Assembly (NCBI GenBank): GCA_015487695.1
Contig: WFPF01000121.1
Location: forward strand, 1 to 46,615
DNA from: Chitinophagales bacterium
GTDB lineage: Bacteria > Bacteroidota > Bacteroidia > Chitinophagales > S012-47
Length of the DNA: 46,615 bases
Reading direction: 5' to 3'
A program made the translations under genes and the position numbers. The notes beneath the pieces were generated by a model. That model was not told where the DNA came from. It saw only the letters and a list, made by a program, of their open reading frames with translations, and did no database searches. Of the stretch, positions 1-46,615 are shown in pieces. Within the stretch, counting starts at the first letter, position 1. Each line of letters opens with the position of its first letter.

Positions 1-64
1 CAAGGCTAAAAAGCCGAAGAGTGTTTTGACTCTCGAGCACCGCAAACTTATGTGGTGCTCTTTT
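1..64 (+). ncRNA. 3' tail of a tracrRNA-like RNA (nexus plus two hairpins), partial
   Basis: The first 64 bases carry three successive hairpins in the order seen at tracrRNA 3' ends. They are a nexus-like GGCT-AAAA-AGCC (4-15), a small stem AGAGT/ACTCT (18-33), and a terminator stem GAGCACC/GGTGCTC (35-41 and 54-60) followed by TTTT. The nexus AAGGCTA..GCCG matches the one in the complete tracrRNA at 231-322 in sequence and position, but the downstream stems differ. The anti-repeat would lie left of the window, so identity rests on the fold only. It could instead be the terminator of an unrelated gene. Confidence 0.5.
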
Positions 65-126
65 AATTCTATCAGAAACCACCCAATAGAATTAGTACCC
101 AAATCAAGTCCCAGAATTTTACTCAT
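1..126 (-). pseudogene. cas9: cas9 5' end (RuvC-I motif), broken after about 16 codons; runs to window edge
   Basis: Read leftward from the ATG at 126-124, the first 16 codons give MSKILGLDLGTNSIGW, the start of Cas9 with its RuvC-I motif (the Asp in GLDLGTNSIGW is the nuclease catalytic Asp). The frame stays open to base 1 but its remaining 26 codons do not resemble Cas9. The usual Ala/Ser after the Trp is a Phe, and the arginine-rich bridge helix that should follow soon is not in sight. Those codons are antisense to a rho-independent-looking hairpin at 35-64. I read this as a truncated or recombined cas9 whose recognisable coding ends near base 79. The alternatives are a very divergent intact cas9 running out of the window, or an assembly join. 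The divergently oriented tracrRNA at 231-322 supports identity as a type II (probably II-C) locus. Confidence 0.6.
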
Positions 127-194
127 AGCAGCGTTAGGTTGGTTATAAGAACGAACTTACTGATTTTCATAAACCTATAAAAACACTTTATCCA

Positions 195-225
195 TTGTTT
201 TTAAGTTCTTTTTGATTTAACTTTG
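195..225 (+). promoter_or_regulatory. Bacteroidota-type promoter of the tracrRNA
   Basis: TTG at 195-197 is followed after 20 bases by TAACTTTG at 218-225, a perfect match to the Bacteroidota -7 consensus TAnnTTTG with a normal distance to the -33 element. Transcription should begin about 6-8 bases after the box, near 231-233, just at the start of the anti-repeat. Confidence 0.65.
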
Positions 226-230
226 CCATT

Positions 231-322
231 GAAGATTTTATCCATTTGAAATCTTTTCACAATAAGGCTATATGCCGCAGGTTTAAAAACCTCAAGCCCT
301 GCTTCGGTAGGGCTTATTTTTT
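231..322 (+). ncRNA. tracrRNA of a type II (likely II-C) CRISPR-Cas9 system
   Basis: About 90 nt. The 5' part (231-262) reads as an anti-repeat. Its reverse complement begins ATTGTGAAAAGATTTCAAAT, close to the 5' end of long Bacteroidota type II repeats, which typically start GTTGTG. It is followed by a nexus hairpin GGC-TATAT-GCC (266-276), a second hairpin AGGTTT/AAACCT (279-292) and a terminator stem AGCCCT/AGGGCT (295-314) ending in a T run to 322. A clean promoter sits directly upstream. The RNA is transcribed away from the cas9 stub, a known type II-C arrangement. It would pair with pre-crRNA for processing and Cas9 loading. No repeat array is visible in the window, so the cognate repeat is predicted, not seen. 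Confidence 0.72.
295..322 (+). terminator. Terminator of the tracrRNA
   Basis: The stem AGCCCT (295-300) pairs with AGGGCT (309-314) around GCTTCGGT and is followed by TATTTTTT. It is a classic intrinsic terminator and doubles as the last tracrRNA hairpin. Confidence 0.75.
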
Positions 323-622
323 AAATTAGGATGCCAGCCATCTTCCAAGCCACCCGGACCGGTATTCACACTCCGGTTTGCCCAGAATATGATGTATCCG
401 GATCTGCGAAAGCTGTCATGCGAAGTGCTTTTTTTGCTCACCTCGCCCGGTCAGTGTTTCGGACGGGCCTGCTTGCAAAATGCAATTATGGCCTATTGAG
501 AACATCCCATTTCCCATTGCCTGAATTTATCCGAAAGCGCCTGCCGGAAATCTTAGGCTCCTGTGGCCGGGGGCTGTTCTTTTACTTGTTTCTTTGGATT
601 TCAGTTTATATGTTTACTCCAT
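323..622. other. Intergenic stretch with no recognised gene
   Basis: About 300 bases between the tracrRNA terminator and trmH. A plus-strand frame opens at the ATG at 331 and continues into trmH in a different reading frame to 858. Its translation resembles nothing I know and it conflicts with the certain trmH frame, so I do not call it. The base composition shifts here from the AT-rich CRISPR end to the roughly balanced composition of the rest of the window. The trmH promoter probably lies in the last 100 bases. Confidence 0.5.
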
Positions 623-1183
623 ATGACTCCGGAAAGAGCCGCCAAGATAGAACGGATGAAACGCCTGCGCCAGCCCGACCTGGGCCTGGTTCTCGAGAAT
701 GTGAACGATCCGCACAACATCTATGCCTGCCTGCGCACGGCCGATGCGGCCGGTGTGGGGCATGTCTATATCATCCACGATTCATTCTCTCTTCAGTGGT
801 ACGAGAGCAAGCGCATGAGCGCCAGTGCCGTCAAGTGGCTCGATTTGCATGTATTTAGCGATACCCCGAGCTGTATGGAGGAGGTTAAGAAGCGCTATGC
901 GCGGATATGGGGCACTTATCTGGGAGAGGATGCTTCTCCTTCCCTTTATGAACTCGATCTCACGGAAAGCACGGCCCTGGTCTTCGGAAATGAAACGCAC
1001 GGAATCAGTGAAGCAATGAGAAAATACAGCGACCAAAATTTCCGCATACCGATGATGGGCATGGTGCAAAGTCTCAACATCAGTGTGGCATGTGCCGTCA
1101 CCCTTTACGAAGCGCTGAGGCAGCGGCAACTGGCGGGCAAATATCACGCAGCCATCGCGTCAGCGGAGAGAAATCAGAGATAA
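623..1183 (+). CDS. trmH: tRNA (guanosine-2'-O-)-methyltransferase TrmH
   Basis: 186-residue SPOUT-class RNA methyltransferase that 2'-O-methylates a guanosine in tRNA (Gm18 in the E. coli enzyme) using SAM. The ATG at 623 is chosen because the protein then begins MTPERAAKIERM and continues RQPDLGLVLENVNDPHNIYA, matching the standard TrmH start. An upstream in-frame ATG at 563 would add an unrelated hydrophobic stretch. Knot motifs seen are LVFGNETHGIS (motif 2) and IPMMGMVQSLNISVACAV (motif 3). Length is near normal, though shorter than the E. coli protein at the C-terminus. Its last 10 bases overlap the end of the convergent PLP enzyme gene. Family assignment is firm; the exact tRNA position is inferred. 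Confidence 0.9.
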   Translation: MTPERAAKIERMKRLRQPDLGLVLENVNDPHNIYACLRTADAAGVGHVYIIHDSFSLQWYESKRMSASAVKWLDLHVFSDTPSCMEEVKKRYARIWGTYLGEDASPSLYELDLTESTALVFGNETHGISEAMRKYSDQNFRIPMMGMVQSLNISVACAVTLYEALRQRQLAGKYHAAIASAERNQR

Positions 1184-2148
1184 CCCATTTCTTTCATCCA
1201 CTCATCGTTGTAGATCTTGCCGACATAGCGGCTGCCGTGGTCGTGAAGCAGGATCACAGCCAGGTCGCCTGCCCTGAAGCGGTCTTTCATCTGCAAAACG
1301 CCCTGTATGGCCGATCCGGCCGAGTACCCTGCGAAAATGCCTTCTTCGCGGGCCAGCCTGCGTGCCATGATCGCTCCGTCTTTGTCCGTGACCGCTTCGA
1401 AATGGTCAATCACCTCGAAATCAATGTTTTCCGGAATGATATCTTCTCCGATGCCTTCGGTCACATAGGCGTGGATCTTGCTTTCGTCAAAGACGCCCGT
1501 TTCGTGGTAGCTTTTCAGCACCGAGCCATAGGCGTCAATGCCCAAAACCTGAATCTGCGGGTTCTTTTCTTTGAGAAATCGCCCCACCCCGCTGATGGTG
1601 CCTCCGGTGCCCACACCCGAAATGAAGTGTGTGATTTTTCCTTCCGTCTGCTCCCATATTTCCGGGCCGGTCCACTCGTAGTGTGCCTGTCGGTTGCTCA
1701 GGTTGTGGTATTGATTGGCATAAAAGGCATTGGGCGTTTCCTCGGCTATTTTTTTAGCTACCGAGTAGTAGCTGCGCGGGTCATCGGCTGCCACGTCCGT
1801 GGGACAGACGATCACCTCGGCTCCGAGTGCTTTCAGGATATCGACCTTCTCTTTGGACTGTTTGTCGTTGGTGGTGAATACACATTTGTATCCCTTGACG
1901 ATGGCTGCCAGGGCCAGGCCCATGCCCGTATTTCCCGAGGTACCTTCCACGATGGTGCCCCCCGGTTTCAGCAGCCCGGCTTTTTCAGCATCTTCGATGA
2001 TTTTTACCGCCATGCGGTCTTTCACCGAGTTGCCCGGATTGAATGATTCTATTTTAACCAGAAAGTCTCCCGGAAGTCCGCTGCAAATCCGGTTGAGTCT
2101 GACAAGAGGCGTATTGCCTATGGTCTCGAGGATGTTTTTATACCACAT
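1174..2148 (-). CDS. Cystathionine beta-synthase / cysteine synthase family PLP enzyme
   Basis: 324-residue fold-type II PLP enzyme that makes cysteine from O-acetylserine, or cystathionine from serine and homocysteine. PLP lysine K43 lies in NSVKDRM, the substrate loop TSGNTGMG at about 70-77, and the phosphate-binding GVGTGGTISG near 178. The C-terminus (DHGSRYVGKIYNDEWM) is more like catalytic cores of cystathionine beta-synthases than like CysK. No C-terminal CBS (Bateman) pair is present, so SAM control is absent. It is followed convergently by trmH with a 10-base overlap. A TATATTTG box only five bases before the ATG suggests its own short-leader transcript despite the co-directional LysM gene 17 bases upstream. 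The substrate (cysteine versus cystathionine) cannot be settled from sequence. Confidence 0.85.
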   Translation of the reverse strand: MWYKNILETIGNTPLVRLNRICSGLPGDFLVKIESFNPGNSVKDRMAVKIIEDAEKAGLLKPGGTIVEGTSGNTGMGLALAAIVKGYKCVFTTNDKQSKEKVDILKALGAEVIVCPTDVAADDPRSYYSVAKKIAEETPNAFYANQYHNLSNRQAHYEWTGPEIWEQTEGKITHFISGVGTGGTISGVGRFLKEKNPQIQVLGIDAYGSVLKSYHETGVFDESKIHAYVTEGIGEDIIPENIDFEVIDHFEAVTDKDGAIMARRLAREEGIFAGYSAGSAIQGVLQMKDRFRAGDLAVILLHDHGSRYVGKIYNDEWMKEMGYL

Positions 2149-2153
2149 GGCGG

Positions 2154-2161
2154 CAAATATA
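2154..2161 (-). promoter_or_regulatory. -7 promoter box TATATTTG for the PLP enzyme gene
   Basis: On the minus strand TATATTTG matches TAnnTTTG exactly and ends 5 bases before the ATG at 2148. A transcript from it would be almost leaderless. I see no clear -33 TTTG. Confidence 0.5.
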
Positions 2162-2164
2162 ATA

Positions 2165-3316
2165 TCATTTGCCTCCCTTTTTTTCCTTTAAATAGTAAAT
2201 TTCAAGCAAGGCAATGTCATCAAAAGCTTTCAGCTCTTTGCCGGCCGATTCGGGGAGTTTCATTTGTATGTCCTTGTTTTCTTCCCTTTGCGGGAGGTGC
2301 CCGATGACCTTGGCATAGACATATCGCCCGTTCACCGGGTTTTCGACCCGCAGGATGGTACCGATCGGCAGGGTGCGGTGCAGGGCGAAATATCCTTTCG
2401 AAGCCGGAAACCCTTCCACGTCTTTCATCCAGCGTGTGACGGCTTTTTCATTTTCCTCTTTATAGCTTCCCGTGCTCTTTACCTCTTCGTATTCCAGCGA
2501 AAGTTCATTGACAGGTGCCTCGAAACTTTCATCTTTTTCATACTTCACTTCCTCTTCTTTCTTATTTTCTTTCCGGCCTTCTTCTTCCTTCTTCATCTCC
2601 TCCGTGCCGGGCACCTCCCCTTTTGTTTTTTCTTTCTTTTCTTCGCTCGCTTTGCCCACGATGAGGCGCTGCCCCACTTCGATATCAAAGGACTGAAGTC
2701 CGTTCCAGTCCATAATGTCCGTCACTTTCACCTTGTACTTCCTCGAAATTCCGTACATGGTTTCGCCCGCTTCCACAATGTGGTAGATATATTCGTCTTT
2801 CTTCGTTTCGGACCCGGGGGCAGTGTTTCCCGGCTCCTCCGGGTCTGCCGTCATGCTCTTCTCCTCTCCGGCAGCCGATTGCTCTGTGGGGATTTTCAGT
2901 TTTTGCCCTTCGCGCAGACGATCGGGATTCAGGCCGCTGTTGAGCTTTACAATGCGGCCGATGGGCACATTGTATTTTTTCGAAAGGCTGTAAAGCGTTT
3001 CCCCTTTCCGAACGGTATGAATCACCCAGGATGCTTCCTTGCTTTGCTCCCGGCCTTTGATCCTTGGAATTTTCAGGATCTGTCCATCCCGGATGATACC
3101 GTTTTTCACACCCGGGTTGTATTTGAGGATTTCGGAGACGGGCACATCATATTTCCGGGAGATTCCTTCGAGGGTCTCCCCTTTTTCGACTTCATGAATG
3201 ACCACACGAATGCCGTTTTGCATGAAATAGCTGATGGAATCCGGTGAAAAAGAGGCGGAAACTTCACCCATGCTCAGGAAAAGCAGAAAAATAGCAGTAA
3301 GAAGCTTCATAATCAT
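2165..3316 (-). CDS. Secreted LysM-repeat protein with C-terminal double-psi beta-barrel-like domain
   Basis: 383 residues. A signal peptide (about 1-22) is followed by three LysM domains at about 40-84, 99-142 and 178-220 (each with a KGETL- or AGETM-type start and a GQ.L.I end). Next comes a Lys/Glu-rich linker (221-290). The C-terminal segment at 295-378 (GYFALHRTLPIGTILRVENP) has the pattern of RlpA-like double-psi barrels. LysM binds peptidoglycan N-acetylglucosamine, so this is likely a periplasmic or outer-membrane cell-wall protein. The conserved catalytic Asp and His of lytic RlpA proteins are not obvious, so a structural or binding role is possible. Start could be the ATG at 3316 or 3310. 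It is divergent from the NfeD-like gene, sharing 46 bases. Confidence 0.8.
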   Translation of the reverse strand: MIMKLLTAIFLLFLSMGEVSASFSPDSISYFMQNGIRVVIHEVEKGETLEGISRKYDVPVSEILKYNPGVKNGIIRDGQILKIPRIKGREQSKEASWVIHTVRKGETLYSLSKKYNVPIGRIVKLNSGLNPDRLREGQKLKIPTEQSAAGEEKSMTADPEEPGNTAPGSETKKDEYIYHIVEAGETMYGISRKYKVKVTDIMDWNGLQSFDIEVGQRLIVGKASEEKKEKTKGEVPGTEEMKKEEEGRKENKKEEEVKYEKDESFEAPVNELSLEYEEVKSTGSYKEENEKAVTRWMKDVEGFPASKGYFALHRTLPIGTILRVENPVNGRYVYAKVIGHLPQREENKDIQMKLPESAGKELKAFDDIALLEIYYLKEKKGGK

Positions 3317-3362
3317 GTAATTTTAGGCGGCATATGCCAATTGAACGTAAAATTAACGCAGC

Positions 3363-4733
3363 GTGCTGAAGTCCATTGCCTTCCGTATCCTCATTCCCCT
3401 GCTCAGTGTAGGGCTTATAGTACAATCGCTGGCGGCCCGGGAGGCCCCCGGCACGGACACCCTGCGCCCCCGCGTCTATCGCTTTTCCATACGTGAAGCC
3501 ATCATGCCTCCGGCCGAGCGCAAGTTTAACCGTGCGATGGAGGAGGCCGACTCCATGCATGCCGACTTTATCCTGCTTACCCTCGACACCTACGGAGGGG
3601 CCGTGGATGTGGCCGACCGCATGCGTACGCGCCTGCTCAACAGCGATGCCGTCACCCTGGTGTTTATTGAAAACAATGCGGCATCAGCCGGAGCCCTCAT
3701 CTCGATAGCCTGCGACAGCATCTTTATGAAAAAAGAAGCCACCATCGGGGCAGCCGTGGTAGTGACAGGCGAAGGAGGAGCAGCCGGTGAAAAATATCAA
3801 AGCTATTTCCGTGAGAAATTCAGGGCTACGGCACAGTCTACGGGCCGGGACCCCGACATAGCCGAAGCGATGGTCAATCCGGATGTTTACATCCCCGGGG
3901 TTATCGATTCCGGAAAAATATTGACTCTGACGGCCGAAGATGCCCTGAAACTGGGGTACTGCAATCGCATCGTTGAGCGGGAAGAAGATATCTTCGATTA
4001 CATGCATCTGGAAAATGCGGAAGTGATAGAATTCCGGCTGACTGCTGTCGACCGCATTATCCGCTTTCTAACCGATCCGGTGGTGAGCGGCCTGCTGATA
4101 ACGGTCATTTTCTTCGGTATTTTCTTTGAGCTGCAGTCGCCCGGCATCGGCTTTCCGCTCATAGCGGCCATCAGTGCGGCCGTCCTCTACTTCACTCCGC
4201 TCTATCTTGACGGCCTGGCCGAAAACTGGGAAATCCTGATTTTCGTTATCGGCATTCTCCTGATTGCAGCCGAAATCTTTGTCATCCCGGGCTTCGGTGT
4301 GGCCGGTATCTCGGGCATTATCCTTACCCTTGGCGGACTGGTGCTCAGTCTGGTTCAGAATGTACGCTTCGACTTTCACGGAGTACCGGGCGGACAGATC
4401 AGCGAGGCCGTCACGGTGGTGCTCCTTGCCCTTTTGTTCACCATTGCCCTGCTCTTTTTCCTGGGTTCGCGCCTGCATAGCAATCCACTCACCCGCGCAC
4501 TGGTCTTCAGCGATGAAGAAAAAGCCGAACACGGCTACACAAGCGACCTCTTCACAAAAGATAATCCGAGCGGAAAAACGGGTGTGGCCATGACCGACCT
4601 GCGCCCGGGCGGCAAAGTGCAGATCGGGGATGAAGTCTACGATGCCGTCACGGGCGGAGAGTACATCGAGAAAGGAAAAAAGGTGACTGTACTCGAAGCG
4701 AGGGGTTATCTGCTGAAAGTGGAGGAATGCTGA
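3363..4733 (+). CDS. NfeD-family membrane-bound serine protease (ClpP-class, stomatin operon peptidase type)
   Basis: 456 residues, GTG start at 3363. An N-terminal signal/anchor (1-25) is followed by a ClpP-like protease domain (about 38-215) with the nucleophile Ser108 in NNAASAGALIS and a following Lys as likely general base. Several membrane helices (about 228-375) come next, then a soluble OB-fold NfeD C-terminal domain (about 395-456). Long NfeD proteins cleave hydrophobic C-termini of stomatin-like partners and act in membrane quality control. No stomatin/SPFH gene is adjacent, so the substrate is unknown. The gene is divergent from the LysM gene and followed by a 119-base gap before the giant adhesin. 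The family call is strong; the start codon is less sure. Confidence 0.85.
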   Translation: MLKSIAFRILIPLLSVGLIVQSLAAREAPGTDTLRPRVYRFSIREAIMPPAERKFNRAMEEADSMHADFILLTLDTYGGAVDVADRMRTRLLNSDAVTLVFIENNAASAGALISIACDSIFMKKEATIGAAVVVTGEGGAAGEKYQSYFREKFRATAQSTGRDPDIAEAMVNPDVYIPGVIDSGKILTLTAEDALKLGYCNRIVEREEDIFDYMHLENAEVIEFRLTAVDRIIRFLTDPVVSGLLITVIFFGIFFELQSPGIGFPLIAAISAAVLYFTPLYLDGLAENWEILIFVIGILLIAAEIFVIPGFGVAGISGIILTLGGLVLSLVQNVRFDFHGVPGGQISEAVTVVLLALLFTIALLFFLGSRLHSNPLTRALVFSDEEKAEHGYTSDLFTKDNPSGKTGVAMTDLRPGGKVQIGDEVYDAVTGGEYIEKGKKVTVLEARGYLLKVEEC

Positions 4734-4776
4734 AGAAGCGGAGCATTACATGTTACAAATAACTGAAAATCTTGAT

Positions 4777-4829
4777 TTTAAGCATTTTTAATTTGCCAAA
4801 AAGCCCCCGATTGAGCCCCAATGCTTAAA
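4777..4829. promoter_or_regulatory. 10-bp perfect inverted repeat upstream of the giant adhesin
   Basis: TTTAAGCATT (4777-4786) is repeated in inverse as AATGCTTAAA (4820-4829), separated by 33 bases that include a TAATTTG promoter-like box. It ends 23 bases before the GTG start. It could be an operator, a leader stem-loop, or a terminator of the upstream gene (the T run is poor). Confidence 0.4.
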
Positions 4830-4852
4830 TTTATTCCAAAGCCGCCCCTATC

Positions 4853-7800
4853 GTGAGACCCATTTATCTCTTTATCCTTCTTTTCTCTCTGCTCCTGCCC
4901 GAGCGTAGTTACGGGCAGAATGACACTTTCACGTGTGACGGCTCCTACTATTTCGCCACCGATGCTTCGGGTTCGAGTGTAACCGACCTTCAGCTCGTAG
5001 TCATCACCCAGTTCGTTACTTTCCAGCCTTTTGTGATTTACAGCGCCATCATCAATTCTGTGGGGTACAACCGCAAAGACAATCTCATCTACGGCCTCGA
5101 AACCGCACAGAATCAGATTATCCGCATGTTTAAAAACGGAAATTACCAACTGATGGGCAATCCCAACCTGCCCTCTCCGGGGGCCTATGTTTCGGGCGAT
5201 GTAGACAGCGGGGGCATCTTTAGTCTGGTAGGCGGCAACCCGGCCTATATCGTGCACTACGATGTGACGGGACCCACTGCCATACAACTGGGGAATGTGC
5301 AGCTTTACTACACGGGCAATGTGAATGGCAACCCGACTTTTTACGATGTGGCCTATCATCCCTTCAATGCCAACCTCTACGGCTACGACTACAACACGCG
5401 AAGGCTCTGCACCATCGATCCGCAGACCGGTGCCGTGGATGCCTACGGAACCTACGAGCCCAATACCGGCTCCGGAGCACTTTTCTTCGATGTTTACGGG
5501 CAATTGTACTCCTACATGAACGGCAAAATGTACCGCTTCGACATACCCACCGGAGCAGCCACGCTGGTGGCCAACGGGCCCGCCACAGGGCGGCAGGACG
5601 GCTGCTCGTGCCCCTATACCATCAAACTGGGAAAAAGCTCGCTGCCGGCATCGGTTTGCCCGGGCGACACCTTTACCCTGCGCTACGAAATTCGCAATGT
5701 GCTCAATGACACTCTTTTCAATGTGGATCTCTATGACCAACTTCCCGCAGCCTTCACGATTGTTCAGATCAGCAGCCTCAAAGGGGGTACATTGGCCGCT
5801 TCCAGCGGGCCCGGCAGCAGTTATCTGGGCATAGAAAATATGATACTTCCACCGGATACGAACATCATTGATGTGCGGGTGGCCGTAGATTCTGCCATGA
5901 GCGGAGGCGTGTCCCTCGGCTCGCAGGGCATTCTGCGCGACCTGCCCAACTTATTTTCCGACACCATCTATTCGGATGATCCGGCTACGATCAAGATTGA
6001 TGACAGCACCTATACTTTCATTTACCCGAAAGAAGACAATCGCAACCTGATCGCTGCGGTTCCGCCCCTCTGCGTGGGCGACAATCTCACGCTCAATGCC
6101 AACGGCCCGCTCAATACGAGCTACCACTGGACCGGCCCCGACAGCTTCGAATCCTTTCAAGCCGTCAATGTGCTCCTCAACCTGCCTCCTGACGGCTTTG
6201 GCAGCTATTATGTCGAGGGCATACAAAACGGATGTACCTTGCTGCGGGATTCGATAGAAATCAAAAAAGGCGATTGCGCCAATGAGTATCCCTGTGTCAG
6301 CCGGTTTTACATGTCCCGCTACTCACCGGGCGACTCCACATACATCACCCTCATCGATTTCGACACGACCATGACCCATGACAGCATCAGCATTCACACG
6401 GACAGTCTCGATGCCACGGGCTATCGCTTTGCCGATCATTTTATCTATGCCTTTGACAATCGCCTGAGAAAGGTAGTACGGCTCTATGCCAACGGTCAGG
6501 GATCGCTCATGGATATTCAGGGAAGCCTCCCCCCGGGCAGCTACGAAGCCGGGGCCATCGACACCGCGGGATTCTACGTCATTTGCGGTCGGTCGGGCGC
6601 CATCGTCACCCTCTATGTGGGCTCGCGGAAAGCAAAAATCATTCAAAGTGCCAATCTGCAATACAGCGGTGGCGCAGCCGGCATGCCTGTATTCGGGGAC
6701 ATAGCCTTCGACCCCTGGAGCAATGTCTGCTATGGATACGATGAAAACAGCGGGCGCCTCTCAAGCATCGATCCGGCTACGGGGCTGGTGAGTCCGGCCG
6801 GGCCGGCACTGGCATCCGTGGATGTGAATTCGCTGTTTTTCAATGCTTTTGGTGAGCTCTTTGCCTATGGAAACGGAGTTTATTATCGGGTCGATCCCGG
6901 CAGCGGGCAGTTTGCTTCGGCTGATACTTCTCTTTTTGCTTCCGTGGAAGACGGCTCTTCCTGTCCGTACAAGGTAGAGATGCAGAAAAGCTTTGCACCT
7001 GAGGCCATTTGTCCGGGCGAAGAGTTTAGCATCACCTTTAAAATTGCCAACCGCAGCGGAAAGGTCATGCCTTTTGTCGGCTTTTACGACAAGTTGCATC
7101 CGAAACTTAGTATCACGGCCATCGAACACTACCCGGGCGGCATCATTAATCCGGGAACCGGAGTGGGACAAAGTCAGCTCTTTATCTACAACATGACCCT
7201 CCCCCATGGTATCGACTCGGTGCGTATACGTGTGAAACTTTCCGAGAAGATAAACGGAGGCCGCTATCTCGACAATCAGGCCATTCTGGTCAATGTGAGC
7301 GGTGAAGAAGATACGGTGTACAGCGACTGGCCGGCATCGCTCCGTTTTACCGATCCATCGGGACTTTACATCTATCCCACACCCAAAATCACACAGCGCA
7401 TCGACCTCTGTGAAGGCTCGCAATTCTGGGCCGGAGGAGCTTTTCAAAGCAGCAGCGGCACTTACCGCGATACGCTGCAAACGCTTCATGGCTGTGATTC
7501 CATAGTCACTACGGAGCTATACTTCCATCCAAATAAATCGCTGACAATCAATGCGTATATCTGCAATGGCGACAGTGTTTTTGCAGGCGGTGCCTGGCAA
7601 AAAGTCAGCGGAACTTACACGGACTCCTTTGCGAGCTCCCGGGGCTGCGACAGTGTGGTCATCACACAGTTGACCGTTTCCAATGTCACGCTCATCAACC
7701 GCCTTCATGAAATCTGTGAAGGCGACTCCCTCTTCCTTGCCAATGCCTGGCGAAGCACTCCGGGCACCTTCTACGATACCCTTGCCACTTCCGGAGCCTG

Positions 7801-9355
7801 CGACAGCGTGATTGCCCATCAGTTGGTTGTTCATCCGGTGAAAAGTACGGACGTGCAGGCAGAGATTTGTGAAGGGAGCAGCTATTATGCCGGTGGCGCC
7901 TGGCAAACGAAAAGTGGCAGCTATACGGATATTTATACTACGCGCTTTGGCTGCGACAGCATTGTAAGAACAGAACTTTCGGTACTGAAGAAAATAAACA
8001 ATTACCTCTCCGCTTCCATCTGCGAAGGGACGTTCTACCCCTTCGGCACCCGGATGCTCTCGCAGAGCGGCAACTACACGGATACCTTCAGCCTGGCCTC
8101 GGGCTGCGACAGCATCGTTCACCTCGATCTGACGGTGCACACGGTATTTGAGGAAAGCCGCTCACAGTTTATCTGCACCGGTGACAGTGTCTTCTTCGGG
8201 GGGCAATGGCTTAAAAATTCGGGGAGCTATGTGGACAGCGCGCTGACCGTATACGGATGCGACAGTATTCTCACGCTGCAACTAAGCGTGGGCAGCACAC
8301 AGCTCATTGTCATTGATACCGGAATATGCGAAGGCGGGGCTTATTATTTTGACAACCGTGTACTTACGCAGGGTGGCAGCTATTATGATACCCTTTCGAG
8401 CGGCAGCGGATGCGACAGCATTGTCCGCCTCAATTTGCAGGTCTATCCCAATCCGGAGCCCGATCTTGGTAATGACACGATGATCTGCCAGGGCGATCCC
8501 TTTGTACTGAACCCCGGCACCTTTGACCGCTATCAATGGCAGAATGGCAGCAATGATCCCGTCATGCCGGTAAGCAGTCCGGGCACGTACCATGTGACGG
8601 TCAGCGATGCGCGGGGTTGTATGGCGCTTGACAGCGTACAAATCGAGGTGCGCGTACCCCCATATATCAATTTCGGTCCCGATCTCTACCGCTGCCCCGG
8701 ATTTGAGATCATCCTGGATGCCATCAATGCCAATGCCGATACATTTTTGTGGAGCACGGGCGATACCGGAAGAATCATCAGAATACAGGAAGCCGGAGAG
8801 TATTGGCTGCGGGCCTCCAATGGCTGTGTATCGGCCGATACCATCCGCATTACAGAATTTGACACCCTGCATGTACGGCTGCCGGCAGACACTTCCATAT
8901 GCCGCAACGACCGCTTCATTTTGCGGGCAAGGGCCCTGCCGGGCTCCGCGTACCTTTGGAATACGGGCGAGACTACGCCTGAGATCGAAGTCTTTGAGGC
9001 CGGAACTTACGAAGTGATCGCCAGCGATCCGAATGGCTGTCAGTCGAGCGATCGCTTTACGCTCTATAAATTCGACTGTGTAGAACAGCTCTTCGTTCCT
9101 TCGGCATTCAGCCCCAACGGAGACGGCATCAATGACGAACTTATTGTCGAAGGCGGGGAATACCGCATTCTGGAATCCCGCATATACGACCGCTGGGGGC
9201 ACCTGATGCTTGCCAGCAACGAAGAAACCCTGCGATGGGACGGCAGCTACGGTGGAGTCGGTCAGCCGGCCGGGGTCTACATCCTCTACATACGATTCGT
9301 CACCCGTGACGGCCGCGAGCATCTCTATCAGGGAAATGTGAGTCTGCTGCGCTGA
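4853..9355 (+). CDS. Giant secreted repeat protein with CHU_C (type IX secretion/gliding) C-terminal domain
   Basis: 1500 residues, GTG start with a signal peptide ending about residue 21 (RSYGQ). Residues about 22-475 and 476-845 are two homologous modules. Each has a propeller-like part (CDGSYYFATD; later CVSRFYMSRY) and a DUF11-like part (SVCPGDTFTLRYEIRN; AICPGEEFSITFKIAN). Residues about 846-1198 hold seven roughly 50-residue repeats built on ICEG...SGSY.DT...GCDSIV. Three PKD/Ig-like units follow (LGNDTMICQGD and similar). The last about 88 residues (VPSAFSPNGDGINDEL) are the CHU_C domain used as a type B sorting signal by the type IX secretion system. It is likely a surface adhesin or matrix protein. 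Cysteine pairs in every repeat suggest disulfides. Ligand unknown. Confidence 0.85.
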   Translation: MRPIYLFILLFSLLLPERSYGQNDTFTCDGSYYFATDASGSSVTDLQLVVITQFVTFQPFVIYSAIINSVGYNRKDNLIYGLETAQNQIIRMFKNGNYQLMGNPNLPSPGAYVSGDVDSGGIFSLVGGNPAYIVHYDVTGPTAIQLGNVQLYYTGNVNGNPTFYDVAYHPFNANLYGYDYNTRRLCTIDPQTGAVDAYGTYEPNTGSGALFFDVYGQLYSYMNGKMYRFDIPTGAATLVANGPATGRQDGCSCPYTIKLGKSSLPASVCPGDTFTLRYEIRNVLNDTLFNVDLYDQLPAAFTIVQISSLKGGTLAASSGPGSSYLGIENMILPPDTNIIDVRVAVDSAMSGGVSLGSQGILRDLPNLFSDTIYSDDPATIKIDDSTYTFIYPKEDNRNLIAAVPPLCVGDNLTLNANGPLNTSYHWTGPDSFESFQAVNVLLNLPPDGFGSYYVEGIQNGCTLLRDSIEIKKGDCANEYPCVSRFYMSRYSPGDSTYITLIDFDTTMTHDSISIHTDSLDATGYRFADHFIYAFDNRLRKVVRLYANGQGSLMDIQGSLPPGSYEAGAIDTAGFYVICGRSGAIVTLYVGSRKAKIIQSANLQYSGGAAGMPVFGDIAFDPWSNVCYGYDENSGRLSSIDPATGLVSPAGPALASVDVNSLFFNAFGELFAYGNGVYYRVDPGSGQFASADTSLFASVEDGSSCPYKVEMQKSFAPEAICPGEEFSITFKIANRSGKVMPFVGFYDKLHPKLSITAIEHYPGGIINPGTGVGQSQLFIYNMTLPHGIDSVRIRVKLSEKINGGRYLDNQAILVNVSGEEDTVYSDWPASLRFTDPSGLYIYPTPKITQRIDLCEGSQFWAGGAFQSSSGTYRDTLQTLHGCDSIVTTELYFHPNKSLTINAYICNGDSVFAGGAWQKVSGTYTDSFASSRGCDSVVITQLTVSNVTLINRLHEICEGDSLFLANAWRSTPGTFYDTLATSGACDSVIAHQLVVHPVKSTDVQAEICEGSSYYAGGAWQTKSGSYTDIYTTRFGCDSIVRTELSVLKKINNYLSASICEGTFYPFGTRMLSQSGNYTDTFSLASGCDSIVHLDLTVHTVFEESRSQFICTGDSVFFGGQWLKNSGSYVDSALTVYGCDSILTLQLSVGSTQLIVIDTGICEGGAYYFDNRVLTQGGSYYDTLSSGSGCDSIVRLNLQVYPNPEPDLGNDTMICQGDPFVLNPGTFDRYQWQNGSNDPVMPVSSPGTYHVTVSDARGCMALDSVQIEVRVPPYINFGPDLYRCPGFEIILDAINANADTFLWSTGDTGRIIRIQEAGEYWLRASNGCVSADTIRITEFDTLHVRLPADTSICRNDRFILRARALPGSAYLWNTGETTPEIEVFEAGTYEVIASDPNGCQSSDRFTLYKFDCVEQLFVPSAFSPNGDGINDELIVEGGEYRILESRIYDRWGHLMLASNEETLRWDGSYGGVGQPAGVYILYIRFVTRDGREHLYQGNVSLLR
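7391..8446 (+). repeat. Seven tandem ICEG...GCDSIV protein repeats within the adhesin
   Basis: Seven in-frame units of about 150 bases each encode the pattern C-x-G...(A/F)GG.W...SG.Y.D.....GCDS(I/V)V...L.V. The DNA copies are diverged, so this is an old protein-level repeat rather than a recent DNA duplication. Each unit has two conserved cysteines. Confidence 0.75.
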
Positions 9356-9373
9356 AAAAGTGCTTTTTACCCG

Positions 9374-9381
9374 TAAATTTG
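9374..9381 (+). promoter_or_regulatory. -7 promoter box TAAATTTG for the patatin gene
   Basis: A perfect TAnnTTTG box ends four bases before the ATG at 9386, implying a leaderless or nearly leaderless mRNA. No strong -33 element is seen. Confidence 0.5.
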
Positions 9382-9385
9382 AACC

Positions 9386-10195
9386 ATGGAAAGTTATGAG
9401 AAACCCTATGGCCTTGGACTGGTCTTGTCCGGTGGCGGAGTGAAGGGCATGGTACACGTGGGTGTGTTGAAGTTTTTGGAAGAAGAAGGCATCGAAGTGG
9501 AGGCCGTGGCCGGGGCCAGCATAGGAGCCATTGTGGGGGCCCTGCACAATGCGGGCCACAAGGCCGAAGATATCTATCATTTTTTTGAGGAAACCCGTTT
9601 TTTTAAAAGTGACCACATCACCTTGCTCAAGCCGGGCATTATAGACGGCATGAAGCTGAAAAAGAAGTTTCTGCCCTACTTCAGGGAGAATGATTTCAGC
9701 AGTCTTCAAAAGCCCCTCTTCGTCACGGCTACCGAGATCACGCGGGGCCGCTTGAAAGTATTCGAAAGCGGAGCACTGATCGAGGCCATCATTGCCTCCA
9801 GCGCCTTTCCTCTGCTCTTTACCCCGGTCGAATTGGACGGTGGCGTCTATCTCGATGGAGGCATTATGAATCACTTTCCCTCCGATTTGCTGAAGAACCG
9901 CTGCCGTAAACTTCTCGGGGTGTTCCTCTCTCCCGTGGAAGAGCTGCCCCCTTCCGAGCTCAATTCCATGGCCGCCATCGTGGAACGCACTTTCAAGCTG
10001 GGTCGCCTGGCATCCAGTCTGAAAAATATGGAACTCGTAGATTTTATGATCAACCCCGGAGAACTCGTTGAATACAACACTTTCAGCATTCGGAGCAAAG
10101 CCTATAAAGAACTCTATGACCTGGGTTATCAGTATGCCGCAAAGAATGGTGAAATTATAAGGGCACTTGCTAAAATGGCCAAAGAGCGCGCATGA
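9386..10195 (+). CDS. Patatin-like phospholipase (RssA/NTE type)
   Basis: 269 residues. The patatin lipase dyad is present: nucleophile Ser45 in GASIG (G-x-S-x-G) and Asp157 in LDGG. The N-terminal oxyanion loop SGGGVKGMVHVG is also complete. No signal peptide and no C-terminal barrel are present, so it resembles cytosolic RssA/NTE-type lysophospholipases rather than secreted PlpD-type ones. The last four bases (ATGA) overlap the next gene's start, so the two are translationally coupled. Substrate is not deducible beyond an acyl ester of a phospholipid. Confidence 0.88.
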   Translation: MESYEKPYGLGLVLSGGGVKGMVHVGVLKFLEEEGIEVEAVAGASIGAIVGALHNAGHKAEDIYHFFEETRFFKSDHITLLKPGIIDGMKLKKKFLPYFRENDFSSLQKPLFVTATEITRGRLKVFESGALIEAIIASSAFPLLFTPVELDGGVYLDGGIMNHFPSDLLKNRCRKLLGVFLSPVEELPPSELNSMAAIVERTFKLGRLASSLKNMELVDFMINPGELVEYNTFSIRSKAYKELYDLGYQYAAKNGEIIRALAKMAKERA

Positions 10196-10575
10196 ACCGA
10201 GGACTTATCTTGATTTTCTATCTTTTTCTCCCGGTGTGCTCCTTTGCACAGGCCAATGCATCGGACCCCGCCTTTGACATTAAAACGCTGCGCAGCAGTG
10301 AGGGGAAATACGAGATCTATCGCTATGTCGATTCGCTTTACCGGGCCGGCAACCCCTGCGACAGCCTTTGGCAGAAGGAAAGTTTTCGCATTCAGATTGA
10401 CCGAAGCGGGACCACCGTTTCGGTGCAGGCCCTCTTTCATCCCGAAACCTGCCAAAGCCGCAGATACACAACGCTGCTTTACCATGTCCGCTGGAAAAAT
10501 CTGTCTTTCGAAAAAGGAAGGACGCTTTATCTGAATTTCGAAGAGCGGAAAGAGGCCAATGAACCCGGGCGCTGA
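10192..10575 (+). CDS. Small exported protein of unknown function
   Basis: 127 residues with a signal peptide (MNRGLILIFYLFLPVCSFAQ, cleavage after about 20) and a short beta-rich-looking mature part with two cysteines. I do not recognise the family. Its start overlaps the patatin stop (ATGA), so it is coupled to patatin in an operon and its product is probably periplasmic. The 3' end is followed by about 100 bases before the DUF6090-like gene. Confidence 0.65.
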   Translation: MNRGLILIFYLFLPVCSFAQANASDPAFDIKTLRSSEGKYEIYRYVDSLYRAGNPCDSLWQKESFRIQIDRSGTTVSVQALFHPETCQSRRYTTLLYHVRWKNLSFEKGRTLYLNFEERKEANEPGR

Positions 10576-10675
10576 AGCCCCGATTGCAAGAATTTCATTT
10601 TTTCTATTTTTAATAAGAGATTTCACCGGAGCCCCGCTGCATGCGGCTTCGAGATGCTTAAAAAAAGATTTGACT

Positions 10676-11380
10676 ATGAAATTTTTTAAGAGCCCCCTAT
10701 GGTCGCAGTATACCATGGAATTTACAACCATGTTTATCGCCATCATTGCTGCATTTGCGCTGAACAACTGGAATGACGGCCGCAAGGACCACATTGCCGC
10801 TCAAAAGATTCTCAGTGAAATATCCAACGGCCTGAAAAAAGACCTGGCGGATGTCAATGAAAACATGCAGGGCCACGAACGCGGACTGGCAGTTTGTGAT
10901 TATTGGATTCAGGCTGCCCGGGGCGAGAGGGTGGACCTTCGCCTGCTTCGCCTGAATTACCTTACCATTACCCGTGATTATATCTCTCTTCAAAATCGCT
11001 CGGGATATGAATCGCTCAAGTCCAGAGGACTGGAGATTATAAAAAACGATACACTGCGGCAAAAAATCATTGCCCTCTATGAGTACGACTATTACATTCT
11101 GAGAAAACTGGAAGAGGAATACGAAGAATTGCAATTTCAGCGGAATTACTTCCGGCAGATAAACAATATCATTGCTCCACGGCTTCACTTCGACCGCGAG
11201 GGAGAGATCGTGGGGATGGACCTCCCGATGAAACTGAGCAAGGAAGAAAAGAATCTTTTTCTGAGCTATCTCTGGCGCATCAAAGCGGGCAGAAAGTTTG
11301 TTCTTATCTTCTACCGGAATGTGATCGGAGAGATTAAAAGCCTGCAGGAGATGATCCGTAAAGAGCTGGATCGCGAATAG
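10676..11380 (+). CDS. DUF6090-like single-pass membrane protein
   Basis: 234 residues from the ATG at 10676, chosen because the protein then begins MKFFKSPLWSQYTMEF and has one membrane helix FIAIIAAFALNNWND at about 19-35. In-frame codons upstream to 10559 give no sensible N-terminus. The rest is charged, helical and likely periplasmic (coiled-coil-like around 40-70 and 120-150). The N-terminal helix ending in a conserved NNWND-type motif is typical of the DUF6090 family common in Bacteroidota, whose function is unknown. Confidence 0.7.
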   Translation: MKFFKSPLWSQYTMEFTTMFIAIIAAFALNNWNDGRKDHIAAQKILSEISNGLKKDLADVNENMQGHERGLAVCDYWIQAARGERVDLRLLRLNYLTITRDYISLQNRSGYESLKSRGLEIIKNDTLRQKIIALYEYDYYILRKLEEEYEELQFQRNYFRQINNIIAPRLHFDREGEIVGMDLPMKLSKEEKNLFLSYLWRIKAGRKFVLIFYRNVIGEIKSLQEMIRKELDRE

Positions 11381-11476
11381 GGCATATTTCGGGCATTCCG
11401 GCAGGGAGGCCTTCCACCCCTTCAGAAACGGCAATTTATTGCCAGCTTTGAGAATAATTCTTACTTTTAGTATCCC

Positions 11477-11794
11477 ATGAAATTCAACCCCTTGTCCATC
11501 CGTTTCGAAGATCCTGTGTTTCGCAGTTCTTTGCCGGAACTGATTTTCTGGGTGCTGGCATTGCTGGCACTGGCCCTGAGCAATCCCCTGCACAGCCACT
11601 TTAGCATTTGTCCGCTGGCACTGGCGGGCATCAACTGGTGTCCGGGCTGCGGACTGGGCCATGCTATTTCCTTTGCCCTGCAGGGCCGGATAACGGCTGC
11701 TTTGCAAAGCCATCCGCTCTCGCTCTTTGCCCTGGCCGTTATTTTTCATCGAATCTTACAGCTTTCACTCAAAATAAAAGCCACTCAATCATGA
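11477..11794 (+). CDS. DUF2752 family membrane protein
   Basis: 105 residues with two predicted membrane helices (about 20-38 and 82-97) and the diagnostic loop CPGCGLGHAISF at about 51-62, the hallmark of DUF2752. Function is unknown; the paired cysteines could bind metal or be redox-active. The stop overlaps the start of the TM2 gene by four bases (ATGA). A DUF2752 gene beside a TM2-domain gene is a recurrent pairing in Bacteroidota, which suggests the two proteins act together. Confidence 0.8.
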   Translation: MKFNPLSIRFEDPVFRSSLPELIFWVLALLALALSNPLHSHFSICPLALAGINWCPGCGLGHAISFALQGRITAALQSHPLSLFALAVIFHRILQLSLKIKATQS

Positions 11795-12138
11795 CACGAG
11801 ACCTCTACCTCTTGATCCCTTCTGCCGACATTCAGGAAATGGAATACCTGAAAAACATAACTGCCAATATGGACGATGAAGAATTCAGGCGTTTTATCAG
11901 CGTCTACCAAAGCCGGAGAGTCGATCCGCAGCTCATTTTGCTTCTGGCGGCCATCGGCCTGCTCGGCATATCGGGCATTCACCGCTTTTATATCGGACAA
12001 GTGGGAATGGGCATTCTCTACTTCCTGACAGCCGGGCTTTGCTTTATAGGGACCATTATCGATATGGTCAACTACAAGAATCTGGCATTTGAATACAACC
12101 GCCAGAAGGCCGAAGAAAGCAGAGCCCTCGTTTCCTGA
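11791..12138 (+). CDS. TM2-domain membrane protein
   Basis: 115 residues from the ATG at 11791. An upstream in-frame start at 11608 would run through the DUF2752 gene. A soluble N-terminal part (about 1-45) precedes two membrane helices at about 48-65 and 70-92, linked by GISGIHRFYIGQVGMGILYF, the TM2 signature (G-x-H-x-F-Y-x-G). Role unknown. It is translationally coupled to the DUF2752 gene. Confidence 0.82.
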   Translation: MTRDLYLLIPSADIQEMEYLKNITANMDDEEFRRFISVYQSRRVDPQLILLLAAIGLLGISGIHRFYIGQVGMGILYFLTAGLCFIGTIIDMVNYKNLAFEYNRQKAEESRALVS

Positions 12139-12437
12139 GAGGAGCGCTGATATAGATGTACTCAGAGTCGAAATTCACCGGCTTCTGCTGTTTGCACCGT
12201 TCATGGCGGCCATTCCCCCTGCATGCCCTGATGCAGGAGGAGCCGGAGTCATGACAGATATTCCCTTCCTTTTTCTCCTCTTAATCAATGGCTTCTGCAT
12301 ATTTTACTCTCCCGCAAATCAGTCCGAAGGATGGGTCACACTGCCGAAAATGCATGTGCTTTTCCATAGCACCCTCTTGATTTGCCCGCGCTCTTTTCTC
12401 AATTTTTTATGACATTGAGCCAAATTTGCAAAAAAAG
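12139..12437. other. Intergenic stretch, no gene seen
   Basis: About 300 bases between the TM2 gene and the GNAT-like gene. Frames here are short and unlike known proteins. The last bases contain CAAATTTG at 12421-12428, a near match to the -7 box, nine bases before the ATG at 12438. Confidence 0.45.
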
Positions 12438-13559
12438 ATGGCCATCGATATTGTAGAAGTGACGAGCCGCAGGCAGTTGAGGAAGTTTATCTATCTGCCC
12501 GAGAAACTGCATCGCGAACATGCCAACTGGCTGCCACCCATTTACCATGATGAATGGAATTTTTACCATCCTGAAAAGAACCGCGCCCATGCCCATTGCG
12601 ACACTACGCTGGCGCTCGCCTATCGCAACGGATTGCTTTGCGGCCGCATCATGGGGATTATCCACCATGCATTCAACAAGGAATGGAAGCAGCGCGATGC
12701 CCGCTTTTTCAACCTCGACTGTATAAAGAGTGAGGAAGTGGCCCATGCCCTCTTGCGCTATGTGGAAGTCTGGGCCGCAAAAAAGGGGATGACCCACGTG
12801 AACGGGCCCTACGGATTTTCGGACAAAGACCCGCAGGGTGCGCTTATTGAGGGATTTGATGAACTGCCGGTCATTGCCGCTCCGTGCAATTTTGAGTATC
12901 TGCCCGAACTGATCGAAGGAGCAGGATATGAAGCCCATGTCAATTGGGTGGAGTACAAGTTTCCGGTTCCCCGGGCCATTCCCGATTTGCATCAAAGAGT
13001 CTACGACAGGGTGATGCGCAGCGGAAAGTACCGCGTCCTTGATTTTCGTAAAAAGAGTGAGATACGCCCCTATATCCTTCCGGTTTTTCGACTGATCAAC
13101 GAGACCTTCGAGCCGTTGTACGGTTTTGCCCGCATGAGCGAAGAAGAAATGAAGAGTCTGGCAAAGCAATACTGGCCTGTACTCGATCCGCGCTTTGTGA
13201 AGCTGGTACTCCATGGCGAAGAACCGGCCGGGGTGGTCATCGGCATTCCCAATCCCAGCATCGGTATCCGCAAAGCGGGCGGGCGCCTGCTTCCTTTCGG
13301 AATTTTCACCATGAAAAAGCATATGAAAAAGACAAAGCAACTCGATCTGATGATCGGGGCCATCCGCGAAGATCTGCGGGGCCGGGGCATCGATGTGCTG
13401 CTGGCAAAGCATATGCTCGACTCGGCACGGGATGCCGGGATGGAGTGGATCGACAGCCACCTGGAGCTGGAAGACAACCATAAAATAAGGGCGGAAATGG
13501 AACGCCTGGGCGGCACGGTGAAGAAGCGTTTTCGTTCATTCCGGAAAACGATAAAATGA
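12438..13559 (+). CDS. GNAT-like acyltransferase-fold protein of unknown substrate
   Basis: 373 residues from the ATG at 12438 (MAIDIVEVTSRRQLRKFI). A TTG four codons upstream at 12426 is a weaker start and overlaps the putative promoter box. The protein looks like the conserved group loosely annotated as N-acetyltransferase superfamily, with an N-terminal part carrying REHANWLPPIYHDEW and a C-terminal GNAT-like region (about 250-370). The latter includes LRGRGIDVLLAKHMLDSA, which resembles the acetyl-CoA-binding R-G-x-G-I/L helix, and SHLELEDN. No signal peptide. The reaction is unknown. Confidence 0.6.
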   Translation: MAIDIVEVTSRRQLRKFIYLPEKLHREHANWLPPIYHDEWNFYHPEKNRAHAHCDTTLALAYRNGLLCGRIMGIIHHAFNKEWKQRDARFFNLDCIKSEEVAHALLRYVEVWAAKKGMTHVNGPYGFSDKDPQGALIEGFDELPVIAAPCNFEYLPELIEGAGYEAHVNWVEYKFPVPRAIPDLHQRVYDRVMRSGKYRVLDFRKKSEIRPYILPVFRLINETFEPLYGFARMSEEEMKSLAKQYWPVLDPRFVKLVLHGEEPAGVVIGIPNPSIGIRKAGGRLLPFGIFTMKKHMKKTKQLDLMIGAIREDLRGRGIDVLLAKHMLDSARDAGMEWIDSHLELEDNHKIRAEMERLGGTVKKRFRSFRKTIK

Positions 13560-13703
13560 ACACAACGAAAAGGGAGAAGTGGCAACTCATCTATGAGGTA
13601 TAGACGATCATAATAAGCCCGCTCCGGCCCGCGTTAATCTATGCAAAAGTGTGGCCGAAAAGATAAATTAAAAATAAAATAATATTTTATCCTGACCTCA
13701 GAT

Positions 13704-14693
13704 ATGCGCAAAAACAATTATCATAAATCCGTTCATTCGTCCTCAGGGCGCTTATTTTATGTACCCCTTTTTCTTATCTCCTTTATTTTTCTTTTCACAC
13801 TTGCCTCCTGCTCAAAAAACAGGCAATCGAAGAAATCGGGACTGGCCATGCAGGAATTTGTCGGCAGCATCGCAGCCTATGCGCGCAGTTATAATCCTGA
13901 TTTTATCATCATCCCCCAAAACGGAGAAGAACTGCTCTACAAAAACCTGGAATCAGAACAGGGTACGGAGCCTCTTTTTCTCGAAGCCATTGACGGCATG
14001 GGCGTGGAAGAGCTTTTTTTCAATGGCATTTACAGCCCCGATGCCTACCGACTTCAGCTCCTGGCAGCGCTACAAGGAGTAAAAACCGTGCTTGTCTCCG
14101 ATTATCTGAACGACTCTTCCGACCTGAGCAGGGCACGCTCGCTCTGCCGCGACTCGGGTTTTCTGGCTTTCCCTCGAACACCCGGCAATTATTATTACGA
14201 AGAAATTCCCGCTTTCGTAGAGAATGAGAATAACTCGGACATAGAAAAGCTCAGCGATGCGCGCAATTATCTCTACTATATCGGAGCTCCCTTTGGCCGG
14301 AAAGAGGCGCTTATTTCAGCGCTTTCGGGCAGCAACTTCGATCTGATCATCATAGATCTTTTCATTGACGGAGAGCCGCTCAATGCTTCTGATCTTGAAA
14401 AACTCAGATTCAAGGCCAACGGGGGCAGGCGTCTGCTCATCGCCTATGTCAGCATCGGCTCGGCCGAGCGCTACCGCTACTACTGGCAGCCGGAGTGGAA
14501 ACGCGGAAATCCGGCTTGGCTGAAGAAAAAATATGAGGGATATCCGGATGAATTTTGGGTGGATTATGAAGACCCGGCATGGCAGTCGATTATTTACGGC
14601 AATGACTCATCGTATCTGCACCGCATCGTTGAAGCCGGATTTGACGGAGCCTATCTCGACAATGTGGAAGCTTATTACAGCCTCTTTCACTGA
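13704..14693 (+). CDS. Lipoprotein with GH114-like (endo-alpha-1,4-polygalactosaminidase / TM1410-type) domain
   Basis: 329 residues. A long signal with a lipobox LASC (Cys at about 36) predicts a lipoprotein. The TIM-barrel-like domain carries the TM1410/GH114 patterns: FDLIIIDLF, LLIAYVSIGSAERYRYYW, WVDYEDPAWQSIIYG and AGFDGAYLDNVEAY, with acidic residues (D in YLDNVE; E/D in DYEDP) in the places expected for catalysis. Related enzymes cleave galactosaminogalactan, but many members are uncharacterised. The usual sequence between the domain start and the catalytic end is complete. Confidence 0.72.
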   Translation: MRKNNYHKSVHSSSGRLFYVPLFLISFIFLFTLASCSKNRQSKKSGLAMQEFVGSIAAYARSYNPDFIIIPQNGEELLYKNLESEQGTEPLFLEAIDGMGVEELFFNGIYSPDAYRLQLLAALQGVKTVLVSDYLNDSSDLSRARSLCRDSGFLAFPRTPGNYYYEEIPAFVENENNSDIEKLSDARNYLYYIGAPFGRKEALISALSGSNFDLIIIDLFIDGEPLNASDLEKLRFKANGGRRLLIAYVSIGSAERYRYYWQPEWKRGNPAWLKKKYEGYPDEFWVDYEDPAWQSIIYGNDSSYLHRIVEAGFDGAYLDNVEAYYSLFH

Positions 14694-14762
14694 GGCAAGC
14701 CGCTCTGAAGAATAGCCGGGCAAAGGCCGCATCGCTTTACCTATATTTTATAGATTCGCATT

Positions 14763-16475
14763 ATGAGAAAACTGAGCTTCTCAATAGCTGCCCTCTTCAT
14801 TTTTTTATTCGGGGCGTGTAAAAAAGATTCCATGCAAGCAGACCTGATCATCAGCGGAGCCCGGATTTATGCATTTGACAGCCTCTCGGGCCGATATGAA
14901 GCCCTTGCCGTGCGTGAGGGCAGGATCCTGGCCCTGGGCAGCCATGAGGAGATCATGAAGATGAAAGGCCCCGGCACCAGGATGATCGAGCTTCACGGGG
15001 AGACCTTGCTGCCCGGCCTCATTGAAGGGCACGGCCATTTTTTGAGCATGGGCCGCAGCCTGCGTGAGCTCAACCTGCTCGATACCCGCTCCTACCGGGA
15101 GATCATTGACTCGGTCATGGAGCGGCTGAAAGGCCTCAAAGCCGGTGAATGGCTGCGCGGGCGGGGCTGGCATCAGGAGAAATGGGATGAAGTTCCCGGA
15201 AAAAGCATCAAAGGCTTTCCCGTGCATGATCCTCTTTCGGCCATTTCTCCGGATCATCCCGTCATTCTGCACCATGCCAGCGGACATGCCATCCTGGTTA
15301 ACCAAAAAGCCATGGAAATAGCCGGCATTACAGATGAGACTCCGGACCCGCCCGGTGGAGTGATTGTAAGAGACGAAAACGGGCATGCCACCGGCATATT
15401 CGAAGAGAATGCCGAGTATCTCATCACGGATAAATATGAAGAATATCTGGCAGGCCGCACGGAGGAAGAGAAAAAAGCGGACTTCGAGAAAACCCTGCAA
15501 CTGGCCGAAGCCCATTGCCTGGAAAACGGAATAACGGCTTTTCATGATGCTGCCAGTACCATAGAAGAGATAAAGATGATAAGGGCTTATCACAAAGAAA
15601 AGGGACTGAAGCTTCGCCTCGACCTCATGCTCTACGGCCGGCCCGATGAGCTTATCACCTATCTCGACTCTGTCCGTCCCGATGACGCCTCAAAGCCCGG
15701 ATTCCTCTTTGTCAACTCCGTAAAACTCTTCTATGACGGAGCGCTCGGTTCGCGGGGCGCCCTGATGCTTGAGCCCTACAGCGATGATCCGGGAAATACG
15801 GGTCAGCGAACCATCGATACGGCCGACTTTTACCGCATTGCAGAAAAAACGGCCATACAGGGCTACCAACTCTGCACCCATGCCATCGGTGACCGGGCCA
15901 ATCATGAGGTGCTCAATGCCTATGAACAAATATATGCCAAATACCCGGAGAGCAGCAAACTGCGATGGCGCATCGAACATGCGCAGCATATTGCCCCCGA
16001 TGACCAGCCCCGTTTTGCAGCCCTCCCCGTCATAGCGGCCATGCAAAGCATCCATTGCAGTTCCGATGCGCCCTTTGTAATTGCGCGTCTCGGTGAAGAA
16101 CGTGCCCGCCAGGGAGCCTATGTCTGGCGCAATCTTATCGACAGGGGTGTCCTGGTCATGGAAGGCACCGATGTGCCGGTCGAACGCCTTGACCCCATGG
16201 CCAATATATATGCGGGGGTGACACGCAGGCAGGCGAACGGCAAAGCTTTCTTTCCGGAGCAGGCAAAGACACGGGAAGAAGAGCTGCGAAGCTATACGCT
16301 TGTCAATGCATACGGCCTCTTTATGGATCCATGGAAGGGAAGCCTTGAAAAAGGCAAGGTAGCGGATTTTACCATCATTGATAAAGACCTTATGAATTGC
16401 CCGGAAGAGGATATCAGGAAGGCCCGGGTGCTCTATACCATCATCAACGGAAAAATACTTTACCGGAATGAATAA
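14763..16475 (+). CDS. Lipoprotein amidohydrolase, YtcJ-like
   Basis: 570 residues. Signal with lipobox FGAC (Cys about 20) implies attachment to a membrane facing the periplasm. Amidohydrolase-3 domain: metal-site start LLPGLIEGHGHFLSMG, later HAIGDRANHEV and RWRIEHAQHI, and the end EKGKVADFTIIDKD. YtcJ-like proteins hydrolyse N-acyl or amide bonds, but substrates are mostly unknown. The 3' end overlaps the glycosyltransferase start by eight bases, so the two are probably co-transcribed, although the functions are not obviously linked. Confidence 0.85.
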   Translation: MRKLSFSIAALFIFLFGACKKDSMQADLIISGARIYAFDSLSGRYEALAVREGRILALGSHEEIMKMKGPGTRMIELHGETLLPGLIEGHGHFLSMGRSLRELNLLDTRSYREIIDSVMERLKGLKAGEWLRGRGWHQEKWDEVPGKSIKGFPVHDPLSAISPDHPVILHHASGHAILVNQKAMEIAGITDETPDPPGGVIVRDENGHATGIFEENAEYLITDKYEEYLAGRTEEEKKADFEKTLQLAEAHCLENGITAFHDAASTIEEIKMIRAYHKEKGLKLRLDLMLYGRPDELITYLDSVRPDDASKPGFLFVNSVKLFYDGALGSRGALMLEPYSDDPGNTGQRTIDTADFYRIAEKTAIQGYQLCTHAIGDRANHEVLNAYEQIYAKYPESSKLRWRIEHAQHIAPDDQPRFAALPVIAAMQSIHCSSDAPFVIARLGEERARQGAYVWRNLIDRGVLVMEGTDVPVERLDPMANIYAGVTRRQANGKAFFPEQAKTREEELRSYTLVNAYGLFMDPWKGSLEKGKVADFTIIDKDLMNCPEEDIRKARVLYTIINGKILYRNE

Positions 16476-17232
16476 GGTCTCAGCGGTTATCATCACAAAA
16501 AATGAAGAGAGAAACCTGGCCCGCTGCCTGCAGTCGCTGCAAGGGGTGGCCGATGAGCTACTGATCATCGACAGTTTTTCGGATGACCGGACCTGCTCCA
16601 TAGCCGAAGAATACGGAGCCCGTGTCATACAAAAGGAATGGACGGGCTACGGCCCGACAAAAAACTTCGGAAACGAAAATGCACAATTCGATTACATCCT
16701 CTCTCTCGATGCCGATGAAGCCCTCTCTGAAGAGCTGTCGACCGCCATTATTTCCGAAAAAGAAGCACTGACACGGCCGGCATACAGCATGAATCGCCTG
16801 CTCAACTACTGCGGGAGCTGGATACGGCACGGAGGATACTATCCCGACCGCAAAACAAGGCTCTTCGACAGGCGGATTTTTAAGTGGAGCGATGACCCCG
16901 TGCACGAGACACTCCTCCCCGATACAAAGGTCATGCGAAAGGAAATCAAAGCGCTCAATGGCGATCTCTATCATTATTCCTATCACTCCGTTTCGGATCA
17001 TGTGGAGCGCATCAACCGCTATTCGAGTCTGGCTGCCAAATCACTGGTTTCGCGCAAGGCATTGCGTCTTCATATGCTTTGCAATCCCCTGTGGCGCTTT
17101 TTTTCAAGCTATGTTTTAAAAGCTGCTTTCCTCGATGGACACGCTGCTTATCTGCTTTGCCGCATTCAGGCCTTTGAGGTGTATCTGAAATATGCCAAAG
17201 CATGGCATCTGCGCAAATCCGGCCGCTTTTAG
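16468..17232 (+). CDS. Family 2 glycosyltransferase (WaaE/KdtX-like)
   Basis: 254 residues, GT-A fold. The N-terminus VSAVIITKNEERNLARCLQS and the nucleotide-sugar site LSLDADEAL (D-x-D) at about 75-82 are clear. The middle (YCGSWIRHGGYYPDRKTRLF) and DPVHETL resemble the lipopolysaccharide-core glucosyltransferases of the WaaE group. Likely adds a sugar to lipopolysaccharide core at the inner membrane. The ATG overlaps the amidohydrolase gene by eight bases. Confidence 0.87.
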   Translation: MNKVSAVIITKNEERNLARCLQSLQGVADELLIIDSFSDDRTCSIAEEYGARVIQKEWTGYGPTKNFGNENAQFDYILSLDADEALSEELSTAIISEKEALTRPAYSMNRLLNYCGSWIRHGGYYPDRKTRLFDRRIFKWSDDPVHETLLPDTKVMRKEIKALNGDLYHYSYHSVSDHVERINRYSSLAAKSLVSRKALRLHMLCNPLWRFFSSYVLKAAFLDGHAAYLLCRIQAFEVYLKYAKAWHLRKSGRF

Positions 17233-17267
17233 TACGCACTTTGCGGCTTAATCTGCCGTCAATTGCC

Positions 17268-17275
17268 GAAATTTG
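17268..17275 (+). promoter_or_regulatory. Putative -7 box for pncB-pncA
   Basis: GAAATTTG is a 7/8 match to TAnnTTTG, with TTTG at 17240-17243 as a possible -33 element (spacing 24, slightly long). It lies 20 bases before the pncB ATG. Confidence 0.35.
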
Positions 17276-17295
17276 CAATAGAATATTTACCCCTT

Positions 17296-18735
17296 ATGGA
17301 ATACAAGCACTTCGGCCTTTACACCGACCTCTACGAGCTGACGATGATTCAGGGCTATTTCTTCAATGGCCGCGTGCATGACCGTGCAAGCTTCGATTAT
17401 TTTTTCCGTAAGAATCCATTCGGGGGGGCATTCACCGTCTTTGCCGGACTGGATGACCTGCTCAATGCGCTGGAATCCATCCGCTTTGATCCCGTGGATC
17501 TTGCCTATCTTAAGTCGCAAGGATTTAAAAGCCGCTTCCTTGAGTTTCTGTCCGATTTCAGATTCCGGGGCGATGTATTCAGTGTCAGGGAAGGCGAGCT
17601 GGTGTTCCCGAACGAACCCGTGCTTACCGTCAGCGGCACACTCATAGAGACCCAGATGATAGAGACCCTGGTTCTGAATTTCCTCAATTATCAATCGCTC
17701 ATTGCCAGCAAAGCAGCCCGCATACGGGAGCTTTGTGGCGAGCGCACTTTTATTGACTTCGGCATGCGCAGGGCACACGGTACCGGATCGCTCATGGCAA
17801 GCCGCGCGGCCATCATCGGTGGAGCGGATGCAAGCTCCAATGTCCTCAGCGGATTTGAATACGACATTCCCGTGGCAGGCACCATGGCACACTCGTGGAT
17901 ACAAAGTTTCGAAGACGAATACACGGCTTTCCGGAAGTTTGCAGAGCTCTATCCCGAAAACACTATTTTGCTCGTAGATACCTATGACACGCTGCATTCG
18001 GGACTTCCCAACGCCATCAAGCTGGCCCGGGACCTGAAAGAAAGCAGTTTTAAATTGAAAGGGATCCGTCTTGACAGTGGCGATTTTCTGGAGTTAAGCA
18101 AAAAAGCCCGGCAGATGCTGGATGATGCGGGCCTGCACGAAGTGCGCATTCTCGTATCCAACCAGCAGGACGAGTTCAGCGTCCGTGAGCTTCTCTCAAA
18201 AGGAGCCCCTATTGACGGATTCGGCATCGGCACCAACCTTATAGTGGGGCGCCCCGATGCGGCTCTGGACGGAGTCTACAAACTGTCGAGCATCAACGGG
18301 AAGCCGAGCATCAAGCTCAGTGACAATCCACAGAAGACCAGCATTCCGGGATTCAAGGCCTGTGGGCGGCTCTATGATGCCTCCGGGCAGATGAAAATGG
18401 ACCTCATTTATGAAGCGGATGAAGCCCGTCCTGAAATGGCCGTTTTTCTTGACGGAAGAGCGGAGAAAATCAGCAAAGAAGACCGCTTTGAGCCGCTGAG
18501 CACCCGGGTGATGAAAGGCGGAGAGAAAGTGAAAGCCCTGCCCCACCCTATGGAGAGTGCCCGCTATTTACGGAATCGAATGGAAACCTTGCCGGCTCCG
18601 TTTAAATTATTATCTACAAAGAAGCAATATGGTGTAGCTTTATCTCAACAGCTCTTTCAAAAAAGAGAAGAACTGATAAAAGAAATAAAAAGAAATCTCC
18701 ATGAAAGCACTGATCATCGTAGACGTACAGAATGA
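17296..18735 (+). CDS. pncB: Nicotinate phosphoribosyltransferase
   Basis: 479 residues from the ATG at 17296 (MEYKHFGLYTDLYELTMIQG), which matches the standard N-terminus. An in-frame start at 17263 would overlap the promoter. It makes nicotinate mononucleotide from nicotinate and PRPP. Seen: GLYTDLYELTMIQGYF at the start, FGMRRAHG, GTMAHSWIQSF with the phosphorylatable His, the PRPP-associated region IRLDSGDF and GFGIGTNL. Length is typical. The gene overlaps pncA by 35 bases, forming a complete nicotinamide-to-NaMN salvage unit. Confidence 0.93.
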   Translation: MEYKHFGLYTDLYELTMIQGYFFNGRVHDRASFDYFFRKNPFGGAFTVFAGLDDLLNALESIRFDPVDLAYLKSQGFKSRFLEFLSDFRFRGDVFSVREGELVFPNEPVLTVSGTLIETQMIETLVLNFLNYQSLIASKAARIRELCGERTFIDFGMRRAHGTGSLMASRAAIIGGADASSNVLSGFEYDIPVAGTMAHSWIQSFEDEYTAFRKFAELYPENTILLVDTYDTLHSGLPNAIKLARDLKESSFKLKGIRLDSGDFLELSKKARQMLDDAGLHEVRILVSNQQDEFSVRELLSKGAPIDGFGIGTNLIVGRPDAALDGVYKLSSINGKPSIKLSDNPQKTSIPGFKACGRLYDASGQMKMDLIYEADEARPEMAVFLDGRAEKISKEDRFEPLSTRVMKGGEKVKALPHPMESARYLRNRMETLPAPFKLLSTKKQYGVALSQQLFQKREELIKEIKRNLHESTDHRRRTE

Positions 18736-19324
18736 TTTCCTTCCCGGTGGTGCCCTGGCTGTTCCCGAAGGCGACCGGGTCATTCCCGTTATCAACAATA
18801 TCTCCCATCGTTTTCCGGTGGTAGTTGCCACCCAGGACTGGCACCCTGCCACACATATGAGTTTTGCGGTGAACCAGCCGGGCGACAAAAAAGCCTTTGA
18901 GCAGGGCATGGTGGGTGGCATCAGGCAGATTCTTTGGCCCGTACATTGCGTGCAGGGGTCACACGGTGCCGAGTTGGCCGGGACACTGAATCAGGAGCCT
19001 GTGCATGCCATCATCCGGAAAGGAATAAATCCCGAGATTGACAGTTACAGTGCTTTTTTTGATATGAAAGGAAAGAATTCCACCGGTCTTGACGGCTATC
19101 TCCGCTCCCGCAATGTCGATGAAATCTATGTCAGCGGCCTCGCTGCGGATGTTTGTGTATATTTTACCATCATGGATGGTATTCGTCTGGGCTATACCTG
19201 CTACCTCATCGAGGATGCAAGCCGGCCCGTGGAAGTGGAAAAGGGCGATTATAAAAAGGCCCGGGAAAAGATGCAGAATGCCGGGGCGCACATCATTGAA
19301 TCCTCCGTACTTGGAAGTATTTAA
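18701..19324 (+). CDS. pncA: Nicotinamidase (pyrazinamidase)
   Basis: 207 residues. It hydrolyses nicotinamide to nicotinate, the substrate of the upstream PncB. The cysteine-hydrolase triad is complete: Asp8 (IIVDVQNDF), Lys107 (IIRKG) and Cys152 (GLAADVCVYF). Metal ligands D46, H48 and H52 sit in TQDWHPATH. The start overlaps pncB by 35 bases in another frame, so the two are co-transcribed and probably coupled. Family members also activate pyrazinamide. Confidence 0.93.
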   Translation: MKALIIVDVQNDFLPGGALAVPEGDRVIPVINNISHRFPVVVATQDWHPATHMSFAVNQPGDKKAFEQGMVGGIRQILWPVHCVQGSHGAELAGTLNQEPVHAIIRKGINPEIDSYSAFFDMKGKNSTGLDGYLRSRNVDEIYVSGLAADVCVYFTIMDGIRLGYTCYLIEDASRPVEVEKGDYKKAREKMQNAGAHIIESSVLGSI

Positions 19325-19457
19325 TTATATTTAATACTTATCCACAGGAAATAATCTAATTTGGATTGCATTTTCCTTAAATTCGTATACCACTCATTCC
19401 ATCTGTACACCTTCCTGATACACCAAATAATGTAATGAGGTAAAGATTTATGAACTA

Positions 19458-19489
19458 TTTGTTGATTTCGTAAATATTAAATTTCTTTG
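19458..19489 (+). promoter_or_regulatory. Promoter of the NUMOD4/HNH gene
   Basis: TTTG (19458-19461) and TTTCTTTG (19482-19489, 7/8 to TAnnTTTG) are 20 bases apart in an AT-rich 213-base leader. The expected transcript has an untranslated leader of about 40 bases. Confidence 0.5.
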
Positions 19490-19523
19490 CATATTTAGAA
19501 AATTCATTTATTCACTAACCAAA

Positions 19524-19529
19524 AGGGGG
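19524..19529 (+). promoter_or_regulatory. Shine-Dalgarno-like AGGGGG before the NUMOD4/HNH gene
   Basis: A G-run eight bases before the ATG at 19538, in an otherwise A-rich context. Such a strong purine box is rare in this window, where most genes show none. It suggests high translation of a single-gene transcript. Confidence 0.45.
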
Positions 19530-19537
19530 AAAACAAA

Positions 19538-20131
19538 ATGGTTAAATTTCTGAAAAACGAAGAATGGAGGGCGCTTCCATTTGACGAAGAAGTATTGCGC
19601 AACAAGTATGTAATTTCCAATTTCGGCCGCATTGTCAGTTATCGTGACAAAATCAAAGACGGGAAAATCCTGAAAGGCGGAAAATTAGGCGGTTATCCTA
19701 CATTGAATATCCGGCCGGCCGGTCACAGTCAGACCTACTACGTTCACAAACTGGTAGCACAGGCATTTTTACCGGCACCACGCCCGCAAGATCAGTACGT
19801 GATTCACCTCGACTACAACAAGGAAAACAATCACGTAAGCAATCTGAAATGGGCCACGAAAGACGAGATGGTTGCGCACCAGCAAAAGAATCCTTTCGTC
19901 ATCGAAGGCAGGAAGAAGAGAAAAAACCGCACGAAAGACCGTGGTCATAAGCTCACTGCCGAGCAGGTTCGCTTCATTAAAGAAAAAATCTATGATCCGA
20001 ACCGGACGAGCAACATGAAAATGATTGCAAAGCAGTTTGGCATCAGTGAGATGCAGCTCTACCGCATCAAGAACGGTGAAAACTGGTCGCACGTGCGGGT
20101 ACCCGGGGAACCCGAGCACAAGAAAAAATAA
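19538..20131 (+). CDS. Stand-alone NUMOD4/HNH-type protein with C-terminal helix-turn-helix
   Basis: 197 residues, basic. NUMOD4 DNA-binding motif at about 7-60 (EEWRALPF, YVISNFGRIVSY). HNH-like segment at about 68-108: VHKLVAQAFLP followed by VIHLDYNKENNHVSNLKWAT. Active members usually read VNHIDGNKxNNRxxNLEW; here the Asn before the His is Ile and the Gly is Tyr. A C-terminal helix-turn-helix (about 138-187: KLTAEQVRFIKEKI then MIAKQFGISEMQLYRIK) resembles the tails of homing endonucleases. No intron or prophage surrounds it, and it has its own promoter, strong ribosome site and terminator. I infer either a solitary homing-type nuclease or, more likely, a domesticated DNA-binding protein. 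Confidence 0.75.
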   Translation: MVKFLKNEEWRALPFDEEVLRNKYVISNFGRIVSYRDKIKDGKILKGGKLGGYPTLNIRPAGHSQTYYVHKLVAQAFLPAPRPQDQYVIHLDYNKENNHVSNLKWATKDEMVAHQQKNPFVIEGRKKRKNRTKDRGHKLTAEQVRFIKEKIYDPNRTSNMKMIAKQFGISEMQLYRIKNGENWSHVRVPGEPEHKKK

Positions 20132-20166
20132 GTGCTCCCGATCCGGAATCTCAAAAGGGAATAATT

Positions 20167-20199
20167 AAAAAGGCACTGTCTGAACGACAGTGCCTTTTT
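20167..20199. terminator. Bidirectional intrinsic terminator between the HNH gene and groEL
   Basis: A perfect 9-bp stem GGCACTGTC (20172-20180) / GACAGTGCC (20186-20194) around TGAAC, flanked by AAAAA on the left and TTTTT on the right. It can stop transcription from both convergent genes. Confidence 0.88.
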
Positions 20200-20230
20200 A
20201 GTATCTGTTGTGGCTGAAATCGATGCCATT

Positions 20231-21865
20231 TTACATCATGCCACCCATGCCGCCCGGCATTCCGCCCGGTGCAGGTGCACTTTCTTCAACCGGTTTTTCG
20301 GCAATGACGCACTCGGTTGTCAGCACCATGCTGGCAATGGAGGCTGCATTTTCAATGGCAACCCTTGCCACTTTGGTCGGATCGATCACACCGGCTTTTT
20401 TCAGGTGCTCATAGGTTTCGGTGCGGGCATTGAAGCCAAAGTCGTCTTTGCCTTCTTTTACGCGCTGAACCACTATGGAACCTTCTACTCCGGCATTGAA
20501 AGCGATCTGACGCAATGGCTCTTCGAGTGCTCGTTTCACGATTTCCACACCCGTGCTTTGATCTTCATTGCTTACTTCCACATTATCCAGAACACCGATG
20601 CTGCGAATGAACGCAACGCCACCACCCGGGATAATACCTTCTTCCACGGCAGCACGGGTTGAGTGCAATGCATCATCCACACGGTCTTTTTTCTCCTTCA
20701 GTTCCACTTCCGTGGCGGCACCTACATAGAGTACTGCCACACCACCGGCCAGTTTAGCCAGTCTTTCCTGAAGTTTCTCCTTGTCGTAGTCAGAAGTGCT
20801 CTTTTCGATCTGAGCTTTGATCTGCTTGATTCGGGCCTGAATATCTTCCGGATTTCCGGCACCGTTCACTACCGTGGTTTCATCTTTCGTGATGACCACT
20901 TTTTCAGCACTGCCAAGCATGGTCAGATCGGCAGTTTCCAGCTTGTATCCCCGCTCTTCAGAAACGACTGTACCACCGGTGAGGATGGCGATGTCTTCCA
21001 GCATCTCTTTTCTGCGGTCGCCAAAACCGGGAGCTTTCACGGCTGCAATTTTCAGCGAGCCTCTGATTTTGTTTACCACGAGTGTGGCCAGGGCTTCGCC
21101 TTCCACATCTTCGGCAATGATCAGCAGCGGACGTCCGGTCTGAGCTACTTTTTCAAGCACCGGAAGCAGATCCTTCATGTTGGATATCTTTTTGTCGTAG
21201 ATCAGAATGAAAGGCTGCTCAAGGTCGGCTTCCATTTTTTCGGCATCCGTCACGAAGTAAGGAGAAAGGTAACCTCTGTCAAACTGCATACCTTCCACGA
21301 GGTCTACATAGGTTTCGGTTCCTTTGGCTTCTTCCACGGTGATCACACCTTCTTTGCCTACTTTTTCCATTGCCTCGGCTATCAGGCTTCCGATTTCCTC
21401 ATCGCTGTTGGCAGAGATCGTGGCTACCTGTTTGATTTTTTCAAAATCATCACCCACTTCTTCAGAGAGCTTGCGAAGCTTGGCGATCACTTTTTCGGTA
21501 GCCTTGTCCATTCCGCGTTTGAGGTCCATCGGATTGGCACCGGCTGTTACGTTTTTCAGACCGGCATTGATCATGGCCTGAGCCAGTACGGTAGCCGTGG
21601 TGGTTCCGTCACCGGCAATGTCAGAGGTTTTGGAAGCTACTTCCTTCACCATCTGAGCGCCCATGTTTTCAAATGGATCTTCCAGTTCAATTTCTTTGGC
21701 GACAGACACACCATCCTTGGTTACGGAAGGTGCACCGAATTTTTTGTCGATGACCACATTGCGTCCTTTCGGTCCGAGGGTCACCTTCACTGCATTTGCC
21801 AATGCATCAATACCTCTTTTCAGCTGTTCTCTAGCTTCGGTATTATAATCAATCAATTTTGCCAT
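20231..21865 (-). CDS. groL: Chaperonin GroEL (60 kDa)
   Basis: 544 residues. It forms the double-ring ATP-dependent folding chamber with GroES. Highly conserved patterns are present: start [20 protein letters not shown] site [11 protein letters not shown] and [29 protein letters not shown], and the C-terminal GGM tail ([11 protein letters not shown]). Full length. Downstream of groES in one operon with a 36-base gap, and followed by a bidirectional terminator. Confidence 0.98.
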
Positions 21866-21901
21866 GGTTCTTGTTTTTTTGTTTTAGTTTTTAAAATCCG
21901 A

Positions 21902-22180
21902 TTAGATGATTGCAAGAATGTCAGATTCACGCATGATCAGGTAATCTTCCCCTTCGATCGTGATTTCCGTTCCGGCATATTTGCCATACAGCACTTTTTC
22001 CCCTTCTTTCACGGTCAAAGGCTCGTCTTTTTTGCCTGTACCTACGGCAACGATTTCACCTCGTTGAGGTTTTTCCTTGGCTGTGTCCGGAATGATAATC
22101 CCGGCTTTGGTTTTTTCCTCAGCTTCCATGGGTTTTACAAGGACCCTGTCAGCCAGTGGCTTGATGTTTACTTTGCTCAT
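21902..22180 (-). CDS. groS: Co-chaperonin GroES (10 kDa)
   Basis: 92 residues from the ATG at 22180 ([20 protein letters not shown]). The frame continues upstream to 22219 but that extension is not found in GroES. The mobile loop [19 protein letters not shown] and the roof and C-terminal region ([15 protein letters not shown]) are intact. It caps the GroEL ring. First gene of groES-groEL, with a TGTCA-rich upstream region. Confidence 0.97.
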
Positions 22181-22235
22181 ATTCCTAACATTTTTTGTTT
22201 TGTGAACAATGAATACCATTAATTCAGGTCTACCC

Positions 22236-22339
22236 TGTCATTTCCTGTGCCATTTTTGAATAAAGGACAAAATTTCATTTTATGTCAGTTTTAACTGTCA
22301 GGCTGTCCGTTTGTCATTAAAATTTTGACAGGGTTGTCA
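22236..22339 (-). promoter_or_regulatory. TGTCA/TGACA cluster upstream of groES
   Basis: The pentamer TGTCA occurs at 22236, 22283, 22296, 22312 and 22335. One inverted copy, TGACA at 22326, makes a palindrome TGTCA-N9-TGACA (22312-22330). Six sites in about 100 bases of an AT-rich leader is a strong enrichment. It lies between groES and the divergent gene at 22430, so it may control both. A heat-shock operator or alternative sigma site is possible but not identified. Confidence 0.45.
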
Positions 22340-22429
22340 GATGGTGGAAAAATTCTCTTCGCGAATATTAAAATGTGTACGATTTTGGTTATTCCCTTTG
22401 AATGAGCGTTGAAAGAAAAAAGGAGCCCT

Positions 22430-23143
22430 ATGAAAAAACTGTCAAAAGAATGGATTACCGAAGGCCGAATTGACTATGAGTACAAAAAGTACATCCTTCT
22501 GGCCTATCTGCAGCACGTGAGCCGGAATTTCAGTAAAACCAGGCTGTATCCCTTTCTGAGCGACCTGATAGAGCACTACAGAAACCTTAAAGAACTGAAA
22601 GAAAACAAAACCCGGGCAAAGAATGAGCTGCCCGGAACGATCAGCCGGGTCGATCTGGAACATTTTCGCCTGGAGTACGAAAAACTCTATGCCGATGACG
22701 AGTATCTGGAGGAAATTGAAAAAATTCTGGACTTTGCCATTCCGAGCATCAACCGGAGCCTGCAGGAAGGCCGGGAAATCTATGATCTGGTAGAAGAAAA
22801 TATGGAAATAGAACCCATCGGCATTCTTCCGATCAACAAGGACTTCGGGTATATGCTGATCAAAGACGAGGGCAGCCGCGAAGTGAAGGTTTACAATTAC
22901 GAGATTACCTTATTCAATAATCCCGAGACTCCCTATCGCGGCATCCGGACCCGATATGTAAACAGCTACGAGAAAAGCATCAGCACCACATTCGAACATA
23001 TCAAACTGAAGCTGATCCGGGAAGACCGGAGCATGCCGAATCCGGCTACTTTCCTGGTGCAAAGCAAAATGGCCTTTCCCCTGAAAGAAACCTTTTTGCC
23101 TGTTGCCAAGCGTTATTTTGTTCGCTATTTGTTCAGCCTTTGA
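22430..23143 (+). CDS. Conserved protein of unknown function, divergent from groES
   Basis: 237 residues from the ATG at 22430, preceded by AAAAGGAG; an in-frame TTG at 22409 is less likely. Cytosolic, no signal peptide, charged. The N-terminal half is helical (DYEYKKYILLAYLQHVSRNF; a coiled-coil-like DEEYLEEIEKILDF stretch near 100). The C-terminal half contains predicted strands (FGYMLIKDEGSREVKVYNYE). I recognise the type as a conserved Bacteroidota protein without assigned function. It shares the TGTCA-rich region with groES, so it could be stress-regulated. Confidence 0.7.
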   Translation: MKKLSKEWITEGRIDYEYKKYILLAYLQHVSRNFSKTRLYPFLSDLIEHYRNLKELKENKTRAKNELPGTISRVDLEHFRLEYEKLYADDEYLEEIEKILDFAIPSINRSLQEGREIYDLVEENMEIEPIGILPINKDFGYMLIKDEGSREVKVYNYEITLFNNPETPYRGIRTRYVNSYEKSISTTFEHIKLKLIREDRSMPNPATFLVQSKMAFPLKETFLPVAKRYFVRYLFSL

Positions 23144-23145
23144 TT

Positions 23146-23421
23146 TTAGCGGGTCTGCTCGATCGGGTTGGACTGTACGTTGTCAGAAGGACTTGAGTGC
23201 GTTACAAAGAATTTGGAGAGCAGGCTGAAGAGAATAAGAATAATGGCGAGTGTCCAGGTTGATTTCTCAAGCAGGTCGGTGGTACGTTTTACCCCGAAAG
23301 TCTGATTTCCCATGCCTCCGAAATTGGCATCCAGGCCTCCGCCTTTGGGATTTTGGATCAGCACGATGAGTGTGAGCAAAACACAAACTATGGTGATAAG
23401 TACAACTAAAAAACCCAGCAT
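23146..23421 (-). CDS. secG: Preprotein translocase subunit SecG
   Basis: 91 residues. It is the small inner-membrane subunit of SecYEG that aids SecA cycling. Two membrane helices (about 3-21 and 55-75) flank the diagnostic cytosolic loop NPKGGGLDANFGGMGNQTFG followed by a basic stretch. Follows the usual Bacteroidota neighbourhood with LptE and the TPR protein upstream. Its stop nearly touches the convergent gene at 23143. Confidence 0.92.
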   Translation of the reverse strand: MLGFLVVLITIVCVLLTLIVLIQNPKGGGLDANFGGMGNQTFGVKRTTDLLEKSTWTLAIILILFSLLSKFFVTHSSPSDNVQSNPIEQTR

Positions 23422-23570
23422 AATAATTCTCCTTTCAATTTATTGATCTGCGCTGCAAAATAAGTGCTTTTTTTCGGCATTTTCAAAAATAGCTGCCGAT
23501 ACCTCATATTCTTCTTCTGAAAAGAATTATGACCGCATATTCTCCGGACCGAAATCCATTTCCCGTAATT

Positions 23571-24389
23571 CTATGAACCTTTCAACTTCTTAATCTGTGC
23601 TTCGAAATAAGAGCTTCTTTCCGGAATCTTCAGTATCAGCCTTTGGTAAATCTCAATTGCTTTGTCATTCTTTCCCTGAATAAGATAAACCTTGGCAAGG
23701 GTCTCGGTTATCAGGCTTTCGTCCATGGTCAGGCTGCGTGCAGCCATTTCCTTCGCCTGGTCGAGGTCCGCCTCCGAAAGCGCATCGTCCTCGTCCGGTG
23801 CAGCCCGCGCTTCTTCTTTTTCTTCGAGACTCGCAGCCTCCATCTGGTAACGGGCCTCGTGCACAGCTCCCGCATCTATGATTCTTTCCTCTTCCTCCGG
23901 CTTTTCTTCTGCCCCCGTTTCCTCCGCGGCAGGGTGATGCTGCAGATAATGCAGCCACTCCGTAAATGAATGCGCCTCTTCGGCTTTCGTTTCTGTCTTT
24001 TCTTCGGCAGCAAGCTCGCTTCCGCCTTCCCCGGTCTGTATTTCCTGCTGCGGCACTTCCTCTGCCGCGATTTCCTCTTTCTCATCTTCCTTCTCATGAA
24101 AGGTCTCAACTTCCTCCCTTGCCGGCTCCTCCTCCGGGCTTTTCCCTTCTGTTTGCAAAAGAAGCGTGGCCTCAAGCCTTCTCTTCAGCGTGCTGCGGTC
24201 GGGTGCCATTGCGGCTACCCGCGAGAGCAGTTCGCTGACCTTATCTTCCCTTCCCCGGGCCCTGTATTCCAGCAGAAGCTTAACCCATGCCGCAGTAAAG
24301 TACGGATGGCGCTCAAGCAAGGCCTCGAGCTGCGATATCTCCAGGCTTCCCGGCTTCTCCGTGGCAATATGTAGTGCTTTAGCGGTCAT
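23571..24389 (-). CDS. Acidic TPR-like protein between lptE and secG
   Basis: 272 residues. N-terminal helical region (about 1-70: SQLEALLERHPYFTAAWVKLL) resembles a TPR or half-TPR array. A long Glu-rich, low-complexity middle (about 75-210) is probably disordered. A C-terminal TPR unit follows (about 225-265: LAKVYLIQGKNDKAIEIYQRLILKIPE). No signal peptide. Homologues occur in the same place between the LptE-like lipoprotein and SecG in many Bacteroidota, but their role is unknown. The start lies 3 bases past the lptE stop. Confidence 0.72.
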   Translation of the reverse strand: MTAKALHIATEKPGSLEISQLEALLERHPYFTAAWVKLLLEYRARGREDKVSELLSRVAAMAPDRSTLKRRLEATLLLQTEGKSPEEEPAREEVETFHEKEDEKEEIAAEEVPQQEIQTGEGGSELAAEEKTETKAEEAHSFTEWLHYLQHHPAAEETGAEEKPEEEERIIDAGAVHEARYQMEAASLEEKEEARAAPDEDDALSEADLDQAKEMAARSLTMDESLITETLAKVYLIQGKNDKAIEIYQRLILKIPERSSYFEAQIKKLKGS

Positions 24390-24392
24390 GGA

Positions 24393-24890
24393 TTACCAGT
24401 TTTCAAAGGCCTTTCTAAATATGGCATCCACAATCTGGGTGCGGATGCTTTCAAGCAACTGATCCTCTACCGAACTGAAGTTCTCGTTCGTATCGTAATT
24501 TTCCTGCGCCTTGAATACCTGCTCCCAGCTGCGGGCCGGATTCTTCCGGTCTGTATAGCGCACATTGACCGATACACTCAGTTGCTCGCGCGAAGTAGTT
24601 TCGCCTGACTTGGGAGATATGGGTGTAATGCTGTAATCTATGATCTCTCCTTCGAAAATGATATCACCGTTTTCAGAAGTGCTGTTCAGCCGGGTTTCCC
24701 GCAATATGCGATCGCGCAAGGCTTCGGAGAGTGTAATCCCCAGGCCGGGCCGGGCATTGGCCGCCTGCTCGTCAAAAGCCGACACCGTAAAAGTCTCCAG
24801 TGCCGGATCGATGCTGGAAGCCTTAAAGGTATAGCAGGCACTCAGCAGGAGAAGCAGCAGCCCCGTCCACAATTTATTCCTGAATCCCAT
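24393..24890 (-). CDS. lptE: LptE-family outer-membrane lipoprotein
   Basis: 165 residues. Signal with lipobox SAC (Cys about 19), then a DUF-like domain with GLGITLSEALRDRILRETRLN and a conserved G-E-I-x-x-Y (FEGEIIDYSITPIS). It matches the Bacteroidota LptE/RlpB-type lipoprotein that plugs the LptD barrel for lipopolysaccharide insertion. The 5' end overlaps the sigma-54 activator by 17 bases, so the genes are one operon. Confidence 0.85.
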   Translation of the reverse strand: MGFRNKLWTGLLLLLLSACYTFKASSIDPALETFTVSAFDEQAANARPGLGITLSEALRDRILRETRLNSTSENGDIIFEGEIIDYSITPISPKSGETTSREQLSVSVNVRYTDRKNPARSWEQVFKAQENYDTNENFSSVEDQLLESIRTQIVDAIFRKAFENW

Positions 24891-26115
24891 ATTCCTTGAT
24901 TTTCCGGTAAAGGGTTCGCTCCGAAATTCCCAAATCGCGGGCCGCGTCTTTTCTGCGCCCTTTGTGCTTCTTCAGCGCTTTTATAATAAGTTCTTTCTCT
25001 TTCTCAGCGATAGACAGCGATTCTTCCACTTCCTGGGCTTCCTGCGACTCTTCGGCCGGTTCTGCCCTGATTACCAGCGGAACCTGCGCATCGCTCACGG
25101 CAGCCGTAGGAATGGCTGCTCCAAATTCTCCGCCTGCCTGAAATTTCGCTTCTTCGCTCTTCGGGATATCCGAAAATCCGGTATTTCTTAAAACAAAACT
25201 CTTCACATCGTTGAGATCCTTGCGCATCTCGAAGAGCAACTTATAGAGAATTTCCCTTTCCGACATATAGCCCGCATCGCTCTCGGGCAAGCGGATGGCC
25301 GGCAGATTGCTTTTTACGGGATGTAAATATTTTTTCAGCTCCCCGGCATCGATTTCTTTCGACACGGACAAGACCGAGATTTGCTCCGTTACGTTTTTCA
25401 GTTCGCGTACATTGCCCGGCCAGGCATACTCTTTGAGCACCTCCACCGCATCGGGTGTCAGACGGATCGGGGTGGTTCTGTATTTCTCGGCAAAGTCGAC
25501 AGCAAACTTGCGAAAAAGCAGGTAGATGTCTTCTTTCCTCTCACGCAGCGAGGGCACCTTGATGGGTACCGTATTGAGCCGGTAGTAGAGGTCTTCCCTG
25601 AATTTGCCGCGTGCTACGAAGTCGGCCAGGTCGACATTGGTAGCTGCGATGACGCGCACATCCGTTTTTTGCACTTTGGACGAGCCCACCTTAATAAATT
25701 CCCCGGTTTCGAGCACCCGCAGAAGCCTGGCCTGCGTGTTGAGAGGCATTTCTCCGATTTCATCCAGAAAAATGGTACCTCCACTGACGGTTTCGAAATA
25801 TCCCTTTCGGCTGTCGATGGCTCCCGTAAAGGCTCCCTTCTCGTGGCCAAACAATTCCGAATCAATCGTTCCTTCGGGTATGGCTCCGCAGTTGATGGCT
25901 ATGAAGGGGTTGTGTTTGCGCGGGCTCATCGCATGAATGACCTTCGAGAAAATCTCCTTGCCCACACCGCTTTCTCCGGTAATAAGTACCGTCAGATCTG
26001 TCGAGGCCACACGAACGGCCAGCCCGAGGGCATAATTGAGGGACGGGGAGTTGCCAATGATGCCAAATCGCTGCTTGATGCCCGTCAGTTCCGTATTATT
26101 TGTTATAATCTCCAT
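24874..26115 (-). CDS. Sigma-54-dependent transcriptional activator (no receiver domain)
   Basis: 413 residues. AAA+ domain: Walker A GESGVGKE (47-54), the sigma-54 contact loop GAFTGA (94-99), Walker B GTIFLDE (113-119) and the Arg-finger region NVRELKN. The C-terminal Fis-type helix-turn-helix occupies about 390-411 (RRKDAARDLGISERTLYRKI). The N-terminus has no receiver, PAS or GAF domain, so control is not phosphorylation of this protein itself. It drives RpoN-dependent promoters from distant enhancer sites. Position between miaB and lptE is typical for the phylum. A linker rich in Glu/Ala (about 330-375) separates AAA+ and HTH. Confidence 0.9.
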   Translation of the reverse strand: MEIITNNTELTGIKQRFGIIGNSPSLNYALGLAVRVASTDLTVLITGESGVGKEIFSKVIHAMSPRKHNPFIAINCGAIPEGTIDSELFGHEKGAFTGAIDSRKGYFETVSGGTIFLDEIGEMPLNTQARLLRVLETGEFIKVGSSKVQKTDVRVIAATNVDLADFVARGKFREDLYYRLNTVPIKVPSLRERKEDIYLLFRKFAVDFAEKYRTTPIRLTPDAVEVLKEYAWPGNVRELKNVTEQISVLSVSKEIDAGELKKYLHPVKSNLPAIRLPESDAGYMSEREILYKLLFEMRKDLNDVKSFVLRNTGFSDIPKSEEAKFQAGGEFGAAIPTAAVSDAQVPLVIRAEPAEESQEAQEVEESLSIAEKEKELIIKALKKHKGRRKDAARDLGISERTLYRKIKEYGIQE

Positions 26116-26123
26116 TTCTTTCT

Positions 26124-27599
26124 TTACTTGCTCACAATATGTCCCATCAGAGTGGCGCTGCTGCAGTCATCCACTTTTACGTTCACATAGCTGCCGGCAG
26201 GATATTCACTCAACGATCCGCGGAAGACAATCATCTTGTTCTGGTCGTTTCTTCCGGCCAGTTCCTCGCGGCTCTTCTTCGAGAGTCCCTCCACCAATAC
26301 TTTGAATGTTTTGCCTGCGTCCTGCCTGTTGTGTTCCAGGCTGTGTTTCTGCTGCAGTTCGATGATCTCACTCAGTCTTCTTTTTTTCACTTCCAGCGGG
26401 ACATCGTCCTCATACTTCCTAGCGGCAAGGGTTCCCGGCCGTTCGGAATAGTAAAACATATAATTCATATCATATTTCACCTCTTCCATGATACTGAGCG
26501 TGAGCCTGTGGTCTTCCTCGCTTTCACTGCAAAACCCGGCTATAATATCCGAAGAAATTCCGCAATCGGGAATGATTGAGCGGATCATTCCGATCTTTTC
26601 CAAATACTCTTCCCGGCTGTATCCCCGGTTCATTTTCTTAAGCATCCGGCTGCTGCCGCTTTGCACGGGCAGATGGATGTAGTTGCAGATATTTTCATAT
26701 CGTGCCATGGTTTCTATGACATCGCGGGTCATGTCCTGCGGATTGGAGGTCGAGAAGCGAATGCGCAGCTCGGGGCTCACTTCCGCCACGAGGGCCAGCA
26801 GATCGGCAAAGCGGATGGCCCGGCCCTGCTCCTCTGCGCTGAGCTTGCCAAAGTCTTTTTTTGCTCCGCCACCAAACCAGAGGTAGGAGTCCACATTCTG
26901 ACCGAGCAGCGTCACCTCGCGATAGCCGGCTTCAAACAAGGCCCGGGCTTCGCTGACGATGGAATCGGGTTGACGGCTCCGCTCGCGGCCGCGGGTGAAG
27001 GGCACCACACAGAAGCTGCACATATTGTCGCAGCCCCGCATGATCGAAATAAAGGCACTCACTCCGTTGCTTTGCAGCCTCACCGGGCTGATATCTCCAT
27101 AGGTCTCCTCGCGGCTGAGCAGTGTGTTAATGGCTTTCTGACCTTCATCGGCTGTAGCCAGCAACTTGGGGAGGTCGCGATAGGCATCGGGGCCGGCAAC
27201 CACATCCACAATCTTTTCTTCCTCCAGCAGTTTCTTTTTCAGGCGTTCGGCCATGCAGCCCAGTACCCCAATGGTCAGGTTCCTTTTTTCTTTTTTCAAT
27301 GCCTGAAACTGGGCCAGACGGTTTCGCACCCGTTGTTCGGCATTATCGCGGATGGCGCAGGTATTGATCAGTATCACATCGGCTGCATGATAATCGGTGG
27401 TGTGGTGCATTCCGGCATCGCTCAGTATGGAGGCCACTATCTCGCTGTCGCTGAAATTCATCTGACAACCATAGGATTCGATATAGTATAGCCCTGAAGC
27501 ATCGAACGGCCTGTCCTCCTTACGCTGGAAAGGCTCCCCCTGCCTGCTTTCATCTATTTGCTTTACAGGGATATTTATTTTGGCATCGCTCTCGTACAT
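26124..27599 (-). CDS. miaB: tRNA-2-methylthio-N6-dimethylallyladenosine synthase
   Basis: 491 residues. Radical-SAM methylthiotransferase that adds 2-methylthio to i6A37 of tRNA. The auxiliary cluster cysteines are C45 (YGCQMN), C81 (INTCAIR) and C115 (LGCMAE). The radical-SAM CxxxCxxC is C190-C194-C197 (GCDNMCSFC). MiaB-specific features such as [12 protein letters not shown] and a C-terminal TRAM-type region are present. Full length with a 30-residue N-terminal extension. The promoter box lies in the 63-base gap behind the histidine kinase gene. Confidence 0.95.
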
Positions 27600-27618
27600 T
27601 TCACAATCGTTTAAGCTG

Positions 27619-27651
27619 CAAAAATAAGGATTTGAAGAGACTTTATGACAA
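27619..27651 (-). promoter_or_regulatory. Promoter of miaB
   Basis: On the minus strand TATTTTTG (27626-27619) matches TAnnTTTG, and TTG at 27651-27649 is 22 bases further upstream. It precedes the ATG at 27599 by about 20 bases. Confidence 0.5.
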
Positions 27652-27662
27652 TTTGACAGCCG

Positions 27663-30600
27663 CTAAGTCAGGGGCGTCCTGCGCTCCAAAAGGGGCAATG
27701 TAAGATAAAAGCAACTGCCTTCGCCTTCCGTGGACTCCACCCTGATATCCCCGCCCGCATTGCGGATGATACGTTGTGAGATGGGCAACCCGAGCCCGCT
27801 GCCGGTACTCTTGGTCGTAAAGTTGGGCCTGAAAATTTCCTTCTGCACTTCCTCACTCATTCCCACTCCGTTGTCGCATATCTGCACTTCGACCCGCGGC
27901 TGCCCTTCTGCCTCCCTGATACGAACTCGCACATCGATCTGCCCTTCCCTTTCCTCGGGAATGCTTTCCACTGCATTTTTAATCAGGTTCTGGAAAACAC
28001 GGTTCAGCTGTTTTTCATCGGCAAAAACAAGACACTCCGACCTCTCCGTACTCAGGGAGACATTTATACGTCCCCCGGCATAGAGTTCGACTACAGATCG
28101 GAGAACCCGGATGATATTCACTGCTTTGTTTTCGGCCTCCGGCATTTGGGCAAAATTTGAGAACTCACTTGCAATCACACTGAGGTGATCGATCTGCTCA
28201 AGCAGGGTTTCGCAGACCCGGTACACCCTTTGTCCTTCGCTGCCGCTCATTCCGGCTGCCGTGCGTTGCAGATGCTGAATGCTCAGCTTCATAGGCGTCA
28301 GCGGGTTCTTGATTTCATGTGCCACCTGCCGGGCCATTTCCCGCCATGCGCTCTCCCGCTCGGTCTGTGCCAGTTTCCGTGCACTTTCTTCCAGCTCCCC
28401 GATCATGGTGTTGTATTCTTCGATAAGCCGTCCTATCTCATCCTTGCGTTTCCATTGCAGGGGAATATTTCTGCCGCCCAGCTGAATCTGGCGAATGCGG
28501 TGGCCCAACTGGATGATGGGCCTGGAGATGGAATTGGAGATAAGAAATCCGAGTATGGCCGCCATGGCAAGAAGAATGATATAAATATTTATAAAGTAAA
28601 TCAGGAAAGAAGCGATTTGCTCGTCCAGGTTGCGCTCTTTGGCAAAATACGGAACATTCAGTGCTCCGGCCACCCGGTTGTCGGCATCCAGCAAGGGCAT
28701 ATAGGCTGCAATAAATCGGAGCTCCCCTATTTGCTCCGACTGCAAAAACTGTGAATAGAGCTTCTCATACATCTCATAGCGGCTCATCGGATGCATCAGG
28801 TGCGACAATATGCCACGCTTGAATACGGCAGGTTGCGAAGATTCTGCCAGTGTTCCGTCTTTGCGGTAGAGGTTAAAATCCATGGCATGCACCTCGGAAA
28901 GATTGGACAATGCCACCCGCAGCTTGCCCGAGTTTATAAAGGCATCCCAACTCAGGTCTTTGACCTCACTGCGACCTTTCAGGTATTCCAGATTCGAGAG
29001 TATTTGCTGAGCCTTTCGCATCAGGCGCTGGCGATGATACTGGTCGTATTCATTGCGGATATTATGTATTACCACTGCAGCGATGATGATAAATGAAAGC
29101 AGAATCACACCCATAACCGCCAACTGAATGCGTACGGCAAAAGAAGCCTTCTTCAGCAAAAGCGCATCCCGAAATGCCCCGGGGTCGCGAAGCAGATGGT
29201 AGGCAGCGAGTAGGATGAGAAATGCCAGTGAGTAGAGAAAGAAAAGAATGGAGATGAGGGAAAAGATCGCTGTGCCCGAACGCTTCTTCCTGCTGAGCCA
29301 AATTACTTTTTCCGGAGTGTCGGTATAAATCTGATGCTCGTATTCGCTGTGCGACTGGCGCCCGTTTACCTGCTCTTCACTGCTGAAACGCACCGGATAA
29401 GGAAAATCTCCTTTTTTCTTTACCAGCATACCATTGCGATAAACCGCGTAGTCGTAGGAGACATGGCGTTCTGCCGGCATGTTCTCGTTGTTCAGCAGCA
29501 ACTCGGGATACACCGTAGAGCCTCCGATCGATTTGAGTCGAAAGGCAATGAGCAGTCTTCCCAGAAGCCGTGCATCGGCTCTTCCATCCGCGGGGTCGTA
29601 GATTCTCAGAATGGCGAGATACTCCACCCGGCCGGGAGAAGCCGGGAAATAGTAGAGGCCGGGCACGGTTGTGGCCTGGCCCTCCCGGTCGATCATCAGA
29701 TAGTATTTTTTCAGCTCCCCGGCCAGACTGAGGGAATCCTCGGCAAATGCAAAAACCTGCACGTCATACTTGCTCAACTCCCCCTTCAGGTAGACATAGT
29801 TCACCTCGTCTTCGAGGTCTTTGTCGCTGATGCCCTCCTCTCCTTTAAAGTAACCGATCACAAGGGGGTCGCTCCCGATTTCATCCCTTACTTCTGCAAA
29901 TAAATATTCGGTAAGATAGTCGGGCTGCAGGAGCAGGTTGGCAAAAAGGCGTTCGCTCTCGCGCTCTTTCCTGTCGTTGAAAACATTGAGAAGGATGCCC
30001 GTGATAAGCGATGTGTAAAGCAACGCGAGCAAAAACTGATAGACCGGTGGCAGCTGTCTCCCGGACCCCGTGAAGTAGTGAATGAGAAGCAGCAGAACGA
30101 AAGCAGGCAATGCGATGAGCAAGCCGGGATAAAGAGCCGGCAGGTAAAAAACAAAAGGCAGAAACAGGATCAGAGCCAAAAGAAGAGATAAAAGAAAGTG
30201 CTTTCTGTCCCGGGGTTCCCGGTCTGTCCACTTCATAACCTTCACCGAAAAAAGAAGGACGGTCGACATAAAGACCCCGGCCATGAGCACGGCTATCCAA
30301 CCGTAAGCACCAATCTGAAGAAATTGTGTGAGGTTGAAATGAAGATTGGAATCGAAAATGAGGGTTTGCAAAAAGAGATAAAACGCAAGGTGGAGCAGAA
30401 ATACCGCTACGAGCAGGACGCTCTGCAGGATAAATCTCAAACTGCCGTTTTGCGGCTGCCGGAGATTTACTTTGCGACAGAAAAAATAGACCGCCCCGGC
30501 AAATATCAGCACGTTGAGAAGCAAATGTCCCAAAGAAGGAGCCCAGGCAGCCGAGGCATATACACCCGGACTGAAAAGCACCGAATTGTTTACGAAATCA

Positions 30601-31388
30601 GGCAGGAAGACCAGGCGAATTCCGTACGAAAGCAGGACGAAAAGAATCCAGCGCAATGCATTTGGCACTTTTTGAGGGAGCAAAGGAGAAAGTGCGAGAT
30701 GCCAGGCACTGCCCAGGAGCAGAAAGAAAGCTCCCATGAGGGTCAGAAGGGCAATCGGAGGTACCCTTGAAGGGCCTTCTTCACCATTGCTGTAGATATA
30801 AAAAAGCGTTTCTCCTTCGGGTCCCCGAATACGCACACTCTGATTTGCCTCCAACGGGGTGGTCAGTGAAAAGTGCAGCCCTTCCGGGATATCCTCAAAG
30901 TTCAGTTCATTGTGCAGGTAGCGGTTTTCTACCTGATAGGCATACCTGACCGGCAATAAGCCGACCGCATAAGTGTGCAGGCCGTTGATGTGATGTTCCA
31001 CCGCACGCACCTTGTAGTAGGCGTTGTTGAGGCGGGTCAGCGGCTCGTGGCGTCTGGCAAAACGCAATACAGGAGGGATATCGGTTTGGTATTTGTTCCA
31101 CCAGATAAGCGAATCACCCACAAAAAACCCATAGACATAAGGCTTATCCATCCACATTTTGATAGCGGATTCACTCAGAGGCCCGTTCATCAGGCTGTCG
31201 GGAAGGCCGGCATCTGCCAGATCACGGTCCATCGCGGAGAGGCGTTCGCGAATCTGCAATTCGATCTTTTTCCCCGCTTTGGCAAGGTCAGGTGCTTTGT
31301 TGTATTGCTTATAGGCGTATACAGAAAAGAGATAAAGAAGGCCGGCAGCCAGGAGGTAGTGAATGTGATATTTCCTGATGATTTTCAT
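27663..31388 (-). CDS. Large membrane sensor histidine kinase, NtrY-like
   Basis: 1241 residues. An N-terminal membrane helix (about 11-27) precedes a periplasmic segment. A block of about eight hydrophobic helices spans roughly 210-470, followed by another extracytoplasmic stretch and a final helix pair before HAMP (SISRPIIQLGHRIRQI). The HisKA dimerisation helix has the phospho-accepting His at about 1024 in AHEIKNPLTPMK. The HATPase domain carries the N box NLIKNAVESI, NGVGM and TGSGLGLPIS. No partner response regulator is adjacent. The nearby sigma-54 activator lacks a receiver, so its cognate regulator is elsewhere. NtrY-type kinases respond to nitrogen or redox signals, but the sensed cue here is unknown. 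Upstream leader holds a cruciform-like repeat at 31435-31496. Confidence 0.85.
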   Translation of the reverse strand: MKIIRKYHIHYLLAAGLLYLFSVYAYKQYNKAPDLAKAGKKIELQIRERLSAMDRDLADAGLPDSLMNGPLSESAIKMWMDKPYVYGFFVGDSLIWWNKYQTDIPPVLRFARRHEPLTRLNNAYYKVRAVEHHINGLHTYAVGLLPVRYAYQVENRYLHNELNFEDIPEGLHFSLTTPLEANQSVRIRGPEGETLFYIYSNGEEGPSRVPPIALLTLMGAFFLLLGSAWHLALSPLLPQKVPNALRWILFVLLSYGIRLVFLPDFVNNSVLFSPGVYASAAWAPSLGHLLLNVLIFAGAVYFFCRKVNLRQPQNGSLRFILQSVLLVAVFLLHLAFYLFLQTLIFDSNLHFNLTQFLQIGAYGWIAVLMAGVFMSTVLLFSVKVMKWTDREPRDRKHFLLSLLLALILFLPFVFYLPALYPGLLIALPAFVLLLLIHYFTGSGRQLPPVYQFLLALLYTSLITGILLNVFNDRKERESERLFANLLLQPDYLTEYLFAEVRDEIGSDPLVIGYFKGEEGISDKDLEDEVNYVYLKGELSKYDVQVFAFAEDSLSLAGELKKYYLMIDREGQATTVPGLYYFPASPGRVEYLAILRIYDPADGRADARLLGRLLIAFRLKSIGGSTVYPELLLNNENMPAERHVSYDYAVYRNGMLVKKKGDFPYPVRFSSEEQVNGRQSHSEYEHQIYTDTPEKVIWLSRKKRSGTAIFSLISILFFLYSLAFLILLAAYHLLRDPGAFRDALLLKKASFAVRIQLAVMGVILLSFIIIAAVVIHNIRNEYDQYHRQRLMRKAQQILSNLEYLKGRSEVKDLSWDAFINSGKLRVALSNLSEVHAMDFNLYRKDGTLAESSQPAVFKRGILSHLMHPMSRYEMYEKLYSQFLQSEQIGELRFIAAYMPLLDADNRVAGALNVPYFAKERNLDEQIASFLIYFINIYIILLAMAAILGFLISNSISRPIIQLGHRIRQIQLGGRNIPLQWKRKDEIGRLIEEYNTMIGELEESARKLAQTERESAWREMARQVAHEIKNPLTPMKLSIQHLQRTAAGMSGSEGQRVYRVCETLLEQIDHLSVIASEFSNFAQMPEAENKAVNIIRVLRSVVELYAGGRINVSLSTERSECLVFADEKQLNRVFQNLIKNAVESIPEEREGQIDVRVRIREAEGQPRVEVQICDNGVGMSEEVQKEIFRPNFTTKSTGSGLGLPISQRIIRNAGGDIRVESTEGEGSCFYLTLPLLERRTPLT

Positions 31389-31434
31389 TTATTGCTGCAG
31401 ACGGGGCCTTTGCTTTACCTTGTTTCTATCTCAG

Positions 31435-31496
31435 ATGCTCCGCCAGGGTGCAAGAAAAGTGCCAGCTTTGACCGCTGGTGCTGACAGCCGGAGCAT
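31435..31496. repeat. Nested inverted repeat between kinase and iron-sulfur gene
   Basis: ATGCTCCG (31435-31442) pairs with CGGAGCAT (31489-31496). The 46-base loop contains a second stem CCAGC (31462-31466)/GCTGG (31474-31478). It could fold as a branched RNA in the 133-base gap downstream of the Hdr-like operon, or act as a terminator lacking a T run. Confidence 0.4.
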
Positions 31497-31521
31497 TCAC
31501 AGCCATCGGGCAACAACGGCA

Positions 31522-32319
31522 CTAGAGGTCTTCTGCTTCCGCAATGAGTTCGGCCACATCCTTCACCGCTACCTCTTCCTCTTTTTCCTTGTTTTTCACT
31601 CCGTCACTGAGCATGGTCATGCAGAAGGGACAGGCGGAGGCAATCACACCGGGACGGGTTCCGAGGGCCTCCTCGCTTCGCTCGATATTGATTCTCTTGT
31701 TTCCGGGCTCATCTTCTTTCCACATCTGGGCACCTCCGGCTCCGCAGCAGAGCCCCGAAGACTTGCAACGTTTCATTTCCACCAGTTCTGCATCCAGTTT
31801 CCTGATCAATTCCCGGGGCGCTTCATAGATTCCATTGGCCCGGCCCAGATAACAGGAGTCATGAAAAGTGATGCGCTGCCCCTTAAATTTTCCGCCATCT
31901 TTCAGTTTCAGCCGCCCCTCATCGATGAGCGACTGCAAAAAGGCCGTGTGATGCAGAACTTCGTAATTCCCGCCCAATTCAGGATATTCGTTTTTAAGCA
32001 TATTGAAGCAATGCGGACAAGCCGTGACGATTTTCTTAACTCCGTAAGAATCGAATGTCTGAATATTCTGCAGGGCCATCATCTGAAAGAGGAACTCATT
32101 GCCCGCCCGCCTGGCCGGATCGCCCGTGCAGCTTTCTTCCTCGCCAAGTACGGCAAAGGAAACTCCTGCATGATTCAATATTTTCACAAAGGCTTTGGTG
32201 ATCTTTTGAGCCCGCTGGTCAAAGCTGCCCGCGCAGCCCACCCAAAAGAGTACTTCCACACTTTCACCGGCTGCCGCCACTTCGGCCATGGTTCTCACTT
32301 TTAATGCTTCCTGACTCAT
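31522..32319 (-). CDS. HdrB/LutA-like iron-sulfur oxidoreductase subunit (CCG domains)
   Basis: 265 residues from the ATG at 32319 (a GTG at 32325 is possible). Two cysteine-rich CCG domains: CAGSFDQ plus TACPHCFNML in the first half and HDSCYLGRANG with GLCCGAGGAQMW and ACPFCMTML in the second. Such domains bind a noncubane or 4Fe-4S cluster, as in heterodisulfide reductase HdrB, GlpC and LutA. It works with the membrane ferredoxin-type subunit encoded just upstream (19-base gap) in passing electrons between a soluble donor and quinone. The physiological substrate is not evident. Confidence 0.83.
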   Translation of the reverse strand: MSQEALKVRTMAEVAAAGESVEVLFWVGCAGSFDQRAQKITKAFVKILNHAGVSFAVLGEEESCTGDPARRAGNEFLFQMMALQNIQTFDSYGVKKIVTACPHCFNMLKNEYPELGGNYEVLHHTAFLQSLIDEGRLKLKDGGKFKGQRITFHDSCYLGRANGIYEAPRELIRKLDAELVEMKRCKSSGLCCGAGGAQMWKEDEPGNKRINIERSEEALGTRPGVIASACPFCMTMLSDGVKNKEKEEEVAVKDVAELIAEAEDL

Positions 32320-32338
32320 TTGCACTTGCTTTTCATGA

Positions 32339-33655
32339 TTACGCTTCGTCTTTCCAGTTCAGGCGGTCGCTTGGCGAAAATTGCCAGGGCGCTCCGTTGT
32401 TCTCGATATTTCCAAACATGAGAGCCCATTCCGAAGGCACTTTCGACTCTTCCATGGCCAGATAACGCCTCAACTCAATGATGATATCAAGCGGGCTGAT
32501 GCTCACCGGACATGCTTCGACACAGGCCTGGCAGGTCGTACAGGCATCCAGTTCTTCCATGCTGATATAATCATGCAAAAGAGATTTGCCGTCTTCTTTC
32601 TTCTCACCACCGCTTTTCTTGATAAAATAGCCCAGCTCATCCGAGCGGTCTCTTGTGTCCATCATGATCTTCCTGGGCGAAAGCAGCTTCCCTGTCAGGT
32701 TGGCCGGGCATTCGCTTGTGCACCGTCCGCATTCCGTACAGGAATAAGCATCCATGATGCTCTTCCAGCTCAGATCGGTTACGTCTTTGGCTCCGAAACG
32801 ATCGGGCGTTGCGGCATTCTCTTCGGGCTGATAAGACGGATCAAACATGGCTTTCACTTCCCGGGCTACTTCCGGCATATTGCTGATTTTGCCCGAACTT
32901 TTGAAACGGGTATACCAGGCATTCGGGAATGCAAGGAAGATATGAAGATGCTTGCTGTAAGTAATATATATGGTGAAAGCAAATACGCCCACAATGTGTG
33001 CCCACCATCCGAATCGCTCGATGAAGACCAGGGTGCCGGCATCCAAAGAGGAGAAAAGAGTTTTTAATGAATCACTGACCAGAAAGAAGCCGGCCTCATG
33101 GTAGTGTCCGTAGCCCATATCCTGAAGGAGGGAATCGGCCGTATTCATACTTAAGAAGAAAGTCATCAATACCGTTTCGATAACCAATATCAGAGTAGCA
33201 TCCAGCTTGGGCCAGCGCGTCATCTCCCGACCGAAGAAGCGCTTGAGACGCAAGACCCACCTGCGGGCAAGAAATACCAGGCAGGCCAGAATCACCAAAA
33301 CGGCCAGCACTTCGAAAATACTGATAAAGGTGCCATAGAGGCCGGGGCCCAGCACAGATACAAACAAACGGTGTGTGCCCAGTATGCCGTCCAGCATGAT
33401 TTCGGCAATCTCGAGATTGATAATGATAAAGCCCGAGTAAATCATAAAGTGAAAAACAGCCGGTACGATACGCTTGAACATTTTCTTTTGCCCCAGGGCA
33501 TAGAGTGCCATGTACTTCCACCTGCGGGCCGGTTGATCATTGAGCTTCTCGGCCCTGCCGGATAAAATATTGCCCCGGATAAATGCAATTCGCTTCGTAA
33601 AACAGAAGGCGGTAGCCAGCAAGAGCACGATAAAAACGATTTGCTGCACGATCAT
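32339..33655 (-). CDS. Membrane-bound HdrC-like iron-sulfur protein with NarI-like cytochrome/quinone part
   Basis: 438 residues. About five membrane helices (1-260, NarI-like; conserved histidines on helices suggest haem) are followed by a soluble 4Fe-4S domain with CTECGRCTSECP and CTTCQACVEACP. It shares the layout of HdrC/DsrK-type quinone-linked electron carriers and forms an operon with the CCG protein. It probably links menaquinone to cytosolic electron flow. Haem binding by particular histidines is inferred. Confidence 0.82.
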   Translation of the reverse strand: MIVQQIVFIVLLLATAFCFTKRIAFIRGNILSGRAEKLNDQPARRWKYMALYALGQKKMFKRIVPAVFHFMIYSGFIIINLEIAEIMLDGILGTHRLFVSVLGPGLYGTFISIFEVLAVLVILACLVFLARRWVLRLKRFFGREMTRWPKLDATLILVIETVLMTFFLSMNTADSLLQDMGYGHYHEAGFFLVSDSLKTLFSSLDAGTLVFIERFGWWAHIVGVFAFTIYITYSKHLHIFLAFPNAWYTRFKSSGKISNMPEVAREVKAMFDPSYQPEENAATPDRFGAKDVTDLSWKSIMDAYSCTECGRCTSECPANLTGKLLSPRKIMMDTRDRSDELGYFIKKSGGEKKEDGKSLLHDYISMEELDACTTCQACVEACPVSISPLDIIIELRRYLAMEESKVPSEWALMFGNIENNGAPWQFSPSDRLNWKDEA

Positions 33656-33797
33656 ATCATTAAGGAATTGTATAGCTGCTAAGATAGAAGATAGCGGCTG
33701 AAATCCTTATGACTCTTTTCAATCTCTTTCCACAAAAAGGCCCTGCATCACACGATATCCGTTTCCTGAACGTCTGGATATCCCCACTTCAATCCTG

Positions 33798-33840
33798 ATT
33801 TTCAGATTATTAAAAAGAAATCAAAACGTTTTCTGAAAAT
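33798..33840. promoter_or_regulatory. 9-bp perfect inverted repeat upstream of the subtilase
   Basis: ATTTTCAGA (33798-33806) and TCTGAAAAT (33832-33840) are perfect inverse copies, separated by 25 AT-rich bases, about 40 bases before the subtilase ATG. It looks like an operator or a promoter-flanking site. Confidence 0.4.
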
Positions 33841-33880
33841 GACCGTATAACACGGGTGTATTTATCACAAATACCCCAAA

Positions 33881-36145
33881 ATGAACAATTCATATCGATT
33901 TCTTACTGCGCTTATCTTCCTCCTTCTCATTCCATACACCGGATTGCATGCACAGGAGCAGGTGAAGGTAAGCAGGACCTTCAGCATCGGTATGCAACGA
34001 CTGATTGATCAATCACAGCCCGGTGAGATGGTGGATGTACTCATCAAAGGAGATCCGGAGCAGATTATTTCATTTGTTTATTCGGTGGGCGGCCAGGTAA
34101 AATATATAGCCGGCCGCATCGTGGGAGCACGCATTCCGGCAGGAGGAGCCGAATCCAGCAGCAATTTTCGCGGAATTGAGAAAATTGACCCGGTCTATGG
34201 AAAAATTGTAACCCTGGACGAGCAGGTAGACATTAATAATAAGATTGCGGAAGTCAGAAATGGCAATTCTCCCCTCTCAAAAAAGTACAAAGGAAAAGGA
34301 GTCGTCATCGGATTTCTCGATACCGGTATTGATCTCGGACATCCCGACTTCTGGAAAAACGACAGCACAACAAGAATTCGATATGCCTGGGATCAGACCC
34401 TCACCAACGGTCCCCAGATACCTCCTCAGTTTGGATATGGCAACGAGTGCGACAGCAGCGATATCAATGCCGGCAACTGCCCTTTAAAAGACAATAACGG
34501 CCACGGTACGAAAGTAGCGGGTATTGCTGCCGGTGGAGGCCGCATCGACAGCAACATTACAGGTGTCGCTCCGGAAGCGGACATCATCGTGGTAAAAATC
34601 AACCTCAACGGTTCCTTTCTTACGAGTGTCGTGGACGGAATCAATTATATCTTCAAAAAAGCCGATGAACTGGGCAAGCCGGTGGTCATCAACACATCTG
34701 TCGGTACCTATTTCGGATCGCATGACGGCAGCGACCTGGCTACCGAAGCCATTGAATATATGGTCAATGAGAAACCCGGCCGGGCCATTGTGGCCGCAGC
34801 CGGAAACGCAGGCAAATACAATATGCACCTGAGTTATCATGTGAATAAAGACACACAGTTTACCTGGTTTAAGTACAATCCGAAGCTCGGTCTTGTATAT
34901 TTTGAACTCTGGGCCGACACCGCTGACTTCAACCGGGTCAACTTTCGCCTCTCTGCCGAATCACCGGACAATTATGCCTGCTGCTACAAGCAAAAATCCT
35001 ATAATGTTCAGAAGGATTTCAATCTGAACCCCGGAATCGGGATCATGAAAGACAGTATCAAAACCCCGCACGGAAATTGCATCGGGATTGCCACCTTTTA
35101 TGTCGAGATTGTGGACGGACGCTATGTGTTGGATGTGGTTATCCGCCCGGACAGCACTAATTATCTTTTCAATTTTTCCACGTTTGGGAAAGGTAAATTT
35201 GACCTATGGAGCCACCCTGTGCTGACGGGGACCAGTGAAATGGTAAGCGATGTACCCACGGTCACGGAATACCCGCCCATCGCATATTACCGCAAACCCG
35301 ACAACAAGAAAAGCATGGTCAGCAGCTGGGCCTGCTCTCCTTCCGTGCTCACGGTGGGTTCATATATCAACCGGAACAGCTACAAGTCCTACACCGGAGC
35401 CACCGTTTATCTCAACGGGGTTCAGGGAGATATGGAGCCGACAAGCAGTCTGGGCCCTACCCGTGACGGACGCATCAAGCCCGACCTGCTCACCAGCGGG
35501 CAAAATGTGTTGACCCCCCTCGCACTCTGGGAAAGAAACAGTTACCTGAACGGGAACCCCGACAAACTGACTGAAAGCGGATGGCATACCCGATTTGGAG
35601 GCACCTCTGCCGCGGCACCCATCGGAGCCGGAGCTGTAGCCCTCTTTTTCGAGAAATACCCCGAAGCCAGCGCTCAGGACGTAATTCATGTCTTTACGCA
35701 AACGGCCATTGCCGACAGTTTTACGGGCTCGGTACCCAACGACAAGGCCGGCTATGGTAAACTCGATCTCTTTGCCGCTATGTCTGCCGAAAGCGGCTGC
35801 ACCGATCCCGCGGCTCTCAACTACAACCCCGAGGCCCTCTTCAGTTACGGGCCCTGCATCTACGACAGCAGTTCCACCGGAATCGGCCCAGCAGCCGACA
35901 TCGAATCATTCCTTGTTTATCCCAATCCGGCTACCGATTTCATCGAGGCCGATATCCGTGCACTGCAGGGGAACGGAGTGATAAGCATCTACGGAATGGA
36001 CGGACGTCTCATTGTGCAGCAATATTTCAGCGTATCCGAACGAAAGCTTAATTTTGATACCGGCAACTGGCCCCGCGGAATGTACCTCCTTCGTATTGAA
36101 ACGGAGAGCGGACAACGCTACCAGTCGCGTGTAATCAAAATCTAA
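33881..36145 (+). CDS. Secreted S8 subtilisin-like protease with type IX secretion sorting domain
   Basis: 754 residues. Signal peptide about 1-24 (ends LHAQ). Inhibitor-like propeptide (about 25-120), then the S8 domain with Asp147 (GFLDTGIDLGHPDFW), His208 (NGHGTKVAGIA) and Ser576 (GGTSAAAPIGAGA). A large insert of about 200 residues sits between the His and Ser blocks. The end of the protein (about 665-754: VYPNPATDFIEADI...) is a type A sorting domain of the type IX secretion system. It is released or anchored outside the outer membrane, probably for protein degradation. The PyrR-like gene follows after 3 bases. Confidence 0.9.
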   Translation: MNNSYRFLTALIFLLLIPYTGLHAQEQVKVSRTFSIGMQRLIDQSQPGEMVDVLIKGDPEQIISFVYSVGGQVKYIAGRIVGARIPAGGAESSSNFRGIEKIDPVYGKIVTLDEQVDINNKIAEVRNGNSPLSKKYKGKGVVIGFLDTGIDLGHPDFWKNDSTTRIRYAWDQTLTNGPQIPPQFGYGNECDSSDINAGNCPLKDNNGHGTKVAGIAAGGGRIDSNITGVAPEADIIVVKINLNGSFLTSVVDGINYIFKKADELGKPVVINTSVGTYFGSHDGSDLATEAIEYMVNEKPGRAIVAAAGNAGKYNMHLSYHVNKDTQFTWFKYNPKLGLVYFELWADTADFNRVNFRLSAESPDNYACCYKQKSYNVQKDFNLNPGIGIMKDSIKTPHGNCIGIATFYVEIVDGRYVLDVVIRPDSTNYLFNFSTFGKGKFDLWSHPVLTGTSEMVSDVPTVTEYPPIAYYRKPDNKKSMVSSWACSPSVLTVGSYINRNSYKSYTGATVYLNGVQGDMEPTSSLGPTRDGRIKPDLLTSGQNVLTPLALWERNSYLNGNPDKLTESGWHTRFGGTSAAAPIGAGAVALFFEKYPEASAQDVIHVFTQTAIADSFTGSVPNDKAGYGKLDLFAAMSAESGCTDPAALNYNPEALFSYGPCIYDSSSTGIGPAADIESFLVYPNPATDFIEADIRALQGNGVISIYGMDGRLIVQQYFSVSERKLNFDTGNWPRGMYLLRIETESGQRYQSRVIKI

Positions 36146-36148
36146 GAC

Positions 36149-36655
36149 ATGCCTGTAAAGCATTCCATTATCATGACGCCTCAAAAGTTTGCACAAAAGC
36201 TTGAGCGAATGGCGTTTGAGATTTACGAAGACAACTATGACGAAGAGGGTATCCTCATCTCCGGCATCAATTCAAAGGGATATTTTATGGCCCGGCAGCT
36301 GGCCGGCCGCCTGCGGGCCATCAGTCCGCTCGAAATAGCACTTTGCAATGTTCGTCTCGACCCTTCCGATCCCATTTCGGGTCCCGTCACCGTAGACCTC
36401 CCCTATGATATCACCGGAAAAACCGTCATGGTGGTAGATGATGTGGCCAATACGGGCCGAACACTTATGTATGCGTTGAAACCTTTTTTAAAATTCACAC
36501 CCAAAAAGATTAACCTGGCCGTGCTGGTAGACCGCGAACATAAACGATATCCGGTTTCCTGCGACTATGTCGGGCTTTCTCTCTCTACCACTTTCCACGA
36601 ACACGTGGAAGTAAAAATCAGCGATGATCAATTTGAATATGTGGCACTGATATAG
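36149..36655 (+). CDS. PyrR-like phosphoribosyltransferase
   Basis: 168 residues. Type I PRTase fold with the PRPP loop VMVVDDVANTGRTL at about 94-107 and a catalytic-site pattern similar to PyrR (LVDREHKRYPVSCDYVG). PyrR proteins act as uracil phosphoribosyltransferases and as attenuators of the pyr operon, but no pyr gene or attenuator is in this window, so I leave the symbol empty. An internal start at 36173 (MTPQKF) is possible. A broader purine/uracil PRTase role is an alternative. Confidence 0.75.
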   Translation: MPVKHSIIMTPQKFAQKLERMAFEIYEDNYDEEGILISGINSKGYFMARQLAGRLRAISPLEIALCNVRLDPSDPISGPVTVDLPYDITGKTVMVVDDVANTGRTLMYALKPFLKFTPKKINLAVLVDREHKRYPVSCDYVGLSLSTTFHEHVEVKISDDQFEYVALI

Positions 36656-37005
36656 CTTAAGCCAGATATAAGCTCTTCCTCACTATACTTTGAGTAGAGA
36701 AACCCGTTTGCAAAGCACGTCCTCATTCAGAATAATAAGAAACTCTATCCGGCCGATGGGCGTGTTTTAATTCCTTTGATATAATCCGGTTCTACCGATT
36801 TCTGACTATAATCATGTCCGAATTGTTAGGGGGCTAAGACAACGTGAAGAGCAGGTTCCTGACTATAAGCGCAGGAGTCTTTAATGCAGATGGGGCTCAT
36901 GGTGGTCTCACTCTACTAATAATGCCCAAATCTCACAATACAAGAATTTAATTCGGGTATGATAATCATAATTTTCCTCCAGCCAAAGCGGCTATGCTCA
37001 GAATA
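36656..37005. other. 350-base intergenic region with two copies of TGACTATAA
   Basis: The convergent gap between the PyrR-like gene and the permease gene holds no convincing gene. TGACTATAA is present at 36803-36811 and 36860-36868. A short frame on the minus strand (MSPICIKDSCAYSQEPALHV..., 24 codons, then stop) continues in frame after the stop as QFGHDYSQKSVEPDYI, which could be a decayed gene. No stable terminator with T run was seen. Confidence 0.4.
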
Positions 37006-38055
37006 TCATGCCGCGAGTCTTACCCTGGGGTCAAGAAGCCCGTATATCAGATCAACAGCTATGTTGATCAGAACAAAGAATAAGGCACCAAGTAGAACAG
37101 CTCCCATCATCAACGGGAAATCATAGCTTTCCACTGCCTGCACCGTCAGGAAACCAAGACCCTTGTAATTGAATATCACCTCTACGAAGTAGGCACCTGC
37201 CAGCAGGGAAGCAAACCAGCCCGAAATGCTTGTAACCACGGGATTGAGTGCATTGCGAAGGGCGTGCTTCATCACGGTACGAAACGGAGAGAGCCCCTTG
37301 GCACGGGCCGTGCGAATGTAATCGGCACTGAGCACCTCGAGCATGGCCGAACGCGTAAGCTGGGTCAGGACGGCAATGGGCCGGATGCCCAGAGCTACAG
37401 ACGGCAGGATGAGATTTTTCAGCTGCAGCTGACCCTGCAGATCGTAGAGGCTGCCGGTCATATTGAGATGTGTATACTCCCGCAGGAGATAACCAAAGAC
37501 AAATGAGAACACAATGGCCGAAAAATAGGAAGGTACGGATACTCCGATGGCAGAAATGCTCACGAGTGCCTGGTCGGGCCATTTCCCCTTATTCAAAGCT
37601 GCAATGACCCCCATGGCCACTCCGAACAACACAGCCAGCAGGAGGGCAAGAAAAGCCAGCACAGCCGTGCGTATCAGAGCAGCAAAAATAACGGGTGCCA
37701 CCTTCCGGTCGCTCTGAAAAGAACGCCCCAGGTAGGGTGCTTTTACGGCCAAAACACGATTGCCGGGCAAGTTCAGGATTTCGTGAAACTGAAGTTCATC
37801 TTTCCGCTCGCTGTGGCGGGCATAGACCCAGACAGGCGAAAGGTCGCCCGTGTAGCGAATCAGGCGCTGATGCCAGGGAAGATCCAGCCCGAGTTTTTTC
37901 GTAACGGCTTCCCGTGAGGCCTGATCGGCACGCTGGCCCAATGTCAGCTGAGCGGGGTCGACATGAATGAGCAAGAAGATGCTAAAGATGAGAATCACCA
38001 CACCGAGCAGGACAAAGAATCCTGCAAGAAGCCTTTTGAGCAGAAAGCGCAGCAT
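37006..38055 (-). CDS. Peptide-type ABC transporter permease (DppB/OppB family)
   Basis: 349 residues with about six membrane helices. The N-terminal helix MLRFLLKRLLAGFFVLLGVV is typical of OppB/DppB. The cytoplasmic EAA loop SADYIRTARAKGLSP at about 240-255, which contacts the ATPase, is clear, as is the C-terminal DLIYGLLDPRVRL. The insert at about 50-110 enlarges the first periplasmic loop. It would pair with a DppC-like permease, ATPases and a binding protein, none of which is nearby. Start ATG at 38055, one base past the DoxX stop. Confidence 0.85.
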   Translation of the reverse strand: MLRFLLKRLLAGFFVLLGVVILIFSIFLLIHVDPAQLTLGQRADQASREAVTKKLGLDLPWHQRLIRYTGDLSPVWVYARHSERKDELQFHEILNLPGNRVLAVKAPYLGRSFQSDRKVAPVIFAALIRTAVLAFLALLLAVLFGVAMGVIAALNKGKWPDQALVSISAIGVSVPSYFSAIVFSFVFGYLLREYTHLNMTGSLYDLQGQLQLKNLILPSVALGIRPIAVLTQLTRSAMLEVLSADYIRTARAKGLSPFRTVMKHALRNALNPVVTSISGWFASLLAGAYFVEVIFNYKGLGFLTVQAVESYDFPLMMGAVLLGALFFVLINIAVDLIYGLLDPRVRLAA

Positions 38056-38056
38056 G

Positions 38057-39196
38057 CTAGTCCATGTATTTTTTCTTTGCTTTTTCGAAGTCGGGCAGGT
38101 CGCGCCAATGCCACTTCTTCACAATTTTACAGCCCTTCCAGAGAATGAGCCCCGGATTGGACCGGATCATGGTTTTCAGCTCCGTCTCGTCAGAAAGCAG
38201 AAAAGGAAAGGCCAGCTGATGCTCGAAACGGAAATCTTCGATCATGTGCATGGGCGAAGCCGAAACCCCGTAAAACGGAATGCCGGCCTTCTCGGCATCT
38301 GCAGCCAGTTCGCTCAGTTTATCCAGGCGTGATGTTTTTGTCTTTTCAAGATCATACATGACGGCCATGAACTTATAGCCCTCATCGGCCAGAAAACTTT
38401 CGGTCAGGTCGTTGCCGTCCGCATCCGAGAGCAGAAAATTCTGCACCACGGCCGCCTTGCCCTTCTTCAGCACCCGGGTCTCACTTTTCACAAATTCCCA
38501 CTCCTCCTTGTAATTCTCCGGAAAGGCTTTGAAAGATTTCTCCTCCCCGCTTTTTTTGTTCTTCAGGATATAGCTAAACTCCAGCTCATCCGGAATCTCT
38601 TCACGGAGTGCACAGATGTCATTTCCTTCGGCATAGGGCCTGAAATCGATATACGGCAAGTGATGATAGGCATTGAGTGTGAATATGACGGTCAGCAGCA
38701 CCCCTGCTCCCAGGGCCATATCGGAATTTCTTTTCTTTTTGAAGGCGGGACGGATATACTGCCTGCCGAAGAAGATAATCAGGACCATGGTGGTCAGTAT
38801 CAGGTCCTTGTAAAAGGATTGCATGGTCGAAAGCGGGATGGCATCGCCAAAACAGCCGCACTCGGTGATCTGCCCCGTAATGGCGGCAAAGCCCGTGAGA
38901 AAAGTGAAAAAGATCATCATCAGCAGCAAAACCCACGAGACGATGCGGGTGTAAGCCCCCAGGAGGAGGGCAATGCCCAGTACAACTTCCACAATACAAA
39001 TCATAATGCTCATTTCGAGCACCAGCCCATGCCAAAAGGGAGAATCGAAGATATTCAGCACCGGGTATTGGCCGAAAACGTCAAAAAACTCCTGGAGTTT
39101 ATAGGCAAAACCAAGCGGGTCGTTGGCTTTGATGAGCCCCGAAAAAATAAAAAGCACACCTACAAAATAGCGGCTAATCGTGGTCAGTAGCTTCAT
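38057..39196 (-). CDS. DoxX-like BT_3928-type membrane protein with thioredoxin-like C-terminal part
   Basis: 379 residues. The N-terminal DoxX-like membrane region (about 1-160, four helices, FSGLIKANDPLGFAYKLQEF and CGCFGDAIPLS) is typical of the BT_3928 family. The C-terminal about 200 residues contain a thioredoxin/peroxiredoxin-like pattern (FMAVMYDLEK, IPFYGVSASP, LILWKGCKIVKKWHW) but no CXXC. The family often sits beside DUF1599 and tpiA; here tpiA is absent and the ABC permease takes its place. Overlaps DUF1599 by 23 bases. Confidence 0.8.
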   Translation of the reverse strand: MKLLTTISRYFVGVLFIFSGLIKANDPLGFAYKLQEFFDVFGQYPVLNIFDSPFWHGLVLEMSIMICIVEVVLGIALLLGAYTRIVSWVLLLMMIFFTFLTGFAAITGQITECGCFGDAIPLSTMQSFYKDLILTTMVLIIFFGRQYIRPAFKKKRNSDMALGAGVLLTVIFTLNAYHHLPYIDFRPYAEGNDICALREEIPDELEFSYILKNKKSGEEKSFKAFPENYKEEWEFVKSETRVLKKGKAAVVQNFLLSDADGNDLTESFLADEGYKFMAVMYDLEKTKTSRLDKLSELAADAEKAGIPFYGVSASPMHMIEDFRFEHQLAFPFLLSDETELKTMIRSNPGLILWKGCKIVKKWHWRDLPDFEKAKKKYMD

Positions 39197-39749
39197 GATT
39201 TTCTTCCAGTTTTATAAGCGCAAAAATAGCGTAGTTGATAATGTCGTAATAGTTGGCATCCACTCCTTCGCTGACGAGGGTTTGTCCCGCATTGTCCTCT
39301 ATCTGCTTGATTCGCAGGAGTTTCATCAATATCAGATCGGTAAAGGAACTGATGCGCATATCGCGCCAGGCTTCGCCATAATCATGATTTTTATTTTGCA
39401 TGAGGCGATAGGCTTCCTCTATTTTTTCATTGTAGAGGCGCATGAGCTCGTCATCTTCCATTCCGCTTTCCTCTCCGCTCCCCAGTTCGAGCTGGATGAG
39501 GGCCATAATGCTGTAGTTTACGATGCCGATAAATTCGGATTCAATTCCATCGGCTACTTTTTGCGTTTTCTTCTCCTCGATGGTGCGGATGCGTGATGCT
39601 TTGATAAAAAGCTGATCGGTGAGGGAAGAAGTGCGGAGTATGCGCCAGGCAGAGCCATAATCCGAGTTTTTGGCCTGAAAGACCTTTCTGCATTTATCCG
39701 CAGCTCTTTTGTACTGCGCTGCGGTTTTGTTTTTCGTTAAATTTGACAT
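39174..39749 (-). CDS. DUF1599 protein (two repeats)
   Basis: 191 residues from the ATG at 39749; a TTG at 39755 is also possible. Two copies of the unit KNSDYGSAWRILRTSSLTDQ and KNHDYGEAWRDMRISSFTD define DUF1599. The fold probably resembles the all-alpha NTP pyrophosphatase or dUTPase-related bundles, inferred from family notes and the charged D-Y-G-x-A-W motif. Forms an operon with the DoxX protein. On the opposite strand, the folP promoter box lies within its first codons. Confidence 0.82.
   Translation of the reverse strand: MSNLTKNKTAAQYKRAADKCRKVFQAKNSDYGSAWRILRTSSLTDQLFIKASRIRTIEEKKTQKVADGIESEFIGIVNYSIMALIQLELGSGEESGMEDDELMRLYNEKIEEAYRLMQNKNHDYGEAWRDMRISSFTDLILMKLLRIKQIEDNAGQTLVSEGVDANYYDIINYAIFALIKLEENHEATDHD
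39738..39745 (+). promoter_or_regulatory. -7 promoter box TAAATTTG for folP-cdaA
   Basis: A perfect TAnnTTTG ends ten bases before the folP ATG at 39756. It lies inside the beginning of the divergent DUF1599 gene. No clear -33 element. Confidence 0.5.
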
Positions 39750-39755
39750 TCTCAA

Positions 39756-40634
39756 ATGGCAGCATTAATGATTGAAAAAAGTCCTCCGGCCGCACAGCTC
39801 CTTCAGGTAAAAGGACGTCTGCTCGACCTTTCCGTTCCGAAAGTAATGGGCATTATTAATGTTACGCCCGATTCCTTCTACAGTGCAAGCAAATATAAAG
39901 AAGAAAAGGCGGTGCTTGATGCCGTTGGGCAAATGTTAACAGATGGGGCTGACATTATCGATGTCGGGGGAATGTCGTCACGGCCGGGGGCTGCGCTTAT
40001 TGACGAAGAAGAAGAGCTGAGGCGCAGTATTCCTGCCATAAAGGCGATTGTTCGGGAATATCCGCAAGCTGTCATATCTATTGATACGGTGCGGGCCCGC
40101 GTGGCCCGCGAGGCTGTTGAAAATGGTGCCGCCATGATCAACGACATCTCGGCCGGCCTTCTCGATCCGGCCATGTACGAAACCCTCGCCCGGCTCAATG
40201 TACCCTACATTCTCATGCACATGAAAGGGCGTCCGGAAAACATGCAAAAAGAACCGGAATATGAAGATGTCGTCAGGGAAGTGCTTGACTTTTTCATAGC
40301 GCGTACGGGCCCGCTGATAGAGCTTGGAGTTCATGACATTATCCTCGACCCGGGTTTCGGTTTTGGAAAAAGCGTAGATCACAATTATCAACTGCTCAAT
40401 CATCTTGATCTATTTCAAAAAATCATGGGATATCCCCTGCTGGCCGGTCTCTCGCGCAAGTCGATGATTAACCGGGTGCTGGGCACACGTCCCGAAGAAG
40501 CACTCAATGGCACTACCGCGTTGCACATGGCAGCCCTGCTCAACGGAGCCTCCATTTTGAGGGTACACGATGTGAAAGAGGCCGTTGAAACCGTTAAATT
40601 GTACCTCAAATTGAAAGAAAACAAAGCAAAATGA
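39756..40634 (+). CDS. folP: Dihydropteroate synthase
   Basis: 292 residues. It makes dihydropteroate from 7,8-dihydropterin pyrophosphate and p-aminobenzoate, the sulfonamide target. Seen: MGIINVTPDSFYSASKY near 32-48, ADIIDVGGMSSRPGA, ILDPGFGFGKSVDHNYQLL and the final TTALHMAALL...RVHDVKE. Length is typical. Overlaps cdaA by four bases (ATGA). Confidence 0.95.
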   Translation: MAALMIEKSPPAAQLLQVKGRLLDLSVPKVMGIINVTPDSFYSASKYKEEKAVLDAVGQMLTDGADIIDVGGMSSRPGAALIDEEEELRRSIPAIKAIVREYPQAVISIDTVRARVAREAVENGAAMINDISAGLLDPAMYETLARLNVPYILMHMKGRPENMQKEPEYEDVVREVLDFFIARTGPLIELGVHDIILDPGFGFGKSVDHNYQLLNHLDLFQKIMGYPLLAGLSRKSMINRVLGTRPEEALNGTTALHMAALLNGASILRVHDVKEAVETVKLYLKLKENKAK

Positions 40635-41443
40635 TCGGAGCTTTCCAAATAGGGTTCCTCGAAATACGCCTGCTCGACCTTATCGATATACTGATGGTTG
40701 GTGCGCTTATTTACCAGCTCTATCGCCTGGTATGGGGGAGCCTGGCCTTCAATATCTTCCTCGGTTTGCTCATCGTCTATCTCGTAACCATTGTCGTTCG
40801 TGCACTCAATATGGAATTGCTTTCGGGCATTCTCGGACAGTTTATCAATGTCGGGGTCATAGCGGTGCTTATCGTGTTTCAACCGGAAGTAAGGAGGTTT
40901 TTGCTCTATATCGGCCGCAGCAGCCGTTTCAGCCGCGAGTCGATATGGAATAAGCTCAGCATACGCAAGTGGCGCCTTTCCACCGAAAAGGAGATAGAGA
41001 TCAATGCCATCATCAAAGCCGTTGACAAGCTTTCGCGCACCAATACCGGTGCCCTGATTGTCATTGCCATAACCAGCAAACTGCAGTTTATTGCCAATAC
41101 GGGTGTTATCCTCAATGCCCGAATCAGCAGTACGCTGCTCGAAAGCATTTTTTACAAAAACAATCCGCTTCATGACGGAGCCGTGATCATTGCCGAAAAT
41201 AAGATTCTGGCTGCCAAGTGTATTCTTCCCGTATCCGAGAATCCCGACCTCCCCTCCCACCTCGGCATGCGCCACCGGGCTGCGGTTGGCATTACCGAAC
41301 ACAGCGATGCCCTTTCGATCGTGGTTTCCGAAGAGCGGGGACAAATCAGCTATGCCTACCAGGGGCAGCTCTATCTGAATATCGACACGGATCTGCTCAA
41401 GGAAACCCTGCTGAAAGCACTGCTCGAAGCGCTGGAAGATTAA
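40631..41443 (+). CDS. cdaA: Diadenylate cyclase CdaA
   Basis: 270 residues. Membrane-anchored c-di-AMP synthase (also named DacA). Three N-terminal helices (about 15-90) precede the DAC domain. Active site: DGA beginning with Asp182 (NPLHDGAVIIAE) and RHR at 214-216 (LGMRHRAAVGITE). c-di-AMP controls cell-wall and ion homeostasis. The start overlaps folP by four bases, so it is coupled to folP; this pairing is known in Bacteroidota. A terminator follows at 41461. Confidence 0.95.
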   Translation: MIGAFQIGFLEIRLLDLIDILMVGALIYQLYRLVWGSLAFNIFLGLLIVYLVTIVVRALNMELLSGILGQFINVGVIAVLIVFQPEVRRFLLYIGRSSRFSRESIWNKLSIRKWRLSTEKEIEINAIIKAVDKLSRTNTGALIVIAITSKLQFIANTGVILNARISSTLLESIFYKNNPLHDGAVIIAENKILAAKCILPVSENPDLPSHLGMRHRAAVGITEHSDALSIVVSEERGQISYAYQGQLYLNIDTDLLKETLLKALLEALED

Positions 41444-41460
41444 AATAAGTCCAAAGAAAA

Positions 41461-41483
41461 AAGCCACCCGCGAAGGGTGGCTT
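41461..41483 (+). terminator. Terminator after cdaA
   Basis: AAGCCACCC (41461-41469) pairs perfectly with GGGTGGCTT (41475-41483) around GCGAA, followed by a short pyrimidine run. It ends folP-cdaA 17 bases after the stop codon. Confidence 0.8.
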
Positions 41484-41727
41484 TCTCATTAAGGGAGTGC
41501 AAGCTGTATCGTGTGCGTGCACAAGGTATTAACGAAGCTTTCGCTATAAAAGTGCGCTCCGACTTTCAAAAAAAAGCCGCCAGGGTTCTGCACTTACCCA
41601 CCCTCTTCACACCAAGGGCCATCTTATCTGATTTTCAATTAGTTAAGATTGTTCCGGGCAGCCATGCCGGGATCATATCAGCCCCGGACTTTTAATCTGA
41701 TTCGTCTTATTTTTACATTAAAAAGAC

Positions 41728-42702
41728 ATGAGCAAAGGACCGGTTTCCCAATACATCGAAAAACACTTTCTTCATTTCAATGCAGCGGCCCTGACAGATG
41801 CCGCCAAAGGCTACGAGCGGCACCTGGAGCGAGGCGGAAAAATGATGATCACCCTGGCAGGTGCCATGAGCACGGCCGAGCTGGGCAAATCGCTGGCAGA
41901 GATGATCCGGCAGGACAAAGTGCATATTATCAGTTGTACCGGTGCGAACCTTGAAGAAGATGTTTTCAACCTCGTGGCACACGATTTTTATAAAAGAATA
42001 CCCCAATACCGCGATTTGACACCTGAGGACGAATGGAAACTGCTGGAGCAGAAGTACAACCGCGTAACCGATACCTGCATCCCCGAAGAAGAAGCCATGC
42101 GCAGAATTGAAGACAAGATGCTGCAACTCTGGGCCGAAGCGCGTGACAGCAGCAGGCGCTATTTCCCGCATGAATTCTTTTACCGGCTGCTTCGCGATGG
42201 ACGGCTGGAAAGCGAATACCAGATAGACCCGAAAGACAGTTGGCTGCTGGCTGCCATGGAAAAAAACCTGCCCATTGTGGTGCCGGGATGGGAAGACAGC
42301 ACCCTCGGAAACATATTTGCCGCGCACTGCATCCGGGGCTCATTTGAGCCCACCCTCGTAAAAACGGGTATCGAATACATGGCCTGGCTGGCCGACTGGT
42401 ATATGAAAAACTCGGATGGAGCCGGCATCGGCTTCTTCCAGATCGGAGGCGGCATAGCGGGCGATTTCCCGATTTGCGTGGTTCCTATGCTCTATCAGGA
42501 CCTGCAAAAAGAGGAGGTGCCCTTCTGGGCCTATTTTGCCCAGATATCCGACAGCACCACCAGCTACGGCTCCTATTCGGGGGCTGTTCCCAATGAAAAA
42601 ATCACCTGGGGCAAACTGAGTGTCGATGCACCGAAATACATCATCGAGTCGGATGCCACCATTGTCGCCCCGCTGATTTTTGCCTGGGTGCTGGGCTGGT
42701 AA
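41728..42702 (+). CDS. Deoxyhypusine synthase-family protein (homospermidine synthase-like)
   Basis: 324 residues. The NAD-dependent aminobutyl-transfer family. The catalytic lysine corresponds to K296 in TWGKLSVDAP. The region ITLAGAMSTAELGKS, the metal-free NAD site (SCTGANLEED) and the C-terminal block DATIVAPLIFAWVLG agree with deoxyhypusine synthase. Bacteria lack eIF5A, so bacterial members generally make homospermidine from putrescine and spermidine or have an unknown protein target. The gene stands alone after a 284-base gap. Confidence 0.83.
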   Translation: MSKGPVSQYIEKHFLHFNAAALTDAAKGYERHLERGGKMMITLAGAMSTAELGKSLAEMIRQDKVHIISCTGANLEEDVFNLVAHDFYKRIPQYRDLTPEDEWKLLEQKYNRVTDTCIPEEEAMRRIEDKMLQLWAEARDSSRRYFPHEFFYRLLRDGRLESEYQIDPKDSWLLAAMEKNLPIVVPGWEDSTLGNIFAAHCIRGSFEPTLVKTGIEYMAWLADWYMKNSDGAGIGFFQIGGGIAGDFPICVVPMLYQDLQKEEVPFWAYFAQISDSTTSYGSYSGAVPNEKITWGKLSVDAPKYIIESDATIVAPLIFAWVLGW

Positions 42703-42766
42703 ATACTCCGGAAAAGAGTGACTACAATCATCCGCTTATACCGAACTTTTGCGCTGCTTCCGGGTA

Positions 42767-42795
42767 TTGTCATCAATGATAGTGAGGAAAATTTG
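42767..42795 (+). promoter_or_regulatory. Promoter of the PCMT/esterase fusion gene
   Basis: TTG at 42767-42769 and AAAATTTG at 42788-42795 (7/8 to TAnnTTTG) are 18 bases apart. The box ends five bases before the ATG at 42801, so the mRNA is probably nearly leaderless. Confidence 0.5.
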
Positions 42796-42800
42796 CAGTC

Positions 42801-44747
42801 ATGAAAAAGCAAAGAATAAGCAGGCAAATTGAAGCACGGGGCATCAACGAATCGCGAATAATAAAAGCCATAGAAAAAGTAGACCGGACGGCCTTTCTGC
42901 CGGTTGCTCTACACGAACTCGCATACGAAGACCTGCATCTGCCGGTTGACAAACGCATCTATCTTCCGCGCCTTTACGTGACGGCCCGCTGGCTGCAGTT
43001 GCTCGATGTCCGGGAGGGCGACAAGGTCTTGCTGCTGGCTTTCGATTCGGGCTACCTTCTCTCCATTCTCGCCCGCCTGGCCGCAGAAGTGTATGCCGTG
43101 GATGAGCAGGATGAATACATCGAGTTCATAGAAAAAATCCTTCAGGAGCAGCAGATTGACAATGTCCGTTTCAAAACCGGACCTGTAGGCAGCGGCTGGC
43201 CCGATCATGCTCCCTACGACAAGATATTCGTAGCCCGGGAACTGCCTTCGATTCCCGAAACACTGGAATCGCAGCTCAGGGAAGGCGGAAGGGCCGTAAT
43301 GCCTGTGGGGCCCGACTGGTCGCACCTTTACCTTGAAGTGATGGAGAAGGATACAGATGGACAAATCAGCCGAAAATTTATCAGCGATTCCTACTTCATT
43401 CCCAAGCCGCGGGTACTGCCATCCATTCCCGAAGAAAAGGCCGACCCGGAGGAGACCCTGGCCGCGGTAAAGCGCATTTACCTTCCTTTTGAAAGCATTG
43501 AGCGCTACGATACGGATGCCATTCTTGATCGCATTGGCGATGCCCGCATTGTCCTCTTCGGAGAAGCCTCCCATGGCAGCAGCGAGTTTTACCGCATGCG
43601 GCAAAAAATCAGCAAAGCCCTGATCAGGGAGAAAGGATTTAAGATCATCGGGGCTGAAGCCGACTGGCCCGACATGGAAATTGTGAATCACTATGTGCAC
43701 GGAAGGCTAAAAGGCGAATTCCGTACACCCTTCAGAAGGTTCCCGCAATGGATGTGGCGCAATGCCGAGTTTCTGGAGTTCAGCGAATGGCTGAAAGCCT
43801 ATAACCGGAGCACTGAAAAGAAAGTATCCATCTACGGGCTGGATCTTTACGGACTGGAAAATTCCGTTCATCACGTGCTCAATTACCTGGAAGAAAAAGA
43901 TCCCGTACTTGCCCGGGAAGCAAGAAAGCATTACTCCTGCATCACACCCTACATGGAAGACCCCTCGGTATACGGTCAATTGGTGCTGAGCGGCCGTCTG
44001 GAGAGTTGCGAGCAGGAGGTCATGCAAATGCTCATAACCCTGCTGAAAGAGCGTGAAAAACTCAACCACAACAGCGAAGCATTTTACTACGTCTATCAGA
44101 ATGCACGCGCCATAGCCGATGCCGAGCGTTATTATAAGATCATGTATTACGGAGGTGCCGACTCATGGAATCTGCGCGATCAGCACATGTTCCATACGCT
44201 TCGTTCGCTGCTGGCCTTCCACGGCCCCGATTCGAAGGCCATCGTGTGGGCCCACAATTCACATATCGGCAATGCCCTGGCCACACAGATGTATGCGCGG
44301 GGTGAGATCAACATCGGCCATCTCTGCCGAGAAAGCTTTGGCGATAAATCCTACCACATCGGCTTTGCCACCGATCACGGCCGCGTGGCCGCAGCCGACA
44401 ACTGGGGCGAAGCCATGAAAATAAAAAAAGTCAAACCGGCCCTTCCCGGCAGTTATGAGGAAATCATGCACCGAAGCGGAGAAAAATGCTTCAGCCTGCC
44501 GCTGCGCAGCAATGCGAGCAAGCCCGATGCCCTCCGTCTGCTTGCCTCTCCGCGCCTTGAACGGGCCATAGGCGTCATCTACCGGCCCGATACCGAACGG
44601 CAGAGCCATTATTTCCTGGCATCGCTGCCGGCACAGTTTGACGAACTGATCTGGTTTGACGAAACAGAGGCGGTAAGGGCCCTCCAGGGAGAAGAGGAAA
44701 GAAAGGATCTTCCGGCACTGCATCCTTTTGCCACCCTGGACGAGTAA
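42801..44747 (+). CDS. Pseudo-PCMT domain fused to an erythromycin-esterase-like domain
   Basis: 648 residues. Residues about 1-205 have the L-isoaspartate methyltransferase (PCMT) pattern (RQIEARGINESRIIKAIEKV, HELAYEDLHLPV) but both key parts are altered. The usual GQTISQP catalytic loop reads DKRIYLPRLYV, and the SAM loop (normally EIGTGSGY) is LLLAFDSGY at 77-85. Residues about 222-640 are an EreA/ChaN-like esterase domain with GEASHGSSEFYRM at about 253, GAEADWPDMEIVNHYV and a later AHNSHIGNA, so the esterase core looks intact. It may hydrolyse a lactone or ester other than a macrolide. The stop directly abuts the convergent kinase gene with no spacing. Confidence 0.8.
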   Translation: MKKQRISRQIEARGINESRIIKAIEKVDRTAFLPVALHELAYEDLHLPVDKRIYLPRLYVTARWLQLLDVREGDKVLLLAFDSGYLLSILARLAAEVYAVDEQDEYIEFIEKILQEQQIDNVRFKTGPVGSGWPDHAPYDKIFVARELPSIPETLESQLREGGRAVMPVGPDWSHLYLEVMEKDTDGQISRKFISDSYFIPKPRVLPSIPEEKADPEETLAAVKRIYLPFESIERYDTDAILDRIGDARIVLFGEASHGSSEFYRMRQKISKALIREKGFKIIGAEADWPDMEIVNHYVHGRLKGEFRTPFRRFPQWMWRNAEFLEFSEWLKAYNRSTEKKVSIYGLDLYGLENSVHHVLNYLEEKDPVLAREARKHYSCITPYMEDPSVYGQLVLSGRLESCEQEVMQMLITLLKEREKLNHNSEAFYYVYQNARAIADAERYYKIMYYGGADSWNLRDQHMFHTLRSLLAFHGPDSKAIVWAHNSHIGNALATQMYARGEINIGHLCRESFGDKSYHIGFATDHGRVAAADNWGEAMKIKKVKPALPGSYEEIMHRSGEKCFSLPLRSNASKPDALRLLASPRLERAIGVIYRPDTERQSHYFLASLPAQFDELIWFDETEAVRALQGEEERKDLPALHPFATLDE

Positions 44748-46064
44748 TTATCTTTCCTGGTGGAGCAAGACTTTCAGGGTGCTGTCTCCAATGATGATAA
44801 TATCGCCCGGAGTCAAAATTCTTCCATCGCTTTTCAGGCGGCTTCCGTTGACGAAAACACCATTGGTCGAAGGATACCAGCCGGGGGTGCCGTCTTTGGT
44901 GCGAAACTGCCCGTCTTTGATCGTCCAGTGATGGGTTACCGGATTGTATTGCAGTGTTGCATGATAATTGGAAATAAACTGAGTGAAATATTCCGTGATG
45001 CCGATGTCATTGGTAAAAGGATCTTCCTCGTTGTACCATCCCAGCGACAATACCGGCTTGCCTTTGTACTGCATCAGGTTATTGAGGTGGTAGGTCCGCC
45101 CGATTTCCTCCCCGTTTTGCACTTTCAGCACCCATTGGCTGTGCTCATCCACGCTGTAGTCAGCGCTGTCATCGGCTATATGGTAGCCCAGTTCGCTGAT
45201 GATTTCCCTTACGTTCTGATATCGGTCTTCGGGCTTGTAGCGCAGGCACCTGGCGATGATGGCTTCCCATTTCGTTGAAGGGCTCTTTGCATTCAGCCGC
45301 TCGCGGTCCCAACTTTCCTCTTTTTTCTTTTTCTCGTAGGCCGGAATATTTTCCAGAAATTCCTCGAATCCCCCGAAAGGAAGTGCACCGTGTGTAATCA
45401 CCTCATACATCATGGCTCCGAAGGCATAGATATCATTGGTGGGGCCCATCACTTTCATGGCCCGTTTGGCATCAATCTGCTCCGGAGGAGAATAACAGCC
45501 CGTGGCAAAGACTTCCTTGGCATGGCCCATAAAGTTGGCCACCGTATGCCGTTTTTTTACCGATGCCGAGATACCGAAGTCGGCCAGCCGGGGACGCTTC
45601 TCTTCATCAAACAATACGTTTTCGGGTTTGATATCACGATGAATAATGCCTTCGGAGTGCAGATCGTCCAGGCCGCTCAATATGCCGAAAGCAATGCGGT
45701 CCAGCTCTTTTTCCCTCAGCTCCTTATTGATATAATCCCTCAAACTCCCGTTGGGACAGGCATCCATTACCAGAAAAGGATTGCCCTTGAATACATCAAA
45801 ATCATAGCTTTTTACCACATAGTTGCTCTTGAGTTTCGAGCCGTATTCAAACTCCTGTTTGAAACGTTTGGCATACTCCACCCGCTCATCGGGGAGGAAG
45901 GTAAAAAGCTTGGTAAGTTTGAGTGCATAATGATCCCTCCCGTCATGTACCAGGTAAACGCTTCCGAAGCCGCCTTCACCGAGGCCCCGCTCGATGGTAT
46001 AGTTCTTCTTTTTCGAACGGATTACGTCTCCCTGATTCGGTTCCACAGACTCGAGCATGCTCAT
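44748..46064 (-). CDS. Ser/Thr protein kinase with C-terminal FHA domain
   Basis: 438 residues. Eukaryotic-like kinase: Gly loop GLGEGGFGSVY (27-37), Lys49 in YALKL, catalytic Asp144 in IHRDIKPEN, DFG at 162-164 and SPPEQ in the activation region. The FHA domain covers about 318-433 (STNGVFVNG, the phosphothreonine-binding loop). No membrane helix, so cytosolic. Its neighbour upstream carries a zinc ribbon and FHA domain and probably is its phospho-partner or substrate, since the two are only 3 bases apart. Kinase residues are intact. Confidence 0.88.
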   Translation of the reverse strand: MSMLESVEPNQGDVIRSKKKNYTIERGLGEGGFGSVYLVHDGRDHYALKLTKLFTFLPDERVEYAKRFKQEFEYGSKLKSNYVVKSYDFDVFKGNPFLVMDACPNGSLRDYINKELREKELDRIAFGILSGLDDLHSEGIIHRDIKPENVLFDEEKRPRLADFGISASVKKRHTVANFMGHAKEVFATGCYSPPEQIDAKRAMKVMGPTNDIYAFGAMMYEVITHGALPFGGFEEFLENIPAYEKKKKEESWDRERLNAKSPSTKWEAIIARCLRYKPEDRYQNVREIISELGYHIADDSADYSVDEHSQWVLKVQNGEEIGRTYHLNNLMQYKGKPVLSLGWYNEEDPFTNDIGITEYFTQFISNYHATLQYNPVTHHWTIKDGQFRTKDGTPGWYPSTNGVFVNGSRLKSDGRILTPGDIIIIGDSTLKVLLHQER

Positions 46065-46067
46065 GAC

Positions 46068-46586
46068 TTATGAGATTTCAATGGTGTAGACCTTGTTGCC
46101 AATCACTATTTTGCTTCCGTTGGCGACTTTCATCTTGCCAACGACCTGCACAAAGGTTGCTCCGTTGCTGCTTTTATCTTCCAGAAACAAAGCCCCGTCA
46201 GCAAAAGAGAAAACGGCATGTAGCGTGGAAGAAATACTCGGATTTCCCGGCTCCAGGACCTTTCTGTTCATCTCTATCCGATCACCGCTCAGGGTGATCG
46301 CCTCTTCGCTGCCCTCTTCTTTCAGCTGCACGATTCTTTCTTTCTTCTTCCCTATCTCTAATCCCCCGAGTTTCACGGTTTTAGCTTCTGACGCAGGCGT
46401 GTTTTCATTCCCGCTTCCTGCTTCATCTCCCTCGAAACCGCAATTCGGGCAGGCATGGCCCGGACCGGGAATTGACCGCAAGGGATAATAAGCACAGGAC
46501 GGACACTTAATGATGCTGTCGGCTCTGCCGGATGAAGGGGCTGCTGCATCATCCCATCCCGGAAGATCGGGTGCCTGACCCCTCAT
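46068..46586 (-). CDS. Zinc-ribbon and FHA-domain protein
   Basis: 172 residues as called from the ATG at 46586. A zinc ribbon with CPSC (28-31) and CPNC (46-49) is followed by a linker and an FHA domain (about 80-172) containing STLHAVFSF and KSSNGATFV, both typical of phosphothreonine-binding folds. It lies 3 bases upstream of the FHA-kinase gene, so the two likely form a phospho-signalling unit. The same frame stays open upstream to the window edge (codons ...PSQGAKT before the ATG), so the true start could lie outside the window and the protein may be longer. Confidence 0.78.
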   Translation of the reverse strand: MRGQAPDLPGWDDAAAPSSGRADSIIKCPSCAYYPLRSIPGPGHACPNCGFEGDEAGSGNENTPASEAKTVKLGGLEIGKKKERIVQLKEEGSEEAITLSGDRIEMNRKVLEPGNPSISSTLHAVFSFADGALFLEDKSSNGATFVQVVGKMKVANGSKIVIGNKVYTIEIS

Positions 46587-46615
46587 TGTTTTGGCTCCCT
46601 GCGAAGGTGTGGGCG

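What the first reader, a model, noticed from the sequence alone, without database searches (positions are those of the whole stretch)
1..322. Two different tracrRNA tails in tandem: possible CRISPR-Cas9 system replacement scar
The tails at 1-64 and 262-322 share the AAGGCTA...GCCG nexus and the same order of three hairpins but differ in the later stems, so they probably belong to two type II systems. The second, complete tracrRNA has its own promoter and points away from the cas9 stub. The first points toward it. This fits a new cas9-tracrRNA unit having replaced an older cas9 body, leaving the older tracrRNA and 16 codons behind. An orphan tracrRNA could still load a heterologous Cas9 or regulate it. 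I do not know of a description of this exact arrangement.
Basis: partly seen in the sequence, partly recalled or inferred. Interest (0 to 1): 0.88.

Follow-up and report, generated by a model that had tools for sequence, protein, structure and literature searches.

The report
Two tracrRNA tails beside cas9 stub
The very end of this contig carries pieces of two different CRISPR-Cas9 systems side by side (two unlike guide-RNA tails and only the first 20 codons of a cas9 gene), most likely the scar of one system overwriting another; because the contig breaks off there, nobody can yet see whether a working Cas9 follows.

Summary
The window is a whole contig (G000:C121), so base 1 is a contig end. 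Bases 231-322 are a complete type II-C tracrRNA (promoter, anti-repeat, nexus, hairpin, terminator). It diverges from a cas9 start at 126, an ordinary layout seen in related loci. Bases 1-66 are a second tracrRNA tail. A covariance model built without it finds it at E=2e-7, its terminator stem covaries with relatives, and it belongs to another tracrRNA sub-family. Cas9 homology stops at base 67, directly against that tail's terminator. About 35 tracrRNA-bearing genomes turned up in two surveys and a BLAST; only this one has two tails together. No cas9, cas1 or matching repeat was found in the 98.7%-complete assembly. The replacement itself, and a cas9 left of base 1, are inferred. A chimeric contig tip is the main rival and cannot be excluded without reads. 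Loading of a foreign Cas9, or regulation of it, has no support. Four orphan tracrRNA tails without nearby cas9 in other genomes suggest that leaving a tracrRNA behind after cas9 loss recurs in this class.

The parts
1..66 (+). Tail 1: 3' part of a tracrRNA (nexus GGCT-AAAA-AGCC 4-15; hairpin AGAGT..ACTCT 18-33; terminator stem 35-60; T-run 61-64). Anti-repeat lies off the contig. 47-nt-repeat II-C sub-family.
   Evidence: Covariance model E=2.3e-7, model built without it; fold z=-5.6; terminator stem 100% paired with 3 compensatory pairs against G591, G777, G283, G101; alignment
67..126 (-). cas9 stub: first 20 codons (MSKILGLDLGTNSIGWFLIE), RuvC-I motif, cut off where the tail-1 terminator begins
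   Evidence: tblastn of L025 Cas9, 85% over 20 aa, 126-67; TIGR01865 E=2e-4
64..94 (.). Junction between tail 1 and the cas9 stub (break at about 65-67, at latest 78), spanned by a 9-bp inverted repeat TAATTCTAT/ATAGAATTA (64-72, 86-94)
   Evidence: Direct sequence; 4 of 2000 shuffles, but 6 of 661 windows of this contig, hold such a repeat
195..225 (+). Bacteroidota-type promoter of tracr2 (TTG 195-197, TAACTTTG 218-225)
   Evidence: Consensus TAnnTTTG found by scan; similar boxes (TATATTTG and the like) precede tracrRNA in relatives
231..263 (+). tracr2 anti-repeat
   Evidence: Matches the anti-repeat part of G037 and G060 tracrRNA loci
264..322 (+). tracr2 tail: nexus 264-277, hairpin 279-292, terminator 294-315, T-run to 322. 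36-nt-repeat II-C sub-family
   Evidence: Covariance model 71.2 bits (it is one of the 14 training rows); BLAST hits to G049, G037, G060 at E 1e-12 to 1e-13

Best explanation
This is a type II-C CRISPR-Cas relic at the edge of a second type II-C system. System B (36-nt-repeat sub-family) once stood here as [cas9 leftward | tracr2 rightward]. A second system A (47-nt-repeat sub-family) was joined from the left. It ended with its own divergent tracrRNA, whose terminator now abuts codon 20 of cas9-B, and cas9-B and everything downstream of it were lost. tracr2 keeps promoter, anti-repeat, nexus and terminator and is probably still transcribed, but has no cognate Cas9 or repeats in the assembly, so it is probably a non-functional leftover. 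Cas9-A, if it exists, should start about 65-80 bases left of the contig end, as in related system-A loci. Shown: two tails, their sub-families, the stub, and absence of cas9 and cas1 in the assembly. Inferred: order of events, cas9-A to the left, transcription, loss of function.
For: Independent covariance-model detection of tail 1. Sub-family assignment and covarying terminator stem. cas9 with a divergent upstream tracrRNA is the standard layout, so [cas9-A | tracr-A] followed by [cas9-B stub | tracr2] is two standard units in the same orientation. Cas9-B homology ends exactly at tail 1. A random chimera would rarely place a tracrRNA tail beside a cas9/tracrRNA pair. Orphan tails without nearby cas9 occur in four other genomes (G777, G462, G430, G498), so tracrRNA outliving cas9 is recurrent.
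Against: The junction lies within 66 bases of a contig end, where assembly errors concentrate. Nothing left of base 1 is known. No cas9, cas1 or repeat was found in a 98.7%-complete assembly. No second genome shows the arrangement. A 9-bp inverted repeat spans the junction, as can happen at template-switch joins.
Confidence: 0.58

Rival explanations
1. Chimeric contig tip. The last 66 or so bases were joined by a library or assembly artefact to an ordinary, intact cas9-B/tracr2 locus whose remainder is on an unbinned contig. Tail 1 comes from another CRISPR locus, in the same cell or another organism.
For: Junction is at a contig end; strong hairpin plus a 9-bp inverted repeat at the junction; cas9 and array missing as if lost in binning; arrangement seen once only.
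Against: A random chimera would seldom pick a tracrRNA tail. Crossing of assembly paths through the conserved cas9 start would keep each tracrRNA on the upstream side of cas9 and cannot place it inside cas9. Tail 1 has no second copy in the assembly.
Confidence: 0.27
2. Pure decay. Two II-C systems once stood in tandem and both lost their cas genes; only two tracrRNAs and 20 cas9 codons remain, so no cas9 lies to the left.
For: No cas9 or cas1 anywhere in the assembly; orphan tails in G777, G462, G430, G498.
Against: The contig ends before the place where cas9-A would begin; CRISPR loci often drop out of binned assemblies (own knowledge).
Confidence: 0.12
3. Tail 1 is not a tracrRNA: it is the 3' end of a gene for a lysine-rich protein (KAKKPK...) with a terminator.
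For: The nexus-like string alone occurs by chance in coding DNA of unrelated genomes.
Against: All three hairpins in the tracrRNA order and spacing, covariance model E=2e-7, compensatory changes with cas9-linked relatives.
Confidence: 0.03

Closest known systems
Type II-C CRISPR-Cas loci of Bacteroidota (for example Riemerella anatipestifer, 47-nt repeats, anti-repeat upstream of cas9; PMC5006608)
   Same: cas9 with a tracrRNA upstream; nexus AAGGCTAnnnGCCG, hairpin, terminator (the nexus comparison is with relatives fetched here, not with R. anatipestifer itself)
   Different: Here cas9 stops at codon 20 and a second tracrRNA tail follows at once
Degraded type II loci with a predicted tracrRNA but no cas genes (for example Spiroplasma syrphidicola second locus; PMC6882279)
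   Same: tracrRNA surviving without cas9
   Different: Here two tracrRNA tails of different sub-families are in tandem, and no array is seen
Orphan tracrRNA tails found here in G777/G462 (L108/L109), G430 (L112), G498 (L113)
   Same: tracrRNA tail without a nearby cas9; G777/G462 are of the tail-1 sub-family
   Different: Single tails; no cas9 stub

Membership tests
tracrRNA of type II-C CRISPR-Cas (tracr2, 231-322) | Anti-repeat, nexus, hairpin(s), rho-independent terminator | tested here: met
tracrRNA of type II-C CRISPR-Cas (tracr2, 231-322) | Pairs with a CRISPR repeat in the same genome | tested here: inconclusive
   No repeat-like match other than itself in the assembly, but the array may be unbinned or lost and the pattern search was limited
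tracrRNA of type II-C CRISPR-Cas (tracr2, 231-322) | Adjacent to cas9 | tested here: met
   Divergent from the cas9 start at 126, as in relatives, but cas9 is truncated
tracrRNA of type II-C CRISPR-Cas (tail 1, 1-66) | Nexus, hairpin and terminator | tested here: met
tracrRNA of type II-C CRISPR-Cas (tail 1, 1-66) | Anti-repeat | not testable with these tools
   Lies beyond the contig end
[quoted passage not shown]
   No cas9 or cas1 in the assembly; no array with the predicted repeat; cas2 not searched
Scar of one Cas9 system replaced by another | Intact cas9 of the second system next to the foreign tracrRNA | not testable with these tools
   Contig ends inside tail 1

The most novel reading that the evidence does not exclude
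CRISPR-Cas9 loci in Bacteroidota exchange whole cas9-tracrRNA cassettes at one site, a divergent cas9/tracrRNA unit being stacked onto and truncating its predecessor within the first cas9 codons, so that a transcribed foreign tracrRNA stays beside the new system and may interfere with or serve it.
Probability: 0.15. Interest if true: 0.6.

Novelty: new variant of a known kind. Interest (0 to 1): 0.36.

Why it matters
If the junction is real, it is a frozen intermediate of one Cas9 system overwriting another, including the exact break point, in a group with at least two unlike tracrRNA sub-families. It would let one ask whether leftover tracrRNAs are silent, are tolerated, or disturb the new system. 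The orphan tails in four other genomes mean the question does not rest on this contig alone.

Tried and rejected
Rfam finds no tracrRNA family here, only chance hits. Exact and loosened tail-1 patterns in genome contigs and viral contigs gave nothing, or only lysine-rich coding DNA. No plasmid match. I tried to find the other side of the gap by synteny: in the same-genus genome G001 a Crp/Fnr-like gene and cytochrome oxidase genes precede the SpoU methylase, but in the own genome only a distant oxidase cluster on contig C13 was found, so the gap could not be bridged. A shared contig-end repeat was excluded: tail 1 is unique in the assembly. Fold-back inversion of the contig end was rejected because 1-63 is not the reverse complement of 95-157 (inspection; no such inverted repeat). 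The two isolated repeat-like hits in C103 and C107 are single matches inside other sequence, not arrays.

Full report
What is there. The window is the complete contig G000:C121, and its first base is a contig end. Reading rightwards on the plus strand: a tracrRNA tail without its anti-repeat (1-66), the first 20 codons of a cas9 gene on the minus strand (126-67), a promoter region, a complete tracrRNA (231-322), and then chromosomal genes (SpoU-family RNA methylase, PALP-family enzyme, LysM protein, NfeD).

Are the tails real? I built a covariance model from 14 tracrRNA tails (13 from related genomes, plus tracr2), leaving tail 1 out. It finds tracr2 at 71 bits and tail 1 at 34.5 bits (E=2.3e-7 in the window, 1.6e-5 in the genome). 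Tail 1 folds into three hairpins, 5.6 standard deviations below shuffled sequence. In its nearest relatives the terminator stem is fully paired, with three compensatory pairs and no broken pair. The nexus string alone would not have been enough: it occurs by chance in lysine-rich coding DNA.

The second tracrRNA is ordinary. In related genomes a cas9 start (...ILGLDLGTNSIGW...) lies on the opposite strand about 60-220 bases upstream of the tracrRNA nexus, and the tracrRNA points away. The window's cas9 start and tracr2 repeat this layout. The stub is 85% identical over 20 codons to the Cas9 of G060 (L025), and tracr2 is closest to the G049/G037/G060 group, which has 36-nt repeats.

Tail 1 belongs to a different sub-family. 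Its features (AGAG...CTCT hairpin; CCGCAnAC...TGTGG terminator) are shared with G101, G283 and G591, whose nexus is preceded by CAAC. These are cas9-linked, with arrays whose copies are 76-77 bases apart (repeats of about 47 nt). They are also shared with orphan tails in G777 and G462.

How unusual is it? In a pattern survey of 398 genomes of the order, a model survey of 395 genomes of the class and a BLAST of 100 relatives, about 35 distinct genomes carry this kind of tracrRNA tail by my count. Only this one has two tails together. The count is approximate, as one search used a fixed pattern and one search used strict filters. Four genomes (G777, G462, G430, G498) carry a tail with no cas9 or cas1 in the 13-17 kb read around it, so a tracrRNA outliving cas9 is not unique to this genome. 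G777 and G462 are from one genus and may be one event.

What is missing. The assembly (98.7% complete) has no Cas9 by TIGR01865. That model does recognise the relatives' Cas9s at E below 1e-90. It has no Cas1, no second copy of tail 1, and no array with a repeat fitting the tracr2 anti-repeat. alone would be weak, since repeats of relatives differ from the anti-repeat at several positions; one search used the form expected from relatives. The array and any cas9-A may be in unbinned sequence. I could not bridge the gap by synteny.

The junction. Cas9 homology reaches base 67 and the terminator T-run ends at 64, so the join lies at about 65-67, or at the latest 78 if codons 17-20 match by chance. 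It is spanned by a 9-bp inverted repeat, which 4 of 2000 shuffles but about 1% of this contig's own windows also hold. This is weak evidence for a template-switch origin, natural or technical.

Interpretation. The best reading is a relic of system B at the right edge of system A, stacked in the same orientation. Evidence for a real event is that a random chimera would hardly pick a tracrRNA tail, and that both units have the standard layout. Evidence for an artefact is the position at a contig tip. I put 0.58 on a real scar with a second system to the left, 0.27 on a chimeric tip, 0.12 on decay of both systems. These are judgements, not computed probabilities. Cross-loading of tracr2 onto another Cas9 is not supported: dual-RNA and Cas9 exchange only between closely related systems (PMC3936727), and these are different sub-families. 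Whether that limit applies within II-C of Bacteroidota was not tested.

Known context. tracrRNA upstream of cas9 in Bacteroidota II-C is described (PMC5006608). A locus with predicted tracrRNA and array but no cas genes is described in Spiroplasma (PMC6882279). My literature searches turned up no description of two tracrRNA tails of different sub-families in tandem at a truncated cas9; the library holds open-licence papers only, and I read titles, abstracts and selected passages.

Noticed in passing
L108:8007-8087 and L109:7767-7847 (G777, G462, one genus): Orphan tracrRNA tails of the tail-1 sub-family with eroded anti-repeat, beside small genes and, in L109, type I restriction-like genes (by inspection); no cas9 or cas1 within the 17 kb read. 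The terminator part is identical in both species, so it may be kept as a terminator.
   Followed up: partly
L112:5969-8632 (G430): Degenerate 47-nt CRISPR repeat copies and a tracrRNA tail that follows directly on a repeat-like stretch, without cas genes nearby: it looks like a decayed II-C locus.
   Followed up: partly
L113:3882-3943 (G498): Orphan tracrRNA tail of the tracr2 type with N bases in its second hairpin; no cas9 within the 13 kb read.
   Followed up: no
window 42801-44747 (+): One open reading frame joins a protein-L-isoaspartate methyltransferase domain (PF01135) to an erythromycin-esterase family domain (PF05139).
   Followed up: no
window 41728-42702 (+): Deoxyhypusine synthase family protein (PF01916) in a bacterial genome.
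   Followed up: no
window 64-72 and 86-94: 9-bp perfect inverted repeat exactly across the tail-1/cas9 junction; origin unexplained.
   Followed up: partly
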